NCBI RefSeq assembly: GCF_023520895.1
Contig: NZ_CP026029.1
Span: forward strand, 3,038,001-3,102,000
DNA: 64,000 bases
DNA from: Paenibacillus sp. PK3_47
GTDB taxonomy: Bacteria; Bacillota; Bacilli; Paenibacillales; Paenibacillaceae
Reading direction: 5' to 3'
Positions within the stretch are counted from its first letter, which is position 1. Each line of letters starts with the position of its first letter. Positions 1-64,000 of this stretch are shown piece by piece. The position numbers and the translations under genes were made by a program. The notes under the pieces were generated by a model. It did no database searches. It had not been told where the DNA came from and saw nothing but the letters and a program-made list of their open reading frames with translations.

Positions 1-301
1 TATACTCCTTTTTTTGCGTATTGTGGTAAAATGGTGCCCCTTCATGGGCCGTGAAATCGTTGCTTGTATCTTATCATTAATTATCTGAAAGTAAAAAATC
101 CATTTTCAAGCAGATGTGATAAAAAGGCTGCAGCGGGGTAATAAAGGGGGCTTTCGAAAAATGATTTCACACGTGGTACAATGGGATTCAGACCAACAAG
201 CGAACGGCCGGGTTATGCAGGCCGCGCCCTGCTGACCGGGACTGGGGTGTTTCGCCTGTCCGCAGAAAGTGCAGCTTGAGTTGTATGTAGGGGGGATAGC
301 A
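1..301. other. Intergenic region before the DUF445 gene
   Basis: No convincing gene is present here. A possible -10 box TACAAT lies at 177-182 but has no good -35. A GC-rich stretch at about 205-245 could fold. The ribosome site GGGGGG at about 290-295 serves the ATG at 302. Confidence 0.5.
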
Positions 302-1543
302 ATGAAATCCAGGAATTTAGCTACTATATCGCTTGCCTTTATGGCCTGCGGTTTTCTGATTACCCTGTTTTTACCGGAGAATCTGGCAGTCATTCTGCTG
401 AGAGGAGGCTTCGAGGCGGGGCTTGTCGGCGGGATCGCCGACTGGTTTGCAGTTACCGCATTGTTCCGTCATCCGCTGGGCCTGAAGATACCGCATACTT
501 CACTTCTGCTCAAGAACCGGGATAAGATTGTGCAGTCACTGATCTCGGCCATGGAGACTGAACTGCTGAACAAGCAGAGCATTGAGAACAAGCTGGGCAA
601 AATCAAATTTGTCAGGCTCGGCAGCACAATGCTTACGAAGTTTCTGGCGAGAAGAAAGGTCAGAACTGAAATTTTGCAGCAGGCCCGTGCTGTAGTGCTC
701 CGGCTTCCGGTAGAGAAGGCGGTGCCTTACCTCCAATCAGCCGCAGCGGATTACCTCCGCCAAGCTGAGCTTGGTACTGCGGCTGATACGATCCTTACCA
801 GACTGATGAATGACGGCAAGGATGTTGCCGCACTGGATTACGCGCTTGAAGGGATTTCGGGCTGGAGCAGCCGTCCTGAAACGAAAGCCCTGCTTGGCAG
901 GATCGCCAGTGAAAAGCTGGCGGAAGTGAAGCTCGGAGGACTCAAGGGCATGGCTTTTCAGGCTTTTGTCGGATTTGTGGATGCCGATATGCTGGGAGAA
1001 ATGCTCCAGGGCATGCTGCAGTCCGGAATCCGTGATTTCCGTGAGGAGGACAGCCCGTACCGTGAGCAGGTCATCCGGGAAATCCGTGTTGCCCTGTTCC
1101 AGCTGGTGAACGATGAGTCTAAGATTGCACAGCTCAAGGAGTGGGCGCTCGGCGAGCTTCAGGGAGAAGCGGCAGGAGAGTTCGTGCAGCAGCAGCTGGA
1201 ACTGCTCCGCGGCAAAGCCGTTACATTGCTGGATGAAGAAAGCGCTGCTGGGGGCCGCAGGCTGTTCTCGCTGTACGCCATGCTTGTTCGCCGCATCAGC
1301 AGGGAGCAGGAATGGATTCAGAGCTGGGAAGACCGGATCCGCGGCTCGCTCCTTTCCTTTGTCGAAGCCAATCACTACCGGATCGGAGTTCTGGTCAAAG
1401 AAAACCTTGATCAGATGGACGATGCAACCCTGGTGGACATGCTGGAGAGCAAGGTGGGCAAGGATCTGCAGTGGATTCGTGTCAACGGCGCAGTTTGCGG
1501 CTTTGTAGTAGGCCTTGTGCTTACGGTAGCCCAGCTGTTTTAA
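302..1543 (+). CDS. DUF445 family membrane protein
   Basis: This 413-residue protein belongs to the DUF445 (YheB/YjiN-like) family, which has no settled biochemical role. A hydrophobic N-terminal segment (about residues 5-45) carries the family motif GGIADWFAVTALFRHP right after it. A long, charged, helical middle follows, and a last membrane helix sits at the extreme C-terminus (GFVVGLVLTVAQLF). The layout suggests both ends in the membrane and a helical body on one side. The ATG at 302 is chosen over an upstream in-frame ATG at 269 because the GGGGGG ribosome site sits just before it. It is followed by a terminator, so it is probably the last or only gene of its unit. Confidence 0.88.
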   Translation: MKSRNLATISLAFMACGFLITLFLPENLAVILLRGGFEAGLVGGIADWFAVTALFRHPLGLKIPHTSLLLKNRDKIVQSLISAMETELLNKQSIENKLGKIKFVRLGSTMLTKFLARRKVRTEILQQARAVVLRLPVEKAVPYLQSAAADYLRQAELGTAADTILTRLMNDGKDVAALDYALEGISGWSSRPETKALLGRIASEKLAEVKLGGLKGMAFQAFVGFVDADMLGEMLQGMLQSGIRDFREEDSPYREQVIREIRVALFQLVNDESKIAQLKEWALGELQGEAAGEFVQQQLELLRGKAVTLLDEESAAGGRRLFSLYAMLVRRISREQEWIQSWEDRIRGSLLSFVEANHYRIGVLVKENLDQMDDATLVDMLESKVGKDLQWIRVNGAVCGFVVGLVLTVAQLF

Positions 1544-1560
1544 AGAACGGAAGATAAAGA

Positions 1561-1618
1561 GGCAGCATAACACCTCTGAAGGCAGGCTTGCCGACAGAGA
1601 ATGTTATGCTGCCTTTTT
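1561..1618 (+). terminator. Intrinsic terminator after DUF445 gene
   Basis: Arms GGCAGCATAAC (1561-1571) and GTTATGCTGCC (1603-1613) pair perfectly over 11 bp, followed by TTTTT. A smaller internal hairpin sits in the loop. Confidence 0.85.
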
Positions 1619-1651
1619 CCATTGAATCTGTGGACCGCTGCGTAATGCTGA

Positions 1652-1981
1652 CTACAGCAGATTTTTACCGTTACTGATGGTGAAGGCCTCCAGCACCGGG
1701 AGTACAAAGATTTTGCCGTCACCGAAGGAACCTTGTTCACCGGTCCGCGCGGTTCTCATGATAATGCTGATGACATCCTCCTTCTCATCATCATTGATTA
1801 CGATCATCAGCATCTTTTTGGAGATTTGATTGTAGTGGTTGGTTCCCACCTGAATGCCCTTCTGTTTGCCGCGTCCCAGCAGATCCATCTTGCTGATCGA
1901 GGGAAAGCCCGCGAGCATCAATTCCGCCATAACTTCATCCGCCTTCTCGGGCCTGATGATTGCCTTAATCATTAACATCAC
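1652..1981 (-). CDS. P-II family nitrogen regulatory protein
   Basis: A 109-residue P-II signal protein. These trimers bind ATP/ADP and 2-oxoglutarate and regulate targets by direct contact. The N-terminus (MIKAIIRPEKADEVMAEL) and the GRGKQKGI segment before the T-loop are seen. The T-loop lacks the usual Tyr51 context of uridylylated GlnB and resembles the NifI1 subfamily; this is my reading of motifs, not an alignment. No glnA, amtB or nif gene is adjacent, so the partner is unknown. The start at 1981 follows AAAGGG; a second in-frame ATG lies two codons on. The odh genes and the orphan gltD in this window belong to the same 2-oxoglutarate/glutamate node. Confidence 0.88.
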   Translation of the reverse strand: MMLMIKAIIRPEKADEVMAELMLAGFPSISKMDLLGRGKQKGIQVGTNHYNQISKKMLMIVINDDEKEDVISIIMRTARTGEQGSFGDGKIFVLPVLEAFTISNGKNLL

Positions 1982-2129
1982 AATGCACCCTTTCTACAGC
2001 CAAAAATGTGTTGTAGGGGTAGCCTTAATGGCGACGCTTACAATAACAATATAATATTGGCTGCCTGCCATATCCTGCGATAAGGGTCACAAATTCCATC
2101 TGACACTTTGTCGCATGGCAGAGAAGCCC

Positions 2130-3248
2130 TTACTGCTGACTCCCCTGCTTCTGCGGCAAAATGGAACGGTAACGTTCCTCCAGCTGCTGAGCGGTATGCT
2201 GCCACTCGAAGGTCCGCAGCGCGTCGCTGCGCCCCTGCATGCCAATCTTTGCCGCCAGCCCCTGATTGCGTGCAATCCGAAGTATCGTTCTGGCAAAAGG
2301 GGCTGCCTCACGGTAATGCTCAACCAGATAACCGTTTCGGCCCGACTCAATGATCTCGCGGATGCCTCCGTTACTTGAAGCAATGACCGGCAGCCCCGAG
2401 GCCATAGCCTCCACATTTACGAGACCAAAGGATTCATGTCTCTGGGAAGGGCAGACGAAGCAGTCGGCAGCCTGATACAGGCCGTGAATATCCTCATGGT
2501 TGATATTGCCTGTAAAAGTCGCGGATACGCCCAGTCTCCGGGCCATTAATTTCAGCCGCCGCACATATTTGGGCTTGCCGTGTCCGGCAATAATCAGATG
2601 GGCCGGCAGGCGCTTATTTAGAAGGGCTGTAGCCCGGATCAGCACTGGAACGCCTTTGCGCGGGATTAACCGGCCGACAAACAGTACGGTGAATACTGCA
2701 GGAAGCCCGTAGTGCCTGCGGAGCCGCTGCCGCTCTGCGGCTTCAAGAGGGGTGAAGCGGCTCAGGTCTGCGCCGAGCGGGACCACGCTGAGCTTCCTGC
2801 TGAGGCCGGGAAAACGGCGGCCAAGCTTATGCTGCAGCGAGCGGCTGTTGACGGCAATAATGTCAGCTCTGGCAAGACTGCGGGCAATTCTGGATTCCGC
2901 GGGCACGAATGTCAGCGAGTGAAGGAAGAGCAGCACAGGGGTCCGGGGATGCTGCCGTTTCACGGCTGCCATCAGCAGCGGACGGTTATCAATCTGGATG
3001 ACATCGAAGGATTCCTTCTCCAGAAATGTAAGGACAGAAGCTTCATAACGGGCGGGGCTGCCTGAAGGCAAGCGGCAGATTCTCACCTGCTCCAGCTCGG
3101 CCGATTCAGGCAGTCCCGGTGATTTCCGGCTCAGAACAGTTACTTTGTGCCTGCGGGCCAGCTTCCTGGCAATCGCCCAGATGCAGATCTCCACCGAACC
3201 GTTGCCCGGTACCGGAAACTGCTCCGGCGCTATGATACAAATATGCAT
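2130..3248 (-). CDS. GT4 glycosyltransferase, CotSA-like
   Basis: A 372-residue GT-B fold glycosyltransferase. The N-terminal half starts MHICIIAPEQFPVPGNGSVE, typical of the acceptor domain. The C-terminal half has GRLIPRKGVPVLI and the nucleotide-sugar site RHESFGLVNVEAMASGLPV with E-x7-E spacing, followed by GGIREII. It is retaining, family 4. Close relatives in spore formers include the coat protein CotSA, so a role in spore-surface or cell-wall glycosylation is a fair guess, but the substrate cannot be read. It is 148 bases upstream of the P-II gene on the same strand, and no polysaccharide cluster surrounds it. Confidence 0.87.
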   Translation of the reverse strand: MHICIIAPEQFPVPGNGSVEICIWAIARKLARRHKVTVLSRKSPGLPESAELEQVRICRLPSGSPARYEASVLTFLEKESFDVIQIDNRPLLMAAVKRQHPRTPVLLFLHSLTFVPAESRIARSLARADIIAVNSRSLQHKLGRRFPGLSRKLSVVPLGADLSRFTPLEAAERQRLRRHYGLPAVFTVLFVGRLIPRKGVPVLIRATALLNKRLPAHLIIAGHGKPKYVRRLKLMARRLGVSATFTGNINHEDIHGLYQAADCFVCPSQRHESFGLVNVEAMASGLPVIASSNGGIREIIESGRNGYLVEHYREAAPFARTILRIARNQGLAAKIGMQGRSDALRTFEWQHTAQQLEERYRSILPQKQGSQQ

Positions 3249-3334
3249 GGTGTAAGCCTCCTCAAGGCCAGCTGTCGGACATCACTCTACCTACCATATG
3301 CGGGCTGGCAGAAGGAAGATACAACGATAAGGGA

Positions 3335-4153
3335 TTAAGCGGCAATTTGTCTGCCGGTACTTGATATCACTGCGGCAACCTTCTGCTCCAGTTCAATAAT
3401 CCTCTGCTTGCAGGCGTTCATTTCACGGTATCCGGACAGGAGTGAGGACAGGGATGATGCAGTCAGAGAAGTATTTTGCTTGCGGATCGCTGTCTTGAAC
3501 TCGCTGAAGTCTGCAGATATCCTTTTGTTAAGCGAAACGGCGACACTTTTCTGGGATTTGATAGAAGCCTGCGGGCTTTCAATACCGGAGAGTATTTTAC
3601 GGGCGGCGGTCATTTTTTGGGTACGCGCATTCTTGGCGGCTTTCAATTGCGCTTCCTTATCACGGATATCCTGGCGGGCCAGCTGGACAAGAATCTTCAT
3701 GGCATCTGCCTGGCTCTTCAGCACGGAGTTCAAGGTTTTGTCCTTCAGCCCCTTGAGCAGCGTGATCCGGCGGTTAAGTGCTGTGTATTGATCAAATAAG
3801 GGCTGATAACGCTGTTTGGTACTGTTTAGAGAAGCGGTCAGCTGGGTAACAGTAGACTGGTCAATCTCCTTTATTTTTTCTTTTACAACAAGTAATGCCT
3901 GTGTATTACTGTCATGAAGCCTGCGGATCTGTGCTTCGTGGTTGTCATAGAGTGTAGCTAGTGCGGAGAGATCACTGTACTGGCCCTTCAGCCGGGTTCT
4001 TGCGGAAGTATCGGCTGTAGCGGCAGTCAGTTCAAAAGAGGCCTGAATGGAAGGGGTAAGCACTATACCCGAGGCTGCAGCCGGACCGGCTGCAGCCAGC
4101 ATTGCAAGCAGGAAGGCCAGCAGTGCCAGGGAAACTGTCTTAAGCTTGTTCAT
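3335..4153 (-). CDS. Secreted coiled-coil protein of unknown function
   Basis: A 272-residue protein that I do not recognise. It has a clear Sec signal peptide (MNKLKTVSLALLAFLLAMLA followed by AAGPAAASG; cleavage near residue 28). The rest is hydrophilic, rich in Lys, Gln, Ser and Ala, with heptad-like stretches from about 60 to 260, so a long helical hairpin or coiled coil outside the membrane is likely. No catalytic motif is visible. The start is well set by GGAGGATATTAG before the ATG. It has its own sigma-A type promoter and a leader hairpin, which points to regulated expression. Confidence 0.75.
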   Translation of the reverse strand: MNKLKTVSLALLAFLLAMLAAAGPAAASGIVLTPSIQASFELTAATADTSARTRLKGQYSDLSALATLYDNHEAQIRRLHDSNTQALLVVKEKIKEIDQSTVTQLTASLNSTKQRYQPLFDQYTALNRRITLLKGLKDKTLNSVLKSQADAMKILVQLARQDIRDKEAQLKAAKNARTQKMTAARKILSGIESPQASIKSQKSVAVSLNKRISADFSEFKTAIRKQNTSLTASSLSSLLSGYREMNACKQRIIELEQKVAAVISSTGRQIAA

Positions 4154-4191
4154 CTAATATCCTCCTTCAGAATTGTAACTCTGCAGACAAC

Positions 4192-4235
4192 AAAAAACAC
4201 CCGCAGCAAAGGCAATTAAGCCTTCATTACGGGTG
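4192..4235 (-). terminator. Terminator-like hairpin in the 5' leader
   Basis: On the minus strand GCACCCG at 4235-4229 pairs with CGGGTG at 4203-4198, with an inner AAGGC/GCCTT stem, and is followed by TTTTTT (4197-4192). It lies between the promoter at 4277-4305 and the start codon at 4153, so it can act as an attenuator. No known riboswitch core was recognised before it. Confidence 0.7.
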
Positions 4236-4276
4236 CTTCCATCGTAACAGGTCACGTATTAAAAATATTAATCCAC

Positions 4277-4305
4277 ACTATAAAGCAATTGTAAATAAAC
4301 GTCAA
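4277..4305 (-). promoter_or_regulatory. Sigma-A type promoter of the secreted coiled-coil gene
   Basis: On the minus strand TTGACG (4305-4300) and TATAGT (4282-4277) are separated by exactly 17 bases. Transcription would begin near 4270 and run through the leader hairpin. Confidence 0.8.
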
Positions 4306-4438
4306 TAATTACAATTTTATTTTTTTGATTTTTAACCTTGCTTCTCATTTCTTCCGCACTGCTCTTATCGTATACTGAGGTTAACAAGACAACATAGAGT
4401 CAGCACAAGAGCGGCTCATAAAAAGAAAGGAGCCTTGT

Positions 4439-7400
4439 TTGATGGATAACTTGGCAGGTAACGGAGGTATTCTTGATCAGGCATTCATGTTATCTCCTGT
4501 GGGAATGGCCATACTGGCCTTTGAACAGGAGAAATGGATAAAGGTCAATGCCGCTTTTTGTACAATTCTCGGCTGCAATGAATCCGAGTTTCTTGCCGGT
4601 GCTCTGTTAGGCGGTGAGAAGGCTCCGCAACAGGAGTTTGACGGGCTTTCTTTTAGAGAAATAATTAAAGGGCTTTCGCTTTCATCAGGCACACCGCAGA
4701 CCCGGGAGCAGCGGTTCATCAACCCTGCAGGCCGTCCCGTATGGCTGTCTCTAACGTTTGCATGGCTTGAGGAGGGCAAGGCTACTTCACATATTATTGT
4801 ATATGCACAGGACATTACCGACCGGAAAATCGCGGACCAGCTGACTGTAGACAGCCGCGATCTGTACGATTTGTTTATAAAAAATGACCAAAGCATGATC
4901 TCCTTCACCCAGCCTGACGGAACATTAAGCTTTATTTCCCCCTCTTCTTTGACACTGCTCGGCTACGAGCCGGAAGAGATAATTGGCAGGAACAGGCTGG
5001 AGTTCTATCATCCTGACGACACCCCTGAAATGGTGAAACCGGATGGTCTCTTTAAGAATGATATATATACCCGCCGTCTCCGCCATAAGGAAGGGCACTA
5101 TTTATGGTTCGAAACCTCCTATCATGTCATCCGTGATACGGATAATGAAGTGACGCGCATTATGGGAATAGGCCGTAATGTGACCAGCCGCAAGCAGAGC
5201 GAAGAGGCCCTGGCCATGGCCCAGAGGATTGCCCGTATCGGCTCCTGGGTCTGGGACTTATCGAAGGACAAGCTTTCGTTTTCGGAAGAACTGCGCCGTA
5301 TACTGCAGTATAGTGTTGATACGTCTGAAGTGGATTACGAGACATTTAAAAAGCTGGTTCATCCGGAAGACATCGGGGACATGTATGAGAAAGTACAGAA
5401 GGCTCTGACCAAGGGCGAATCGGGAGAATCTATCTATAGGCTGATACTTCCGGATGCCACTATAATTGCGGTGAATATCCAGTGGGACGTGGTCCTGGGG
5501 CCTTCCGGCGAGCCGGTTCAGCTGATCGGCATGATGCAGGATATCACCGAACGGCAGCAGATGGAACAGCAGCTGATCGAGAATGAGCGGAACTACCGGC
5601 TGATGTCGGAACATTCGCTTGACCTCATCTCACGTCATACCATTCAGGACAGCATCTTTGTGTACTGTTCTCCGGCCAGCCGTTTTCTGCTCGGATATGA
5701 GCCGGAGGAGATGCTCGGCACCAGCGCCTATGATTATTTGCATCCGGATGATGTGAAGAGAGTGGAAGAGCTGATGGTACAGAGTGAGAAAGACCGCTTC
5801 ATCCCGGTCATTTCCTACCGTTACCGCCGCAAGGATGGAAGTTATGTCTGGTTTGAGACGAAGAGCCGGTATATTTTTGATGAGCAGGGAGAGATTGTGG
5901 AGATTATTGCTGTGGGCCGCGATATTTCGGAGCGCAAGCAGTTTGAGACGAGGCTGCAGGAGAGCGAGCAGCGGTATAAATCACTATTCGAGTACAACCC
6001 TTCGGCGGTATATTCCATGAACCTGCAGGGCGATTATTTGACGGCAAATGCCAATTTGGAGAAACTGACGGGTTACTCTCTGGAAGAACTAATAGGGATG
6101 TACTACGGGCCGATCGTACATGAGAAGGACCGTGATAGAACACAATATCATTTCACGCTGGCCAGCCAGGGCATGCCTCAGAGCTATGATCTGACGCTTA
6201 TTCATAAAGACGGCCATCTTGTGGAGATCAATACAATCAATATTCCAATTATTGTGGACGATAAAGTGGTGGGGGTCTACGGTATTTCACGTGATATTAC
6301 CGAGCGTATCCGGTATACGGAGCAGATTGAGAAGCTGAGCAATGATTACACGCTGATTCTGAATGCGGTCTCCGAAGGCATATTCGGCCTTGATACAGAG
6401 GGGAGAATAACCTTCATTAATCCGGCGGGCGCCCAAATGCTTGGCTTTGATTACGTTAACGTTATGGGCCATCCTTATCTGGACCGTATCCAGCAGACGG
6501 CACTGGACGGTGTCTATTACTCCTCACAGGAATCGCCGCTGATGCGTGCAGTGCGGGCCGGAGAGTCCTATCAGAGCAATGATGCTGTGCTGTGGCGTAA
6601 GGATGGTTCGAGCTTTCTGGCTAATTGTCAGGTTACACCGCTGTTTGACAAAGGTGAGCGCATTGGAGCGGTTGTAGTATTCCGTGATATTACTGATGAG
6701 AAGGAGATTATCCGGGCCAAGGAATCTGCTGAAAAAGCCGATCAGGCCAAGTCAGAGTTTCTGGCAATTATGAGCCATGAGCTGCGGACGCCGATGAACG
6801 GTATTATGGGGATGACGGATCTTCTGCTGGAGACCGAACTTGATGAGGAGCAGCTCGGATATGCAGAAATTATCAGCCAGAGCAGTGCTTCCCTGCTGCA
6901 TATTCTGAATGAGATTCTGGATTTCAGCAAAATTGAAGCCGGCAAAATGACCCTCATGCATGAGCCGGTTAACATAGACTGGGTTGTAGAAAGTGTCAAA
7001 GAGCTGTTCCACCCCCAGGCTAATGAGAAGAACATTGAATTGTTCTCGGAGATCACCCCGGATGTTCCTGAACTGATTATCAGTGATGCGGCAAGATTGC
7101 GTCAGATCCTGGTTAATCTGGTCGGCAATGCGGTTAAATTCACCGATCAGGGAAGGGTGTCCATCCGGGTTGAGACTGAGTTTTGCTCCAATCATAATAA
7201 GCTGACACTGAAGTTTAATGTGCGGGATACGGGAATCGGCATTGCTTCCGAGAAACAGTCCCAATTGTTCCAGTCCTTCTCCCAGCTGCATCCGTCCATT
7301 AACCGGAAGTATGGCGGTACCGGGCTGGGATTGTCCATCTGCAAGCGGCTGGTTGAGCTTATGGGCGGTGCAATTGCTATGGACAGTATAGAGGGAGAAG

Positions 7401-7978
7401 GCTCCAACTTTTACTTTACCCTCCCTCTGGATATCGACTATGACCTGGATGAAGAATTGAAAAATACAGCCGGGACCGGTGCAAGACAGGGCAGTAGAGG
7501 AACAGGGGCAGCCGACAGAAATCCCTACACTGCCGAGAAGAGCGGGGAAGGCAATCTGCTGCTTCCGGAAGGCAGCTCCATGCCTGAACCGAAATACGGC
7601 CCGCTGCAGATTCTCGTTGCAGAAGATCATCCGGTCAACCAGAAACTGATTCTGACCCTTCTGCAGAAGAGGGGATATTCTGCGGATCTGGCGGAGAACG
7701 GGCAGCAGGCGCTTGATGCAGCATTGCGGAAGCCGTATGATCTGGTGTTTATGGATGTACAGATGCCTATAATGAGCGGATTAACCGCAGCAGCCAGGAT
7801 AGTGGATCAGACCCGGGAAGCTGACAGGCCGTTTATTGTTGCTGTAACTGCATATACGCGGCTTGAGGACCGGGAACGCTGCAGGGCGGTAGGCATGGAG
7901 GATTTCATCAGCAAGCCGATTATCAGCTCCGAGATTGACCGGATCCTGCAGCAGATGCAGCAGAAAATATCGATATGA
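4439..7978 (+). CDS. Hybrid sensor histidine kinase with six PAS domains
   Basis: A 1179-residue soluble sensor kinase with no membrane segment. Six PAS/PAC units can be read at about 10-130, 140-255, 258-375, 385-500, 510-630 and 640-760. The HisKA box FLAIMSHELRTPMNGIMG follows (about 778), then the HATPase with N box NLVGNAVKF, G1 DTGIGI and G2 GGTGLGLSI. A receiver domain closes the protein (ILVAEDHPVNQ, phospho-acceptor in FMDVQMP, Lys in ISKPI). Such hybrids usually pass phosphate to an Hpt protein or a second regulator; none is next door. In spore formers, multi-PAS cytosolic kinases can feed Spo0A, but nothing here proves that. It overlaps the next gene by four bases. Confidence 0.92.
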   Translation: MMDNLAGNGGILDQAFMLSPVGMAILAFEQEKWIKVNAAFCTILGCNESEFLAGALLGGEKAPQQEFDGLSFREIIKGLSLSSGTPQTREQRFINPAGRPVWLSLTFAWLEEGKATSHIIVYAQDITDRKIADQLTVDSRDLYDLFIKNDQSMISFTQPDGTLSFISPSSLTLLGYEPEEIIGRNRLEFYHPDDTPEMVKPDGLFKNDIYTRRLRHKEGHYLWFETSYHVIRDTDNEVTRIMGIGRNVTSRKQSEEALAMAQRIARIGSWVWDLSKDKLSFSEELRRILQYSVDTSEVDYETFKKLVHPEDIGDMYEKVQKALTKGESGESIYRLILPDATIIAVNIQWDVVLGPSGEPVQLIGMMQDITERQQMEQQLIENERNYRLMSEHSLDLISRHTIQDSIFVYCSPASRFLLGYEPEEMLGTSAYDYLHPDDVKRVEELMVQSEKDRFIPVISYRYRRKDGSYVWFETKSRYIFDEQGEIVEIIAVGRDISERKQFETRLQESEQRYKSLFEYNPSAVYSMNLQGDYLTANANLEKLTGYSLEELIGMYYGPIVHEKDRDRTQYHFTLASQGMPQSYDLTLIHKDGHLVEINTINIPIIVDDKVVGVYGISRDITERIRYTEQIEKLSNDYTLILNAVSEGIFGLDTEGRITFINPAGAQMLGFDYVNVMGHPYLDRIQQTALDGVYYSSQESPLMRAVRAGESYQSNDAVLWRKDGSSFLANCQVTPLFDKGERIGAVVVFRDITDEKEIIRAKESAEKADQAKSEFLAIMSHELRTPMNGIMGMTDLLLETELDEEQLGYAEIISQSSASLLHILNEILDFSKIEAGKMTLMHEPVNIDWVVESVKELFHPQANEKNIELFSEITPDVPELIISDAARLRQILVNLVGNAVKFTDQGRVSIRVETEFCSNHNKLTLKFNVRDTGIGIASEKQSQLFQSFSQLHPSINRKYGGTGLGLSICKRLVELMGGAIAMDSIEGEGSNFYFTLPLDIDYDLDEELKNTAGTGARQGSRGTGAADRNPYTAEKSGEGNLLLPEGSSMPEPKYGPLQILVAEDHPVNQKLILTLLQKRGYSADLAENGQQALDAALRKPYDLVFMDVQMPIMSGLTAAARIVDQTREADRPFIVAVTAYTRLEDRERCRAVGMEDFISKPIISSEIDRILQQMQQKISI

Positions 7979-8598
7979 TGCGAACAAAAACACAGCATAA
8001 GCTGAATGCCGTACCCTATACGCAGTGGGATCCGGGGGTCGAATCACCCGGATCTGCATGCGGACCGGCCACGATGGCTGCACTGATGGAGTACTGGTCC
8101 ACCCGCAAGGGCCGGACCTTTATTCCCGGTGCGGGGCATTTTGAATCCAAAGCAGCGCATATCAATTACATATACAGCCATCATGGGGGAAGACCATGGG
8201 GAATGAGCGTGCGCGGCTTCAGTAAAGGGATTAAAGCTTATATCAGCTCTGCTGCTGCAGGCGGTCATTCTAACGGGAGGAGAATAACTACAGCTGTTTT
8301 TAATGATCTGGAGCGGTATAAGCAGGAGATTCATGCAGACCGGCCGGTTGCGCTCAAATTCGATAAATGGACGGCACTCCGCTGGCGGGGGCGGTATGCA
8401 TACGATTACCACTGGGTGCTGGGCATCGGTTATGAGGATAATGATGACGGGCAAGAGGCGCAGCTTATTATTCATGACAACGGTGTGCGTTACCAAGGCG
8501 GCGGTTTTTCACCCGGCAGGGAGCGGAGAATCCCGTATGACAGAAACAAAGACATTATTTCTATGGTGGCTTTGAACATTGGGGAAGATGACAGATAA
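7975..8598 (+). CDS. C39-like papain-fold protein coupled to the kinase
   Basis: This 207-residue protein resembles the peptidase C39-like (C39_2) family. The candidate catalytic Cys is in SACGPATMAALMEYW near residue 33, the His in YDYHWVLGIGY and the Asp/Asn in LIIHDNGVRY, the usual order for papain-like folds. There is no signal peptide or ABC transporter domain, so it is probably cytosolic and not a bacteriocin exporter. The ATG overlaps the kinase stop (ATGA), which implies translational coupling and a shared function. A promoter for the next gene follows. Whether it cleaves a peptide or only binds one is unknown. Confidence 0.75.
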   Translation: MMRTKTQHKLNAVPYTQWDPGVESPGSACGPATMAALMEYWSTRKGRTFIPGAGHFESKAAHINYIYSHHGGRPWGMSVRGFSKGIKAYISSAAAGGHSNGRRITTAVFNDLERYKQEIHADRPVALKFDKWTALRWRGRYAYDYHWVLGIGYEDNDDGQEAQLIIHDNGVRYQGGGFSPGRERRIPYDRNKDIISMVALNIGEDDR

Positions 8599-8655
8599 AG
8601 TCTGAAAATTTCAACTCTGGTAAAAAAGCAAACAGTCGCCAAAAAAAGTTTAATA

Positions 8656-8691
8656 CAAACGTTTGCACGCACCTGAGTTTGGGGATATAAT
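8656..8691 (+). promoter_or_regulatory. Pullulanase promoter with LacI-type operator
   Basis: TTGCAC (8663-8668), 17 bases, TATAAT (8686-8691) form a strong sigma-A promoter. The perfect palindrome CAAACGTTTG (8656-8665) overlaps the -35. Its CG-centred form is that of LacI-family and CcpA (cre) operators, so repression by a maltose-type repressor or CcpA is likely. Confidence 0.8.
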
Positions 8692-8726
8692 TCCTAGTAA
8701 ATAGAGGATGAAGGAGTTTGGTTGCC

Positions 8727-10682
8727 ATGTCCGTACAAAAAGAATCGAAAGAACCGATATTTTATGGCGACCCGCTGGCTACCGGCGGTATTTCCGTGTT
8801 TGCTCAGGAATTTGATGAACTGTTCAGCTATGAGGGCGATGATCTGGGAGTAAGGTATACTCCTTCCAGCTCCGTTTTTTGCCTGTGGGCACCCACCGCC
8901 CAGGAAGCAGAGGTTATGCTTTATGATTCCTGGCAGGATACAGCCGGAGTCGCTCTGCCTATGACCCGTGATGTCCGGGGGACCTGGAGACTGACGGCCG
9001 CCGGGGATCTTGAACATAAATTTTATACCTACCGTGTGCGCATTGGCGACCGGTGGAATGAAGCGGTAGACCCTTACGCACGTGCAGTCGGTGTGAACGG
9101 GGATAGAGGAGTCATTCTGGATCTCAGCAAGACGGACCCGGAACGCTGGAATGAAGATAAGCCGCCTCTGGCTGATGCTGTGGATGCCGTGATTTATGAA
9201 CTGCATCTGCGAGACTTGTCGGTTCATCCTGCAAGCGGTATCAAATACAAGAGCAAATATCTGGGGCTGGCAGAAGAAGGCACGCGCGGACCTGAAGGTA
9301 TTCTTACAGGCCTTGATCATATTGCGGATCTCGGAGTTACGCATGTGCAGCTGCTGCCTGTCTATGATTATGCTACAGAGAGCGTCGATGAGACGAAGCT
9401 GGATCAGCCTCACTACAATTGGGGTTACGATCCCAAAAATTATAATGCTCCTGAAGGCTCCTATGCCACTGACCCGTATAACCCTGCACTGCGTATCCGT
9501 GAGCTCAAAACCATGATCCAGAGGCTGCACGACCGCGGGCTTCGCGTCATTATGGATGTTGTATATAACCATGTGTATGACGGGTATCTCGTCAATTTCA
9601 CCAAGCTGGTTCCAGGATACTACTTGCGTTACACAAGTGACGGAAAGCTGTCGAACGGCTCCGGCTGCGGGAATGATGTGGCTACCGAACGGGCGATGAT
9701 GTCGCGTTTTATTGTGGAGTCGGTGCTGTATTGGGCCAAGGAATATCACCTTGACGGTTTCCGCTTTGACCTCATGGGATTAATGGATATTGATACGATG
9801 AATGAAGTCCGCCGCCGCCTGGATGAGCTGGATCCATCGATTATCACAATCGGCGAGGGCTGGAAGATAGCGACGGAGCTTCCGGCAGAACGGCTGGCTA
9901 CCATGGACAACGCTTCTATGCTTCCGGGGATCGGGCATTTTAATGATAAATTCCGGGATTCGGTTAAGGGCAATATTTTTGAATTTGAGGAACCGGGATT
10001 TATCGGCGGGCTGCCTGGTCTGGAGACGGTGGTGAAGTCAGGAATAGCCGGGGGTATAAAATACAGCGGGACCTCGGGATATTTTGCTGATGAGCCGCAG
10101 CAGTGTGTGAACTATGTCGAATGCCATGATAATCATACTTTGTGGGATAAAATCGTATTGTCATCCGAAGGGGAAAGCAATGAACGCCGCAAGGCCATGC
10201 ACCGCCTCGCTTCGGCTATGGTACTGACCAGCCAGGGGATTCCGTTTATCCATGCAGGGCAGGAATTTATGCGTACAAAAGACGGCACCGAGAACAGCTA
10301 TAAATCCCCTATAGAGATCAACCGGATGGACTGGGAGCGGTGTGCTGAGTATGCAGAGGATGTAGCTTATATGAAAAGGCTGATAGCCCTCCGGCGCAGC
10401 CATCCGGCTTTCCGTCTGCGCAGCGCAGAGGAGATTCGTGCAGGGCTGGTATTTGAGAAGGCGCCGGCCGGCACGGTCGCCTATACCCTGCGCAATCATG
10501 CGGGAGGCGATCCGGCAGAGCATCTGTATGTGCTGTATAACCCGCATGCTGCTGAGCTTACATTGAACCTGCCACAGCTGGGTGAATGGACCTTGGCGTT
10601 CGGTGAGGAGCTGGTGACCAAGCTCGAAGGAGACAAACTGACGGTTAAAGGCATTGGAATGGTCGTGCTGGCTGTAGAGTAG
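8727..10682 (+). CDS. pulA: Type I pullulanase
   Basis: A 651-residue GH13 enzyme that cuts alpha-1,6 branch links in pullulan and limit dextrins. An N-terminal CBM48-like beta domain (VFCLWAPTAQEAEVMLYD) precedes the TIM barrel. The family signature YNWGYDPKNYN of type I pullulanases is intact. GH13 regions seen are I (VIMDVVYNHVY), II (GFRFDLMGLMD, nucleophile Asp), III (ITIGEGW, acid Glu) and IV (NYVECHDNHTLWD). There is no signal peptide, so it acts inside the cell on imported dextrins or glycogen. The ATG at 8727 is preferred because the GAAGGAG site is about 10 bases upstream; an in-frame TTG at 8718 is too close to it. It stands alone with its own promoter. Confidence 0.95.
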   Translation: MSVQKESKEPIFYGDPLATGGISVFAQEFDELFSYEGDDLGVRYTPSSSVFCLWAPTAQEAEVMLYDSWQDTAGVALPMTRDVRGTWRLTAAGDLEHKFYTYRVRIGDRWNEAVDPYARAVGVNGDRGVILDLSKTDPERWNEDKPPLADAVDAVIYELHLRDLSVHPASGIKYKSKYLGLAEEGTRGPEGILTGLDHIADLGVTHVQLLPVYDYATESVDETKLDQPHYNWGYDPKNYNAPEGSYATDPYNPALRIRELKTMIQRLHDRGLRVIMDVVYNHVYDGYLVNFTKLVPGYYLRYTSDGKLSNGSGCGNDVATERAMMSRFIVESVLYWAKEYHLDGFRFDLMGLMDIDTMNEVRRRLDELDPSIITIGEGWKIATELPAERLATMDNASMLPGIGHFNDKFRDSVKGNIFEFEEPGFIGGLPGLETVVKSGIAGGIKYSGTSGYFADEPQQCVNYVECHDNHTLWDKIVLSSEGESNERRKAMHRLASAMVLTSQGIPFIHAGQEFMRTKDGTENSYKSPIEINRMDWERCAEYAEDVAYMKRLIALRRSHPAFRLRSAEEIRAGLVFEKAPAGTVAYTLRNHAGGDPAEHLYVLYNPHAAELTLNLPQLGEWTLAFGEELVTKLEGDKLTVKGIGMVVLAVE

Positions 10683-10780
10683 TGTTGTCATTTACCATGT
10701 ATAGAGACGAGGCTGTCCCATAAGTAGAAATTCTACTGGTAGTGACAGGCTCATTCTCTTCTCAAAAGTCTAAAATTTAA

Positions 10781-10829
10781 GCAGAGCAGCGATTCTCCTC
10801 TTATTGGAGAACCGCTGCTCTGCGTTTTT
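10781..10829 (+). terminator. Intrinsic terminator after pulA
   Basis: GCAGAGCAGCG (10781-10791) pairs with CGCTGCTCTGC (10813-10823), with an inner TTCTCC/GGAGAA stem, then G and TTTTT. The stretch 10690-11034 holds no gene; a run beginning GAGGCTGTCCC at 10710 looks like insertion-element debris but cannot be assigned. Confidence 0.85.
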
Positions 10830-11034
10830 AGTCATTTGCAGCTTGTGTCAACAGATTATGGGCGAACGAAAGCCCACCGGCCCCGAGCGTCACTTTTCAA
10901 TGCCGCGAAGCGTCGACCCAAGTGGACACGTACATCCTACTCCAAACCAAGGGGGGCGTCCCAACAGCCGGTTCACGGCTTTTCGGGCACCCTCGTTTTT
11001 GTGCTGCAGCCCAAACAGCCTAAATTTCCAGACG

Positions 11035-11092
11035 CTACTTCACCTGTCGTAGTAATTATGCTACAATGCAATTACTACGACAGGTGAAGTAG
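11035..11092. repeat. Perfect 23-bp inverted repeat
   Basis: Bases 11035-11057 are the exact reverse complement of 11070-11092, around a 12-base loop. A further CCAGA/TCTGG pair flanks it after a short bulge. There is no T-run, so it is not a normal terminator. It lies about 100 bases before the PadR gene. Confidence 0.9.
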
Positions 11093-11189
11093 TCGAAAAT
11101 CTGGAACCTTAAGCCCCTGCCGCAAGTCAATTTTTTCATAAAGCCGCTCAACAAAGACTTAGCTCACATAACTTTAAGGAGGGCAACTA

Positions 11190-11516
11190 TTGATCAGCAG
11201 TGATGTTATCCGCGGATATAACGATACGCTGATCCTCTACATGCTTCTGGATGGGGAATCCTACGGCTACGAGATATCCAAGAACATAAGGAAGCTGTCG
11301 GAGGAGAAGTACGTGATGAAAGAAACGACACTGTACTCTGCGTTCACCCGGCTGGAGAAGAACGGGTATATCGACTCTTTTTATATGGACGAAACGTTCG
11401 GGAAGAGACGGACTTACTATCGCATCACTCCGCTGGGGCTGGCTTACTACAGGGAGAAATGCGAAGAATGGAAGGTCACGCAGGAGGTCATTAACAAATT
11501 TATTAAGGAGCTGTGA
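11190..11516 (+). CDS. PadR family transcriptional regulator
   Basis: A 108-residue winged-helix regulator. DTLILYMLLDGESYGYEISKNI is the PadR N-terminal recognition region, LYSAFTRLEKNGYI the wing helix and RRTYYRITPLG the wing. These proteins bind small molecules and repress neighbouring membrane or efflux genes. The TTG start at 11190 follows AAGGAGGG at a good distance. Its stop overlaps the start of the next gene (TGATG), a typical pairing of a PadR repressor with the membrane protein it controls. The long palindrome at 11035-11092 is a possible control element. Confidence 0.9.
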   Translation: MISSDVIRGYNDTLILYMLLDGESYGYEISKNIRKLSEEKYVMKETTLYSAFTRLEKNGYIDSFYMDETFGKRRTYYRITPLGLAYYREKCEEWKVTQEVINKFIKEL

Positions 11517-12499
11517 TGAACATGGATACGATCATGGGGTACTTGAACAATATGTTTGCCTCCCTGCCCAGGACAGAGCAGACGTATAAGCTGAAGGAGG
11601 ATCTGCTCTCCGGGATGGAGGATAAGTATTATGAGCTGAAAAAGGAAGGCAGGTCAGAGAACGAAGCTGTCGGCATCGTTATTTCCGAATTCGGCAACAT
11701 CGATGAACTGATTGCGGAGCTGGGACTTGAGCAAGCCCGTGAGGAAGAATTTAATCTCCCTGTGCTGTCTGATGAAGAGGTTACGGGCTACATGGCTGCC
11801 AAAAAAAGATCCGGTCTCCTGATCGGACTCGGTGTAATGTTCTGCATCGTCGGCGTGTCCCTGCTAATCCTCATTTCCACACTTGTGGAAGAGGGGGTGC
11901 TGAGCTCCTTCGTATCGTATGATGCCGGCAACATTCTGGGCCTGATCGCCCTGTTCATCCTGCTGGTTCCGGCTATCGGGATGTTCATCTACAGCGGTAT
12001 GAAAATGGATAAATATAAATACCTGGAGAACGGTTTTCATCTGCCCTATCATTTAAAGACAATGGTGGGCCACAGGCAGTCTGCTTTTTCCGCCACCTAC
12101 AACTTGTCGCTTATCCTGGGAGTATGCCTGTGCGTGCTGTCCCCGGTGCCTGTGTTTATTACCTCTGTCTTTGGTGATCTGGCATCAACGTATGGTGTGA
12201 TCATGCTGCTGGGAATTGTCAGTGTTGCCGTGTTCCTGTTCATTTATTACGGCAGTATCCGCGACAGTTTTGCGAAGCTGCTTGAAGACTCCCGTAAAAT
12301 TAAAGCGGACAAAGAAGAGGACCGGGTCATTGGAGCCGTTGCCGCATTTATCTGGCCGCTCGCAACCGTCATTTTTCTGATCAGCGGCTTTGTGTATGGA
12401 CAGTGGCACATTAACTGGGTTGTATTTCCGGTCACGGCGCTTCTTTTCGGAATGTTCAGTGCCGTCTACAGTATCCTGAGGGGAAAAGAAGCTTCCTGA
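11516..12499 (+). CDS. Membrane protein with permease-prefix (HAAS-like) domain
   Basis: A 327-residue protein translated by coupling to the PadR gene. Residues 1-70 form a helical domain (RTEQTYKLKEDLLSGMEDKY and EAVGIVISEFGNIDELIAELG) like the HAAS or permease-prefix domains found with PadR regulators. Six or so membrane helices follow between residue 95 and the end. No transport motif is seen. The PadR-HAAS pairing is known as a regulator/sensor-type membrane unit, but the signal and any transported substrate are unknown. It ends before a 275-base gap leading to gltD. Confidence 0.82.
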   Translation: MNMDTIMGYLNNMFASLPRTEQTYKLKEDLLSGMEDKYYELKKEGRSENEAVGIVISEFGNIDELIAELGLEQAREEEFNLPVLSDEEVTGYMAAKKRSGLLIGLGVMFCIVGVSLLILISTLVEEGVLSSFVSYDAGNILGLIALFILLVPAIGMFIYSGMKMDKYKYLENGFHLPYHLKTMVGHRQSAFSATYNLSLILGVCLCVLSPVPVFITSVFGDLASTYGVIMLLGIVSVAVFLFIYYGSIRDSFAKLLEDSRKIKADKEEDRVIGAVAAFIWPLATVIFLISGFVYGQWHINWVVFPVTALLFGMFSAVYSILRGKEAS

Positions 12500-12774
12500 A
12501 TATGATCATCCCCTTCAAAAAGGTGACATTGCTCATGTCGGGCTGCCGAGGATTGATGATAATATAAAGGCATTTATTTCCCATTACAATCTGTGTGACA
12601 GGCCTGTACGGCGGAGCTTTTCGCGACGGGCTGCAGGCTGTCGCTTCGCTGCTTTACAGTAGCAGATTGATAGTCGGTGACAGAAGAGTATGTTTCTTTT
12701 TGGAGCCGAATGTGGGCAAGTATGCCGCCCCGGCGTTACCGGCGGCCAATCAGAGAGACTCGGAGGATGACAGA

Positions 12775-14259
12775 ATGGGTAAAGCAACCGGATTTTTGGA
12801 ATATCAGCGGCAGACTCCTGCGGAGTGTGGCCCTTTGGAACGGATCAGAAACTGGGATGAATTTTCAGTTCCTTTGGATGAAGAGAAACTGAAGGAGCAG
12901 GGGGCGCGCTGCATGGATTGCGGAACACCGTTCTGCCATGTAGGACGCCTGCTGTCCGGGATGGCTTCCGGCTGCCCGCTGCATAATCTCATTCCCGAAT
13001 GGAATGACATGGTTTACCGCGGCAACTGGAAAGTGGCCCTGAAGCGTCTGCACAAGACCAATAACTTTCCGGAGTTCACGGGACGCGTCTGTCCGTCACC
13101 TTGTGAAGGTGCCTGTACTGTCGGGCTGCACGGCAAGCCTGTAACCATTAAATCCATTGAGAAGTCGATTGTAGACAGAGGGTTTGCCGAAGGCTGGATT
13201 GTGCCGGAGCCGCCTTTGACCCGCACAGGCAAAACAGTGGCAGTCGTCGGCTCCGGCCCTGCGGGGCTGGCCTGTGCCGCCCAGCTTAACAAAGCAGGTC
13301 ATAATGTCACCGTCTACGAGCGGGCGGACCGGATCGGCGGTCTGCTGACCTACGGCATACCGAATATGAAGTTGGACAAACAAACGGTGCAGCGGCGGGT
13401 AGATTTGCTGGCTGCCGAAGGCATCCGCTTCGTGACCGGCACGGAAATCGGCAGGGATATCCCGGCTGCACAGCTTCAGGAAGAGCATGATGCAGTCGTG
13501 CTCTGCGGCGGATCGACTCAGGCCCGTGACCTTCCGCTGGAAGGCCGTGAACTGCAGGGGATTCACCAGGCGATGGAATTCCTTACACTGAATACCAAGA
13601 GTCTGCTCGATTCAGGATTGGCTGACGGTGAGTACATCTCCGCAGCCGGGAAGGATGTTGTTGTCATTGGAGGGGGAGACACCGGTACCGACTGTGTAGC
13701 AACCTCCATCCGCCACGGCTGCCGGAGCGTCGTTCAGCTGGAGATTATGCCAGAGGCCCCGCTCACCCGTCAGCCGGGCAACCCTTGGCCGGAATGGCCG
13801 AAGGTGCTGAAGGTTGATTACGGGCAGCAGGAAGCAGCGGCCCTGTACAAGGAAGACCCGCGCCGCTATCTCGTTTCCACCAAACGTTTTGCCGGTGATG
13901 ACGGAGGCCATGTGCAGGAGCTTCACACAGTGCGTATCGAGTGGGTACGCAATGAGCAGGGCCGGATGGTGCCTGTAGAAATTCCGGGCAGCGAAGAGGT
14001 GATCAAGGCCCAGCTGGTGCTGCTGGCCCTGGGCTTTACCGGACCGGAAGAGACTGTGCTGAACCAGCTTGGTGTAGACCGTGATGAGCGTTCCAACGCC
14101 AAGGCGGAATTCGGGCTGCAGGCCACCAATGTGAATGGCGTATTTGCCGCTGGAGACATGCGGCGCGGCCAGAGTCTAGTCGTCTGGGCAATCAATGAAG
14201 GCCGCCAGGCGGCACGTGAGGTAGATATCTTCCTGATGGGCTCCTCCAATTTGCCGTAA
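12775..14259 (+). CDS. gltD: Glutamate synthase small subunit (NADPH)
   Basis: A 494-residue subunit that passes electrons from NADPH through FAD and 4Fe-4S clusters to the large glutamate synthase subunit. Cysteine clusters CMDCGTPFC and [15 protein letters not shown] are intact, as are the FAD site [12 protein letters not shown] and the NADPH site [15 protein letters not shown]. The ATG at 12775 with CGGAGGATGA upstream is chosen; the frame is open further upstream but lacks a ribosome site. No large subunit (gltA/gltB) is adjacent, which is unusual. The gap 12500-12774 carries a GCCGCC/GGCGGC hairpin at about 12724-12748 and no recognised riboswitch. With the P-II and odh genes it belongs to the 2-oxoglutarate/glutamate branch point. 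Confidence 0.93.
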
Positions 14260-14288
14260 GCAGAAGCTGAATTCCAAAGTGTATGGAT

Positions 14289-14312
14289 GGACGCCCTCCG
14301 GGGCGTCCCTTT
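14289..14312 (+). terminator. Terminator after gltD
   Basis: GGACGCC (14289-14295) and GGCGTCC (14302-14308) form a short stem followed by CTTT. It is modest in strength. Confidence 0.6.
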
Positions 14313-14388
14313 GCGTTGCGGAGCAGGAATCATCTGATGATTACATGCTACAATGAGCATAGTAGAGGGATGAAGGAGTGAATTGATT

Positions 14389-14931
14389 ATGAAACTGATG
14401 TTTATTTCCGATATACACGGGTCTCTATACTGGCTGGAGCGCGCCCTGGACAAGGCGGAAGAGGAAGCGCCGCATACGCTTGTGATCCTAGGGGACTTTC
14501 TGTACCATGGGCCGAGAAACCCGCTGCCGGACGGCTATGACCCGCAGGGCGTTGCCGCGCGGCTGAATGCTTACGGGAAATCGCTGGTTGCCGTACGCGG
14601 CAACTGTGATGCCGAGGTAGACCAGCTGCTGCTGCAGTTCCCGATGATGGGAGACTACGTGCTGATTCTTCATGAAGGCCGGAAGATTTATGCTACCCAT
14701 GGTCATGGCTATAGCATTGACCAGCTGCCGCCGCTTGCCGAAGGAGACGTGTTTATTCAAGGCCATACCCATCTGCCTGTGGCTGACGTCAAGAATGGTA
14801 TCACTGTGCTAAATCCCGGCTCCATTGCTTTGCCCAAAGAGAACAATCCGAACTCCTACGGGGTGCTGGACCAAGGCGTATTTACAATCAAGGACTTTGA
14901 GGGGAATACGGTAACAAGCATCAGGCTGTAA
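14389..14931 (+). CDS. yfcE: YfcE-like metallophosphodiesterase
   Basis: A 180-residue calcineurin-like phosphoesterase. All five family blocks are present: FISDIHGS, GDFLYHGPRNPLP, VRGNCD, THGHGYS and GHTHLP. Escherichia coli YfcE, its best-known relative, hydrolyses phosphodiesters in a metal-dependent way; the physiological substrate is not settled. ATG 14389 is chosen because GAAGGAG lies 10 bases upstream, while an in-frame TTG at 14383 is too close. It is single and ends at a bidirectional terminator facing the quorum-sensing pair. Confidence 0.9.
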   Translation: MKLMFISDIHGSLYWLERALDKAEEEAPHTLVILGDFLYHGPRNPLPDGYDPQGVAARLNAYGKSLVAVRGNCDAEVDQLLLQFPMMGDYVLILHEGRKIYATHGHGYSIDQLPPLAEGDVFIQGHTHLPVADVKNGITVLNPGSIALPKENNPNSYGVLDQGVFTIKDFEGNTVTSIRL

Positions 14932-14943
14932 GAGCCGGCATAC

Positions 14944-14972
14944 AAAAAGAGCTGTGCCTGAAGCACAGCTCT
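14944..14972. terminator. Bidirectional terminator between yfcE and the peptide gene
   Basis: AGAGCTGTGC (14948-14957) pairs with GCACAGCTCT (14963-14972) around a five-base loop. The minus-strand T-run is the better one, so it mainly ends the peptide transcript. Confidence 0.8.
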
Positions 14973-14989
14973 TAATGAATTAACCGTTA

Positions 14990-15115
14990 TTAACTGCCCC
15001 AGCCATGGGTCAGAGGTGTTAATACGGAGTTGCTTCCGCTGATGTCTGCCGCAGGAAGAAACAGCAGGAGCGCTGCACTAACCATTAACGCGGATACAAT
15101 TATACTTCTCTTCAT
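14990..15115 (-). CDS. Secreted signalling pre-peptide, AloP/Phr-like
   Basis: A 41-residue open frame: a positively charged start (MKRSIIVSALMV), a hydrophobic stretch (SAALLLFLPAAD), then a polar tail ending in LTPLTHGWGS. This is the build of Phr, PapR and AimP-type pre-peptides, which are exported, trimmed outside the cell to 5-10 residues and re-imported. The start codon lies inside the 3' end of the upstream TPR regulator gene (38-base overlap) with GAGGTG about 11 bases before it. The overlap and shared strand argue for a receptor/peptide pair. The mature peptide is probably taken from the C-terminal end; its exact limits cannot be read. Confidence 0.8.
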   Translation of the reverse strand: MKRSIIVSALMVSAALLLFLPAADISGSNSVLTPLTHGWGS

Positions 15116-16463
15116 TGATTCTCTGCACCTCACTAATACGATTTGTATAAAGTTCGATATGCCGGGGCGATGCCGAAATCCGGTATTTCTCAAATAAAGC
15201 CACACATCTGACAATACACGAATCACTTTTGATGTTGACCGCCATGTCCAGACTTTCTAATAAATAATCGAGGCCGGTGTCCAGTCTGTTTGCTCTCAGG
15301 TGGTATACGGCTAATTCGATTGAAAAATTGGCATACCTGTCATTGGTCAGCTGAAGGTTGTATCTGCCCAAGGTGCTGTGCTGCTGCCTAAATGATATAT
15401 AAGAATGAAAACGCTCAAGTATGTCATCAACATTGAATCTGTAGCGGTTAGCCGCCTGTATGATTTTGAATAAAGCCGGAAAAATCTCATTCTCCCGTGA
15501 TTCTACGTATTGCACATACTCTGGAAGTACGTCTGCCTGCCCGTCCATAACGCGGTACAAATAGGTATTGGCAGTGGCCCATTCCTTGAACAGATCCATA
15601 ACCCGCTGTTCCTCTGCGCTGGGTCCAGCTTTGATCCAATCCATATTGGCATACAAGGACGTATAATGCAGCGCCTTGGCATAATCTCCCCGCTCATCAC
15701 TCACTCCGGCCTGAATCAGGTATGCATACAAGATATAATAAATAAGCGGCCGGACCGGTTGCTTGTACGCGGCTTTCTTCAAGTATTTATACTGCAGCCG
15801 GGCTTTGGAGCCCAGCCGCTCAGCGAGCTCCTCTGTCTTATCCCAGCGGTGCAGGGAGGCGAAGACATCGGCAAGATGCTTGAGCGCATCCAGCTGATCC
15901 GCTTCGTCCAGCCGCTCCACATAGGGCTCGAACTGATTTGCGGCATGCAGATTGGCTTCCTGGTTATCACTTAGGCCAAGGATAAACAGCCGGTATTTGC
16001 AGAGGGCCAGACGCTCAGAATGCTGAAGTCTTTCGCCTTCGGCAACACTGGCATAGATTATCGCGGCTGCAGCAAGCCTGTCCTGATGGAACAGCTCCTC
16101 GGCCATATCAAACAGAAGAGGCAGATAGATCAGATTGTCCATAATATGCTGAACCACACGTTCAAGCGAACCCAGCTTGCCCAGTTCTGCACAGCGCTTC
16201 AGCAGCGGGCTGATTCTCCGCCAATCTGCAGCAGCATTAATGATGTAATTATCTATATACAGGTCATAGAAGTATCCCTCGGTTTGCCCCATTGTCTCGG
16301 TAATCCGGTCTAACTGCTGGACTGCAATGGGACGATGGCCGTTGATTACATTACTAAGTGTGCCGGAATTCATTCCGGACAGCCCGGCGAATTTGGATAT
16401 TGTTAAAGCTTGGCCCTTGATGTAATCTTCAAGCTCTGCAATGATTGTAGGTGCGGATTCCAA
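15078..16463 (-). CDS. HTH-TPR quorum-sensing regulator, AimR/AloR-like
   Basis: A 461-residue protein with an N-terminal helix-turn-helix (TISKFAGLSGMNSGTLSNVI, about residues 20-60) and then only helical TPR-like repeats to the end. That is the RRNPP plan (Rap, NprR, PlcR, AimR), in which an imported peptide binds the TPR groove and changes DNA binding. I recall an AimR-like family (AloR) with downstream peptide genes from Paenibacillus; this pair fits it, but I could not compare sequences. TTG 16463 is preferred because AAAGGTGG lies seven bases before it; the in-frame ATG at 16481 has no ribosome site. The peptide gene at 14990-15115 overlaps its end. Confidence 0.85.
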   Translation of the reverse strand: MESAPTIIAELEDYIKGQALTISKFAGLSGMNSGTLSNVINGHRPIAVQQLDRITETMGQTEGYFYDLYIDNYIINAAADWRRISPLLKRCAELGKLGSLERVVQHIMDNLIYLPLLFDMAEELFHQDRLAAAAIIYASVAEGERLQHSERLALCKYRLFILGLSDNQEANLHAANQFEPYVERLDEADQLDALKHLADVFASLHRWDKTEELAERLGSKARLQYKYLKKAAYKQPVRPLIYYILYAYLIQAGVSDERGDYAKALHYTSLYANMDWIKAGPSAEEQRVMDLFKEWATANTYLYRVMDGQADVLPEYVQYVESRENEIFPALFKIIQAANRYRFNVDDILERFHSYISFRQQHSTLGRYNLQLTNDRYANFSIELAVYHLRANRLDTGLDYLLESLDMAVNIKSDSCIVRCVALFEKYRISASPRHIELYTNRISEVQRINEEKYNCIRVNG

Positions 16464-16697
16464 GGCATGACCACCTTTCATGCTAAAAATACTATCAATG
16501 TAATTATATACCTTTTATTATTATTCAAAATAAATCACCGGTCAATGTTATAAATAAGACATCGGTGTGAAAAATAATCTTCCGGCCATTGCCGGCTTCT
16601 GGCAATTGAGCATACCCCCATATTATTGTATGATGGGTAAGGAGCTTTTGGGGAATCCTCCGGGTTCCAAATATAAATGTGCAGAGGTAACTGACGA

Positions 16698-17729
16698 ATG
16701 TATCCTAAAGAGTTGAACTATAGAATGCCGGCGGAGTGGGACAAGCATGAGCGGACCTACATTTCCTGGCCGGTGCAGGCATCCATGGTATTCCCGGACA
16801 ATTATGAATCCGTGAGCCGCGGATATGCCGAAATTATCTCGGCCATTGCCGAGTTCGAACCGGTGACGGTCATTGTGAATCCGGAAGAGCTGGAAACGGT
16901 CCGGCAAATGAAGCTGGGAGACAATGTGACGCTGCTGCCTGTCCGGCATAATGATGCCTGGCTGCGTGATAACGGGCCGACCTTTGTTGTTGGTGAAGGC
17001 GGCGAGCTTGCGGGTGTGAACTGGAAGTTTAACGCCTGGGGCGGCAAATATGCGCCTTGGGATCTGGATGACAATGTGGCTCCGCAGATTCTGGAACAGG
17101 CCGGCATCGGGCAATTTGACGCACCGCTGGTAATGGAAGGCGGCTCCATTCATACCGATGGAGAAGGCACGCTGATTACTACAGAGGAATGCCTGCTTCA
17201 CACGAACCGCAATCCGGAGCTGAGCCGGGAAGAGATTGAAGAATATGTGCGGAAATACACAGGCGCAGAATCGATCATCTGGCTGAAGCGCGGCCTCAGC
17301 GGTGACGAAACCGACGGCCATGTTGACAATATTGCCTGTTTTGCTGCACCAGGTAAGGTTATTATACAGGTATGCGGCGATCCGCAGGACGAGAATTATG
17401 AAATTACCCGGGAAAATCTGCGTATACTTGAGAATACGGTAGATGCCAAAGGACGCAAGCTGGAGATTGTACAGATCCAGCAGCCCCCGCGTGTGGATTA
17501 TGACGGCAGCCGGCTGACACTGAGTTATTTGAACTTCTATTTCGTGAACGGCGGCATCATCCTGCCGGTGTTCGGGGGTACAGCAGCGGAGACGGACAAG
17601 CTTGCCGAGCAGACACTTGCCGGCCTGTTCCCGGACCGCAGAATCCGTACCGTGAACGGCAACGGAGTGATCGCCGAAGGCGGGAACGTGCACTGCACGA
17701 CCCAGCAGATGCCTGCGCGGAGAGCGTAA
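16698..17729 (+). CDS. aguA: Agmatine deiminase
   Basis: A 343-residue enzyme that converts agmatine to N-carbamoylputrescine and ammonia. The N-terminal MPAEWDKHERTYISWP, the VMEGGSIHTDGEGTLITTEECLL block, the DGHVDNIACF block with its catalytic His/Asp, and the C-terminal GGNVHCTTQQMP with the catalytic Cys are all present. Length matches the bacterial family, though the tail is short. It is followed 41 bases later by the gene for the next step, so the two form a two-gene arginine-decarboxylase-dependent putrescine pathway. Confidence 0.95.
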   Translation: MYPKELNYRMPAEWDKHERTYISWPVQASMVFPDNYESVSRGYAEIISAIAEFEPVTVIVNPEELETVRQMKLGDNVTLLPVRHNDAWLRDNGPTFVVGEGGELAGVNWKFNAWGGKYAPWDLDDNVAPQILEQAGIGQFDAPLVMEGGSIHTDGEGTLITTEECLLHTNRNPELSREEIEEYVRKYTGAESIIWLKRGLSGDETDGHVDNIACFAAPGKVIIQVCGDPQDENYEITRENLRILENTVDAKGRKLEIVQIQQPPRVDYDGSRLTLSYLNFYFVNGGIILPVFGGTAAETDKLAEQTLAGLFPDRRIRTVNGNGVIAEGGNVHCTTQQMPARRA

Positions 17730-17770
17730 GAAGACGGCAATCCGGACAATTATTTGCAAGGAGGACAACC

Positions 17771-18646
17771 ATGAGAAAAGTAACAGTAGCCGCGACACAA
17801 ATGAGCTGCTCCGGCGACATTGATGAGAATATCCGCAAGGCTGAAGTCCTGGTCAGAGAAGCGGCGGCCCAGGGCGCACAAATTATTTTGCTGCAGGAGC
17901 TGTTTGAGACTCCGTATTTCTGCCAAAAAGAGAAATCCGATTATTATGCTTACGCGACCGAGCTTGAGCAGAACAAAGCGGTGAACCACTTTAAGGCCAT
18001 TGCCAAGGAACTGGAAGTAGTGCTGCCGATCAGCTTTTATGAGAAAAAGAACTACGCCCGCTATAACTCGCTTGCAGTGATCGATGCAGACGGTACAGTT
18101 CTGGGCAAATACCGCAAGAGCCATATTCCGGACGGTCCGGGCTATGAAGAGAAATTCTATTTCAATCCGGGGGATACCGGATTTAAGGTATGGAATACCC
18201 GCTATGCCAAAATCGGCGTCGGCGTATGCTGGGATCAATGGTACCCTGAAGCCGCGCGGGTCATGAGCCTTATGGGTGCAGAAATTCTGTTCTACCCGAC
18301 CGCGATCGGCTCCGAGCCGCAGGACGGCTCCATTGATTCCAAGGATCACTGGCAGACCTGCATGCTGGGCCATGCGGCGGCGAACCTGATTCCTGTCGTT
18401 GCCTCTAACCGGATCGGCGAAGAAAGCGACGAAGAGTCCAGCATCAACTTCTACGGCTCCTCATTTATTGCCGGACCGCAGGGCAACAAGATTGTGGAAG
18501 CCGGACGGGATGAGCAGGCGGTACTGGTCAGCGAATTTGATCTGGACGCGCTTGAGGTGGGGCGGATCGAGTGGGGAATTTTCCGCGACCGCCGGCCGGA
18601 GCTGTACAGAATGATCGCTTCGTATGACGGAGATCTGACTTTTTAA
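17771..18646 (+). CDS. aguB: N-carbamoylputrescine amidase
   Basis: A 291-residue nitrilase-superfamily amidase that hydrolyses N-carbamoylputrescine to putrescine, CO2 and ammonia. The Glu-Lys-Cys triad is visible: E in LLQELFETPYF, K in GKYRKSHIPDGPGY and C in GVGVCWDQWYPE. The last motif and the DHWQ block are typical of AguB rather than of other nitrilases. Start ATG follows AGGAGGACAACC. It ends the aguAB unit at a strong terminator. Confidence 0.95.
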   Translation: MRKVTVAATQMSCSGDIDENIRKAEVLVREAAAQGAQIILLQELFETPYFCQKEKSDYYAYATELEQNKAVNHFKAIAKELEVVLPISFYEKKNYARYNSLAVIDADGTVLGKYRKSHIPDGPGYEEKFYFNPGDTGFKVWNTRYAKIGVGVCWDQWYPEAARVMSLMGAEILFYPTAIGSEPQDGSIDSKDHWQTCMLGHAAANLIPVVASNRIGEESDEESSINFYGSSFIAGPQGNKIVEAGRDEQAVLVSEFDLDALEVGRIEWGIFRDRRPELYRMIASYDGDLTF

Positions 18647-18674
18647 TGAATAAGAATTAGTATATGGTACAGCC

Positions 18675-18720
18675 AAAAGGCACTGTCAGAGATCATGATC
18701 TCCTGGCGGTGCCTTTTTTT
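18675..18720 (+). terminator. Terminator after aguAB
   Basis: AAAAGGCAC (18675-18683) pairs with GTGCCTTTT (18709-18717), and the T-run continues to 18720. An inner GAGATCATGATCTC palindrome sits in the loop. Confidence 0.85.
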
Positions 18721-18787
18721 GTGTGCAGCAAATGTTACAATACATTGATAATATGTAATATAACATGACATCAATAGGAAAAGTTAA

Positions 18788-18816
18788 TTGTCACTACTGC
18801 TTTATTCTGTTAAAAT
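18788..18816 (+). promoter_or_regulatory. Promoter of the amino acid ABC operon
   Basis: TTGTCA (18788-18793), 17 bases, TAAAAT (18811-18816). It lies 40 bases before the first ABC gene. Confidence 0.75.
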
Positions 18817-18855
18817 CTCTTTAAGTTATTTACAAATAAGTAGGGGGACTGGAGA

Positions 18856-19671
18856 ATGGGATGGAATAAAAAGTGGGCTATGTCAGCTTTTGTGGCAGTT
18901 TTGACTCTGACGTTGGTGGGGTGCGGGGCAAATAATAATGCCGGAAGCGGAAGTGCCGGGGGAGAAACGATCAAATTTGCCAGCGATGCAAGCTATGCTC
19001 CGATGGAGTACATGGATACGGACAAAATCATGGGCTTTGACATTGATTTCATCAATGCCGTTATGGAAGAAGCGGGCATGGAGCATACGGTTACGAATAC
19101 AGGCTGGGATACGATGCTGACAAGCGTACAGCAGGGCACGGACTATCAGGCTGGCATTTCCTCGGTATCCATCACAGAAGAGCGCAAGGAAACCTACGAC
19201 TACTCAATCCCTTATTTTGAATCGACCAATATGATTATGGTGAAGGAAGGCAGCGACATTACAAGTGCGCTTGATCTGAAGGATAAGGTTGTTGCTGTAC
19301 AAGGCGCTACGACTGCCGATGATCTGATGAGCGGGATTATGGGAATCGACAATACCAATCTGAGACGCTTTGACAGCAACGCGATGGCGCTAATGGAATT
19401 GAATGCCGGGGGTGCGGATGCGGTCGTTGCCGACATTGCTATCGTGAATGAATATATCAAGAACAACCCGAATGAGAAGCTGACAGGGATTATAGACAAG
19501 GAGAACTTCGGCTCTGAATACTACGGCATCCTCTACCCTAAGGGCAGTGAGCTCAAGGCCAAGCTGGATCCGGCGATCAAAACCATTATCGAGAATGGAA
19601 AATACACGGAAATCTACAAAAAGTGGTTCGGCGAGGAGCCGGATACAGCGGTACTTTTGAGTGCGGAGTAA
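18856..19671 (+). CDS. Amino acid ABC transporter, binding lipoprotein
   Basis: A 271-residue solute-binding lipoprotein of the SBP_bac_3 type. The signal peptide ends in the lipobox LVGC with the acylated Cys near residue 23, so it is anchored outside the membrane. FASDASYAPMEYMD and MGFDIDFINAVMEEAG are the usual ligand-pocket start; ISSVSITEERKETYDYSIPYF is the family middle motif. Such proteins bind polar or basic amino acids, cystine or glutamine; the specificity cannot be read. It heads a three-gene operon just after aguAB, so arginine is one reasonable candidate. Confidence 0.92.
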   Translation: MGWNKKWAMSAFVAVLTLTLVGCGANNNAGSGSAGGETIKFASDASYAPMEYMDTDKIMGFDIDFINAVMEEAGMEHTVTNTGWDTMLTSVQQGTDYQAGISSVSITEERKETYDYSIPYFESTNMIMVKEGSDITSALDLKDKVVAVQGATTADDLMSGIMGIDNTNLRRFDSNAMALMELNAGGADAVVADIAIVNEYIKNNPNEKLTGIIDKENFGSEYYGILYPKGSELKAKLDPAIKTIIENGKYTEIYKKWFGEEPDTAVLLSAE

Positions 19672-19756
19672 GCAGGTTTAGGGACAATCGGGCATGCGTA
19701 ATGATTGCTATTGCGCATGCTTCTTTTTTGGATACAGAAAAGAAGGGAAGAATTCT

Positions 19757-20404
19757 ATGGATTTCAGATTCGACATCATTGCTCATTATTTGCCGGTCTT
19801 TCTGAGAGGGACACTGTTTACAATCGGGGTATCCATCGTCTCCATTCTGATCGGATCTGTTCTGGGCCTGGGGATCGGGTTCGGTAAAATGGCGCCGAAG
19901 GCCATCTTCCGCTGGCCGTTCCACACCTACATCAACTTTTTCCGGGGAACGCCGCTCTATGTGCAGATTCTGATCGTCCATTTCGGGGTGATTCCGGCGT
20001 TTTACGGAACGACTAATGTTCTGCTGACCTCGTTTGTGGCCCTATCCTTGAACTCGGCGGCTTATTCCGCAGAAATATTCCGCGCCGGTATCCAGTCCAT
20101 CGACCCCGGTCAGCGGGAGGCGGCTTTATCGCTCGGGATGACCAAATGGCAGGCTATGCGCTTTATTATTTTGCCGCAGGCCATCAAACGGATGGTTCCG
20201 GCATTCGGTAATGAATTTATCGTCCTCGTCAAAGACTCCTCCCTGCTGGCGCTGGTGGCCGCACCTGAAATTATGTTCTGGAGCAACACAATGAAAGGCC
20301 AGTACTTACGGATATGGGAGCCCTATCTGACTGCGGCACTTATCTATTTCATTCTTACCTACTCACTCAGCAAGCTGCTCAATTATATTGAACGGAAGGT
20401 GTAG
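19757..20404 (+). CDS. Amino acid ABC transporter permease
   Basis: A 215-residue inner-membrane permease of the His/Glu/Gln family. About five membrane helices are seen. The EAA loop that touches the ATPase reads [26 protein letters not shown]. The ATG at 19757 follows GAAGGGAAG; the open frame further upstream is not translated in my view. It is the second gene of the operon, with the ATPase gene five bases downstream. Confidence 0.93.
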
Positions 20405-20409
20405 CCGCT

Positions 20410-21141
20410 ATGGAGCCTATGATCTCGGTACAGCATGTACATAAATCCTTCGGAGCCCATAAGGTGCTTACAGACATCAATGTCGATATTCACAGCCGGG
20501 AGGTTGTGGTGGTGATCGGTCCGTCGGGCTCGGGCAAATCGACCTTTCTGCGCTGCCTTAATTTGCTGGAGCAGCCGCAGGAGGGGGATATTCTCATTGA
20601 AGGCATTTCCCTGATGTCCAAGAGCACAAGGATTAACGATATCCGCAAAGAGGTTGGCATGGTGTTTCAGCAGTTCAATCTGTTTCCGCACAAAAAGGTC
20701 ATTGAGAATATTATGCTTGCCCCCATGCAGGTCCGGAAATGGCCTGCTGGGCAGGCACGGGAAAAGGCGCTCGGGCTGCTGCAAAAGGTTGGTTTAAGCG
20801 AAAAAGCGGAAATGTATCCGGCGTCTCTCTCAGGCGGCCAGGCCCAGCGTGTTGCGATTGCGCGTGCGCTGGCGATGGAGCCGAAGATCATGCTTTTTGA
20901 CGAGCCGACCTCTGCACTTGATCCGGAGATGGTTGGCGAAGTGCTGGGCGTTATGAAGGACCTGGCGCGTGAGGGGATGACGATGGTTGTAGTCACACAT
21001 GAGATGGGGTTTGCCCGTGAAGTGGGAGACCGTGTCCTGTTCATGGAGCAGGGGGCTATAGTGGAGGAGGGTACTCCCGGGCAGCTGTTCGTCAATCCTT
21101 CGCATGAACGGACTCAGGAATTTCTGTCCAAGGTTTTGTGA
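20410..21141 (+). CDS. Amino acid ABC transporter ATP-binding protein
   Basis: A 243-residue ATPase of the GlnQ/ArtM group. Walker [11 protein letters not shown]-loop [10 protein letters not shown], signature [15 protein letters not shown], Walker [15 protein letters not shown] and H-loop [10 protein letters not shown] are all intact. It energises uptake through the permease just upstream. No terminator is obvious in the 150 bases before terB, but the functions change there. Confidence 0.94.
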
Positions 21142-21293
21142 AAATCTGCCAAACTAGAATATTGTATTTCTATGCGTTATATTAAAAGAGCAGGTCTATG
21201 TATCGACAAATTCACAGTTAATCTGCTGAATTAAGAGAGGAGGCTCTGTAATACCTTATTTATCATCATTTGAAATGATAGAAGGAGAATACG

Positions 21294-21740
21294 ATGAGCA
21301 CATTTAAAAATTGGCTGAACACTACTAAAAGCGGATTGACCGAACAAGTTAAGAAGTTTAAGAATAAAGATTTTATGAATGCGGTGGTTGCGGGCTGTGC
21401 CCTGGTTGCTGCAGCAGACGGCAAAATTGATGATACAGAGAAGAACAAAATGGCAGGATATATGAACCTCAGCAATGAGCTTAAGGTATTCGACATGAGA
21501 GAGGTCATTGCCCAATTCAATTTCTATGTCAGCAATTTCGAGTTTTCCCCGGAGATCGGCAAGCAGGAAGCGCTTAAGGCCATCGGCAAATTCACCGGCA
21601 AGCCTGAAGTGGGACGTGTAATTGTAGGCGTCTGCTCTGCGATCGGTGCGGCTGACGGAGATTTCGACGAGCATGAGAAGGCTGTTGTACGGAATATCTG
21701 CGGTGTGCTGGGCCTGAGCCCAAGCGAGTTCAGCCTCTAA
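21294..21740 (+). CDS. terB: TerB-family tellurite resistance protein
   Basis: A 148-residue soluble protein of the TerB fold. Two acidic metal-type loops stand out, AAADGKIDDTEKNKM and GAADGDFDEHEKAVV, the paired Asp/Glu motifs of the family. TerB proteins work with TerC and TerD at the membrane in stress responses to tellurite, phage or DNA damage. The ATG follows AGAAGGAG. Just upstream is a 7-bp inverted repeat (ATCATTT, G, AAATGAT) at about 21268-21282. It is the first gene of the Ter locus, separated by 128 bases from terD, where a second promoter lies. Confidence 0.9.
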   Translation: MSTFKNWLNTTKSGLTEQVKKFKNKDFMNAVVAGCALVAAADGKIDDTEKNKMAGYMNLSNELKVFDMREVIAQFNFYVSNFEFSPEIGKQEALKAIGKFTGKPEVGRVIVGVCSAIGAADGDFDEHEKAVVRNICGVLGLSPSEFSL

Positions 21741-21772
21741 TATTCCAATTATCGTTCACTGCGTTAATCAGT

Positions 21773-21798
21773 TGAAACGAATTCGCTTCTCTGCCGTA
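21773..21798 (+). promoter_or_regulatory. ECF sigma (SigW/SigM-type) promoter before terD
   Basis: TGAAAC (21773-21778), exactly 16 bases, CGTA (21795-21798). This is the consensus for extracytoplasmic-function sigma factors of the Bacillus SigW/SigM/SigX group. The related B. subtilis yceCDEFGH operon is controlled by such factors, which supports the call. Confidence 0.85.
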
Positions 21799-21868
21799 TG
21801 AGTGATATGACATCCTGGATGTCAGTTTTTCAGGCTGTGATTCTTTTTGGAAACGGAGGTACGTAAAG

Positions 21869-22465
21869 TTGGCTGGAATTAATCTGGTAAAAGGACAGAA
21901 GATCGATTTAACAAAAGGAAACGCCGGACTTTCTAACGTCATTGTAGGTTTGGGCTGGGATCCTGCTGAGCCTGCCCGCGGATTCTTCGGGATGAAGAAA
22001 CAGGCGAATGTGGACTGTGACGCTTCGGCGCTTCTGCTCAGTGAGAACGGCAAGCTGATCAACAAGACGAACCTGGTGTGCTTCCACAACAAACAGAACC
22101 CCAACAATTCCGTTGTTCACTCCGGTGACAACCTGACTGGTGACGGGGATGGCGATGACGAGCAGATCAAAGTCAATCTGAAGGAAATTCCTGCCGATGT
22201 GCATAAGGTTCTTGTCGTAGTGAATATCTATGATGCCGTGAACCGCAAACAGGATTTCGGAATGATCAAATCTGCGTACATCCGCATCATCAATGCAGCC
22301 GGCAACAGCGAGCTGGTCCGCTTTAACCTTACGGACAATTACACAGGTTTCACTGCGCTAATCTGCGGCGAGCTCTACCGCCATGGAGGAGAATGGAAGT
22401 TTGCCGCCGTCGGCGAAGGCTCCCATGCGGCACATATCAATCAACTGGCTGAACGATACATCTGA
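21869..22465 (+). CDS. terD: TerD-family stress protein 1
   Basis: A 198-residue TerD domain protein starting [13 protein letters not shown]. TerD domains are beta sandwiches that bind calcium; the acidic loop [13 protein letters not shown] is intact. GELYRHGGEWKFAAVGEG near the end is the family C-terminal motif. This copy has an insertion (ARGFFGMKKQAN) before the DCDAS strand and ends without the usual GLxAL segment, so it is the most divergent of the three. TTG start at 21869 follows GGAGGT. It is the first gene after the ECF promoter. Confidence 0.92.
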   Translation: MAGINLVKGQKIDLTKGNAGLSNVIVGLGWDPAEPARGFFGMKKQANVDCDASALLLSENGKLINKTNLVCFHNKQNPNNSVVHSGDNLTGDGDGDDEQIKVNLKEIPADVHKVLVVVNIYDAVNRKQDFGMIKSAYIRIINAAGNSELVRFNLTDNYTGFTALICGELYRHGGEWKFAAVGEGSHAAHINQLAERYI

Positions 22466-22502
22466 TACTAATAAATCAAATTGAAGAAAGAAGGGCTATT
22501 AC

Positions 22503-23078
22503 ATGGCAATTAACTTATCCAAAGGGCAAAAAATCGATTTGACGAAAAGCAATCCGGGTCTGTCCAAGATTAAGGTCGGCCTCGGCTGGGATACCAACAA
22601 ATACGACGGCGGCAAGGATTTTGACCTCGACGTTTCCGTATTCCTGACCAATGCAAACGGTAAAGTGGATAAAGAGAGCAACTTCATTTTCTTCAACAAC
22701 AAGCAGAACGAAAACGGCTCCGTAGTGCACGCCGGTGACAACCGTACAGGTGAAGGCGACGGGGATGATGAAGTTATTGATGTGGATCTGAAGAGCATTC
22801 CTGCTGATGTAGACAAGGTTGCTTTCACGATCACGATCTATGATGCAGAATCCAGAAGCCAGAACTTCGGACAAGTATCCCGCTCTTATGTGCGTATCGT
22901 AAACGAAGTCAACAATGAAGAATTGATCCGTTTTGACCTCGGTGAAGATTTCTCTGTGGAGACTGGCGTAGTGGTTGGCGAACTGTACCGTCACGGTGCG
23001 GAGTGGAAGTTCAACGCCATCGGTGCCGGTTACAAAGACGGTCTGGCCGGTCTGACACGCGATTACGGTCTGCAATAA
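22503..23078 (+). CDS. terD: TerD-family stress protein 2
   Basis: A 191-residue canonical TerD protein: [38 protein letters not shown], the calcium loop [13 protein letters not shown], and [19 protein letters not shown]. It is a close paralogue of the next gene, 37 bases after the previous stop. Membrane-facing TerC and the TerD set are thought to form a calcium-dependent complex. Confidence 0.95.
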
Positions 23079-23116
23079 ACGTTTTACCAAAACATTAATG
23101 AAAGCAGGTACTGCCA

Positions 23117-23698
23117 GTGACAATCAGTCTTTCCAAAGGACAGCGGATCGATCTCACCAAGACGAATCCCGGTCTGACGAAGGTAGTGGTGGGTCTCGGC
23201 TGGGACACGAATAAATACAGCGGCGGCAAAGAGTTTGACCTGGATGCATCGGCATTTCTGCTGCATGAGGACGGCAAAGCCAAAGGCGAAGATGATTTCG
23301 TATTCTACAATAATCCTGCAGGCGGCTCAGCCTCTGTAACCTACACGGGCGATAACCGTACAGGTGAAGGCGACGGGGATGATGAACAGATCCTTGTCGA
23401 TTTCAGCAAAGTTCCAGCGCATATCCAGCGTATCGGAATCACAGTAACCATTCATGATTACGAAGCGCGCGGACAGAACTTTGGACAAGTCTCCAATGCG
23501 TTTGTACGTGTCGTAGATGCTTCCGGCGACCGCGAAGTACTGCGCTACGATCTCGGGGAGGATTTCTCCACAGAGACGGCGGTAGTCTTCTGCGAATTTT
23601 ACCGTCATGGAGCGGACTGGAAATTCCAGGCGGTCGGGAGCGGCTTCGGCGGCGGCCTGAGTGCTTTGTGCAAAAACTACGGACTGGATGCGCAGTAA
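23117..23698 (+). CDS. terD: TerD-family stress protein 3
   Basis: A 193-residue TerD protein with the full pattern: [53 protein letters not shown] and [19 protein letters not shown]. The calcium ligands are intact. It starts at a GTG at 23117. It is very like the preceding copy and probably arose by tandem duplication. A terminator-like hairpin follows at 23717-23745. Confidence 0.95.
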
Positions 23699-23716
23699 CG
23701 ATTCAGTTGACTTGCA

Positions 23717-23745
23717 GGCGGGATCTTCAACGATCCTGCCTTTTT
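23717..23745 (+). terminator. Terminator-like hairpin inside the Ter locus
   Basis: GGCGGGATC (23717-23725) pairs with GATCCTGCC (23732-23740) over 9 bp with one G-T pair, then TTTTT. It can reduce read-through from the terD trio into the later genes. Confidence 0.75.
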
Positions 23746-23839
23746 ATAACTCTAACAGAAGCGGGTGCCGTCCTTTACAAGGATGACGCAGCCGTTTCTT
23801 CTTGGCTCTTATCCCTTGATAAGCAAAGGTGGCGTAAGA

Positions 23840-25153
23840 ATGAATGAAGTCGTGAAAGGCCAGAAAGTGGACCTGACCAAAGGGAACCCGGGACTTGCGT
23901 CCCTTGTGGTAGAGATCGGGTGGCAGGCCCCGCCCTCCATAGAGATTGATGCCTCTGCGTTTCTGCTGGGAGCACAGGGCAAAGTGAGCAGGGACGAAGA
24001 CTTGATCTTTTATAATAATCCGTCTACACCGTACATCAGGTATAAGGATATACCGGGCGCGCCATCAGGCGGCCTGAAGCATTTTGAAATCGGGCTGGAC
24101 AGAATTCCTCCGGAAACTATGAAAATTGCTTTTGCCATGACTATTTATGATGGTGAGAACCGCAATCAAATGTTCGGACAGGTAAGCGCAGCCCAGTGCC
24201 GGATTATGAATCAGGCTACAGGTGCAGAACTGCTCCGTATTAATCTTGGAAATCATTTCTCTGCGGAAACAGCTGTTGTAGTAGGAGAATTATATAGATA
24301 CAGCGGTGAATGGAAATTCAGCGCGATTGCAGCCGGTTATAACGGCGGTTTGAAGGCCTTATGCGGCAGCTACGGGATTGAAGTTGAGGAGGAGCCGGCG
24401 TCTGCCCCGCCCAAGCCTGAGCCTCCAAGGCCGGCTCCGGTACCGCCTGAGCCCGTGAGGCCGCCTGAGCCTGAAGTGCGGAGTGCTCCACCGGCTCCGG
24501 AGGTTCCGCAAGTCCCAAGCGCTGAAGAGACTACTTCCGCTGCGCCTGCGAATCTCAATCTCAGAAAGATTGAGCTCAAGAAAAAAGGGGATTCCATCAA
24601 CCTGAAGAAATCCTCGTCAGGTCTGGGGGAAGTGCTGATCAACCTGAACTGGAACCAGAAGCAGGGCGGAGGACTATTCAGCCGTAAAGGCGGCGTGGAT
24701 CTGGATCTGGCCTGCCTGTACGAGCTGAAGAACGGCAGTAAAGGGGTTGTCCAAGCGCTGGGGAATGCGTTCGGCAGCCTTCAGCAGCCGCCTTACGTCA
24801 TGCTGGACGGAGATGACCGGACCGGCTCCGTAACATCTGGCGAGAATTTGCGTATAAACGGCAGTAAGCTTGCAGAAATAGAACGAATTTTAATCTTTTC
24901 TTTTATCTATAAAGGGGTTACCAACTGGTCCGAAGCGGATGGGGTTGTCACCATTACGCAAAGCGGGGGTCCGGATATCATCGTAAATATGGATGAGCAT
25001 AACAACCGCAAAGGCATGTGCGCCATTGCACTGATCCGGAATGTAGGCAACGAGACATTCAGCATTGAACGTCTTGTCCAATACTTCAGCGGCCATCAGG
25101 AAATGGATCAGGCTTATGGATGGGGGCTTCGCTGGGTAGCCGGCAGCAAATAA
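23840..25153 (+). CDS. TerD/TerA fusion protein with proline-rich linker
   Basis: A 437-residue protein with two TerD-superfamily domains. The first (about 1-185) begins VKGQKVDLTKGNPGL but has lost the acidic calcium loop; that place reads PGAPSGGLKHFEIGLD. A Pro/Glu/Ala linker follows (about 186-245). The second domain (about 250-437) is TerA-like: INLKKSSSGLGEVLINLNW, GGVDLDLACLYEL, LDGDDRTGSVTSGENL and YGWGLRWVAG at the end. It probably acts as a bridge between Ter components. ATG 23840 is taken; the frame stays open upstream to 23765 without a ribosome site. Confidence 0.88.
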   Translation: MNEVVKGQKVDLTKGNPGLASLVVEIGWQAPPSIEIDASAFLLGAQGKVSRDEDLIFYNNPSTPYIRYKDIPGAPSGGLKHFEIGLDRIPPETMKIAFAMTIYDGENRNQMFGQVSAAQCRIMNQATGAELLRINLGNHFSAETAVVVGELYRYSGEWKFSAIAAGYNGGLKALCGSYGIEVEEEPASAPPKPEPPRPAPVPPEPVRPPEPEVRSAPPAPEVPQVPSAEETTSAAPANLNLRKIELKKKGDSINLKKSSSGLGEVLINLNWNQKQGGGLFSRKGGVDLDLACLYELKNGSKGVVQALGNAFGSLQQPPYVMLDGDDRTGSVTSGENLRINGSKLAEIERILIFSFIYKGVTNWSEADGVVTITQSGGPDIIVNMDEHNNRKGMCAIALIRNVGNETFSIERLVQYFSGHQEMDQAYGWGLRWVAGSK

Positions 25154-25181
25154 TTGATTTTTTCCGGAGGCGCATTTTGAG

Positions 25182-25931
25182 ATGGGTTGGTTTAGTGATT
25201 TTTTCAGAAGCATCAGTGAGAACTACGGGCATTTCTTCTCATGGAGCGATATTGTAGGCACGCTCTCTGATCCGGTGAGCTGGGGGATTATCGGCAGTCT
25301 GATTTTACTGGAGGGTCTCCTGTCTGCGGATAATGCGCTTGTGCTGGCGGTGATGGTAAGGCATCTGCCGAAAGAGCAGCAGAAGAAGGCTTTGTTTTAC
25401 GGCATTCTTGGGGCGTATATCTTCCGGTTCCTGGCGATCGGGCTGGGAACGTTCTTGATTAAATTTACGCTGGTTAAGGTGCTTGGGGCTCTTTATCTCT
25501 TCTATATCGCTTATAAAGGATTATTCAAGGGTCATCCAGAAGAAGAAGGAGAGGAAAAGACAAATAAAGGCACCTCGTTCTGGAAGACGGTACTCCTGGT
25601 TGAGTTAATGGATATTGCCTTCAGCATCGACAGCGTGGTGGCTGCATTCGGCCTGAGTGACCAGGTGTGGGTCCTGTTCCTGGGCGGGATCCTCGGCGTG
25701 TTGATGATGCGCGGTGTGGCCCAGGTCTTCCTGAAGCTGATCGCCAAATTTCCGGAGCTGGAGCAGACCGCATTTATACTGATTGCGCTTATTGCCGGCA
25801 AGATGTTTGCGGGTGCCTTCGGTTATGAAATGCCGCATGTGGTGTTCTTCACGATTCTTATCGCAGTCTTTGTAGGAACCATTCTTTACAGCTCCGGCAA
25901 GAAGAAGAAGGAATTAAACGGGAAAGCGTAA
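25182..25931 (+). CDS. TerC-family integral membrane protein
   Basis: A 249-residue membrane protein of the TerC/YkoY/YceF group with seven or so helices. Family features are the acidic helix motifs SLILLEGLLSADNALVLAVMVRHLP and LLVELMDIAFSIDSVVAAFGLSD, where Asp and Glu lie within the membrane. TerC relatives export manganese and help load exported metal enzymes. It follows the TerD/TerA fusion by 28 bases and is the likely membrane anchor of the set. No yybP-ykoY manganese riboswitch is seen before it. Confidence 0.93.
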   Translation: MGWFSDFFRSISENYGHFFSWSDIVGTLSDPVSWGIIGSLILLEGLLSADNALVLAVMVRHLPKEQQKKALFYGILGAYIFRFLAIGLGTFLIKFTLVKVLGALYLFYIAYKGLFKGHPEEEGEEKTNKGTSFWKTVLLVELMDIAFSIDSVVAAFGLSDQVWVLFLGGILGVLMMRGVAQVFLKLIAKFPELEQTAFILIALIAGKMFAGAFGYEMPHVVFFTILIAVFVGTILYSSGKKKKELNGKA

Positions 25932-25988
25932 CGCTCCTATCTTTTATAGGGGGATAAGCCCTTTTCCGGATAAACGTATATTTACAGC

Positions 25989-26078
25989 ATGGCCTTTTCT
26001 AGTATTTGAGAACGCCGGAAGCCGTCTCCAAGGGGGCGGCAAAGCCGGTTATACCGCTCTCTGTGCGGAAAAGGCCAT
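25989..26078 (+). repeat. Long-range 11-bp inverted repeat in the TerC-lyase gap
   Basis: ATGGCCTTTTC (25989-25999) is the exact complement of GAAAAGGCCAT (26068-26078). The GC-rich 68 bases between them can fold further. T-rich sequence follows. It may attenuate transcription into the biosynthetic genes. Confidence 0.6.
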
Positions 26079-26134
26079 TTGTTTTGCGGGATTTGTTTTG
26101 CTGGCGTGTTGCAGAACTATTAGGGGGAAGGTCT

Positions 26135-27349
26135 TTGAGATATTTTGATTACCTGACGAAAGAACAGGAAAATTCTTTGTTTTATGTTCCGCCGGTTGCA
26201 TTTAATCATAACACGCACAAGGAACTGCTGGCTTATGCTGTCGGAGCTGCTCTGTATATGCCGGCCACCCGGTCCAGTGTTGCTGACGATATCCTCAAGC
26301 TGAGAGCTTCCGGGCTGGTAACAGTCATTATTGATCTGGAGGATGCGATTGGTGACGGGGAGGTGGACTATGCCGAGGAGTCGGTTGTAAGGCACCTTAC
26401 GTCCCTCTCGGCTTATGGCAGGGATGAGGCGGATACCGGCAAAAGCCTGCCGCTGCTTTTCATTCGTGTGCGTAACCCGGAACAGCTGCGGCAGATGATT
26501 TTCCGTCTTGGCTCACTGATTACAATGTTGACCGGTTTTGTCTTCCCCAAATTTTCTGTAGCTAATGGTGTAGATTATTTTGAAGCGATTGCAGATTATA
26601 ACAGCTCGCGCAGCTACGAAGCACCGGTGCTCTACGGGATGCCTATTCTGGAGAATGCCCCGATTATTTACCGGGAGAGCCGGCTGGACAGCCTGCTTGC
26701 AGTGCGGGATCTGCTGGGCAATTACCGCGATTATGTGCTGAATGTCAGAATCGGGGCAACCGATTTCTCCAGCCTGTTCGGACTCCGCCGCAGTCCCGAT
26801 ATCAGTATTTATGATCTTGCGCCTATCCGTGACTGTATTTCAGAAATCATCAATATATTCGGACGGGTGGAGGAGGGATACGTCATTTCGGGTCCGGTGT
26901 GGGAGTATTTCGCCAGCAAAGGGCAGGGACACCGGGTGCTGCGCCCGCAGCTGAGGCAGACTCCGTTTGAGGATACTTACGGTGAACAGGGCCGGGAGAT
27001 GCGCAACAATTATATCTCCAGCGCGCTGGACGGCCTGATCCGGGAAGTCATTTTGGATAAAGAAAAAGGTATTGTCGGCAAAACGATTATCCATCCGTCC
27101 CATCTGAGGCCTGTGCAGGCGATGTATACGGTCATGCATGAGGAGTATGCGGATGCATTGAGCATTGTGGAGAGCAATGACGGCAGCCGCGGTGTTTTTA
27201 AAAGCGAGTACTTTAACAAGATGAATGAAATCAAGCCGCATTTAAACTGGGCAAAACGTATTTTATTACGATCTCAAATATACGGGGTGTTACATGAACA
27301 ACAGCATTTTGTCGGATTACTGCCCGAGAACGAATACACACACGTTTAA
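26135..27349 (+). CDS. CitE-like HpcH/HpaI family lyase of the Ter module
   Basis: A 404-residue TIM-barrel protein of the citrate-lyase beta/HpcH-HpaI superfamily. The magnesium-site pattern IIDLEDAIGDGEVDYAEES and LFIRVRNPEQL, GFVFPKFS and IRIGATDFSSLFGLRR are visible. It is longer than CitE. Comparative work on Ter systems predicted such a lyase, two phosphoribosyltransferases, a HAD enzyme and an ATP-grasp ligase to make a nucleoside-like metabolite; all five are here in order. TTG 26135 with AGGGGGAAGG upstream is the chosen start. It overlaps the next gene by 56 bases. Confidence 0.85.
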   Translation: MRYFDYLTKEQENSLFYVPPVAFNHNTHKELLAYAVGAALYMPATRSSVADDILKLRASGLVTVIIDLEDAIGDGEVDYAEESVVRHLTSLSAYGRDEADTGKSLPLLFIRVRNPEQLRQMIFRLGSLITMLTGFVFPKFSVANGVDYFEAIADYNSSRSYEAPVLYGMPILENAPIIYRESRLDSLLAVRDLLGNYRDYVLNVRIGATDFSSLFGLRRSPDISIYDLAPIRDCISEIINIFGRVEEGYVISGPVWEYFASKGQGHRVLRPQLRQTPFEDTYGEQGREMRNNYISSALDGLIREVILDKEKGIVGKTIIHPSHLRPVQAMYTVMHEEYADALSIVESNDGSRGVFKSEYFNKMNEIKPHLNWAKRILLRSQIYGVLHEQQHFVGLLPENEYTHV

Positions 27350-28721
27350 TATTGTCGAGAACCTGCAGGTTACGGTAACCGAAACTTCCAACCCCTTTCA
27401 TATTCCTGTCCAGTCCTTATTCGCTATGGCTGCCCGTATCAATAAAAAACGGTCCTTTCTCTTTGTCAGCAGGGTGCTCGGCAAGCATATTCCTGTAAAT
27501 CCGTATACTCCGCTGCTTGGCGGTGCTGCGCTTGCCCTGCTGCTGTATCGTGAAATGAACGGGGGGGCTGCAGATACTGATTCAATGGAAAAACTGCTTG
27601 AACAGGCAGTGGATGGCCTTATAGATCCTTCCCGTGCGGAAGAAGCTTACCGGGCATTGCTGTCAGCACGGCTGGTTCTTCCCCGGCCTGTCGTCTTTAT
27701 CGGTTTCGCCGAGACAGCTACCGCGCTGGGGCACAGCATGTACAATATATTCGCTGATCATGCTTCCTACATCCATACTACGCGTGAAGATATTCCTGAG
27801 ATGGAGCCGGTCGTCAGCTTTGAAGAAGAGCATTCGCATGCGGTGGATCATCTCGTGTATGCCCTGAACACCGGGATGCTGTCCGGAGAGGAACCGGTTG
27901 TACTGGTGGATGATGAGATTACGACCGGCAATACGGCAATCAATACGATCCGCGACATCCAGTCCAAGTTTCCGCGCCGGGAATATGTTGTCGCTTCTCT
28001 GCTGGACTGGCGGAGTGAACGCAATATTCAGGCATACCGGGAGCTGGAGGAGGAGCTAGGCATCCGGATTACAGCCTTGTCCCTGCTGCAGGGCAGTATT
28101 GAGGTGACAGGAACGCCGCTGCTGGATGCCGCTGCAGGGAACGGACAGCTTGCCTGCGCTTCTGAAGTTCCTGTTGTAACCACTTATGTGGCGGACGGGC
28201 TGGAGCGGCTGGAGGTAAGTTCGGCAGATTCTTATGGGGAAGTTAATCATTCTCCGTATCTGAAGCTGAGCGGCCGGTTTGGAATGGAATCGTGTGACAA
28301 TCAGCTCCTGGATGAGGGTGCAGCGCGGATAGCTGCCCGGCTCTGCAAGCTGCGGGAGAGTTCAAACGCACTGGTTATGGGTGTCGGAGAGTTCATGTAC
28401 CTTCCTATGCGTGTAGCGGCAGAGATGGGTGAAGGAATATCCTATCAGTCCTCGACACGCAGTCCGATTTATCCTGAGGCCAGGCCGGATTACGGTGTTC
28501 ACAGTGCGGAAGCTTATCCTTCGGCCGGAGACCCGGCAATCCGGAACTATATTTATAATATTGCTCCCGGCCAGTACGGCGATATTTTCGTACTGCTTGA
28601 GCGGGATGTCCCCCGCAGCAGGATAGAGCCGATGACGGATGTTCTGAAGTCGCTGGCCGGCAACAAAGTGCATCTCATTATACTCGGTGCCCGGCAAGAA
28701 ACGGAGGCGGCCTGCCCATGA
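27294..28721 (+). CDS. Phosphoribosyltransferase-fold protein with TRSP-type C-terminus
   Basis: A 475-residue protein. The N-terminal two-thirds is a type I phosphoribosyltransferase; its PRPP loop is VVLVDDEITTGNTAINTI at about residues 200-217. The C-terminal part (from about 330: LVMGVGEFMYLPMRVAAEMG) resembles the TRSP domain linked to this enzyme in Ter clusters. It would transfer a ribose-phosphate onto an unknown base or the lyase product. It starts inside the previous gene and ends overlapping the next by four bases, so the group is tightly coupled. Confidence 0.87.
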   Translation: MNNSILSDYCPRTNTHTFNIVENLQVTVTETSNPFHIPVQSLFAMAARINKKRSFLFVSRVLGKHIPVNPYTPLLGGAALALLLYREMNGGAADTDSMEKLLEQAVDGLIDPSRAEEAYRALLSARLVLPRPVVFIGFAETATALGHSMYNIFADHASYIHTTREDIPEMEPVVSFEEEHSHAVDHLVYALNTGMLSGEEPVVLVDDEITTGNTAINTIRDIQSKFPRREYVVASLLDWRSERNIQAYRELEEELGIRITALSLLQGSIEVTGTPLLDAAAGNGQLACASEVPVVTTYVADGLERLEVSSADSYGEVNHSPYLKLSGRFGMESCDNQLLDEGAARIAARLCKLRESSNALVMGVGEFMYLPMRVAAEMGEGISYQSSTRSPIYPEARPDYGVHSAEAYPSAGDPAIRNYIYNIAPGQYGDIFVLLERDVPRSRIEPMTDVLKSLAGNKVHLIILGARQETEAACP

Positions 28722-29866
28722 AGGGAACAGATGAAGCCAACCTCGGTACAAGGATAGTGCCTCCTGCCCCGATCGGCAGCTACCCGCCTTCAGATGTCCG
28801 GTTCCTGCTCAAGGATCTCAGCGATATCCGGCTGGAGCAGGGAACGGCGGAACGGGAAAAGGCTATCCAGTCCGGGGTGAGCTATTCCGAAATGCTTCCG
28901 GTAGAATACCAGCCGACAGCGCAGTATATAGATCTGTTTCAGGAGACACTCCGGGAATCGGCTGCCAAGGTCGCTTTTGCCGTCGCGGTTGTCTCTGAAA
29001 TGATCGTATCCAGACGGGGGACAGGCAATACGGTGCTTGTCTCTCTGGCCAGAGCCGGTACACCGGTCGGTGTGCTGATCAAACGTTATATCGCCTGGAG
29101 ATATGGTGCAGACCTGCCGCATTACAGCATTTCTATCATCCGCGGAAAAGGGATTGACGAGAATGCGCTCCTCTACATGCTGCAGCAGCATGGCCGGGAT
29201 GCTGATTTGCAGTTTATTGACGGCTGGACAGGCAAAGGTGCAATCCGCCGGGTGCTGATAGAGTCCTGTGCAGAGTTCTACACCAAATACGGGGTTGCCC
29301 TGAATGATGATCTGGCTGTACTGGCGGATCCGGGACATTGTTCCCAGACCTTCGGGACAAGGGAAGATTACCTGATTCCGAGCGCCTGCCTGAATTCTAC
29401 CGTATCAGGCCTGATCAGCCGTACCGTACTGCGGGAGGATCTGATCGGTCCGGATGATTTCCATGGGGCAAAATATTACAGGGAGTGGCTGGACAGCGAT
29501 CTGTCAGGTGCTTTTATTGAAGCCATTGTTCCGCATTTTGCTTCTGTGGCGGAAGAGGCGGCAGGAGCTGCCGCAGAAATGCTGAAATCTCCGCCCGAGG
29601 TTACCTGGCAGGGCATGGAGGACATCCGGAGCATTCAACAGACCTTCGGCATAGATAACCTCAATCTGGTTAAGCCGGGAGTCGGTGAAACTACACGCGT
29701 ACTGCTGCGGAGAGTACCCTGGAAAATCCTCGTTGATAAGACAGACAATCCGAATCTGCGGCATATTATGCTGCTTGCCGAAGAACGCGGCGTTCCGGTG
29801 GAGGTCTATCCGGGTCTTACCTATTCATGCTGCGGTATTATAAAACCGCTGAAAGGGGGGGCCTGA
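28718..29866 (+). CDS. StiP/PRTase_1-family protein of the Ter module
   Basis: A 382-residue protein of the family annotated as cysteine protease StiP or as PRTase_1. Visible landmarks are SYPPSDVRFLLKDLSD near the start, LVSLARAGTPVGVLIKRYI and DDLAVLADPGHCSQ, and a Cys pair in GLTYSCCGIIKPL at the end. The phosphoribosyltransferase relation suggests a second sugar-phosphate transfer; the protease label comes from a distant homologue, and I see no proof of peptidase activity. Start overlaps the prior stop as ATGA. Confidence 0.83.
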   Translation: MKGTDEANLGTRIVPPAPIGSYPPSDVRFLLKDLSDIRLEQGTAEREKAIQSGVSYSEMLPVEYQPTAQYIDLFQETLRESAAKVAFAVAVVSEMIVSRRGTGNTVLVSLARAGTPVGVLIKRYIAWRYGADLPHYSISIIRGKGIDENALLYMLQQHGRDADLQFIDGWTGKGAIRRVLIESCAEFYTKYGVALNDDLAVLADPGHCSQTFGTREDYLIPSACLNSTVSGLISRTVLREDLIGPDDFHGAKYYREWLDSDLSGAFIEAIVPHFASVAEEAAGAAAEMLKSPPEVTWQGMEDIRSIQQTFGIDNLNLVKPGVGETTRVLLRRVPWKILVDKTDNPNLRHIMLLAEERGVPVEVYPGLTYSCCGIIKPLKGGA

Positions 29867-29868
29867 GT

Positions 29869-30702
29869 GTGATCTATGCCAGTGATTTGGATCGTACGCT
29901 GATCTACTCCCTCGGTGCGCTTAAGGTGCCGGAGGATTCTCCGGGTCTTGTGCCCGCCGAAATTATTGACGGGAGAAATGCCTCTTATATTTCACAGGGG
30001 GCGCTGGATTTGCTGAGGGAGCTTACTGCGAGCGTTATTTTTATGCCGGTGACTACGCGTACCATCGCGGAGTACAGGCGGATCAACCTGTTCCAGGAGA
30101 CGATCATTCCGGATTATGCTGTCACCAGCAATGGCGGCAATATTCTGGTCAGCGGGGATGTGGATCTGGAGTGGAGGGCGCATATCGGCAGGCTGGTGGG
30201 GCTCAACTCTGCAGAGGCCGGGGAGGTCCGTACGATGGTCCGGGCGGTCGTGCGCCCTGAATGGATTATCAGCGAACGGTATTGCGATGAACTTTTCTAT
30301 ACTTATATGGTTTACCGCGACTTATTGCCGCTTGATGAGATCAACCACATGGCTGAGCGCCTGAACGAAATCGGCTGGAAGGTTTCGCTGCAGGGGCGGA
30401 AGCTGTACGTGGTTCCCGAGGCGGTTAACAAAAGCGACGCCATTATCCATGTCCGCCGTACCGTGCATTCCGAGCCGATGGTTGCATCCGGTGATTCCCT
30501 GCTGGACAAGTGTCTGCTGGAGAGCGCCGACTATGCCATAGCCCCGCGTCACGGAGAAATATTTGCCGAGCAGCAGGCCTCTCAAGTAAAATTGAGTTAT
30601 CCTTTTACAGAGCTGGCGGGTGTGCATGCCGGACATGAGATCATGCAGTATGTTCACAAGATTTATCACAATCTGACGACATTGGGAGTTGGACCACAAT
30701 GA
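29869..30702 (+). CDS. HAD-family phosphatase of the Ter module
   Basis: A 277-residue haloacid-dehalogenase hydrolase. Motif I is YASDLDRTLIYS (the two Asp residues are nucleophile and acid), motif II is MPVTTRT, and motif IV is VASGDSLLDKCLLESADYA. The middle cap resembles sucrose-phosphatase/Cof types. It likely removes a phosphate from the intermediate made by the neighbouring phosphoribosyltransferases. The GTG at 29869 follows GGGGGG two bases after the previous stop; its own stop overlaps the ATP-grasp start by four. Confidence 0.87.
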   Translation: MIYASDLDRTLIYSLGALKVPEDSPGLVPAEIIDGRNASYISQGALDLLRELTASVIFMPVTTRTIAEYRRINLFQETIIPDYAVTSNGGNILVSGDVDLEWRAHIGRLVGLNSAEAGEVRTMVRAVVRPEWIISERYCDELFYTYMVYRDLLPLDEINHMAERLNEIGWKVSLQGRKLYVVPEAVNKSDAIIHVRRTVHSEPMVASGDSLLDKCLLESADYAIAPRHGEIFAEQQASQVKLSYPFTELAGVHAGHEIMQYVHKIYHNLTTLGVGPQ

Positions 30703-31754
30703 AAAAGGTAAATATTTATTTCAACCGCTGGTTCTCCGTGGCTTATCACTATATGAATCTTCTGCGGAACAATGAGGACGGCGTTCCGGTCCAAATCTTT
30801 GCCACCCATCCCGATATCCGGCATATGTCGCTGCAGGGCGCGGACATTGCCGGGACTGAGCCGGCGCTTAAAGGGATAGAATATGTACAGTTCTGCGTTG
30901 ATTACTGCCGCCGCAATGAGATTGATATTTTTATTCCCCGGCTGCATATGATGGATATTGCGCTGCATGCCGCCATGTTCGAGGCTGTTGGCACGAAGGT
31001 GCTTGTCTGCCGTGATCTTGATCTGCTGGAAATGATTCTGGATAAGGGCAAGTTCTACCGCCGGGTCCAGGAGACCGGAATTATGGAGATTCCTGAATAC
31101 CATGTTGTGAATACAGCGGAGGGGTTCAAGGAAGCTTATGAGGATCTGACAGCCAAAGGCCTTAGGGTCTGCTTTAAGCCAACTGAAACCGAGGGCGGCT
31201 TGGGCTTCCGGATCATCAACAACAGCCGCAGCCCTCTGGAGGAATTGTTCGGTTATGTAACGCAGAATATTTCATTTGATGATGCGTACCGGATTCTTGC
31301 CGGAGCCGAAACCTTCCCGGATCTTATGGTAATGGAGCTGCTTGAGGGCTATGAATACAGCATAGACTGCCTCTCGGACAGGGACGGCAATCTGCTGGCA
31401 GCGGTGCCGCGGCGCAAGGACAGCGGGCGCCTGCGGGTAATGGAGCACATTCCTGAGCTTGAGGCTATTGCAAGAAATGTAGCTGAGACTTACAAAATTC
31501 CTTATAATTTCAATATACAAATGAAGTACAGCGGCGGAGTTCCCAAGCTGCTGGAGATTAACCCCCGGATGTCCGGAGGGCTGCATGTATCTTGTCTGAC
31601 AGGCATTAACTTCCCGTACCTGGCGGTCAAAAGTGCGCTTGGCGGTGAAGTTCAGCCCGTACGTTTCACCCATGATCTGCTGGCCAGCCATGTGGAGCAG
31701 CCGATGATCATGAAGGTACACGACGAATCCGTAGTTACGGACCGCGTGAATTGA
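30699..31754 (+). CDS. ATP-grasp ligase of the Ter module
   Basis: A 351-residue ATP-grasp protein. The lysine-bearing ATP loop GLRVCFKPTETEGGLGFRII, the strand MVMELLEGYEYSIDCLSD and the metal site KLLEINPRMSGGLHVSCL are intact. These enzymes join a carboxylate to an amine or thiol with ATP. The N-terminus (MKKVNIYFNRWFSVAYHYMNLLR) fits the pre-ATP-grasp domain. It would finish the predicted metabolite by adding an amino-acid-like group. It closes the tight part of the operon; the next gene is 23 bases on. Confidence 0.9.
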   Translation: MKKVNIYFNRWFSVAYHYMNLLRNNEDGVPVQIFATHPDIRHMSLQGADIAGTEPALKGIEYVQFCVDYCRRNEIDIFIPRLHMMDIALHAAMFEAVGTKVLVCRDLDLLEMILDKGKFYRRVQETGIMEIPEYHVVNTAEGFKEAYEDLTAKGLRVCFKPTETEGGLGFRIINNSRSPLEELFGYVTQNISFDDAYRILAGAETFPDLMVMELLEGYEYSIDCLSDRDGNLLAAVPRRKDSGRLRVMEHIPELEAIARNVAETYKIPYNFNIQMKYSGGVPKLLEINPRMSGGLHVSCLTGINFPYLAVKSALGGEVQPVRFTHDLLASHVEQPMIMKVHDESVVTDRVN

Positions 31755-31777
31755 GCGCCTGAGCAAGCGCACAAGAG

Positions 31778-32512
31778 GTGAGGATCATTTATCTGAAATC
31801 TAAAGTATTACTGTATGCAGGTGCCGGTTACGTTGCAGCTCTGCTGACGAGCAGTTTCCTGCCCGAATTTCTAACGCTGCTGCTGCCGGTTGCCGGCGCC
31901 GCTGCAGGGATTGCCAGCAGCGCACGCACCAAAGTTAACCTGCCGGCAGAGGTTCTTCCTGCCGGGCAGCAGCCGGGTAACATCTCTGCCGCAGCTCCAG
32001 TACCTGCAGTTACGGGGCCCGGAGCAGGCAGTGCGGCTTCTGCAGCCCCGGCTGCAGGTACAGTTGAACAAGCTGCCCCTGCTTCCGGAAGACGCGGGGA
32101 GGCCAGAGTCTCGGCGGAATTTGCCCCTGTGGTAGAGTACCTGGGGATTCTGGAGGATATGATTATATCCGAAGGGCAGAAGGATACGCTTGATAACGAG
32201 ATTGTCGAGAAGTCACTGGCGCTTTTTGCCAGACTCCAGCATGTCATTCCGCTGCTTGAAGAGCTGGGGAACGGTGAAATCAATCATACGGTGCGCAGGC
32301 TGGTGCTGAAGGACCTCAACGCTGTTATCAATCCGTTTTTGCGGCTGGGCGGCGAGGCCAAATCGAAAAACCGGAGAATGCTGCTGAACGGTCTGAGGGA
32401 TGTGGATTCTAAAATATCGGATATCGCCTCAACGATCGAGCACAAAGACCTGATGGAACTTCAGACCAAGGCGGAACTGATTCATCAACGGTACAGCAGT
32501 TCCGAATTATAG
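31778..32512 (+). CDS. XpaC-like membrane protein paired with TelA
   Basis: A 244-residue protein: two close membrane helices (about 8-45), an Ala/Pro/Gly-rich linker (about 55-115), then a helical domain to the end. In B. subtilis the same pairing is seen in xpaC-yaaN, with yaaN a TelA homologue, so XpaC-like is the best label; sequence support is moderate. The start is uncertain: the GTG at 31778 has only a weak upstream site, and AAGAGGTGAGG overlaps it. It follows the ATP-grasp gene and precedes telA by 12 bases. Confidence 0.65.
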   Translation: MRIIYLKSKVLLYAGAGYVAALLTSSFLPEFLTLLLPVAGAAAGIASSARTKVNLPAEVLPAGQQPGNISAAAPVPAVTGPGAGSAASAAPAAGTVEQAAPASGRRGEARVSAEFAPVVEYLGILEDMIISEGQKDTLDNEIVEKSLALFARLQHVIPLLEELGNGEINHTVRRLVLKDLNAVINPFLRLGGEAKSKNRRMLLNGLRDVDSKISDIASTIEHKDLMELQTKAELIHQRYSSSEL

Positions 32513-32524
32513 GAGGGAAACCAC

Positions 32525-33619
32525 ATGTCCACGCAGTACATTGAGCTCAAAAAAGAAGATGAGCAGAAGGTTGTCGAAGAAGCCTCACAGCTGATAGAGC
32601 AGGTTGCCAAGACGGATACCGTAGCGCTGGATTCCTTGATGGATGATATCGGCAGGCTCGGGGTGAAAACACAGGAGAAGGCAGGACAGACGCTGAAGCT
32701 GCTGGACCGCCCTGTGAATGACCTGATGTCCGGCAAACGTGTAGAAGTGCCCAATATGATCATGAAGCTGCGAAATGAATGTGAAACGCTGCAGCAGAGC
32801 AAAAATGTCAGCTTTTTCGGCAAAATGCTGCGCAAGAGCCCGCTCAAAAATTATGTCTACAAGTACCAGTCTGTACGTACAAATATTGATGCCATCGTTA
32901 CCGGTCTGCGTGACGGCCGGGATACGCTCGAGGAGAGCATTGTCAATATGCGCCAGCTGAAGCGCACCTCCATGGAGGAAATCTACAACCTGCAGACCAA
33001 AATCGCCTTCGGCAACAAGCTGAAGGAACTGTTCGAAATTGAGATTGCCAAACCGGAGAATGAATTCCGCAAGGCGTATCTGGAGCGTGGTTTGCGCAAA
33101 GTGATGGTGCGGATTCAGTCCATGACGGAGATGATCCTGCTCTACAATCAGGCTATCGCTGCTACGGATATCATCAACGACAACAATGATAAATTGATCG
33201 ATTCCGTTAACAACGCAATTGACAAGACCTCTAACCTGATCACCGTGTCGGCGATGATTGCCATGTCCCTTGCTGATCAGGAGAATGTGATTTCCGCTGT
33301 CGAAGCGACGAACAAAACAATCGAGGACCAGTTCAAGGAAAATGCCCGCCTGCTGCGTACTACGACTGAAAAGACGACAGAGCTTCTGTCCAAACCTTCG
33401 ATGTCACTTGAAGCTGTCAATCAGGCAATCGGTGATCTGCTGAGTGCCCTGGATACTTCCGAGCAGTCCAACCGCCGGATTATTGAGAGCTGTCAGGATT
33501 ACACATCCAAAATGACAACGATTAATACACAGCTGAACAACCGGCTCGGCCTGAATGAGGCTTCCCAGCCGCAGGCGTTGAAGCAGGCTGAAAGCGGATT
33601 GAGCAGCTTTTTGAACTAG
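32525..33619 (+). CDS. telA: TelA-family toxic anion resistance protein
   Basis: A 364-residue, mostly helical cytosolic protein of the TelA/KlaA/YaaN/YceH family. Landmarks are GVKTQEKAGQTLKLLDRPV, FFGKMLRKSPLKNYVYKYQSV and the repeated helical VRIQSMTEMILLYNQAI with DQENVISAVEATNKTIE. Members give tellurite or cell-envelope stress resistance by an unknown mechanism. ATG follows ATAGGAGGG. It is the last gene of the Ter locus, with a hairpin 34 bases after it. Confidence 0.93.
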   Translation: MSTQYIELKKEDEQKVVEEASQLIEQVAKTDTVALDSLMDDIGRLGVKTQEKAGQTLKLLDRPVNDLMSGKRVEVPNMIMKLRNECETLQQSKNVSFFGKMLRKSPLKNYVYKYQSVRTNIDAIVTGLRDGRDTLEESIVNMRQLKRTSMEEIYNLQTKIAFGNKLKELFEIEIAKPENEFRKAYLERGLRKVMVRIQSMTEMILLYNQAIAATDIINDNNDKLIDSVNNAIDKTSNLITVSAMIAMSLADQENVISAVEATNKTIEDQFKENARLLRTTTEKTTELLSKPSMSLEAVNQAIGDLLSALDTSEQSNRRIIESCQDYTSKMTTINTQLNNRLGLNEASQPQALKQAESGLSSFLN

Positions 33620-33652
33620 AATCGCGAGATGAAATTCATAAGAATTAGAGGT

Positions 33653-33681
33653 CAGGCCCGCTGAATTATTCAGCGGGCCTG
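33653..33681 (+). terminator. Hairpin at the end of the Ter locus
   Basis: CAGGCCCGCTGAA (33653-33665) pairs perfectly with TTCAGCGGGCCTG (33669-33681). The T-rich tail is broken (GCTGTGTTAATC), so it is strong as a hairpin and moderate as a terminator. Confidence 0.7.
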
Positions 33682-33846
33682 GCTGTGTTAATCTATTTCT
33701 ATTTTATTAGAATATATTTTATTTACTAATATTTTCATATCAGCTATTATGGAAATGCCTTCCTGCATTAAAATGGGAATAAGCTGCAGCGGCAAAGATT
33801 TTATTATGGCTGTTCTATTGAGAACGGCACAGGAGGAAATGAAAAG

Positions 33847-36309
33847 ATGGGCAGGAAGTTTCGGGGGGCATTGGCAGGTATACTGGGGGTTAGCATGCTG
33901 CTGGGATCATTAGGAGCAGCGCAAGCACAAAGCAGCGGCAGTGATTATAGTGGCCACTGGGCTCAGAAGACGATTGAAAGCTGGCTGGAAAAAGGAAATC
34001 TGAAAGGGTTTCAGGATGGGTCCGTCAAACCTAATCAGACCATTACACGAGCAGAGTTCATGACGCTGGTCAACCGGTCGTTTGGTTTCACCGCAGAGGC
34101 TGACGTGAATTTTTCGGATGTCAATTCTGCAAGCTGGTCTTACAGCGAAGTGGCCAAAGCGGTTGCCGCAGGTTACATACAAGGATACAACAATGAGATA
34201 CGCCCGAATGCGCCCATCAACCGTCAGGAAGCGGCTGTTGTGGTTGGCAAGCTGCTGCAGCTTACTGAGGGTGATATCAATGATTTACAGGTTTTTAGTG
34301 ATGCCGGAACCATTGCTCCATGGAGCAAGGCAAGCGTGGCGGCAGCGGTAAAAGCAGGAATTCTAAAGGGTTATCCAGACGGCACGTTTGCGCCTCAGCA
34401 GGCGCTGACACGTGCAGAGTCTTTAACATTGATTGATAGCGCAGCAGCTCAAATGGCCGTGTCTCAGCCGACAACAGCTCCGGCAGCACCTGCGTCAGCG
34501 TCACCATCAGCAAGCCCAACATCCAGTCCGGTGCCTACTGCGACGGCGGCTGCAGTTGCTGTTGGAGGCGGCGGTGGTGGAGGTACAGGTGGCGGAGGAG
34601 CGCCGGCCCCGGCGATACCCGGACCTACAGCAGCGCCTGAACCAACCCTGCCGGTAAGTGATGTTCCTTTGCTTGATGTTCATGTTAAAGCCTCGCCGTC
34701 TTATACTGTAACCAATTCCGTATATCTGGAATTCGACTATAGCCGGGTGCCTGCATCAACGCTTAGTGCCGGTAAATATGCTGCTTATTATGTAACTAGA
34801 ACACCTATTACTTCTGAAGATCTTGAATGGGAGCTTAATAACAAAAGATATATAACGCTTTTACCGGCCCTTTTCTATGCATCAAAACCCTATGATAAAG
34901 TGATCGTACCTAAAAAAATTGTAGAAACAGCTGGCGATTATTATGTGACAGTCATCATTAAGGGGGACTCGCAGCCCATTGGTTACTACTCACAAAAGAT
35001 AAATCTGCAGCCCTCGGATTCAGGAGTTTCCGGTGAGTTTGTGAAGCTGGAAAGCGGCGTTTCGATTAAACAAGAAAAACAAGAATTTGATACCTATAGT
35101 AATGGAGGTACGCATTATTCGGATGTTGTAGATGTTACGTACGCGAATAAACAATTAAACGGAAAGGCGGTATATTACTCAGTTTCACCAAAATATACAG
35201 CAAGTATTAATACTAACCGCACTCTGAATGAGCTGCTGTCAGCCTCTCTTTATCTGTACACAAGCCAAAAGATCCGGTATGTGGGAAGTGGGTATCCGGT
35301 ATATGAGCCTATGGATGAGATTCCCTTAGCTCGTGAACGGTACCAAACTGAAAAGTTTTATAATGAACAAAATTATACTGTTATTTTTTATGATAAAGAT
35401 TTGCAGGCCATCGGCTATTACGAAGGGGAGGTACAGCTCAGCGATGAATTAGCAGTCGAGGCTGCAGAGATAAGAATAGATCAGATTGGGAGCGGGCTGG
35501 CACTGAGTCAAGAGAATACTATTATGAGGGCAGCAAGGGCATTCTCCAGACTGAATGATGACCTTAAAGCCCAAATCAGCCAGTATCGTCAATCCACACT
35601 GGACAATGCGCTGGACCAGCTTGAAATGGAGCAAAGCTCTGGCCCTCTGGGGAATACCCTTCCCTTGGTATCTTCCAGAATTTTCACTTCTTACATGACC
35701 CTTAATGGAGCTATTTTAACCGCATACTCTGAAGATCTGAACACGCAGGCACAAAGTATCTCCTTCTATATTACTGAGAATCCAATTACCAATTCAGACC
35801 TCGTTGTCCCTAGCACTTACGGTAGACAGCCTTATTCTAGTTTAGTGGAACTTCCTGTCCCGGATTTACAAGGAGATTATTACGTAACAATAGTGCTCTA
35901 TGATGAAAATAATCAGCCTATCCGTTATGCAACCCAACCGCAAAAATTGACTAAAGTAGTTCCGGTATGGGACAAGAATGCGGAAAAAATTGAGAATGAA
36001 ATCATTTTGGAACGAGACTATAAAGATGGCAGCCGCATTGACTACGCGATTTTCCAGGATTACGTGCGGACACATCCTGAAGCAAAGTACGTTACAGCAA
36101 TATCCAGGTCGGAGATCGGAGAGCGGAGCTTTACAGTTGAGCATGCATTGCAACAGACCCGGCCTTACTATCACAGCAGCAACCAGCATCTCCAATTGTC
36201 CTATCAACCTGACCTGAACTTGGCCGGTCTAACCGAAGATTACATCGTTATTTTCTACGATAAGGATTTGAAGGTTGTCAGCTACTACATCGGAAGCCTG
36301 GCTGGTTAA
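33847..36309 (+). CDS. S-layer homology protein with four internal repeats
   Basis: An 820-residue exported protein. A signal peptide ends near residue 27 (GAAQAQ). Three SLH domains (about 33-205) follow: YSGHWAQKTIESWLEKGNLK, FSDVNSASWSYSEVAKAV and FSDAGTIAPWSKASVAAAV, which bind pyruvylated wall polymer. A Ser/Thr/Pro/Ala and Gly-run linker spans about 206-270. The C-terminal 550 residues hold four repeats ending in similar strands: YYVTVIIKGDSQPIGYYS, YTVIFYDKDLQAIGYYE, YYVTIVLYDENNQPIRYA and YIVIFYDKDLKVVSYYI. Their function is unknown. Codons of this part are clearly more AT-rich than neighbours, suggesting separate ancestry. ATG follows AGGAGGAAATG. Confidence 0.88.
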   Translation: MGRKFRGALAGILGVSMLLGSLGAAQAQSSGSDYSGHWAQKTIESWLEKGNLKGFQDGSVKPNQTITRAEFMTLVNRSFGFTAEADVNFSDVNSASWSYSEVAKAVAAGYIQGYNNEIRPNAPINRQEAAVVVGKLLQLTEGDINDLQVFSDAGTIAPWSKASVAAAVKAGILKGYPDGTFAPQQALTRAESLTLIDSAAAQMAVSQPTTAPAAPASASPSASPTSSPVPTATAAAVAVGGGGGGGTGGGGAPAPAIPGPTAAPEPTLPVSDVPLLDVHVKASPSYTVTNSVYLEFDYSRVPASTLSAGKYAAYYVTRTPITSEDLEWELNNKRYITLLPALFYASKPYDKVIVPKKIVETAGDYYVTVIIKGDSQPIGYYSQKINLQPSDSGVSGEFVKLESGVSIKQEKQEFDTYSNGGTHYSDVVDVTYANKQLNGKAVYYSVSPKYTASINTNRTLNELLSASLYLYTSQKIRYVGSGYPVYEPMDEIPLARERYQTEKFYNEQNYTVIFYDKDLQAIGYYEGEVQLSDELAVEAAEIRIDQIGSGLALSQENTIMRAARAFSRLNDDLKAQISQYRQSTLDNALDQLEMEQSSGPLGNTLPLVSSRIFTSYMTLNGAILTAYSEDLNTQAQSISFYITENPITNSDLVVPSTYGRQPYSSLVELPVPDLQGDYYVTIVLYDENNQPIRYATQPQKLTKVVPVWDKNAEKIENEIILERDYKDGSRIDYAIFQDYVRTHPEAKYVTAISRSEIGERSFTVEHALQQTRPYYHSSNQHLQLSYQPDLNLAGLTEDYIVIFYDKDLKVVSYYIGSLAG

Positions 36310-36644
36310 CATTCATTAGCCATACAGCGCTCATATTGCCCTGCTTTCCGGAATAAGTTGTCACTGAGGCAACTTGGGAAGGAAGCGGGGGATGCTATGA
36401 TATTGGGGTGTCTGATCATTGTGCTGATGATCGCAGCCAGCAGCGGGAAGGCTGAGGCTATTGCCAGGCTGAATGATGATGGAGATAGCTGATGCGAGCG
36501 GAGATGACATTTCTTTTTTAAAATATTGATAAAATTCATCCGCTGTGGTTCAAGTAATTTCCAGCGGTTTATTGGGTATAATAACCCAAAGGCTGTAGGC
36601 AGCCGCTATTATTGCTGAAAATACGATGCTAATGCGGAGGTTAC
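36310..36644. other. Intergenic region before the formate/nitrite channel
   Basis: It holds a small hairpin (AAGTTG/CAACTT, about 36354-36374) and the palindromic -10 region described separately. A 31-codon frame at 36397-36492 with a hydrophobic start was judged too weak to call. Confidence 0.5.
36572..36589 (+). promoter_or_regulatory. Palindrome over the -10 of the FNT gene
   Basis: TTGGGT (36572-36577), ATAATA, ACCCAA (36584-36589) form an inverted repeat that contains TATAAT at 36577-36582. No good -35 is present, so an activator or repressor site over the -10 is plausible. Confidence 0.55.
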
Positions 36645-37442
36645 ATGGAGAACGAGGCACTGTTGCAGGTTGAGAAACTGGCACTCAAGAAACAGCGGAT
36701 TTACCGGCAAAGTGTTGTCCGCTATATCGCAAGAGCAATGCTGGCCAGTATGTTTATCGGATTTGGCGTCATCGTGGCGTTCAAGACGGGGAATTTCTTC
36801 TACATGGAGCAATCTCCTATGACGTATCCAATGGCTGCGATTACGTTCGGTGCGGCTATTATCCTGATCTCCTACGGCGGAGGGGATTTGTTCACCGGGG
36901 ACACCTTTTATTATTCGTACGCTTCCTTGAGAAAAAAGATGAAGTGGACTGAGGCTGTACGGATGTGGGTAGTCAGCTACATCGGCAATATCCTTGGGGC
37001 AACGGCTTTTGCGCTGCTGATTTTTCTGACGGGACTGTTCTATGATTCCAGTGTGAACGGATTTCTGCTGAATGTGGTAGCGCACAAGATGGAGGCACCG
37101 GCGATGGAGCTGTTTTTCCGGGCCATTCTTTGTAACTGGCTGGTCTGTCTTGCCTTTTTTGTTCCGATGTCGATGAAAGGCGACGGAGCCAAAATGTTTG
37201 CCATGATGCTGTTCGTATTCTGCTTTTTTATCTCCGGGTACGAGCACAGTATCGCCAATATGTGTACGTTCGCGATCGCGCTGGTACTGGATCATCCGGG
37301 AACCATCTCCTGGGGCGGGGTCGTACACAATCTGGTGCCTGTTACGATCGGCAATCTGATCGGCGGGGGCGTATTGATGGGCGTTATGTATTACTATGTG
37401 AATAAGCCTTTTCTGGATGAAGATCATTCTGACAAGCACTGA
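36645..37442 (+). CDS. Formate/nitrite transporter (FNT) family channel
   Basis: A 265-residue pentameric-channel type protein with six membrane helices. The FNT signatures are present: ITFGAAIILISYGGGDLFTGDTFY in helix 2-3 and FFISGYEHSIANM in helix 5, with the central His of the latter. RAILCNWLVCLAF is the other family block. FNT proteins move formate, nitrite, hydrosulfide or lactate with protons. The substrate is open; the rhodanese next door hints at sulfur but is on the opposite strand. ATG follows GCGGAGG. Confidence 0.92.
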   Translation: MENEALLQVEKLALKKQRIYRQSVVRYIARAMLASMFIGFGVIVAFKTGNFFYMEQSPMTYPMAAITFGAAIILISYGGGDLFTGDTFYYSYASLRKKMKWTEAVRMWVVSYIGNILGATAFALLIFLTGLFYDSSVNGFLLNVVAHKMEAPAMELFFRAILCNWLVCLAFFVPMSMKGDGAKMFAMMLFVFCFFISGYEHSIANMCTFAIALVLDHPGTISWGGVVHNLVPVTIGNLIGGGVLMGVMYYYVNKPFLDEDHSDKH

Positions 37443-37447
37443 TATGT

Positions 37448-37497
37448 AAAAAACAGGCCTGTTTTCCGCTTCAATGCGGATTAGCAGGTCTGTTTTT
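37448..37497. terminator. Terminator after the FNT gene
   Basis: ACAGGCCTG and CAGGTCTGT pair, flanked by an A-run (37448-37453) and a T-run (37493-37497). It can stop both the FNT gene and the facing rhodanese gene. Confidence 0.75.
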
Positions 37498-37535
37498 GTA
37501 TATTTCGCAGCAGCTGCAGAATTACGCGGCCCAAG

Positions 37536-37982
37536 TTACATGGGCGGCATAGCATAATATAGTGGCGCTGCTTCACGCAGCGTACCCTCCAGTTGCCCGC
37601 CCTCCTTACGCCAATACTCGATGCCCCCGAGCATCTCCTTTACCTGATAGCCCTCAGCGGCAAGCCTGGCCGCGGCTTTGCTCGCGCCGTTACAGGCCGG
37701 GCCCCAGCAGTACACCACCAGTACATCTTCCGTAGAGAGCACATCTGCATTGCCGGAAATCCGCCCGGAAGGGATGGACACTGCACCAGGCAGATGGGCC
37801 TCCTCGTAAGAACGGGTATCACGGACATCGACCAGCCTGAACCCGGTGATTCCTTCGCGCAGATCATAAGCTACATCCGCTACATCTGTCTCAAAAGACG
37901 CCTTGGCTGCAAAATATTGAAAGGCATCTTCAGGTGCTGCAGCAGCGGCTGCCAATATCTGAGATCGCGGCTTCATATTCAT
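37536..37982 (-). CDS. Rhodanese-like sulfurtransferase
   Basis: A 148-residue single-domain rhodanese. GFRLVDVRDTRSYEEAHLPGAVSIP is the CH2A-type motif and VVYCWGPACNGASKAA the active-site loop with Cys in CWGPACN. It moves sulfane sulfur to thiol acceptors, but in many such proteins only the loop type is known. It is divergent from a LysR regulator, whose operator lies between them, so it is the likely target of that regulator. ATG follows AGGAGGAG. Confidence 0.9.
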   Translation of the reverse strand: MNMKPRSQILAAAAAAPEDAFQYFAAKASFETDVADVAYDLREGITGFRLVDVRDTRSYEEAHLPGAVSIPSGRISGNADVLSTEDVLVVYCWGPACNGASKAAARLAAEGYQVKEMLGGIEYWRKEGGQLEGTLREAAPLYYAMPPM

Positions 37983-38049
37983 AAATAACTCCTCCTTCAG
38001 GAATGCGGAAATGGATGATAATAGTATTGTATAATGTAATCTAAATTGG

Positions 38050-38076
38050 AGTTATCTATAGTATTTAATGATAACT
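38050..38076. promoter_or_regulatory. LysR-type operator
   Basis: AGTTATC (38050-38056) and GATAACT (38070-38076) form a perfect 7-bp inverted repeat with a 13-base spacer, midway between the divergent rhodanese and LysR genes. ATC and GAT arms fit the T-N11-A rule of LysR proteins. Confidence 0.7.
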
Positions 38077-38109
38077 ATCGAAATTATTAATAATTCAAGG
38101 AGCCGTGCC

Positions 38110-38982
38110 ATGGAGTTAACTTATTTGCGGACTTTCTGCGAGGTGGCAGACAGCGGAAGCTACACACGGGCAGCAGAAAAGCTTGGCTATGCCCAGTCCA
38201 GCGTCACTGCCCAGATCGCCAAGCTTGAAGAAATTTATGGTGAGGTGCTGCTCGAACGTTCAGGCAGAGGGATGACTCCAACCTTTGCGGGGAACACGCT
38301 CCTTCCTTATGCCAGGCAGATGCTCGCGCTCAGCAGGGAAGCCAAAGGAGCAGTGTCCGGCGGGGAAACAGGTGTACTTGCCATTGGCTCGATTGAGACA
38401 CTGGCGGCTTACTATCTGCCTCACCGGCTGTACAGGTACAGGGAGCAATATCCCGGTATGCAGCTGCGTGTACAGCCTGGCTCAGAAGTGCAGATCATCG
38501 CTGATGTCAAAGATAAATCTGCCGATTTCGGCCTGATTTTTGATGTGCCTTATGAGTCTGAGGAGCTGGTCACCGTGCAGCTGCGCCAGGAGCAGCTGTT
38601 CCTGATCCTGCATCCGGAGGGTCCCCTTGCGCAGGAGCCGGAGATTGCACCGTCCGTGCTGGAGGGCGAACCGCTGGTACTGACAGAAGACAGCTGTACA
38701 TACCGGAGAATGCTGCTGCAGGAGCTGAAGCAGGCCGGCATTATCCCCCGGATTGACATGGAGTTCGGAAACCTGGAGGGAATCAAACAGGCGGTAAGGC
38801 ACCGGTGGGGAACGGCTTTTCTGCCCCGTTATGCTGTGGAGGAAGAACTGCTGAGTGGAACGTTAATCGGCAGGCCACTTGCAGGCGGGCAGGAGAAGTT
38901 TTACATTCAGCTGATTTACCGCAAGGACCGCCGGATTTCACCGGCGCTTGCCGATTTTATTGCCTGTATGGAGCGGCAGTAA
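38110..38982 (+). CDS. LysR family transcriptional regulator
   Basis: A 290-residue LysR protein: N-terminal winged helix ELTYLRTFCEVADSGSYTRAAEKLGYAQSSVTAQIAK split by one residue from the usual pattern, and a C-terminal inducer-binding domain (LAIGSIETLAAYYLPHRL). ATG 38110 follows AAGGAG; the open frame before it is ignored. Divergent placement with the rhodanese gene and the shared palindrome indicate local control. The inducer is unknown. Confidence 0.92.
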   Translation: MELTYLRTFCEVADSGSYTRAAEKLGYAQSSVTAQIAKLEEIYGEVLLERSGRGMTPTFAGNTLLPYARQMLALSREAKGAVSGGETGVLAIGSIETLAAYYLPHRLYRYREQYPGMQLRVQPGSEVQIIADVKDKSADFGLIFDVPYESEELVTVQLRQEQLFLILHPEGPLAQEPEIAPSVLEGEPLVLTEDSCTYRRMLLQELKQAGIIPRIDMEFGNLEGIKQAVRHRWGTAFLPRYAVEEELLSGTLIGRPLAGGQEKFYIQLIYRKDRRISPALADFIACMERQ

Positions 38983-39009
38983 GATAAAGGGAAGCCCGGG
39001 CGCATTGAA

Positions 39010-39036
39010 AACCTCCAGCCGTTACGGCTGGAGGTT
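39010..39036. terminator. Bidirectional terminator between LysR and TPM genes
   Basis: A 12-bp perfect stem AACCTCCAGCCG/CGGCTGGAGGTT with a three-base loop, with A and T tracts on the outer sides. Confidence 0.85.
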
Positions 39037-39102
39037 TGTTCGTCGTTCTGAATGCTGTGTGATGGATTAACTATCCTATTGTCAGCATGGAGTTTTCCGG
39101 TT

Positions 39103-41388
39103 CTACCACTTGGAACCGCCGGAAGAATTTCCGCCGGATCTGCCTCCGCCGCCCCATGAAGAGCCGCCGGAGGACCGTCCGCCCCCGCCTCCGCCGCCCC
39201 ATGAGGAGCCTCCGGAGGATCGTCCGCCGCCGCCAAACCCGCCGCCGAATCCGCCTGGCGGACCGGAGCGCCGGCGCGCTTCTTCTCTGCGCTGCTGCTC
39301 ACGCAGCATGGCGAGCTGTGCCTGGCGCTCCTGCTCTTCCTTCTGGCGGACAAGCCGGTTCGCTTCCTCTACAAAAGAGGAGATCTGTGAAGCGTAGGAG
39401 CGGCCTAACGCTTCAAGCTCGTCGAGATTGTAAGGTCTCATAGATAAAAGCTGCTCCAGCTGTGCATATTCCGGCAGCATAGAAGCATGGAAACGGGTCC
39501 TGGAGGGAATGCGTCTGCTTTCCAGCAGCTGCTGTGCTGCCTCTGCCCGTCCTTGGCCCTCGATAAATACGCGCTTGACGGCTTCGAGCCGCTGGCCGAG
39601 CGCCTCCAGGTGCTCGCCCACTTCATTAAACTGGCGTGCCGTCTCTTCCTGCAGCGTCAGCAGCTTGTCGATCCCGCTGCGTGCATTGTCGTATTCTCCG
39701 CGCTCGTCACTGGTCCAGGTCTCCAGCTGCGGCACTTCGGCTGCGCCCTGCCGCAGACTTTCGCCTGCCTGTCTCAGCGTATCCTCCAGGCTGCTGACAT
39801 ACTGCTCCGCAAAACGGTTCCGCGCTTCGGCAATACCGGCCTGCAGCTCATTGCGGCGGGCGGTCAAAGCGCTCCATTTGCTGCGGATCGTCTCCAAGTC
39901 CCTCCGGTTGTTCTGACGGATCAGGGCCTGGCGCTCAGTCATTGCTATAGCTTCGGCAACCAGCGAATCCATCGTCGCGGAGATTTTACGGACTTCATCC
40001 ATATCTCCGCTGCGCAGCGGTGTCTCAAGCGTATCTGCTGCGGAACGGGCCTGCTCCAACTGGTCATACGGCTTAACCTTCATATTCTGCAGGGAGTTCT
40101 GCGCAATCAGGCCGGCAATCTTCTCCCTGGCCGCAGCCAGTACGCCGGGAAACTGATTCAGTTTGGCGTCGTAAATTTCAACATCCCGCAGATCCTGTTC
40201 GATCTGCTCCTGGCGGTCCTGGGCTTCTTTGGTGATATTCTGTGCAGCAATCGGATCAAAAAGCTCCAGCTGGTCTGCTTTGGCAGTAGACTCGGCCAGT
40301 TCCATGAGATCCTCGGCAATTTCCTGAAGCTTAAAGCCAGTATCCTTAATCGCATTCTGCAGCTGTCCATCGAGTTCAGGCGCGTCCTTCTTAAGTTCGC
40401 TGATATGCTGCTTCACATTGCGGTCGGCCTCACTGACGACGGCAATTTTCTGTTCTTCCTCCTCCAGCGCCGACCGGAAGGAGTTTTCCGTTGCCTGCAG
40501 CTCTGCGCTGGCCGCTTTGAGTGCTGCCAGACGGTAGAATGGCGGCAGAACATCATGGTTTGCGGCCTGCAGTGCAGAAATTTCAACCAGCTGTGAAGAC
40601 AGCCGTTTGGAGATCCCTTCGACCATCTCCCCGGTTTTGCCTTGTACAATACCTTGAAACGGCTGCAGCGATTCAAGGGCCCGGTTTGCCCTTACGAGCA
40701 GATCACCCAACTGCTCCTGCCGGGCCTTGAGCTGTTTGCGCCGGCTGAGTCCGGTGAACACGATATACAGCAGAAGTGCCAGCACAATAACTCCGGCAGC
40801 AATGCCGGCCACTGTGAACAGCGGGAAGCTTCTGCCGGCGCTGCTGTTACCCTGCGGTAATCCGCTTGTACCGGCAGCACCGCTGCCGGACCCTCCGCCG
40901 GAAGCACTCCCCAGAGAATCGAGTCCGGTAATCAGAGAGCTGACGCCTCCGGCAAAGTCGCCGTCGCGCGCATAAGGAATAAAATAAGTGTCCAGCAATC
41001 CGGTAATGGCCGCGCTTCCTGAGGCGCCTCCCTGGCTGCGGGACCAGGCATTCAGTGAGGACTGCAGCCCCGGATTATTAAAGTTCAGTTCAATCTGCTG
41101 ATCGCCGGCAGAAATCAGGAGCAGAATGTCCCGGGCGGTCAATCCCCAGGATTCATATACGTTGGTGGCATAATCTGAAGCATTGTTACCTCTCAGTGAA
41201 TCTACAGTCAGTACATGGAAGGTGTAACGGTCCCGCTGGACCGTTTCATTCAGGCGCGCAATTTCCTGCGCAGAGAACAATCCTGCCTGGTCTGTAACAA
41301 GTCCCTGCTGAACCGGAATCCCGGCGGCGTAGACAGCGGGCATCCAGAGCAGACTGATGAACAGGAATACCATAAAGTATTTTTTCAC
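39103..41388 (-). CDS. TPM-domain membrane protein with Gly-rich tail
   Basis: A 761-residue protein. A signal peptide (about 1-22) leads to a TPM domain (YVFDEAG-like start VTDQAGLFSAQEIARLNETV, then YATNVYESWGLTARDILLLISAGDQQIEL), a membrane helix near 195-215, a long coiled coil (about 220-690), and a low-complexity tail of repeated GGRSSGGSSWGGGG units. TPM domains were first tied to photosystem II repair but occur widely in bacterial envelope proteins. The order puts the TPM domain outside and the coiled coil inside. Start is a GTG at 41388 with a weak GGAG. It is monocistronic. Confidence 0.87.
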   Translation of the reverse strand: MKKYFMVFLFISLLWMPAVYAAGIPVQQGLVTDQAGLFSAQEIARLNETVQRDRYTFHVLTVDSLRGNNASDYATNVYESWGLTARDILLLISAGDQQIELNFNNPGLQSSLNAWSRSQGGASGSAAITGLLDTYFIPYARDGDFAGGVSSLITGLDSLGSASGGGSGSGAAGTSGLPQGNSSAGRSFPLFTVAGIAAGVIVLALLLYIVFTGLSRRKQLKARQEQLGDLLVRANRALESLQPFQGIVQGKTGEMVEGISKRLSSQLVEISALQAANHDVLPPFYRLAALKAASAELQATENSFRSALEEEEQKIAVVSEADRNVKQHISELKKDAPELDGQLQNAIKDTGFKLQEIAEDLMELAESTAKADQLELFDPIAAQNITKEAQDRQEQIEQDLRDVEIYDAKLNQFPGVLAAAREKIAGLIAQNSLQNMKVKPYDQLEQARSAADTLETPLRSGDMDEVRKISATMDSLVAEAIAMTERQALIRQNNRRDLETIRSKWSALTARRNELQAGIAEARNRFAEQYVSSLEDTLRQAGESLRQGAAEVPQLETWTSDERGEYDNARSGIDKLLTLQEETARQFNEVGEHLEALGQRLEAVKRVFIEGQGRAEAAQQLLESRRIPSRTRFHASMLPEYAQLEQLLSMRPYNLDELEALGRSYASQISSFVEEANRLVRQKEEQERQAQLAMLREQQRREEARRRSGPPGGFGGGFGGGGRSSGGSSWGGGGGGGRSSGGSSWGGGGRSGGNSSGGSKW

Positions 41389-41542
41389 ACGGACACGCTC
41401 CGATCTAACGAGATGTTGTTCAGTGTATGATGCTGATTATTATACTATATCATTAAACATCCCACGCTCCACGGATGCACCCTGCCGGTAATCTCCCGGC
41501 TGAATCAACAATCCATCCTTTTCATTATTCCTGTAAGACAAT

Positions 41543-41572
41543 AAAAAAAACCGCCCCGTACCGGAAGCGGCT
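41543..41572 (-). terminator. Terminator of the 47-residue gene
   Basis: On the minus strand GCCGCTTCC and GGGGCGG pair (with G-T pairs), followed by eight T. It lies 15 bases after the stop codon of the small gene. Confidence 0.75.
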
Positions 41573-41586
41573 TAAAGATATCTATT

Positions 41587-41730
41587 TTATCTGGTTTGCA
41601 GGCAGAGTATATATTGCAGTCTGGACTTAATTTCTTTTTGCCATTTCAAATCTCCGACCTTTACAGCAAGATTGAGCAGATCCAGATAATCATCAACCTG
41701 CAAAGCAGTCCGTCTAGTGGCTGAGTTCAT
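41587..41730 (-). CDS. Small 47-residue protein next to a Fur box
   Basis: This short gene is supported by a strong ribosome site (AAAGGAGACTGAACAACC before ATG), a terminator right after it, and good composition. The protein has a helical core, VDDYLDLLNLAVKVGDLKWQ, then EIKSRLQYILCLQTR. I do not know the family, but a Y-x-x-L-L ... GD-x-W-Q-x-E-I-x-x-R-L pattern is common in small Bacillales proteins. A near-perfect Fur box is 57 bases upstream of its start codon, so iron-controlled expression is likely; small Fur-regulated proteins (FbpA/B/C) are known in B. subtilis, though this one does not look like them. Confidence 0.7.
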   Translation of the reverse strand: MNSATRRTALQVDDYLDLLNLAVKVGDLKWQKEIKSRLQYILCLQTR

Positions 41731-41786
41731 GGTTGTTCAGTCTCCTTTAATTCAATATAGTAAAGTGAACTTATCGACGTTATTTT

Positions 41787-41806
41787 AATAATGAGAATCA
41801 TTATCA
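41787..41806. promoter_or_regulatory. Fur box
   Basis: AATAATGAGAATCATTATC (41787-41805) matches the classic 19-base Fur consensus at 17 positions, and TGAGAATCATTATCA matches the 7-1-7 Bacillus form with one mismatch. It lies between the divergent small gene (start 41730) and the GGDEF-EAL gene (start 42018). Confidence 0.85.
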
Positions 41807-41956
41807 ACCGTTACTGTTATTATCCACATTTTCCGTCCAAAAAGCAATATAAAAATAAAGGTTCTTACTTTTTTTATTTTAATCCGGGTAAAAGCCGGGG
41901 GGAGTTGCACATTTTATCATATTCTACAGCAGAAGAAGCAGGAACCCTACCATATT

Positions 41957-41964
41957 TTGTCGAA
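41957..41964 (+). promoter_or_regulatory. Spo0A box before the GGDEF-EAL gene
   Basis: TTGTCGAA is an exact 0A box. A TATAAG candidate -10 lies at 41974-41979, which puts the box at the -35 position, the usual place for Spo0A-activated promoters. Confidence 0.6.
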
Positions 41965-42017
41965 TACTCCTGTTATAAGTGCGCTTAGCCGATTTTTTTG
42001 AATAAAGGAGAATTGCG

Positions 42018-45000
42018 ATGAAGCGGTGTAAAATCATGCTTCTGATTAGCATTGTGTTCATGCTTGCAGCCCCCGCTGCCGCTCACGCTGAAAGGCAAAA
42101 CATAAGATACCAGGCAGAACTTGATTATCCGCCCTATAAATACATACAGAACGGATATCTGACCGGCTTTGATATTGACCTGACGAGCATGATTTTTGAA
42201 AAGCAGGATTATCTGATTCAGTACAGCACCGGCGATTGGGAGAATACGCTCGGGCTGCTGCTTGAAGGAAAGGTTGATACAATCGGCCTGATGGCGGTAA
42301 CAGAGGACAGGAAAAAGAACGCGCTGTTTTCCAAGCCTGTATTCAAAACCTACATATCCGTCTATTCGAGGCAGGCGCTGAAAGAAGAAGTGAAACTAAG
42401 CACATTGCAGAAATATAAGATAGGCGTAGGCAAGGACCAATATTCCGCTTCTGTACTGAGAAACAAGGCGGGAATCTCGGAATACATAGAATATGATACT
42501 GTACCGGACGCGCTCGTGGCACTGCAGCAGGGGGAGATCGATCTGCTGTTCGAGAACCAGGGCGTTGTGGATTACCTCATCGTCGAACGGGGGCTTACAG
42601 GCAATATTGTCAATAAAATGAAAGATTTATATCCGGAGGAGGTGGCCTTCGGGGTCAGTAAATCCTCACCGGAGCTTGTTTCCTACATAAATGCACGAAT
42701 TAACCGGCTGCAGCGCTCCGGCGCTTTTGAAGAGCTGTACCAGCAGTATTTTTTCTCCCATTCCGATTATTACATATCTATGGTTCAGGGCAGGGTTATA
42801 TCCGGCATAGCCGTCGGCTTCTGTATCCTGTTCTTCGGAATCGTCTTCATCCGGATGTACATCAGGCGTTTGCGGCGTACCATTCACTCTGAACAGGAGT
42901 TTTTTGAGGATGTTATAGAACATACCGGGATGATTGTCTGGGCAGTTCAAGGCAACAAAAAAACGGTGCGCTTTAACCAGTATGCCGAAAAAATGACCGG
43001 GCTCAGCGAAAAAGAGGTGCTGGGCAAACCTATTGACGAGCTTCCCGGTCTTGAAGGCAGCGCGGCCTTGTTCAGGGAGCTGCTCACCCGGGCGGTGTAC
43101 AAGGACTATGCGAATGATGTGGAGCTGAAGCTTCCCGATTATTCGCCTGAAGCCCGCTGTTTCGCGATCCGCACCACTCTCATTAAGGGAATGGATCAGC
43201 AGGCTGAAGATATATTCGTTCTGGTGGGACTGGACATCGATGACCGTAAGCAGAACGAACTGAAGCTTCAGCTGAGCTACGAGGAGCTGGAGGCTACTTA
43301 TGAGGAGCTGACGGCAACGGAAGCAGAACTGCAGGAGCAGCTGCATAAAGTCAGTCTCAGTGAGCGCCGTTTCCGGCTGGCTTCCGAGGGCTCGGGGGCA
43401 TATATGTGGGAGCGGGATTGGGTGACCGGCGAATACAAGCTGTCCGAGCGCTGGTATGAGGTGATGGGCTACACCGAAGAGGAGATCAATTCCTTTGAAG
43501 GCGGGGTGCTCAGCATCATTCATCCGGATGACCAGGATTCTGCAAACAAGGCCAGACTGGAGCATCTGAGCGGTCTGACCCCGATTTATGAGACGGAGTA
43601 CCGAATGCGCACCAAAGACAATATCTATATCTGGTTCGAGGTGAGGGGCAAGGCAATCGTTGATCCCAAAGATAATATTCTATTGTTCCTGGGATCCCTT
43701 ATTGATATAAGCAAGCGCAAGCAGACCGAGTTCAAGCTGAATAACAGCTATCAGGAGCTCGAGGCTACATATGAGCAGTTAACGGCAACACAGCAGGAGC
43801 TTGTAGAGCAGTACGACATGCTGCTGGAGAACCAGAAAAATATGCACCGCCTGGCGTATGTGGACTCCCTGAGCAACCTGCCCAACCGGCTCTGTCTCCT
43901 GGAGGCGATGGAGGATTATATCCGGAAGCCGGGCGGACAGGCAGCGCTGATGTTCGTGGATACGGATAATTTCAAATTTATCAATGATACGCTTGGCCAT
44001 AAGTCAGGGGATATCCTGATCCGGCAGGCCAGTGAGCGGCTGCAGTCGCTTGTTCCCGAGGGAGTGATGCTCTCCCGGCTCGGCGGTGATGAATTCGTTA
44101 TTTTTATTAAGGATGCCAAGCAGCGCGATAAGGTGATGGAGTTGGCGGAGGATATTATGCACGCATTCCGTAGATCCTTCCTGATCGGCGAGAGCAAGCT
44201 GTATGTTTCCACAAGTATCGGAATTTCGTTCTATCCGGAAGACGGAGAGACTGCGGAGGAAATTCTGATGAATGCCGACGTGGCGATGTACCGGGCCAAA
44301 GAGGAAGGTAAAAGCACCTATGTCGTGTATGACAAATCGATGCATACGCCATTCAATGAACGGATGACGATCGAAAAGCACCTGCGCAGTGCAATGATCA
44401 ACGATGAGTTCGAGCTGCATTATCAGCCGCAGGTGGACATCCGGACCGGACGAATCTCCGGGTTCGAGGCCTTGATCCGCTGGAACAGCCCGGTCCTGGG
44501 CTTTGTATCGCCGCTGTCCTTTATCAAGGTTGCCGAGGATTCCAGGCTCATTATCTATATTGGGGAATGGGTGCTCAGAGAAGCCTGCAGCTTCATCAAA
44601 AATGTGCAGGAGCTTACGGGCACTCCTTATAAAATATCGGTCAACATTTCTGTAATCCAGCTGCTGCAGGACGATTTCGTAGAAATGGTACTGAACAGCC
44701 TGGAGGAAAGCGGGCTTCCGGCGAACAGCCTGGAGCTGGAAATTACAGAATCCATTTTTATGGAATCCTTTGAGAGTACGGTCAGTAAGCTGGAGTTCCT
44801 TAAGTCACGAGGAATCCGGATTGCGCTGGATGATTTCGGGACAGGCTATTCTTCCTTGAGTTACTTGCAGCAGCTGCCGATTTCCACACTCAAAATGGAT
44901 AAAATCTTCATTGATTCTCTTGCGGACCGGGAATACAGTAAATCCTTCGTTCAGACTATCATTGCACTGGGCCATAATATGGGGCTGGATGTGGTAGCTG

Positions 45001-45140
45001 AGGGAGTGGAGGACAACAGTCAGCTGGCGTTTCTCTCAGAAGCAGGCTGCGACAAGGTTCAGGGGTATTTGATCAGCAAGCCGGTGCCTCAGAAGGGCGT
45101 GCACGAGCTTCTCGGACGGCAGCGGCATTATGGCGTATAA
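42018..45140 (+). CDS. GGDEF-EAL protein with periplasmic solute-binding domain
   Basis: A 1040-residue c-di-GMP enzyme. After the signal (about 1-24) comes an SBP_bac_3 domain (about 25-255; YQAELDYPPYKYIQNGYLTG, FDIDLTSMIFEKQ), a membrane helix (about 258-280), a PAS (290-410), a short coiled coil, a second PAS/PAC (450-575), GGDEF (about 610-770, intact LSRLGGDEFVIF) and EAL (about 785-1035, with GFEALIRW, LEITESIF and DDFGTGYSSLSYL). Both catalytic motifs look intact, so it can in principle make and break c-di-GMP. The binding domain implies an amino acid or similar ligand as input. Spo0A box and Fur box lie upstream. Confidence 0.93.
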   Translation: MKRCKIMLLISIVFMLAAPAAAHAERQNIRYQAELDYPPYKYIQNGYLTGFDIDLTSMIFEKQDYLIQYSTGDWENTLGLLLEGKVDTIGLMAVTEDRKKNALFSKPVFKTYISVYSRQALKEEVKLSTLQKYKIGVGKDQYSASVLRNKAGISEYIEYDTVPDALVALQQGEIDLLFENQGVVDYLIVERGLTGNIVNKMKDLYPEEVAFGVSKSSPELVSYINARINRLQRSGAFEELYQQYFFSHSDYYISMVQGRVISGIAVGFCILFFGIVFIRMYIRRLRRTIHSEQEFFEDVIEHTGMIVWAVQGNKKTVRFNQYAEKMTGLSEKEVLGKPIDELPGLEGSAALFRELLTRAVYKDYANDVELKLPDYSPEARCFAIRTTLIKGMDQQAEDIFVLVGLDIDDRKQNELKLQLSYEELEATYEELTATEAELQEQLHKVSLSERRFRLASEGSGAYMWERDWVTGEYKLSERWYEVMGYTEEEINSFEGGVLSIIHPDDQDSANKARLEHLSGLTPIYETEYRMRTKDNIYIWFEVRGKAIVDPKDNILLFLGSLIDISKRKQTEFKLNNSYQELEATYEQLTATQQELVEQYDMLLENQKNMHRLAYVDSLSNLPNRLCLLEAMEDYIRKPGGQAALMFVDTDNFKFINDTLGHKSGDILIRQASERLQSLVPEGVMLSRLGGDEFVIFIKDAKQRDKVMELAEDIMHAFRRSFLIGESKLYVSTSIGISFYPEDGETAEEILMNADVAMYRAKEEGKSTYVVYDKSMHTPFNERMTIEKHLRSAMINDEFELHYQPQVDIRTGRISGFEALIRWNSPVLGFVSPLSFIKVAEDSRLIIYIGEWVLREACSFIKNVQELTGTPYKISVNISVIQLLQDDFVEMVLNSLEESGLPANSLELEITESIFMESFESTVSKLEFLKSRGIRIALDDFGTGYSSLSYLQQLPISTLKMDKIFIDSLADREYSKSFVQTIIALGHNMGLDVVAEGVEDNSQLAFLSEAGCDKVQGYLISKPVPQKGVHELLGRQRHYGV

Positions 45141-45150
45141 CAGTACATAA

Positions 45151-45187
45151 AAAGCGGGCCCGGACTAATATGTCCGCGGCCCGCTTT
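45151..45187. terminator. Bidirectional terminator between the two GGDEF genes
   Basis: AAAGCGGGCC and GGCCCGCTTT pair, extended by CGGAC/GTCCG, separating two convergent genes. Confidence 0.85.
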
Positions 45188-45189
45188 AA

Positions 45190-46284
45190 TTACATTACGA
45201 CAATTCTGTTCTTGCCGGTATTCTTTGCTTCGTACAAAGCATCATCAGCCTGCTGAAAGATGGAGCTCTTGGTATCTCCCCTTGTAAAATCATGCATTCC
45301 GATACTTACAGTGACGGATTGGCCATCCATTTCAGCCACAGGCATCCCGGATATTCCTGTCAGGATACTCTCCATGATTTTACTTGATTCCTTCAGTGAC
45401 TTTGCTGTAAGAATCACAACAAATTCCTCACCGCCATAGCGTGCGGCAAAGTCATCCGTTCCAATATTCTTCAGCATAACGCCAGCAACCTGCTTAAGCA
45501 CAATATCTCCTACCCAGTGTCCGTAACGGTCATTTACTTTCTTGAAATTATCTATATCCAGCACAGCCAGCTGCATGGGAAAGGGGTTGCTCTGCTGATG
45601 CTCAATCAGCCAGCCCAGATATTCATGGAAGGTTTTGTGATTGTACAAATCCGTGAGCGGATCGATCTTCGACAGACGGTCCATGATAATATTCTGGATC
45701 CGCAGATCCTGCTCCGATTTCAGGGAATTCTCCAGTGACTGCATAAGATCCAGACCTCTCCCGATCACGAGAAACCCGGCAACAGAAGTTCCCGCGAAGA
45801 TAAGAGAGATAATGATGTATTCAATCCGCAGTGAGTAATCATATGCAGAGGTATCCAGAAACAGGATTATGCTGTAGATCAGACATACCGCTGAAGAAGC
45901 CGTCATATAACTTTTTTTGAGATAAATCATGGATACAAGCAGAGGAATCAGCATAATCAACGGCTTGACATGATATTCCGGGCTAAGGTTGGTGATCATC
46001 AGGATAGCGTAGAGATGGCTTGCGACGATAATTGAAAATTCAGAGCAGGAGGGCTTCCACCTGTGGATAGCTTCTAAAGTCAATATCAGGATAAGCGCAA
46101 TGGAATTCGGGATCAGCACATGGAAAATGTAATACTGCCTGCCCGTGAATTGGGCGAGGTGGCCCCACATGGAGGAGGAGACAAATAACTGAGATGCAAG
46201 GTACACAAGCAGAACCATCCAGAATGCATTGAGGAGCAATCGGTTCCAAAAAACCTCACGAGGAGTCGGTGACTGAATATGCAT
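45190..46284 (-). CDS. Membrane diguanylate cyclase (GGDEF)
   Basis: A 364-residue protein with six predicted membrane helices (about 15-190) and a C-terminal GGDEF domain (about 200-364). The active motif is ARYGGEEFVVIL, a functional GGEEF form; the preceding DPLTDLYNHKTFHEYL and DIDNFKKVNDRYGHWVGD are standard. An RxxD inhibitory site is not obvious. It should make c-di-GMP. It is convergent with the GGDEF-EAL gene, so the two form a c-di-GMP island. Its own upstream region carries an exact Spo0A box and a SinR-type half-site. Confidence 0.93.
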   Translation of the reverse strand: MHIQSPTPREVFWNRLLLNAFWMVLLVYLASQLFVSSSMWGHLAQFTGRQYYIFHVLIPNSIALILILTLEAIHRWKPSCSEFSIIVASHLYAILMITNLSPEYHVKPLIMLIPLLVSMIYLKKSYMTASSAVCLIYSIILFLDTSAYDYSLRIEYIIISLIFAGTSVAGFLVIGRGLDLMQSLENSLKSEQDLRIQNIIMDRLSKIDPLTDLYNHKTFHEYLGWLIEHQQSNPFPMQLAVLDIDNFKKVNDRYGHWVGDIVLKQVAGVMLKNIGTDDFAARYGGEEFVVILTAKSLKESSKIMESILTGISGMPVAEMDGQSVTVSIGMHDFTRGDTKSSIFQQADDALYEAKNTGKNRIVVM

Positions 46285-46321
46285 AAGCTGTTCCTCTTTT
46301 CCGGGGCAATACCTCTATATA

Positions 46322-46329
46322 TTCGACAA
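46322..46329 (-). promoter_or_regulatory. Spo0A box before the GGDEF gene
   Basis: TTGTCGAA on the minus strand is an exact 0A box, 38 bases upstream of the start codon. A GTTCTTT (SinR-type half-site) lies on the plus strand at 46333-46339. Confidence 0.55.
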
Positions 46330-46455
46330 ATAGTTCTTTTTTCCTTCACAAATCACATGAGGGGTAAATGTTCGGTTTTTGCGTTTGTTATCTAAGTGTA
46401 TAGCACATATATAGATTATAATATAGTAAAACACGAATTATTATAGATATTTTCA

Positions 46456-46484
46456 TTGACACATTCGTTTGTGTCCGGTAAAAT
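46456..46484 (+). promoter_or_regulatory. Promoter of the riboswitch-flavoprotein unit
   Basis: TTGACA (46456-46461), 17 bases, TAAAAT (46479-46484). This is the best consensus promoter in the window and sits just before the purine aptamer. Confidence 0.88.
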
Positions 46485-46515
46485 TCTTTTTGGCTGATAA
46501 ATAACAGATTAACTG

Positions 46516-46580
46516 TTCGTATATCCTCAATGATAAGGTTTGGGGGTTTCTACAGGGAACCGTAAATTCCTGGCTACGAA
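46516..46580 (+). ncRNA. Purine riboswitch aptamer, guanine-type
   Basis: P1 is TTCGTA (46516-46521)/TACGAA (46575-46580). P2 pairs CCTCAA with the TTTGGGG run, with loop TGATAAGG. J2/3 is the invariant TTTCTAC. P3 pairs CAGGGA with TTCCTG around ACCGTAA. The GG of L2 can pair with the CC of L3, as in the known structure. The specificity base in J3/1 is C, which means guanine/hypoxanthine type, but the base before it is G rather than the common A. Confidence 0.88.
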
Positions 46581-46623
46581 TAGGGTGCATTTTGCATACC
46601 TATAATAGTCCGGGATTTTTTTG
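46564..46623 (+). terminator. Riboswitch terminator using P3 and P1 strands
   Basis: AAATTCCTGGCTA (46564-46576) pairs with TAGTCCGGGATTT at 12 of 13 positions around an inner ATAGG/CCTAT and TGCA/TGCA stem, then TTTT. It shares the 3' strands of P3 and P1 with the aptamer, so aptamer folding should block termination. Confidence 0.8.
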
Positions 46624-46711
46624 TGTTGTACTTACAGAAACCTACAAATACTTGGAAACGGATATCGCCTGTTACCAGAAATAGGCCGACGTTTCTTCCC
46701 AGGAGGAACAA

Positions 46712-48148
46712 ATGAGCAAATATGATGTGATTGTCGTGGGTGCCGGCCCGGCCGGAATATTCGCCTGTTATGAACTGACTCTTAAGGCGCCTGAGCTGAA
46801 GGTGCTGCTTGTAGATAAAGGCCATGATATTTACCGCCGCAGCTGCCCGATCCTTGAGGAGAAAATCAAGCTCTGCCCGCCTGCGGCCGGACGCAAGGAA
46901 TTTGCCGGCTGCCTTCCGGCTTGCTCGATTACAGCTGGATTCGGCGGAGCGGGTGCGTACAGTGACGGCAAGTTCAACATCACGACAGAGTTCGGCGGAT
47001 GGATGACGGATTATCTAGCCCCTTCCAAAGTGCAGGAACTGATTGAATATGTAGACGGCATTAACCTTGAGCACGGGGCTACTCCGAACATTACCGATCC
47101 GACCACCGAGAGTATCCGGAATATTGAGCAGCGTGGTTATGCTGCAGGCCTTAAGCTGCTGCGGGCACAGGTGCGGCATCTCGGGACGGAGCAGAATCTG
47201 GAGATTCTCAAATCCATATACGAATATCTGAAGACACGTATAGATATGCTCTTCAAAACAGAGGTGCAGGACATTGTAACCGTGAAAGAAAACGGCTCCC
47301 ACCGTATCACGGGCATCACGCTCAAGAACGGGGAAGTCTTTGAGGCAGATAAAGTCATGATCGCTCCGGGGCGTGACGGCTCAGCCTGGCTGACCGAGGT
47401 GCTGAAGAAACGGCGCCTCAAGATGTATAATAACCAGGTTGATGTGGGTGTACGCGTGGAAACCTCAGACGTAGTGATGCGGGAGATCAATGAACATCTC
47501 TATGAGGGCAAGTTTATTTTTAATACCTCTGTAGGAACACGGGTCCGCACGTTCTGCAGCAATCCTTCGGGACATGTAGTCGTGGAAAATCACAGCGGCG
47601 TTATGGCGGCTAACGGACATTCCTATAAGGATCCTGCGCTTGGCTCCAAGAATACGAACTTTGCCCTGCTGGTCTCGCATACTTTCACCGAACCGTTTGA
47701 CAAGCCCAACGAATATGCCAGAGAGATATGCAAGCGTGCGAACGATCTGTCGAACGGGGGCGTAATTGTACAGAAGTACGGCGATATCCTGCGTGGACGG
47801 CGTTCCACTGAAGCACGGATCAAGGAAGGGTTCCTGGAACCGACGCTGAAAGAGGCAGTTCCGGGTGATCTGGGGCTGGTTCTTCCCTACAATACGATGA
47901 AGAGTCTGATTGAAATGGTTGAGGCGCTCGAAAAGGTCACCCCCGGCATTGCTTCTGAGCACACGCTGTTCTATGGTGTGGAAGCAAAGTTCTATTCAGC
48001 CCGTCCGAAGCTTACTGAAAACCTGGAGACAGAAATCTCCGGGCTCTATTGCGGCGGAGACGGAGCGGGAATTACCCGCGGCCTGGCGCAGGCCGGAGCG
48101 GCAGGAGTCTGGATTGCCCGGGGGATGCTGGGCCGTGCCGGGTTGTAA
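46712..48148 (+). CDS. FAD-dependent oxidoreductase (COG2509-like)
   Basis: A 478-residue flavoprotein. The N-terminal dinucleotide site is YDVIVVGAGPAGIFACYEL, and a Cys-rich stretch (RRSCPILEEKIKLCPP, FAGCLPACSITAGFGGAG) follows. RSTEARIKEGFLEPTL, and the C-terminal LYCGGDGAGITRGLAQAGAAGVWIARGML, are family-typical second FAD contacts. Its substrate is unknown. Control by a purine riboswitch, predicted ON with ligand, suggests a link to purine metabolism or overflow. The ATG follows AGGAGGAACAA. It is a one-gene unit with its own terminator. Confidence 0.88.
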   Translation: MSKYDVIVVGAGPAGIFACYELTLKAPELKVLLVDKGHDIYRRSCPILEEKIKLCPPAAGRKEFAGCLPACSITAGFGGAGAYSDGKFNITTEFGGWMTDYLAPSKVQELIEYVDGINLEHGATPNITDPTTESIRNIEQRGYAAGLKLLRAQVRHLGTEQNLEILKSIYEYLKTRIDMLFKTEVQDIVTVKENGSHRITGITLKNGEVFEADKVMIAPGRDGSAWLTEVLKKRRLKMYNNQVDVGVRVETSDVVMREINEHLYEGKFIFNTSVGTRVRTFCSNPSGHVVVENHSGVMAANGHSYKDPALGSKNTNFALLVSHTFTEPFDKPNEYAREICKRANDLSNGGVIVQKYGDILRGRRSTEARIKEGFLEPTLKEAVPGDLGLVLPYNTMKSLIEMVEALEKVTPGIASEHTLFYGVEAKFYSARPKLTENLETEISGLYCGGDGAGITRGLAQAGAAGVWIARGMLGRAGL

Positions 48149-48181
48149 GAGCTGCGGTTAAAATAATAAAGGCAAAAAGGT

Positions 48182-48225
48182 GCTGTCCTGAAGCGCATAG
48201 CTGCTGCTTCGGGGCAGTTCTTTTT
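48182..48225 (+). terminator. Terminator after the flavoprotein gene
   Basis: GCTGTCCTGAAGC pairs with GCTTCGGGGCAG (G-T pairs included), followed by TTCTTTTTA. Confidence 0.75.
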
Positions 48226-48330
48226 ATAGGGGCAATGGATAATTTTGATGACATGGAGTATTCCTTTTCAATATCCGCGCTGATATAATGTTAGAATACA
48301 TAACATGAACAGAGTGGAGTGGAAGTGGAC

Positions 48331-49848
48331 ATGCAGGTTCTTCGGGGGAAGGGTATCTTGGTTGTTCTGTTGCTGCTGCTGGTTGGTCTTTACGGGTTGT
48401 GGATTGACATGTTATTTGTACACAAGCTTGTGTTTCTGCTGCTCACGGCTGCGCTGTGCTGGATAGCACTGGGTGCATACCGCAGCGCACTGCATAAAGA
48501 CGAATTACTTGCGGAAGCAAGAAGCCGGGTAGAGCTGCTCGGCAATGAGATAGTAGTCACTTCCGACAGGCTGCACGGGGCGCTGGAAGAGATCAGCCGT
48601 CATACGGAGGAGCTTCAACGGACGGCGGATTATTCCCATGCTTACGAGGTGGACCTGAAGAATCGAAGCAATGAGGCCAGGGCCAATATAGAAGGCGCCT
48701 TTGCCACAATGGGCGGTGTGGCGGCTGTCACCGCACATATCACCGAGCTGACTGAAAGACTCGGGACAAACATGGAGGGTGCCCGTCAAGGAATGACTGA
48801 AATGGTCGGTTCACTCCAGAAGACGGATAATGTAATGGCAGAGCTGCAGAGCCGGAGCGGTGAGATGCAGAGCAAGTTCGCAGAGCTGAGCGGCCGTATC
48901 GCCATGGTGGAAGAGATCAACACGATGATTGTGGGGATTGTGAACGAGACCTCGCTTCTCGCGCTGAACGCTTCAATTGAGGCGGCACGGGCAGGAGAGC
49001 AGGGACGGGGCTTTGCAGTCGTTGCCGGCCGGATCAGACAGCTCGCTGATCAAAGCCGAAGCTCAGTGGAACGTTCCTCGGACGTTCTGCTTGATATCAA
49101 CACCGGCGTCCGGCAGGTGCTGGAATCCGTAACCAAGGAACAGGCGGCAGTTGCCCAAGGTGTGAGTGAGGTCGCCGCAGTGAAGCTTCGTCTGGAGGAT
49201 ATCTCGGCAAGAGTCGAAGAAGTGGGTCAGGCAGTAGCAGAGACCGTGGCTGAAGCTTCGCGGCAGAGCGGCCTGATCGAAGAGGTAACCGGGGAACTTA
49301 GCGGTGCTGTAGGGATTGTAAATGAGACGATTGCCGGAGTCGATCTCACTTTGGAACAGGTTACGCGGCAGCGGACCCAGATCGGCCAGCTGAATGAGAT
49401 CAGTGCGAGCCTGCTCACCGAATCACAGGCGCTGCAGCAGTCGGTGAACAGCATTGCCGGCCGTGAGGTTATAGAGCTTGGGCAATATGCAGCACGGCTG
49501 GAGGAAATGCAGAGTCTGCTGCAGGAGATCAGCACCAGACAGGAAATGTACTCTCCCGACACCGCAAGCCACAGCAGTGTGCTTGGTGCCTGTATCCGCA
49601 GGGTGCCTGACGTTCAGGCAATCTGGTCCAACCGCACGGATGGCACATTTGTTTTCTCCGAGCCGGCGGCCGGGCTGATGAATGCCAAACGGCGTGACTG
49701 GTGGAACGGGGCGATGAACGAAGGGCAATATGTATCACAGCCTTATGTATCGGCGATTACGAAACAATCCTGCATTACACTTTCCAGAGCCATCCGGGAC
49801 GGGCGCGGGGAGATTGTTGGGGTGGTCGGCATTGATTTGGCTGTTTGA
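48331..49848 (+). CDS. Methyl-accepting chemotaxis-like protein with C-terminal Cache
   Basis: A 505-residue protein with two short membrane helices at the N-terminus (about 10-52), a coiled-coil signalling region (60-410; hairpin [29 protein letters not shown] intact across two pieces), and a C-terminal domain (about 420-505) resembling half a Cache: [22 protein letters not shown] and [13 protein letters not shown]. In ordinary receptors Cache lies outside, before the signalling part; here it should be in the cytosol, after it. ATG 48331 is preferred over an in-frame GTG at 48319. It may work outside chemotaxis, as no che genes are near. Confidence 0.85.
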
Positions 49849-50131
49849 TGCTAAATAGAATGAATTTTGAACCTTTTGAAGCAAAGGTCCAGTCGCAACT
49901 ACAGTGAATATTTGGACTTCCGGCCGCTGTTGTCTGCAGATTTCTTGATTTTAACTGCTTTCAGCAGTGGAAATCCACAGACAGCTTATGCTTACGATGC
50001 CAGCTTTCCTTTGGAAAGCTTTCAGGCGAATGCTAACGCTCCTACAGTTCCAAAACTCCCTTCCGTCACTCCTTTTCTTTACTCGAATGTTCAAGATCAA
50101 TCTATATAGCGTTTTTTATATGTAGGAAGGT
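49849..50131. other. Non-coding region, possible repeat element
   Basis: The 80-codon frame at 49867-50109 has no ribosome site and no protein-like pattern. A perfect palindrome GCTTTCC/GGAAAGC lies at about 50003-50019. Its composition is unlike the flanking genes, so it may be a dispersed intergenic repeat; this needs a genome search. Confidence 0.4.
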
Positions 50132-50134
50132 AAG

Positions 50135-50185
50135 AAGAGCAGCAGGCGCTCCGGTGAATCCGGGGCCAGCTGCTCTTGTTTTTTT
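50135..50185. terminator. Terminator before the nucleotidyltransferase end
   Basis: AAGAGCAGC (50135-50143) pairs with GCTGCTCTT (50169-50177), with inner CCGG/CCGG, then G and seven T. Confidence 0.75.
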
Positions 50186-50189
50186 ACAT

Positions 50190-50765
50190 TCAGTGAAAAG
50201 AAGTGACCGTCAGCCCGGGCCAGACAGCCTGCCAATTTTTTGCGGCTATACGCTTTTCGTAAATATAACGGATTTGCGGGTTGGCTTTAAAATGGGGTGT
50301 AGGCCGGAGTTTCAGGTGGATTACATCGTGAACCCCGTGGGGTGCAGCGAGCAAAACCTCTCCATCACTGTCCAGCGACAGACCGAGCGCAGTGGCGGTT
50401 TCGGGAAATTTGGACATGCCGTCTGCGGCCGATGAATAAGGCGGGAGATTGTTGAGTTTGTGCATTCTGGCCTGATTTTTGACCGACCAGGGAGCGGAGG
50501 GATACAGCCTTCTCAGCCTTTCTTCATGGATCTTTTCCGTTTCTTCGCGGGCATCATCCGGGTCATAGTAGATGACATCAATATCCGGCAGGGGAGTTCT
50601 GGCTGTAAAGCCGTGCTGCACGTCCCATACCTTGGAGCGGACAAAGCCGGCACATACCCATGAATCGGGCAGCGCAAGCTCTTTTACAACAGCCAGAATG
50701 CTCATCATCCAGGCGTCTTCTTTTACAACGCGAATGATATCTTCCTCATTATGTATTTTTGGCAT
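50190..50765 (-). CDS. Nucleotidyltransferase-fold protein (COG3575-like)
   Basis: A 191-residue protein like the PF06042/COG3575 family of predicted nucleotidyltransferases. The strand AGFVRSKVWD and the PLPDIDVIYYD motif give the Asp-x-Asp-type metal site; YEKRIAAKNWQAVWPGL closes the family pattern. The substrate is unknown; relatives are often lone genes. It is single and convergent with the terminator above. ATG 50765 is at the end of a clean minus-strand frame. Confidence 0.85.
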   Translation of the reverse strand: MPKIHNEEDIIRVVKEDAWMMSILAVVKELALPDSWVCAGFVRSKVWDVQHGFTARTPLPDIDVIYYDPDDAREETEKIHEERLRRLYPSAPWSVKNQARMHKLNNLPPYSSAADGMSKFPETATALGLSLDSDGEVLLAAPHGVHDVIHLKLRPTPHFKANPQIRYIYEKRIAAKNWQAVWPGLTVTSFH

Positions 50766-50913
50766 ACAGACCTCCAGGTCACAGCGGATGATAAAGGCTT
50801 ATTATAAATGGTTTTTACAGAAATAGGTACTGTGGAAAGAGTGTATAACCGATTGCTATTCCAAAAGGACAAACTTATAATGTACCGATAGATTGACCTT
50901 TGGAGGATTTACC

Positions 50914-52575
50914 ATGCACAATAACCTATCTATACTGCTGCAGCTGTTCGAAAGGGCGGCGCTGCTGCTGATGTGCCTGTTTGTGCTGACCCGGCTGCCG
51001 CGGTTCAAGGAAATGTTCAGCAAGGGTGCATATGCCCCGCAGGAGCTTGCCATTGTAACCGTAATATTCAGTCTGTTCGCTATCTTCGGGACCTACAGCG
51101 GAATTAATGTCGAGGGGTCACTTGTCAATGTACGGATTATTGCAGTCATGGCCGGCGGGATTCTGTTCGGTCCCTGGGTCGGCTTGATTACAGGAATTAT
51201 ATCCGGTATTCACCGTTTTCTGATTGATATCGGCGGTGTGACCTCACTGCCCTGTCTGATTACAAGCATCATAGCAGGTATTGTCTCAGGTGTCATTTAC
51301 CGACGCACTGTGGCGGAGCGGCGCTGGATGGCCGGCATTCTCGCCGGGATGGCCTGTGAAGCACTGACAATGGTTCTGATTCTGGTCATGGCTGATCCTT
51401 CATCGCTTGGTGTGGAGATCGTGTCGAAGATTGCTTTTCCGATGATTGCCGGACAGATCAGTGTCGGTCTTATTATTATGCTTGTCCAGAGCGTCGAAGG
51501 GGAGAAGGAACGCATTGCCGCGAAGCAGTCCAAGCTGGCGCTGGATATCGCCAACAAGACCCTGCCTTATTTCCGCAGCATCACTCCCCGTTCATTGCGT
51601 ATGATTTGCGAAATTATTAAAGAAGATATCGGAGCGGATGCGGTCGCCATTACCGATACAGGGCACATCCGTGCGTATGTCGGCGTTGGCGAGGAATACT
51701 ATGCGGAGACCGACGATATTATCAGCGAGGAGACGAAAAAAACGATCACCAGCGGTGAAATTACGATCCGTGATGATGATACGGAATATATGAACCGGGC
51801 GATCCGGTCCCTGATCATTATTCCCCTCAAGGAAAAGGGTGAGGTGACGGGAGCGCTGAAAATCTACTACACCAAAGCCCATAAAATTACCTATTCCCTG
51901 CAGGCGATGGCGGTTGGCCTGTCGCAGATGATCTCCACCCTGATGGAGGTATCGCGGGTCGAAGGTATTAAGGAAATGGCCAACAAGGCGGAGCTCAAGG
52001 CGCTGCAGACGAGCATTAATCCGCATTTTCTGTTTAATGCGCTGAATGCGATTGCCTCACTGACCCGCACCGATCCGGATAAGGCCCGGGAGCTGATCGT
52101 GAATCTGTCCGGTTATATGCGCTACAATCTGGAGCTGACCGATGAGTTCATTGACATCCGGCGAGAGCTGCAGCAGGTTCAGCAGTACGTGGAGATTGAG
52201 AAAGCACGTTTTGGCAGCCGGCTGTGCGTGGAGTATGACATTGATGAGGTGGAGGTGCGCATTCCGAGCCTGATCATTCAGCCGCTGGTGGAGAATGCGA
52301 TTGTTCACGGGATTTTGAAGGAGAAGGGAACAGGTACAGTGACGCTTTCGGTAAAAGATCACGGCAATCTGGTACGGATCGGCATCACCGATACCGGAGC
52401 GGGCATCGCCCCGGAGACGATTGAGAAGGTCTACAGCGGAAGCATGCCGGATAACAAAATCGGGCTGTACAATGTGCATCAGCGGGTGAAGCTGATTTAT
52501 GGCAAGGGGCTCAGTATCCACCGGCTGGATAAAGGGACGGAAATTTATTTTGATGTCATGAAGGAGAAGGTATGA
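50914..52575 (+). CDS. LytS-family sensor histidine kinase
   Basis: A 553-residue kinase with a 5TM-LYT sensor (about 5-195), a GAF domain (about 215-355), then the LytS-type His_kinase region ([20 protein letters not shown], His about 370) and HATPase ([27 protein letters not shown]). LytS and YpdA/BtsS relatives sense pyruvate or membrane state. ATG 50914 follows TGGAGG; the TTG-like starts upstream are not used. It overlaps the regulator gene by four bases, and the target transporter is probably the third gene. Confidence 0.93.
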
Positions 52576-53300
52576 GAGCCATAATTGTAGAGGATGAAGT
52601 GCTGGCCCGGCAGGAGCTGGCTTTTCTGATCGGGGTACACAGTGATATCGGCATTGCTGCAGAATTTGAGGACGGGCTGGATGCGCTGAAGTTTCTGCAG
52701 ACCGAGGAGGTCGATGTGATTTTTCTGGATATTAATATTCCCTCCATTGACGGTGTGCTGTTAGCCCAGAATATCAGCAGGTTCTCGGTCAAGCCGTATA
52801 TCGTGTTCATTACAGCCTATAAGGAGCATGCCGCCGATGCCTTTGAGATTGAAGCGTTCGACTATATTCTCAAGCCCTACAGTGAAGCGCGGATCAAGGC
52901 GATGCTGAACAAGCTGGAAGGGGCATTCGCGGCCCGCAGCCGTCCCCGGGAGGAAGGCCAGAGTGCGGTCAGCAACAAGGTTAATCTGTGGAAAAATGAA
53001 AAGATTATCGTCGTCGATGCCGACGAAATTTATTATGCTTCAGCCCAGGAGAAAACAACAAGCGTAATGACCAAAGGTGAAGAATACGTCATGGCCCTGA
53101 GCATCAGCGAGTTTCACAGCCGGCTGCCGCAGGACCTTTTTTTCCGCTGTCACCGTTCCTATATCGTCAACTTGTCCAAGATCAAGGAAATCATCCCCTG
53201 GTTCAACAATACGTATCTTCTGCGCCTTCGCGATCTGGACTTTGAAGTGCCTGTCAGCCGCAGCAAAGTGAAGGAATTCAGGCAGCTCATGCGCATATAA
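52572..53300 (+). CDS. LytTR-family response regulator
   Basis: A 242-residue regulator. The receiver (about 1-120) has [10 protein letters not shown], the phospho-acceptor Asp in [14 protein letters not shown] and the Lys in DYILKPY. A LytTR DNA-binding domain follows (about 138-240; [52 protein letters not shown]). It is co-translated with the kinase. Direct repeats of the YpdB type lie just after its stop codon, so it probably activates the MFS gene. Confidence 0.95.
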
Positions 53301-53301
53301 A

Positions 53302-53370
53302 TGCATTTCATTCCTTGAACCCGGCATCTCGTTCCGGATTTCTCTCAGCAAAGCCCGGATTCGCTACAAT
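53302..53370 (+). promoter_or_regulatory. LytTR direct-repeat operator and promoter of the MFS gene
   Basis: TGCATTTCAT (53302-53311), 11 bases, GGCATCTCGT (53323-53332) form a direct repeat with 21-base period. Escherichia coli YpdB binds two GGCATTTCAT copies with the same 11-base spacing. A TACAAT -10 lies at 53365-53370 with a poor -35, the activator-dependent pattern. Confidence 0.75.
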
Positions 53371-53425
53371 AAAGAGGCAAAGAAAGCCCTTGCAGCGAAT
53401 CCTGAGAGAAAGAGGGAATGACCCC

Positions 53426-54703
53426 ATGACTACGACTTCGGCCGCCAGCAAACGCTGGATGATCGTACTAGGTACGGTAATTATGCAAATGGGACTTGGC
53501 ACAATTTATACCTGGAGTTTATTTAATGCCCAGCTTGTCAGCAAATTCGGCTGGGAGCTCAGTGCTGTTTCGATAACGTTTTCAATCACCAGCTTTGCCC
53601 TGGCCTTCGCCACGTTGTTTGCAGGAAAGCTTCAGGACAAGATAGGCCTGCGCAAGCTGACTGCTTCTGCCGGAATTATGCTGGGACTGGGTCTGATGCT
53701 CAGTTCTCAGGCCAGCTCTCTTCCGATGTTCTATCTGCTGGCCGGCGTAGTCGTCGGTTATGCTGACGGAACGGCCTATATTACTTCCCTGTCCAATCTG
53801 ATTAAGTGGTTTCCGAAGCACAAAGGACTTATCTCCGGCGTATCCGTCGGCGCTTACGGCACAGGCAGCCTGGTCTTCAAGTATATTAACGGCAGCCTGA
53901 TTGAGTCTGCAGGGGTGTCGGACACCTTCCTGTACTGGGGCATGATTGTTATGGTCATGGTGGTTACCGGTTCCCTGCTGGTCAGAGAAGCTCCGGCAGC
54001 AGTGTCCGCCGGGAGTTCAGCACAAGGTGAAACACAGCCGGCACAATCTGCTGCTGCGGCCAAAACAGGCATTCCGGTGAAGGATTATACAGTAAAAGAA
54101 ATGCTGCATACCAAAGAAGCGTATCTGCTGTTCGTTATTTTCTTCACAGCCTGTATGAGCGGCCTGTACCTGATCGGGATCGTCAAGGATATCGGGGTAA
54201 CGCTTGCCGGTCTGGATGCAGGGACAGCAGCCAATGCTGTAGCGATGATTGCGATCTTCAACACGGCAGGCAGGCTCGTGCTTGGTGCATTATCCGACCG
54301 GATGAACCGTCTCACGCTGGTCAGCCTTACGCTGGCAGTCACTGCTGCAGCAATGCTGACGCTCAGCTTCGCGGATCTTAGCTACGGCCTGTTCTTCACC
54401 TGTGTAGCTGCGATTGCATTTTGCTTCGGAGGTAATATTACGGTCTTTCCGGCAATTGTCAGTGATTTCTTCGGACTGAAGAACCACAGCAAGAATTACG
54501 GTGTAGTCTATCAGGGCTTTGGCATCGGCGCACTGTCCGGATCCTTTATCGCCGCTTTCCTGGGCGGGTTCCAGCCGACCTTTATCGTCTTCGGCGGATT
54601 GTGTATTCTGTCCTGTATTCTCGCCATATCCCTGAAGCCGCCGGGACAAAAGCAGGCCAAAGAAAAGGAAATGAGCCTGAAGCCTTTTGGACGCATGGCT
54701 TAA
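53426..54703 (+). CDS. OFA-type MFS transporter, YhjX-like
   Basis: A 425-residue major facilitator with 12 helices. The N-terminus IVLGTVIMQMGLGTIYTWSLFN is characteristic of the oxalate/formate antiporter group and of YhjX-type carriers. Loop 2-3 reads AGKLQDKIGLRKLT, and the second-half loop SDRMNRLTLV. In E. coli yhjX is the target of the YpdAB two-component system and is linked to pyruvate. Here the same gene type follows a LytS/LytTR pair with the same operator geometry, so transport of pyruvate or a related carboxylate is likely. ATG 53426 is chosen; the preceding open stretch holds the operator. Confidence 0.9.
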   Translation: MTTTSAASKRWMIVLGTVIMQMGLGTIYTWSLFNAQLVSKFGWELSAVSITFSITSFALAFATLFAGKLQDKIGLRKLTASAGIMLGLGLMLSSQASSLPMFYLLAGVVVGYADGTAYITSLSNLIKWFPKHKGLISGVSVGAYGTGSLVFKYINGSLIESAGVSDTFLYWGMIVMVMVVTGSLLVREAPAAVSAGSSAQGETQPAQSAAAAKTGIPVKDYTVKEMLHTKEAYLLFVIFFTACMSGLYLIGIVKDIGVTLAGLDAGTAANAVAMIAIFNTAGRLVLGALSDRMNRLTLVSLTLAVTAAAMLTLSFADLSYGLFFTCVAAIAFCFGGNITVFPAIVSDFFGLKNHSKNYGVVYQGFGIGALSGSFIAAFLGGFQPTFIVFGGLCILSCILAISLKPPGQKQAKEKEMSLKPFGRMA

Positions 54704-54767
54704 CCCAATATAGAAAAGTGTCGGCTTAGCAACTACAATAAAATACAGAGAGCTTGATGCAAGCACA

Positions 54768-54812
54768 GCAAATGGACATCGTGAAGCCCCGGGGCTTCCG
54801 GTGTCCATTTGC
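54768..54812 (+). terminator. Terminator after the MFS gene
   Basis: GCAAATGGACA (54768-54778) pairs with TGTCCATTTGC (54802-54812), with an inner GAAGCCCCGGGGCTTC palindrome, then TTGTTTTGG. Confidence 0.8.
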
Positions 54813-54910
54813 TTGTTTTGGTTGTTTATTATGAAGATTAACAGCCGGAGGGGGCACTTTTTTGCCATGTTGAGGTGTTATAGAGATATACAAACCGAAG
54901 AAAGGAGCTG

Positions 54911-55519
54911 TTGGCGACGAAACAGGAGAATTTACCTGATAAACAGCAAGTAGAAGCTGTGATTCTCAGTGTGCAAAACGGGGACACCGGGCAGTTTGCT
55001 TTTATCGCTGAAAGCTTTCAGCAGCCGGTCTACCGCTACTGCTGCCGTCTGCTCGGGAACAGGCAGGATGCCGAAGATGCAGTCCAGGACATCTTGGTCA
55101 AAGCTTACCAGTCTCTCGGGCAATATAAGCCTGATGCGGGCTTCTCGGCCTGGCTGTACAAGATTGCCTGCAACCATTGTCTCAATCTGCTGCGCAGGCG
55201 CCGGCTGCAGAGGCATGTCATGCGGATATTCCGGCCGGAGACACTGGCTGCAAGCGCTGAACAGACATTGGAAGAGCGGTTGTACAGTCCCTCTCTTGAG
55301 CTGGCGCTGGATAAGCTTACCTTGGAGGAGCGGAACATCCTTGTTCTGCGGGTATTTGAAGAGCTGACATTTCTGGAAATGAGCCAAATTCTGAACATCA
55401 GCCCCAATGCGCTGCACAAGCGGATGGAGCGGATCAAGCGGAAAGTAAGGGAGACGATTATGTCAGAGGAGGGGATATCTTGGAACGAACCGGAATCCAT
55501 AATGAGTACGAAGATATAA
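54911..55519 (+). CDS. ECF-type RNA polymerase sigma factor
   Basis: A 202-residue sigma factor. Region 2: QQPVYRYCCRLLGNRQDAEDAVQDILVKAYQSL with the DAEDAVQ pattern. Region 4: LTLEERNILVLRVFEELTFLEMSQIL then SPNALHKRMERIKRKV. The start is uncertain: TTG 54911 with GGAG only three bases before is used here. Overlap of 40 bases with the next gene, a membrane protein, suggests a sigma/anti-sigma pair. Whether it reads the terD promoter cannot be told. Confidence 0.92.
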   Translation: MATKQENLPDKQQVEAVILSVQNGDTGQFAFIAESFQQPVYRYCCRLLGNRQDAEDAVQDILVKAYQSLGQYKPDAGFSAWLYKIACNHCLNLLRRRRLQRHVMRIFRPETLAASAEQTLEERLYSPSLELALDKLTLEERNILVLRVFEELTFLEMSQILNISPNALHKRMERIKRKVRETIMSEEGISWNEPESIMSTKI

Positions 55520-56442
55520 AAGCAGCAGCACTTCCCGAGGGGCGGTTGCCTGCCATTGAAGTGACGGGGCGGGTGATGGCCCGTTTACGGGCGATGGATC
55601 ATCGCCAGAACACGCGGGGGATCCGGTTTGCCGGTAAAACAGCCGCATTTTCAGGAATGATGGTTATGCTGCTGCTGGTTGCTGTAACGGCTTACGCTGC
55701 CTCGGAATATATCCAGATCCGCAATGCAGCCGGCACAGTCAAGGTGCAGCACACTGCACCGGATCCGGTGCTGCCGGGCGGAGGAGCCGAGGACAAGTAT
55801 ATGCATAAAGCCCTGCGTTTTGCCGAGCCGGGCCAAATGATCGCTTATTATGCCGCAGGTTCAGGAGACACGGAGGCTCCGCTGCGGTTCGCCTTTAAGG
55901 AGCAAAGGCTGACTGATTATTCTGTATTCCTGGAAGAGATTAAACGGACCGGGGCGCCTCTGCTTCCCGGAACAGCCGGGGATTACAGCTTTGAATACGG
56001 CTCTGTATATGCGCGTTATCCCAATGCAGAGGAAGTGGACAGCGCCGTGCTGTACCAGGAGACACTTGAAGAACTGAAGGGACGGGCGAAGGCGTCCGCA
56101 GACTCCGGGATGTTCATGAAGGCGGTGCCTTGGACAGAGGCAGGAGGGATTAACGCCACTTATACCAAGGACGGAGCGATGGTTGGAATCTCAGCCAGCC
56201 TGCTGAACGGCGGCTTCATGCAGGTGCTGCAGCAGCCGGACCATACCGTGACCAAGGTTAAAGTGGAAGGCAGAGAAGTCGTTTACAATCAAGTGATCCG
56301 GCCGGAAACCGGCTACCATTACCTGAACTGGTACAACGAGAAGCAGGATGCCTATTACACACTATCCACCTACGGTGACCGGGAACTGACTAAGGGTCAG
56401 CTGCTGGAGCTGGCGGGCGATCTGATCCGGGGCGGACTGTAG
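55480..56442 (+). CDS. Probable anti-sigma factor, DUF4367-like
   Basis: A 320-residue membrane protein. A cytosolic N-terminus of about 50 residues is followed by a single helix (AAFSGMMVMLLLVAVTAYAA) and an outer domain whose end (VVYNQVIRPETGYHYLNWYN, TYGDRELTKGQLLELAGDLI) resembles DUF4367 domains of anti-sigma and sporulation proteins. It starts at a TTG inside the sigma gene with GAGGAGGGG before it, which is the classic sigma/anti-sigma coupling. No zinc-finger anti-sigma motif is visible. Its stop codon lies in the first unit of a tandem-repeat array. Confidence 0.78.
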   Translation: MERTGIHNEYEDIKAAALPEGRLPAIEVTGRVMARLRAMDHRQNTRGIRFAGKTAAFSGMMVMLLLVAVTAYAASEYIQIRNAAGTVKVQHTAPDPVLPGGGAEDKYMHKALRFAEPGQMIAYYAAGSGDTEAPLRFAFKEQRLTDYSVFLEEIKRTGAPLLPGTAGDYSFEYGSVYARYPNAEEVDSAVLYQETLEELKGRAKASADSGMFMKAVPWTEAGGINATYTKDGAMVGISASLLNGGFMQVLQQPDHTVTKVKVEGREVVYNQVIRPETGYHYLNWYNEKQDAYYTLSTYGDRELTKGQLLELAGDLIRGGL

Positions 56443-56740
56443 GCCGGGGCGCGGTGGGAAGGGAGTGGACTGTGCCTGGGTGCGGTGAGGGTGGAAAGGA
56501 ACGGACAGTAGGCCGGGGTGTGGTGAGGTTGGGGAGGGAGTGGATTGTAGGCAAGGGTGCGGGACGGTGGGAGGGGAGTGGACTGTAGGCCGGGGGGCGG
56601 TGGCGGTGGGAAGGGGAGTGGACTGTAGCCGAGGTGATGTGACGGTGGGAGGGGAGTGGACTGTAGGCCGGGGTGCGGTGACGGTGGGAAGGGAGTGGAC
56701 TGTAGGCCGGGGCGCGGTGAGGGTGGGAAGAGATTGGACT
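56440..56740 (+). repeat. G-rich tandem repeat array, 33-40 bp units
   Basis: About eight degenerate copies, unit near GTAGGCCGGGGTGCGGTGAC followed by GGTGGGAAGGGAGTGGACT. The TAG of the first unit is the stop codon of the preceding gene. One strand is very G-rich, with many GGG runs, so G-quadruplex folding is possible. Confidence 0.9.
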
Positions 56741-56815
56741 GAGTGCCGGATTGATGCTGCTGAGCATGGGTTCATCTCGTCTGCAGCGACCATTTATCAT
56801 TTATGGCGCCCCTTG

Positions 56816-56912
56816 CTCTACAGCGGCTCTCTCTCTACAGCGGCTCTCTCTCTCTACAGCGGCTCTCTCTCTACAGCGGCTCTCGTTCTATAGCATCCCT
56901 CGCTCTATAGCG
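56816..56912 (+). repeat. Short tandem repeat, 19-21 bp unit
   Basis: Four near-identical units CTCTACAGCGGCTCTCTCT and two degenerate ones in which ACAGCGG becomes ATAGC. The CT content gives strong strand asymmetry opposite to the previous array. Confidence 0.9.
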
Positions 56913-56937
56913 CCCCCTCGAGGAATGTCAGGAATGT

Positions 56938-57326
56938 GAGGCAGAAATGTCTTTGATTTTGAGCTTTGTGGGCAAAAGGCTGGAATGAAAGGTAGAAATG
57001 CCTTTGATTCAGAGTTTTGTGGGCAAAAGGCTGGAATGAAAGGTAGAAGTACCTTTGATTTTGAGCTTTGTTGGCAAAAGGCTGGAATGAAGGGTAGAAG
57101 TACCTTTGATTTTGAGCTTTATGGGCAAATGGCTGGAATGAAGGGTAGAAGTACCTTTGTTTTTGAGCTTTATGGGCAAAAGGCTGGAATGAGGGGCAGA
57201 AGTACCTTTGATTTTGAGCTTTGTGGGCAAAAGGCTGGAATGAAGGGTAGAAGTACCATTGGTTGGGAGCTTTGTGAGTAAAAGGATGGAATGAAGGGTA
57301 GAGTTACCTTTGGTTGCAGGTAGTAT
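56938..57326 (+). repeat. 51-bp tandem repeat array
   Basis: Units start at 56970, 57021, 57072, 57123, 57174, 57225 and 57276, exactly 51 bases apart, with partial copies on both sides. Each holds GGCAAAAGGCTGGAATGA and GTAGAAGTACCTTTGATTTT. Since 51 is a multiple of three, long frames stay open on both strands (17-residue units like MKGRSTFDFELCGQKAG). I consider it non-coding because no proper start signal precedes the array. Confidence 0.92.
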
Positions 57327-57543
57327 GGTACACGGCTATGGCTGGAATGAAAGGTGGATGATTGAGGGGGTTATTCAGACCATTTTATTAAGCCGGGTAT
57401 GCGCAATAGTATCTATTTACCGGATATGCATGCTCATTCAAATAGTATTCAATGAAAGCTCGATTCTGTTCCATTGCATTTTGTGCTGCCTTTTAATTAG
57501 CGGTGTTGTGGAAAACTGTCTCGGTGAGCGTGTAACGGTTAAA

Positions 57544-57724
57544 TTAAGTGGATTTTCTCCCTATAATTCTCCGGTAACTAGCGGGATTACAATACTAGTC
57601 GGAAAAACTCCACTTAAATGGACGGAATGAGTCACCAAAGGCCATTATCCGTCCGAATAGCAGGAGAATTTCCCACTAAAGCTTATACATAAGGGAAAAT
57701 GATTAAATTAGGTGGAGGAAATCC
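57544..57724. repeat. Inverted-repeat element, four copies of a 17-bp motif
   Basis: TTAAGTGGATTTTCTCC (57544-57560, plus), its variant on the minus strand at 57601-57617 (TTAAGTGGAGTTTTTCC), another on the minus strand at 57663-57679 (TTAGTGGGAAATTCTCC) and one on the plus strand at 57708-57724 (TTAGGTGGAGGAAATCC). The arrangement of plus, minus, minus, plus resembles a REP/MITE-like element. No transposase is present. Confidence 0.7.
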
Positions 57725-57841
57725 AATTAAGCTCTGTAGCAAGCGCCGTAGCCCTCCCACCATTGCAGACTTCATCACCACGCCTCTATACTTGCAGAAA
57801 AACGTTATAGATCAGCTTTCTCCGGTTCTGGTGCTGAACTG

Positions 57842-57886
57842 AAAGAGGGATAAAAGGACAATACAGATGTCCTTTTATCCCTCTTT
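57842..57886. terminator. Terminator after odhB
   Basis: A perfect 19-bp stem (57842-57860 with 57868-57886) and seven-base loop, rich in A on one side and T on the other. It ends the odhAB transcript on the minus strand. Confidence 0.85.
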
Positions 57887-57923
57887 TAATTGTGAATAAT
57901 GAATAAGTCAGTAAAGCAGCCAG

Positions 57924-59228
57924 TTAGCCTTCCAGCAGCAGCGCTTCCGGATCTTCCAGCAGCTCCTTGACCTTGACTAGGAAGCTCACGGCTTCCGAAC
58001 CGTCAACAATCCGGTGATCGTAAGACAGCGCAATATACATCATCGGACGGTTAACAGTTGTTTCTTCGTCCAGGGCGATCGGGCGCAGCTGGATTTTGTG
58101 CATGCCGAGGATTCCGACCTGCGGTGTATTAAGGATTGGCGTAGAGAGCAGAGAGCCGAATACGCCGCCGTTAGTAATCGTGAAGGTTCCGCCCTGAAGC
58201 TCCGGCAGGCTGAGCGTATTGGCCCTCGCCTTGGAGGCCAGCTCGCCGATCCGTCGTTCAATTTCAGGGAAGCTGAGCCGGTCTGCATCGCGGACAACCG
58301 GCACAACCAGCCCTTCCTTGGCCGCAACGGCAATGCCGATGTCATAGTATTTCTTGATCAGCAGATCCTCGCCGTCGATCTCGGCGTTCAGCAGCGGATA
58401 GGCTTTGAGCGCGCCGATCACCGCCTTGGTGAAGAAGGACATGAAGCCGAGTCCGACATCGTGCTTCTCTTTGAAGCCATCCTTGCGGCGTTTGCGGATG
58501 TCGAGAATGGCCGTCATGTCCACCTCGTTGAAGGTGGTCAGCATAGCCGCGCTCTGCTGCGCTTCGACGAGGCGGCTGGCAATGGTCAGCCGTCTGCGCG
58601 ACATGCGCTTGCGCTCGACGGCTTTGCCGTCCTCCTGCGGCGCTTTGCCCGCCGCAGCTGCCTTCGCCGGCTCAGGCTTCGCCTGCGGCGCCGGAGCTGC
58701 CGGCGCAGCGGCCCCCTGGCCGGCTGCGCCATGGCCGTTCACATCGGCCTGGCCAATCCGGCCGATAGGGTCGCGGGCAGAGACCTCGCCGAGGTCGATG
58801 CCCCGCTCCCGTGCAAGCTTGCGCGCCCCCGGCGTAGCCAGGGCCGCAGTGCCTGCAGCCGCGCCTTCGGGAGCGGCTGAGGGAGCAGCGGCAGGAGACG
58901 CTGCCGCTGCAGGTGCCGGTGCAGCGGCGGCCGGAGCCGCGCTGCCGGCAGATTCTGCCGCCTCGGGCTTGCTGCCCCCGGCGGCTCCGCCTTCGCCTGC
59001 GCTGATGATGCCGATGGCTTCGCCAACGGCTACATTCTCGCCGGCCTGGCGCAGGATGGAGGAGATGACGCCATCCTCCTCGGCGCTGATTTCAAGATTG
59101 ACCTTGTCGGTTTCAAGCTCTGCCAGCACATCCCCCATGCCGACGGTGTCGCCTTCTTTAACCAGCCATTTGTAAATCGTTCCTTCAGAAATGGATTCGC
59201 CCAGATCGGGTACTTTGATTTCGGACAC
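57924..59228 (-). CDS. odhB: Dihydrolipoyl succinyltransferase (E2) of 2-oxoglutarate dehydrogenase
   Basis: A 434-residue E2 subunit. The N-terminal lipoyl domain has [17 protein letters not shown] with the lipoyl-lysine near residue 42. An Ala/Pro-rich linker follows (about 80-125). The peripheral-subunit binding domain reads [16 protein letters not shown]. The catalytic domain (about 205-434) carries [17 protein letters not shown] with the His and Asp of the active site. It transfers succinyl groups to CoA. GTG start at 59228. It sits 53 bases after odhA. Confidence 0.96.
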
Positions 59229-59281
59229 AGCTGTTACCTCCCCAAATATATTGGTTAACGCTATCGTGACACCGTCCCCCT

Positions 59282-62152
59282 TCAGGAGGACGGTACAGCC
59301 GCTTGTACTTGTGAATTGGACTTCAGGGCTTCTGTAACAATTCTACGCTGCTCGAAAGTATGAACGTCGGCATAACCGCTGGCCGGGCTGGAGCGTTCCG
59401 GACGGCCGATGTATTTCACCGTAACATTCTGCGGGGCGATGGCGCGCAGGCGCGGTTCGGTATAGCTCCAGCCGCCCATGTTCTTCGGCTCTTCCTGTAC
59501 CCAGACAATCTCCTCCAGGGAACGGAAGGAGCTGAGGTGGGCAGCCAGCTCCCGTTCCGGGAACGGGTACAGCTGCTCCAGGCGGAGAATGTGCAGCCAC
59601 GACCAGTCTTTGCCGCGTCCTGCTTCAAGCTCGGTCTGGAGATCAATCGCCACCTTGCCGCTGCATACGACCAGCCGCTTCACTTCACCCGGATTGCCGC
59701 CCAGAAGCGGATCCGGAAGTACTGCCTGGAAGCTGCCGGAGGCAAGCTCGGTTGCCGGTGAAGTGCTGCGGGTATTGCGGATCAGGCTCTTCGGCGCCAT
59801 AATCACCAGCGGCCGGGCATCGGGCTCACCGCACAGGGCTGCCTGGCGGCGCAGCAGATGGAAGTACTGGGCGGCACTGGTCAAATTGGCTACCGTCCAG
59901 TTCTCCTCTGCTGACAGCTGCAGGAACCGCTCCAGCCTACCGCTGGAGTGCTCAGGGCCCTGGCCCTCGTAGCCGTGAGGCAGGAGGATGGTCAGATTGC
60001 TGCGCTGTGTCCATTTGGCACGGCCGGCAGCGATGAACTGGTCGAAAATGACCTGCGCTGCATTGGCGAAATCGCCGTACTGTGCTTCCCAGAGGACAAA
60101 CGTCTCCGGAGCAAACACGTTATATCCGTACTCGTAGCCGAGGACCGAGGCTTCCGACAGCGGGCTGTTGTATACGCCGAAGGAGGCTTTGGAATCCTTG
60201 AGCTGATGCATCGGAGAGAACAAATCTCCGGTCTCGCTGTCATGCAGGACGAGATGGCGGTGTGCAAAAGTGCCGCGCTGGGAATCCTGGCCGCTGAGCC
60301 GGATCGGCGTACCGTCTTTCAGGATCGAGGAGAAAGCCAGCGCTTCCGCCAGAGCCCAGTCCACCCGTTCGCCGTCATTCAGGGCATCCTTGCGGCGCTG
60401 CAGAATCCGCTCCAGCTTCGGATAGACCTTGAATCCATCCGGCACAGACAGCAGTTCACGGTTAATCTCCTGCAGGCTGGTCAGCGGTACAGCTGTTGTG
60501 CGCTGTGCACCGGAATCCGCATCCAGCGGAACCGCAGTTTTGGATTCCCCGTTTTTGTGCTTGCCGTCCTTCATGATATCAAAAGCCTTCTGCAGAACGC
60601 TTTCCGATTCACTGAGCATTTTGCCGACATCTTCCGCTGTGAGAACCTTCTCGCGCTGCAGGCGTTCAGCGTACACTCTGTATACGGTAGGGTGATTTTT
60701 GACCTTGCTGTATACGAGCGGCTGCGTCGTTTCGGGATCATCCATCTCATTGTGGCCGTGGCGGCGGTAGCCGATCAGGTCGATCAGGAAATCCTTTTTG
60801 AACAGGTTGCGGTAGGCACAGGCAAGACGGACAGCTGCAATGCAGGCTTCGGGATCATCGGCATTCACATGGACGATCGGGATTTCATAACCTTTGGCCA
60901 GGTCGCTCGCATAATGGGTGGAGCGGGAATCTTCGCTTTCGGTCGTGAATCCGATCCGGTTATTGACGATAATATGCACCGTGCCGCCGTTCTGATAACC
61001 TTTCAGTTTGCTGATATTAAGTGTTTCTGCGACAATGCCTTCACCAGGGAAGGCGGCATCCCCGTGCATCAGCACAGCCATGGCTTTGCTTGTGTCCAGC
61101 TTAGGCAGGCCTGGTGCGCTGCGGTCCTCTTGGGCGGCACGTGTGAAGCCTTCGACTACAGGGTTAACGAACTCCAGATGGCTCGGGTTATTGGCCAGCG
61201 TGATACGGGTGCGGACCGTCTCGCCTTCGCGGACAGCGCGGTCAGCGCCAAGATGATATTTGACATCCCCGGTCCAGCCGTAGTTGATGCCCATGGAGCC
61301 CTCGGAAGGGAACAGCTCCTTGTTCGGCGAATGATGGAATTCCGAGAAAATAATATCATAAGGTTTACCTAAAATATGCGCCAGCACGTTCAGGCGTCCG
61401 CGGTGGGCCATCCCCATGAGAATGTGCTCGGCACCGTCATGTGCGGCGGCACGCACGATTTCATCCAGCATCGGCACAAGCGCGTCGTTGCCTTCTATAC
61501 TGAAGCGTTTCTGGCCGACGAAGGTTTTGTGGAGGAAGGTTTCGAATTGTTCCACCTGGATCAGCCGGTTCAGCAGCTCTTTGCGCTCGGTATTGTTCAA
61601 GGGTGCCGGGGAGCTTGTGGACTCCGCCTGGCTGTTCAGCCAGCGCAGCTCCTGCTCGTCGCGTACATGCCCGAATTCATAAGCAATGGTCTGTGTGTAG
61701 GCCTGGCGCATCCGGTGAACGGCATCCCAGGCGGTATGGACATCATCAGGGGCGTTCTCCCAGATCAGTGAGGCCGGAAGGGCAATCAGGTCTTCACGGG
61801 TCAGATCATAGGTTTCGTATTCCAGCCATTTAGCCATGGGGTTCTTTTCGGCGCGTTCCAGTGGATCAATGTTGGCGGCCATATGGCCATGTATGCGAAT
61901 GTTGGCGATCAGCTTGGAAGCTCTGACGGCTTTTCTGAGCCATTCTGTGTTTCCTGAAATTGCAGGCTGCGGTGCCTGCACGGTATCCGGTTCCAGTGGA
62001 GGAGGGCCGGAGATGGTAAACAGATCGCGGTAATTTTTTTCTACTGAAAAAGGATCCTTCAGAAACTGCTCATACATTTCTTGAATGTAGCCCAAATTCG
62101 GTCCGTAATACTTGCTCCAAACGGATTCATTATAGGGTTCTTTGGCTGCCAT
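59282..62152 (-). CDS. odhA: 2-Oxoglutarate dehydrogenase E1 component
   Basis: A 956-residue thiamine-diphosphate enzyme that decarboxylates 2-oxoglutarate in the TCA cycle. Landmarks: N-terminal [20 protein letters not shown], the [23 protein letters not shown] block, the TPP/Mg site [16 protein letters not shown] with NNRIGFTT, and the C-terminal [20 protein letters not shown]. Length is normal. It forms an operon with odhB. The E3 gene is not in the window. ATG 62152 follows TTAGGAGGATG. Confidence 0.97.
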
Positions 62153-62602
62153 GAATACATCCTCCTAACGGATGAACCCCACTCGCGCCAATATCGTGTC
62201 GGCACTTGGTGGAGCTGCGATGTTTGCGGTTTCATTCCTCATCCTATTGTGCTACTTTCAAGGCCTGTAATCAATTCATACTTGTGTTTATTCCAATCGC
62301 AAAAAGGTATGATTCAGTCCATTATTCATACGTAACTATTATGATTCGGCACAATTCTGATTTCACGCCCGCAGACCTGGGTAATTTATTCTATAAACTG
62401 CACATTTAGAATAACTCCTTCCTCATACATAGGTGTAAGGACATAATATAATTAAACCATTCGTGAGATTTAGACAAGCTGCCTGCAAATTTAGCCAGGA
62501 TTTTTCAGTTAAAATCATATAATAGTTCCATAAAACGACACACTTTTTTTGACCGTCATTATATAATGTTATTGCAGATAGCGGTTTCATGAATTTATAG
62601 CA
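62153..62602. other. Divergent odhA-sinI upstream region
   Basis: No gene is seen. Near sinI a TATAAT lies at 62562-62567 with no -35, and AACGACAC at 62534-62541, a 5-of-8 match to a Spo0A box, sits at the -35 place, so Spo0A activation as in B. subtilis sinI is possible but weakly supported. Confidence 0.5.
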
Positions 62603-62622
62603 GATCCTTTCATATGAAGGAT

Positions 62623-62706
62623 CCAGTAAAGGGTAAACCTGCTGAAAGGCAGGGGCACAAAGTCTCGGGTCTAATGTAGCAATACTACGACGGCCGGACT
62701 GCCTGG
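62623..62706 (+). ncRNA. Cyclic di-GMP-I (GEMM) riboswitch before sinI
   Basis: P1 pairs CCAG (62623-62626) with CTGG (62703-62706). GGGTAAACC is the conserved 5' core. A six-pair hairpin CCTGCT/GGCAGG has the GAAA tetraloop that docks in the fold. GGGGCACAAAGTC replaces the usual GGGACGCAAAGCC, keeping the CAAAG part. GGGTCTAA and GGCCGGACTGCC complete the pattern. A preceding hairpin, GATCCTT/AAGGATC (62603-62623), touches P1. No terminator follows, so control is likely on translation. Confidence 0.85.
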
Positions 62707-62714
62707 GGACGTGA

Positions 62715-62733
62715 AAATCTTAGGAGGAGATTT
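62715..62733 (+). promoter_or_regulatory. Hairpin displaying the sinI ribosome site
   Basis: AAATCT (62715-62720), loop TAGGAGG, AGATTT (62728-62733). The ribosome site is the seven-base loop of a 6-bp perfect stem, directly after the aptamer. It may be the expression platform. Confidence 0.7.
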
Positions 62734-62734
62734 C

Positions 62735-62887
62735 TTGGATAAGTCCAACCAGGGGGACAACGGAGAACTGCAGACAGCTGAGCTTGATTTGGAATGGGTC
62801 TATTTATTGATGTCGGCAAGAAATGCGGGCATCAAGGCAGATGAGATCCGCCAGTTTTTCAACGAAAAGATGCTGCAGGCGATGTAG
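62735..62887 (+). CDS. sinI: SinI-type anti-repressor
   Basis: A 50-residue protein with the SinI domain: ELDLEWVYLLMSARNAGIKADEIRQFF matches the SinR-binding helical hairpin of B. subtilis SinI (split here only for length, with ELDLEWVYLLMSARNAG then IKADEIRQFF). It would bind SinR and stop it repressing matrix genes. TTG start at 62735, seven bases after GGAGG. Unlike B. subtilis, where sinI and sinR are in tandem, here sinR is convergent. A c-di-GMP-I riboswitch forms its leader. Confidence 0.9.
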   Translation: MDKSNQGDNGELQTAELDLEWVYLLMSARNAGIKADEIRQFFNEKMLQAM

Positions 62888-62927
62888 CGGGGCAATTCTT
62901 GAGCAGACCGGTTGTACATAATGCAGG

Positions 62928-62962
62928 AAAAGGGCATGGCGGATGACCGCCATGCCCTTTTC
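62928..62962. terminator. Bidirectional terminator between sinI and sinR
   Basis: AAAAGGGCATGGCGG pairs perfectly with CCGCCATGCCCTTTT around a four-base loop. It serves both convergent genes. Confidence 0.9.
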
Positions 62963-62983
62963 TGTGCGCAGCACCAGTGCTGC

Positions 62984-63328
62984 TCATGAATCCTTCTGAT
63001 CCAGCCGCCACTTTTGATAGTCCAGAAACTCCTTGAATTCCCGCTTGCTTATCCCTGAAGCCATAGCTTCCTGTACGAGACGGAACCATTCTCCGTCGAG
63101 AGACGATTCCTGGACATCAGCAGGCTCGCCGTAGAGCAGGACATGGATGGATACCTGAAGCGCGTCGGCGATTTTTTCAATGAATTGAATAGAGGGGTTG
63201 GATTGAATATTTCTTTCCACATTGCTTAAGTATGATTTCGCCACATCAGCTTTGTCCGCCAGCTCCGATAATGACAAGCCTTTCTCCAGACGGAGGCGGT
63301 GAATGCGACTTCCCATATTATCTGGCAC
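62984..63328 (-). CDS. sinR: SinR-type master repressor of biofilm genes
   Basis: A 114-residue regulator very close to B. subtilis SinR. The N-terminal HTH reads RIHRLRLEKGLSLSELADKA and DVAKSYLSNVERNIQSNPSIQF; the C-terminal SinI-binding part reads EWFRLVQEAMASGISKREFK and EFLDYQKWRLDQKDS. It should repress matrix and exopolysaccharide genes as a tetramer through GTTCT sites, and the region behind it carries such sites. It is divergent from the truncated secreted gene at 63755. Confidence 0.93.
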   Translation of the reverse strand: MPDNMGSRIHRLRLEKGLSLSELADKADVAKSYLSNVERNIQSNPSIQFIEKIADALQVSIHVLLYGEPADVQESSLDGEWFRLVQEAMASGISKREFKEFLDYQKWRLDQKDS

Positions 63329-63509
63329 GATGACTACGCCCTCCGCACTTTTTTATAACAGTATAACAAATAACCATACCCCGGACAAAGCACAAATCCA
63401 TCAGAATTAACGGTTAATCCGGCAGCGTGTCACAATAGTTGACTTCGCGTATTTCCGCTTGTTCTAATCCTTTTCAGATCGTCATTGTTTTAACTCTTAT
63501 TTGAGGAAT

Positions 63510-63675
63510 GTTCTTTAAAAAGTACGATATCTTAAGAAAAAGGAAGGAAAACGGAGCAGATAGCGGCTAATTTGTTCTTTATAACGAATATCACTGTGAA
63601 ATGGGATTTTAAATTTTCAGGATAGCTGGCATATACTTATGCCAAGGTTCTTAATAACGAACGATAATTGTTCGT
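63510..63675. promoter_or_regulatory. Cluster of SinR-type half-sites
   Basis: GTTCTTT at 63510-63516 and 63574-63580, GTTCTTA at 63647-63653, ACGAAC at 63657-63662 and GTTCGT at 63670-63675. The last two form a perfect inverted repeat with a seven-base spacer. All lie between divergent sinR and the matrix-type gene, as in the B. subtilis eps and tapA promoters, where SinR binds GTTCTYT. Confidence 0.65.
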
Positions 63676-63754
63676 CATAAAGACTGATCAGCACAGGGTT
63701 GATAGATGAATTTGTCTGCAGGGAGTCCTGCGGACAACCAAAGGAGAGACTCTT

Positions 63755-64000
63755 GTGAGGCTTTCACGAACCTCCCGTAAAAGAAACAGCCGCCGCCGGT
63801 ATATCCTTCCCCAGCTTGCCGGAATTGTGGTGATCTCTGCGTATGGCATCAGTCAGATCACTGCACCGACGTACGCTCTGCTCACCAGCAGTGTTACGGA
63901 GGAATCCGGTATTGCGAGTGCCTTTGTTTTCCCGAGCACTGTGGACAGAATCGCGGATCAGGCCAGTGAAGCAATGAACCGTGCTGCCCTGCAGCGTGAC
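63755..64000 (+). CDS. Secreted protein, 5' part (TapA/TasA-type), truncated by window
   Basis: Only the first 82 codons are present. A basic start (MRLSRTSRKRNSRRRYILPQ) leads to a hydrophobic stretch (LAGIVVISAYGIS), then TYALLTSSVTEESGIASAFV, which resembles the region after cleavage in SipW-dependent TasA/TapA-type proteins. No more can be said without the rest. GTG 63755 follows AAGGAGAG. Position next to sinR and the half-sites suggests a SinR-repressed matrix operon. Confidence 0.6.
   Translation, partial: MRLSRTSRKRNSRRRYILPQLAGIVVISAYGISQITAPTYALLTSSVTEESGIASAFVFPSTVDRIADQASEAMNRAALQRD

Follow-up and report, generated by a model that had tools for sequence, protein, structure and literature searches.

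The Alo (AloR/AloP) systems are among the largest peptide-signalling families per genome, and only one of them, Alo13 of P. polymyxa, has been tested in the literature that we found, which came to three papers with AloR work (PMC7425212, PMC10075063 and PMC9765709) and nothing further. Voichek et al. (2020) report 16 to 40 Alo receptors per genome and state that the Alo systems lack strong sequence similarity to other RRNPP systems; their aloP genes were sought as reading frames of 30-50 aa with a hydrophobic N-terminus, directly downstream of the receptor and free to overlap its 3' end (PMC7425212). For Alo13, the AloP13 peptide used experimentally is SHGRGG and the output is a downstream spo0E-like gene (PMC7425212). 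The RRNPP(A) family at large (NprR, PlcR, Rap and AimR; PMC9765709) likewise couples a TPR superhelix to a small secreted-peptide gene immediately downstream, an arrangement found again, with an HTH in the receptor, in the aloR-aloP pair described here. In mechanism and family this pair is ordinary for Alo; its interest lies in the loss of the usual target and in an HTH-less branch of the family encoded in the same genome.

Receptor architecture and family membership

In the window (the whole 64-kb stretch of DNA that was analysed), the receptor gene aloR occupies 15078..16463 and the peptide gene aloP 14990..15115 (ATG at 15115, stop at 14990), both on the minus strand but in different frames. 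These coordinates confirm the HTH-TPR receptor gene and the 41-codon gene overlapping it by 38 bases that an earlier note on this DNA had described, and supply the strand which that note had left out. The receptor frame is open over 15078-16481 (minus strand), and its best start is the TTG at 16463, 3' of the Shine-Dalgarno sequence AAAGGTGG (16471-16478), which gives a product of 461 aa with an N-terminal HTH (about residues 5-75) and a TPR superhelix. The HTH is detected weakly by Pfam (HTH_3, E 0.0066) and more clearly by a family profile (E 2.6e-4), so that AloR shares the HTH of the Alo receptors; it does not belong to the Rap-Phr class, in which an HTH-less TPR receptor acts on a response regulator. 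Searches of Pfam, NCBIfam and PDB sequences with AloR returned the weak HTH and stray matches, and no match to the solved RRNPP receptors, a point on which it departs from the RRNPP(A) family. An AlphaFold2 model built with 48 aligned receptors (mean pLDDT 89.6) predicts the N-terminal HTH and a superhelix of helical TPR repeats, and matches NprR with peptide (Z 15.3), apo NprR (Z 14.7) and RapI (Z 14.5). However, generic TPR proteins head the fold-match lists with equal or higher Z, and for this reason the modelled fold is taken to fit an RRNPP receptor while falling short of proof of RRNPP membership.

Family assignment draws on a family-wide DNA pattern search for SHGRGG followed by a stop, SHGRGG being the mature signal of AloP13 in P. 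polymyxa (PMC7425212). Four P. polymyxa-type genomes have this pattern at the end of a secreted pro-peptide encoded 3' of an HTH–TPR receptor and 5' of a Spo0E-like gene; searched within the window's own genus, it yielded chance frames only. AloR is 35-37% identical to the receptors directly upstream of SHGRGG, which are AloR13-type by peptide and architecture and not by the deposited AloR13 sequence, over query residues 1-449 of 461 (E about 1e-82), and tblastn against the same receptors gave 34-35% over 1-451. It is further 50-52% identical to another receptor of the SHGRGG genomes (L140-L143), the closest one there, and about 40% identical to a plasmid-borne receptor of P. polymyxa ATCC 842 itself. 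Each SHGRGG genome holds 19-27 matches to AloR, in agreement with the published receptor numbers, and 96 of 100 genomes of the window's genus have a match at E <= 1e-10, although in a number of these it is only of a shorter, HTH-less type (see below). Named homologs come mostly from Paenibacillus, then Brevibacillus, together with two plasmid records labelled Brevibacterium, and the host here, as for Alo generally, belongs to the Paenibacillaceae. By this full-length likeness to SHGRGG-linked receptors set in the Alo13 architecture, aloR-aloP belongs to the published AloR/AloP family, and it is very probably a working Alo system.

The two nearest sets of loci show both likenesses and differences. 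AloR13-AloP13 likewise pairs an HTH-TPR receptor with a pro-peptide gene overlapping the receptor 3' end, the receptors being homologous over their full length and the peptide tails being SHGRGG there and THGWGS here; however, the overlap is 50 nt in AloP13-type loci as opposed to 38 nt, and the spo0E-like gene that Alo13 activates directly downstream is missing from the window, where a terminator and yfcE stand instead. The L140-L143 receptors share the 38-nt overlap, but their peptide (..VHSHGLGGW..) carries HGxGG internally rather than at the extreme C-terminus.

The peptide gene within and beyond the overlap

The AloP pro-peptide MKRSIIVSALMVSAALLLFLPAADISGSNSVLTPLTHGWGS opens with basic residues, continues through a hydrophobic core and closes with a polar tail ending in LTPLTHGWGS, just as the earlier note had read it, and at 41 aa with a 38-nt overlap it has the size and placement by which Alo peptide genes have been recognized. 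Its predicted signal is the terminal hexapeptide THGWGS (codons at 14993..15010, minus strand), judged by position and by analogy with SHGRGG; orthologs carry THGAGG or THGWGG. The shared [ST]HGxG[GS] tail of the orthologs and AloP13 speaks against the earlier impression that this peptide looks individual. Further, the small frame accompanies the receptor in relatives, on which the earlier note had made its reading depend: the 11 closest syntenic orthologs (L039-L048 and L058) all contain aloP with the 38-nt overlap and a [LM]THG[AW]GG tail, the start, overlap and C-terminus all being conserved. Among more distant copies, L051 and L055 have the peptide gene some 165-195 nt 3' of the receptor instead, and L052 has it at a similar distance; several other receptor copies lack a peptide gene. 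In L053, near position 7385 (oriented), the receptor frame continues through the former peptide region, where a remnant, YMTHGAGG, can still be read out of frame, as though a deletion had removed the signal sequence.

The probable ribosome-binding site of aloP, GAGGTG (15126..15131, minus strand), lies within aloR codons 445-446, and it is identical in all orthologs compared, as are the codons GAG GTG that embed it. Along the 461 codons of aloR, synonymous-site identity in 8-codon windows averages 0.577 (sd 0.096), and its three highest values (0.88-0.91) start at codons 449-451, over the aloP start codon. This peak of synonymous conservation falls on the 3' end of aloR and 5' end of aloP (15078..15115, minus strand), a stretch whose sequence serves two proteins. 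An overlap of aloP with aloR is not new as such; what is measured here is the dual-coding constraint on it.

These data also bear on whether the small frame might be a chance or non-secreted reading frame, with AloR an orphan eavesdropper. The frame does have only 41 codons, partly inside another gene, and orphan Alo receptors have been described (PMC7425212). However, its start, signal-like N-terminus and THGxG tail are conserved in orthologs, and the synonymous peak sits at the overlap, which makes this explanation very improbable. Indeed, of the ATG-initiated frames of 30-60 aa in the 64-kb window, seven combine a basic start with a strong hydrophobic core, and aloP alone of these ends in HGxG. 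Because of this uniqueness, the conserved frame, overlap and tail, and the synonymous peak, aloP is more than a chance frame.

A conserved slot, a lost neighbour and possible targets

The pair is flanked by a convergent yfcE-type phosphodiesterase gene (14383..14931, plus strand), which marks the conserved slot, and by the divergent, syntenic polyamine genes aguA (agmatine deiminase) and aguB (N-carbamoylputrescine amidase) at 16698..18646 on the plus strand, which are not claimed as a target. The close ortholog group preserves the order yfcE / aloP-aloR <-> aguA-aguB, bordered on the outside by gltD and an amino-acid ABC transporter, and L051, L052 and L055 largely preserve it, while L054 and L060 carry tandem receptor copies. 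The locus is a vertically inherited chromosomal slot and not a mobile one, though AloR homologs elsewhere do occur on plasmids, and distant ones in Brevibacillus phages. Tandem arrays of 2-4 Alo receptors were seen in L054, L060, L075, L080 and L090, mostly with at most one copy having a recognisable peptide gene.

The earlier note had called the pair an "AimR-like AloR/AloP" system, of which the second term stands, given the identity to AloR13-type receptors, and the first finds no support, Alo having no strong sequence similarity to other RRNPP systems according to Voichek et al. A phage-type arbitrium (AimR-AimP) steering lysis and lysogeny would share the general logic of an HTH-TPR receptor with a peptide and could invoke the distant homologs in Brevibacillus phages. 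However, there are no surrounding phage genes, as that note itself had remarked, and the housekeeping synteny is conserved, which contradicts a phage-type reading; further, downstream of aloP there is a terminator and yfcE in place of an aimX-like gene, and the homology is clearly to Alo. This makes an arbitrium extremely improbable. The AimR family is absent among the PHROG, PDB and fold matches listed for AloR, an absence from lists that does not amount to exclusion. The earlier suggestion of phage steering likewise finds no support; the published Alo13 output is a downstream spo0E-like gene, of the kind lost at this locus.

An adjacent spo0E-like gene is present in only some Alo systems and is no requirement for membership. 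In the slot in question, a spo0E-like gene (PF09388) follows aloP in L041, L045, L051, L052, L054, L055 and L060, is truncated in L058 at about the tenth codon and survives as a short remnant in L040; it is not recognisable there in the window, L039, L043, L044 and L046-L048. In place of the orthologs' spo0E, an intrinsic terminator (14947..14973, minus strand) lies directly 3' of aloP, inside the mere 58 nt that separate aloP from yfcE. The tree makes the window the sister of the 11 close syntenic orthologs (98/78) and puts the group with the spo0E-bearing L054 and L060 beside them; given this position, loss of the adjacent gene is more economical than gain. Among the relatives the loss has occurred repeatedly. 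The receptors of L040 and L041, whose peptide is THGAGG, are identical, though L041 has spo0E and L040 the remnant, and this natural experiment allows a direct test of whether Alo pairs act on distant genes and of how density sensing is rewired to sporulation control.

It might then be supposed that aloR-aloP is a relic in decay, left functionless in this lineage by the loss of spo0E: the window lacks the cis gene, in relatives it has been disrupted or lost several times, and two full-length paralogs in the host have no recognisable peptide gene. This is highly unlikely, because receptor dN/dS is only 0.04-0.07 within the spo0E-less clade, given as L043-L048, which denotes purifying selection; both frames are also intact, and the constraint on overlap and ribosome-binding site is kept. 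Such low dN/dS values without spo0E indicate that the pair still has work to do in the absence of the adjacent gene.

One output may be aloR itself. About 80 nt upstream of its start lies a promoter or possible autoregulatory element, TTGACCGGTGATTTATTTTGAATAATA (16519..16545, minus strand), whose consensus TTGACCNNNGTTATATTNTGTATAATA is conserved upstream of most close aloR orthologs, including those with the locus elsewhere, and which occurs as a single copy in the host genome at up to three mismatches. This element (TTGACC..TGTTATATT..TGTATAATA) travels with aloR, which suggests autoregulation. That AloR now chiefly controls the divergent aguA-aguB is unlikely. The aguA start is about 230 bp from that of aloR, and the head-to-head layout is kept in close orthologs and in the distant L051, L052 and L055; however, aguA is a weak target candidate because it has its own promoter (TTGAGC-17-TATGAT; 16606..16634, plus strand), conserved in syntenic orthologs, conservation is poor between the two promoters, and aloR orthologs at other genomic sites (L049, L050, L057 and L062) have the same upstream element with no adjoining aguA.

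With the cis spo0E gone, outputs besides autoregulation would have to lie in trans, and the target of AloR is the most uncertain part of the model. A promoter element that begins about 43 nt ahead of the start codon is common to the Alo-linked spo0E genes (consensus TTTTGACA-N7-CTAAnATATTACA), and in most of the window's closest relatives unlinked spo0E-like orthologs carry it with weight-matrix scores of 27-29, the highest background score being 24.0 in 1.46 Mb with both strands counted. In the host, the unlinked spo0E-like gene (L213, 3956295-3956465, at about 3.956 Mb) also carries the element at the matching distance, in a weaker copy whose score of 18.3 falls inside that background tail; the best score in the window is 11.3, and the exact promoter pattern has no occurrence in the host genome at up to three mismatches. 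This gene is the best candidate for a trans target, and it is put forward only tentatively because the element could instead be a core promoter inherited by linked and unlinked spo0E genes alike, rather than an AloR operator, and shared ancestry explains it equally well.

Taken with the Alo13 precedent, these features allow a working scheme. A single transcript would start about 80 nt upstream of aloR, end at the terminator after aloP and encode both proteins, with translation of aloP beginning from the ribosome-binding site and start codon that lie inside the final aloR codons. The 41-aa pro-peptide would be exported by Sec and trimmed, by analogy most likely to the C-terminal THGWGS. The oligopeptide permease would bring this hexapeptide back into the cell, where its binding in the TPR groove would alter the activity of AloR as a DNA-binding regulator. 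If the sign follows Alo13, peptide-free AloR would act as an activator that the peptide turns off.

Paralogs and HTH-less relatives in the host genome

A genome search for paralogous receptor/peptide pairs, as the earlier note had proposed, gave a divided outcome: two further full-length Alo receptors (L002 and L003) have no recognisable peptide gene, while three HTH-less relatives do form pairs. The latter, AloR-like TPR proteins some 270-300 aa long, align with AloR only in its C-terminal part, starting near residue 190, and are encoded at about 155.0 kb (L179:1471-2441), 6387.5 kb (L180:1462-2419) and 921.0 kb (L181:1411-2428) of the host genome. Each receptor gene shares 4 or 44 nt at its 3' end with a downstream gene for a secreted peptide, the peptides ending in GHGVDH, SHGMGH or NHGAGH. 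Such pairs recur in many genomes of the genus, and in close relatives most of the peptides end in NHGxGH and most of their genes begin at -43 or -46. An AlphaFold2 model of one such receptor (mean pLDDT 86.8) matches the peptide-binding TPR domains of NprR, PlcR and Rap at Z 12-13 and rmsd 3.5-4.2, generic TPR proteins giving similar Z.

In the text of Voichek et al., all the Alo receptors described have an HTH (PMC7425212), and hence the HTH-less, Rap-like branch may be undescribed. The boldest reading, a possibility rather than an expectation, is that the aloR-aloP pair has repeatedly shed spo0E, has been retained and acts in trans on an unlinked spo0E with the shared promoter element, while a possibly undescribed HTH-less Alo branch with its own overlapping HG-motif peptide genes operates in the same genome in Rap-like fashion, via protein contact.

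Elsewhere in the window, Rfam models identify a purine riboswitch (46497-46596, plus strand) and a c-di-GMP-I-GGC riboswitch (62623-62707, plus strand), and genes with TerB and TerD domains (tellurite/stress) lie at 21294-22465 on the plus strand.

Follow-up and report, generated by a model that had tools for sequence, protein, structure and literature searches.

The stretch of DNA analysed here (the window) comprises 64,000 nucleotides of contig NZ_CP026029.1 from Paenibacillus sp. PK3_47, and carries on its forward strand a flavoprotein gene preceded by a promoter, a purine-riboswitch aptamer, an intrinsic terminator and a Shine-Dalgarno sequence (Table 1). Upstream of this leader, within 42018-46284, lie two open reading frames in which GGDEF-like sequence was recognised by eye: a solute-binding/PAS/GGDEF/EAL-like frame of 1040 aa on the + strand and a GGDEF-like frame of 364 aa on the - strand.

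Table 1. Features of the flavoprotein gene and its leader, in window coordinates
Feature	Position	Strand	Details	Basis
Candidate double PurR box	46433..46468	.	Inverted pair ACGAAT 46433-46438 and ATTCGT 46463-46468, spacer 24, around -35	
Promoter	46456..46484	+	-35 TTGACA 46456-46461, 17 nt, -10 TAAAAT 46479-46484	11/12 consensus
Purine aptamer, guanine-type	46513..46583	+		RF00167, 71.4 bits; fold of region
Aptamer P1	46513-46521/46575-46583	+		RF00167 and fold
Aptamer P2	46523-46530/46540-46547	+		RF00167 and fold
Aptamer J2-3	46548-46552	+		RF00167 and fold
Aptamer P3	46553-46558/46567-46572	+		RF00167 and fold
J3-1	46573..46574	+	G at A73 position, specificity base C74	RF00167 alignment
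Intrinsic terminator	46568..46622	+	Outer stem 46568-46576 with 46606-46615; U7 tract 46616-46622	Folds; kept in relatives; arm covariation
Inner terminator hairpin	46580..46603	+	Takes end of P1 3' strand	Folds
Shine-Dalgarno	46700..46706	+	AGGAGGA	Sequence
Flavoprotein, 478 aa	46712..48148	+	GidA-like	FAD-depend_C (PF21688)

The aptamer can be assigned from its sequence to a known class. The purine-riboswitch model RF00167, named among the checks in the original prediction, matches positions 46497-46596 of the + strand over its full length (1-102) and as a three-stem junction, scoring 71.4 bits (gathering score 37; E 1.2e-10). The specificity base had been read as a C preceded by a G, and the alignment bears this out: position 74, which defines the guanine type, is C46574, and position 73 is G46573 rather than the consensus A, a base that is not strictly defining. 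The ligand-site bases U22 (U46522) and U51 (U46551) are both kept, as is the contact between L2 (GG) and L3 (CC), and neither J2-3 nor J3-1 of the window aptamer holds an insertion relative to the model. In its aptamer sequence, C74, U51, U22 and uninterrupted junctions the leader resembles the guanine-I switches (xpt, pbuG, yxjA) and is probably of that type, although those turn expression off through a terminator apart from the aptamer and have A73, in place of the G73 that is common in Paenibacillus. Two other identities were rejected: an adenine riboswitch (pbuE/add) requires U74, and guanine-II and xanthine-II are defined by insertions in J2-3 and J3-1, with U51G in addition for xanthine-II (PMC9295807), whereas here the junctions lack insertions and U51 is intact.

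The 5' arm of the terminator consists of the P3 3' strand, J3-1 and the start of the P1 3' strand, and the earlier claim that P3 and P1 give their 3' strands to the terminator is correct. As aptamer and terminator share these strands they are mutually exclusive, which is the layout of an ON switch; no separate antiterminator/terminator pair was found in the window leader, whose single strong hairpin is built on P3/P1. The same platform, with a terminator that invades P3 and P1, gives the Bacillus subtilis pbuE adenine riboswitch (RF00167) its transcriptional ON layout, although pbuE carries U74 and precedes a purine efflux pump, as opposed to C74 and a flavoprotein here. In unconstrained, ligand-free equilibrium folds of the nascent transcript, the aptamer has the lowest energy as far as 46610 (-27.0 kcal/mol) and the terminator takes over at 46616 (-32.4 kcal/mol; -32.7 at 46620), so that the terminator fold should prevail if the aptamer is not stabilised by ligand for ~30 nt of transcription, as an ON layout would have it. 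The modelled structure points to an ON direction, and the window leader is very probably a guanine-type transcriptional ON riboswitch, a judgement that concerns regulation and leaves the role of the enzyme aside. Within the inner hairpin, GGNTGC...GCATACC is kept in most relatives, beyond apparent pairing need.

Both the aptamer and its terminator recur among close relatives. When genomes were scanned with the flavoprotein, the best 80 loci (86-96% identity; Paenibacillus, Brevibacillus, Cohnella and Fontibacillus) all proved to have a purine aptamer upstream of the gene, recognised by a strict motif in 46 and by Rfam in the other 34. Eighty leaders were parsed (the window and 79 relatives, with L042 left out), and in 79 of them minimum-free-energy (MFE) folds draw 5-7 of the 7 bases of the P3 3' strand into the terminator, with just 3 of 7 in the remaining one. 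Terminator arms pair with their own partners at -14.5 kcal/mol, against -12.96 +/- 0.22 when swapped between distinct leaders and -6.2 kcal/mol with shuffled 3' arms; none of 5000 permutations was as good as the own arms, a result that is no formal probability, since the leaders share kinship. Terminator and aptamer strand covary. That the aptamer is present in 80 of 80 relatives, with arms that pair beyond shuffled and swapped ones, argues that its association with the gene is not due to chance. The predicted pairing of a guanine-type aptamer and an ON platform before a flavoprotein is thus there to be seen in the sequence, and both features are conserved.

Further afield, a sample of the class contained the aptamer in 9 of 9 scanned loci at 84-89% identity and in 1 of 11 at 75-80%. 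The latter (L191) belongs to another Bacilli family, in which the aptamer stands on the flavoprotein gene in five of six genomes. Two of these (L216 and L219) have a very stable terminator with a 5' arm composed of the P3 5' strand and L3; it is exclusive with the aptamer and would produce an ON switch by another route. Three (L217, L218 and L220) are without a terminator and have a short leader running into the Shine-Dalgarno sequence, with folds that hint at translational control, though they are mutually inconsistent. The aptamer was absent in 40 other Bacilli and Clostridia relatives inspected. Since this protein family occurs widely in Bacillota, and most relatives with 47-80% identity have no aptamer, its basic function need not depend on guanine.

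The inverted pair around the -35 element offers a second possible tie to purines. It has two mismatches to ACGAAC-N24-GTTCGT and imperfect cores (CGAAT/ATTCG), with CGAA and TTCG 26 nt apart, a spacing also seen at purE and NCS2; in the PK3_47 genome the purE promoter has one mismatch and that of the NCS2 permease none, and the pair is missing from the xpt, amidohydrolase, PRT and EamA leaders. Across 81 flavoprotein promoters, only 24 and 25 are enriched of the spacings from 14 to 35, and pairs with at most two mismatches occur in 62%, versus 3.7% of mononucleotide shuffles. B. subtilis PurR sites are described as an inverted pair of 14-bp boxes, each with CGAA at its centre, set 16/17 bp apart (PMC8789054). 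Pairs with N24 or N25 place CGAA and TTCG 26 or 27 nt apart, equal to the B. subtilis PurBox geometry, and 46433-46468 has the sequence of a Bacillus-type PurR double box. The likeness to that regulon lies in an inverted CGAA/TTCG pair at this distance at a promoter; the differences are that the window boxes are imperfect and that no such flavoprotein appears among the sites in the part of the regulon description available. On balance the flavoprotein promoter is likely to be a PurR site. The box pair is also found in four of six riboswitch-free relatives inspected (L222-L225), and the link to PurR may therefore predate the riboswitch. The original prediction had described the target as not a known purine gene; this is correct, with the addition that the candidate PurR-type boxes tie it to purine regulation.

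The protein itself matches FAD-depend_C, GIDA and a pyridine-nucleotide-disulphide-like FAD domain in Pfam, and no NCBIfam equivalog scored above cut-off for it. Its sole solved relative, 3NLC (VP0956), is homologous over residues 149-471 (E 3e-21) and is likewise FAD-dependent, a structure without a known substrate. Four cysteines (Cys45, 55, 67 and 71), unchanged in all of 73 close relatives and present in 12-14 of 14 more distant proteins, possibly form a metal or Fe-S site; structure prediction with 17 close relatives gave a mean pLDDT of 50. The gene stands alone in most Bacilli examined. In two Cohnella it sits next to genes for a xanthine/uracil-family permease and a Rieske oxygenase, and in one genome a selenium-dependent xanthine dehydrogenase gene lies directly upstream of a 71% identical relative; such links to purine genes are few and no more than suggestive. 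A comparison of 28 genomes for co-occurrence with xanthine dehydrogenase (XDH) included one Paenibacillus with the flavoprotein and no XDH-model match. A full-text literature search found no paper linking the flavoprotein to a purine riboswitch. Purine-type regulation argues for a purine-related role, most likely that of a redox enzyme that helps to salvage, interconvert or break down purine bases.

The aptamer, the terminator that excludes it, the conservation and covariation of both and the PurR-like boxes are visible in the sequence; the ligand, the direction of control in vivo, the binding of PurR and the role of the enzyme we infer, and a scheme can be proposed. RNA polymerase would transcribe the aptamer before the terminator. 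Without purine, 46606-46615 would capture the P3 3' strand, J3-1 and the P1 3' strand, and transcription would stop at the U tract. Guanine-type aptamers bind hypoxanthine and xanthine too; with guanine, or either of these, P1 and P3 would be locked, the terminator blocked and the flavoprotein mRNA completed. PurR would act at initiation and guanine-dependent read-through at elongation, and since the promoter also appears to be of PurR type, expression would peak with PurR relieved by PRPP and free guanine available. Riboswitch and PurR boxes together would amount to a natural two-input control of one gene.

The window leader is one of seven purine switches in the PK3_47 genome, three of which (purE, xpt and the NCS2 permease) have the OFF layout, their terminators standing apart from the aptamer, and four the ON layout, with a terminator beginning no more than 5 nt from base 73 (flavoprotein, amidohydrolase, PRT and EamA transporter). 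This split suggests that ON is usual for disposal and salvage, and OFF for synthesis and uptake. In other genomes the ON layout recurs before the amidohydrolase, a second amidohydrolase and an MFS transporter; the ON-switch amidohydrolase is named '5'-deoxyadenosine deaminase' by NCBIfam and is also guanine-deaminase-like. The ON platform on a guanine-I type aptamer is conserved across Paenibacillus, Brevibacillus and their allies, and its layout is shared with amidohydrolase and transporter genes, whereby the direction of regulation becomes a clue to function. Guanine-I switches are treated as OFF switches for purine synthesis and uptake in the descriptions consulted, and in Paenibacillus guanine-II is predicted ON and guanine-I OFF (Hamal Dhakal et al. 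2022, PMC9295807). Guanine-II switches resemble the window leader in being guanine-type, from Paenibacillus and predicted ON, and differ in their J2-3 and J3-1 insertions and in standing mostly before PRT genes (PMC9295807). With four of the seven switches of this genome in the ON layout and guanine-II predicted ON, the surprise originally seen in a guanine-type aptamer with an ON layout is reduced. No description of a guanine-I type aptamer with an ON layout was found in the open-access literature, and what appears to be new is the combination of a conserved ON platform on such an aptamer, a flavoprotein as target gene and PurR-like boxes.

Some details of the other ON layouts were observed along the way. 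A G73 guanine-type aptamer and an ON-layout terminator precede a deaminase-like amidohydrolase across Paenibacillus (L004, L227-L241, L243). The guanine-II-like copy in the PK3_47 genome (L006:1501-1740) has a J3-1 insertion and a long ON-layout terminator before its PRT gene, in line with Hamal Dhakal et al. 2022, and at L007 (- strand) the purine aptamer before an EamA-family transporter, a candidate purine exporter, has an enlarged L2 and is followed by an ON-layout terminator.

We propose, tentatively and as somewhat short of an even chance, that the flavoprotein is an undiscovered purine-base enzyme of Bacilli under both PurR (PRPP/ppGpp) and a guanine ON riboswitch, produced chiefly under high PRPP together with free guanine. 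A widespread enzyme family of unknown substrate would thereby become directly testable with purines. It could instead be that the regulation is as proposed and the flavoprotein is no purine enzyme, guanine and PurR only conveying nucleotide status to a function linked to flavins, GTP or one-carbon units. B. subtilis PurR also binds outside purine synthesis, for example at pdxS-pdxT, steT and pycA (PMC8789054), and a widespread protein family without a known substrate would suit such a role; against it, ON layouts elsewhere in the genus stand before deaminase-like amidohydrolases, a PRT and transporters, and the permease, Rieske and XDH neighbours occur in three genomes. Its probability we would also place a little under one half.

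A purine-base enzyme under guanine control must further be weighed against a shifted ligand, namely that the aptamer has moved to xanthine, hypoxanthine, 2'-deoxyguanosine or a modified guanine, with G73 as its mark, and that the flavoprotein acts on that compound. The atypical gene and the G at 73 speak for this, as do related Paenibacillus variants whose ligand is xanthine, or guanine with a new selectivity (PMC9295807), yet the window aptamer has neither a J2-3/J3-1 insertion nor a change at U51, features that distinguish xanthine-II and guanine-II. The G that precedes the specificity C, first taken as an oddity, turns out to be ordinary. A search of 61 Paenibacillus genomes with an aptamer pattern gave 222 hits, of which 142 have G and 80 have A before CTAC; reversed-pattern controls gave 15 and 13 hits, so a few of the 222 will be due to chance. 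G73 is standard in three gene groups (flavoprotein, NCS2 purine permease and amidohydrolase), and the NCS2 switch has it yet is of OFF layout. Being common in the genus and present in an OFF-layout permease switch, G73 is no mark of an altered ligand, and its reading as a sign of a new one was dropped as unneeded. Within the flavoprotein leaders, moreover, base 73 alternates between A and G, tracking its terminator partner: over the 80 leaders it is G in 62, A in 17 and T in one, and is mostly matched by a complementary base in the terminator (in MFE folds G-C 46, G-U 12, A-U 12, U-G 1 and unpaired 9). A shifted ligand is accordingly improbable.

That the leader is an OFF switch, as most characterised guanine-I switches are, or a decayed one with a predicted terminator that is not a functional platform, is very improbable given a single strong hairpin on P3/P1 with no separate antiterminator/terminator pair, terminator arms that covary, and a second, differently built ON terminator in another Bacilli family.

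Another riboswitch match in the window is at 62623-62784, where c-di-GMP-I-GGC (RF03167, 66.3 bits, gathering score 59) lies directly upstream of a short open reading frame that begins with TTG at 62735, runs for ~50 codons and matches Pfam SinI with 36.5 bits (cut-off 31.4); by sequence this would be a c-di-GMP sensor before a SinI-like anti-repressor.
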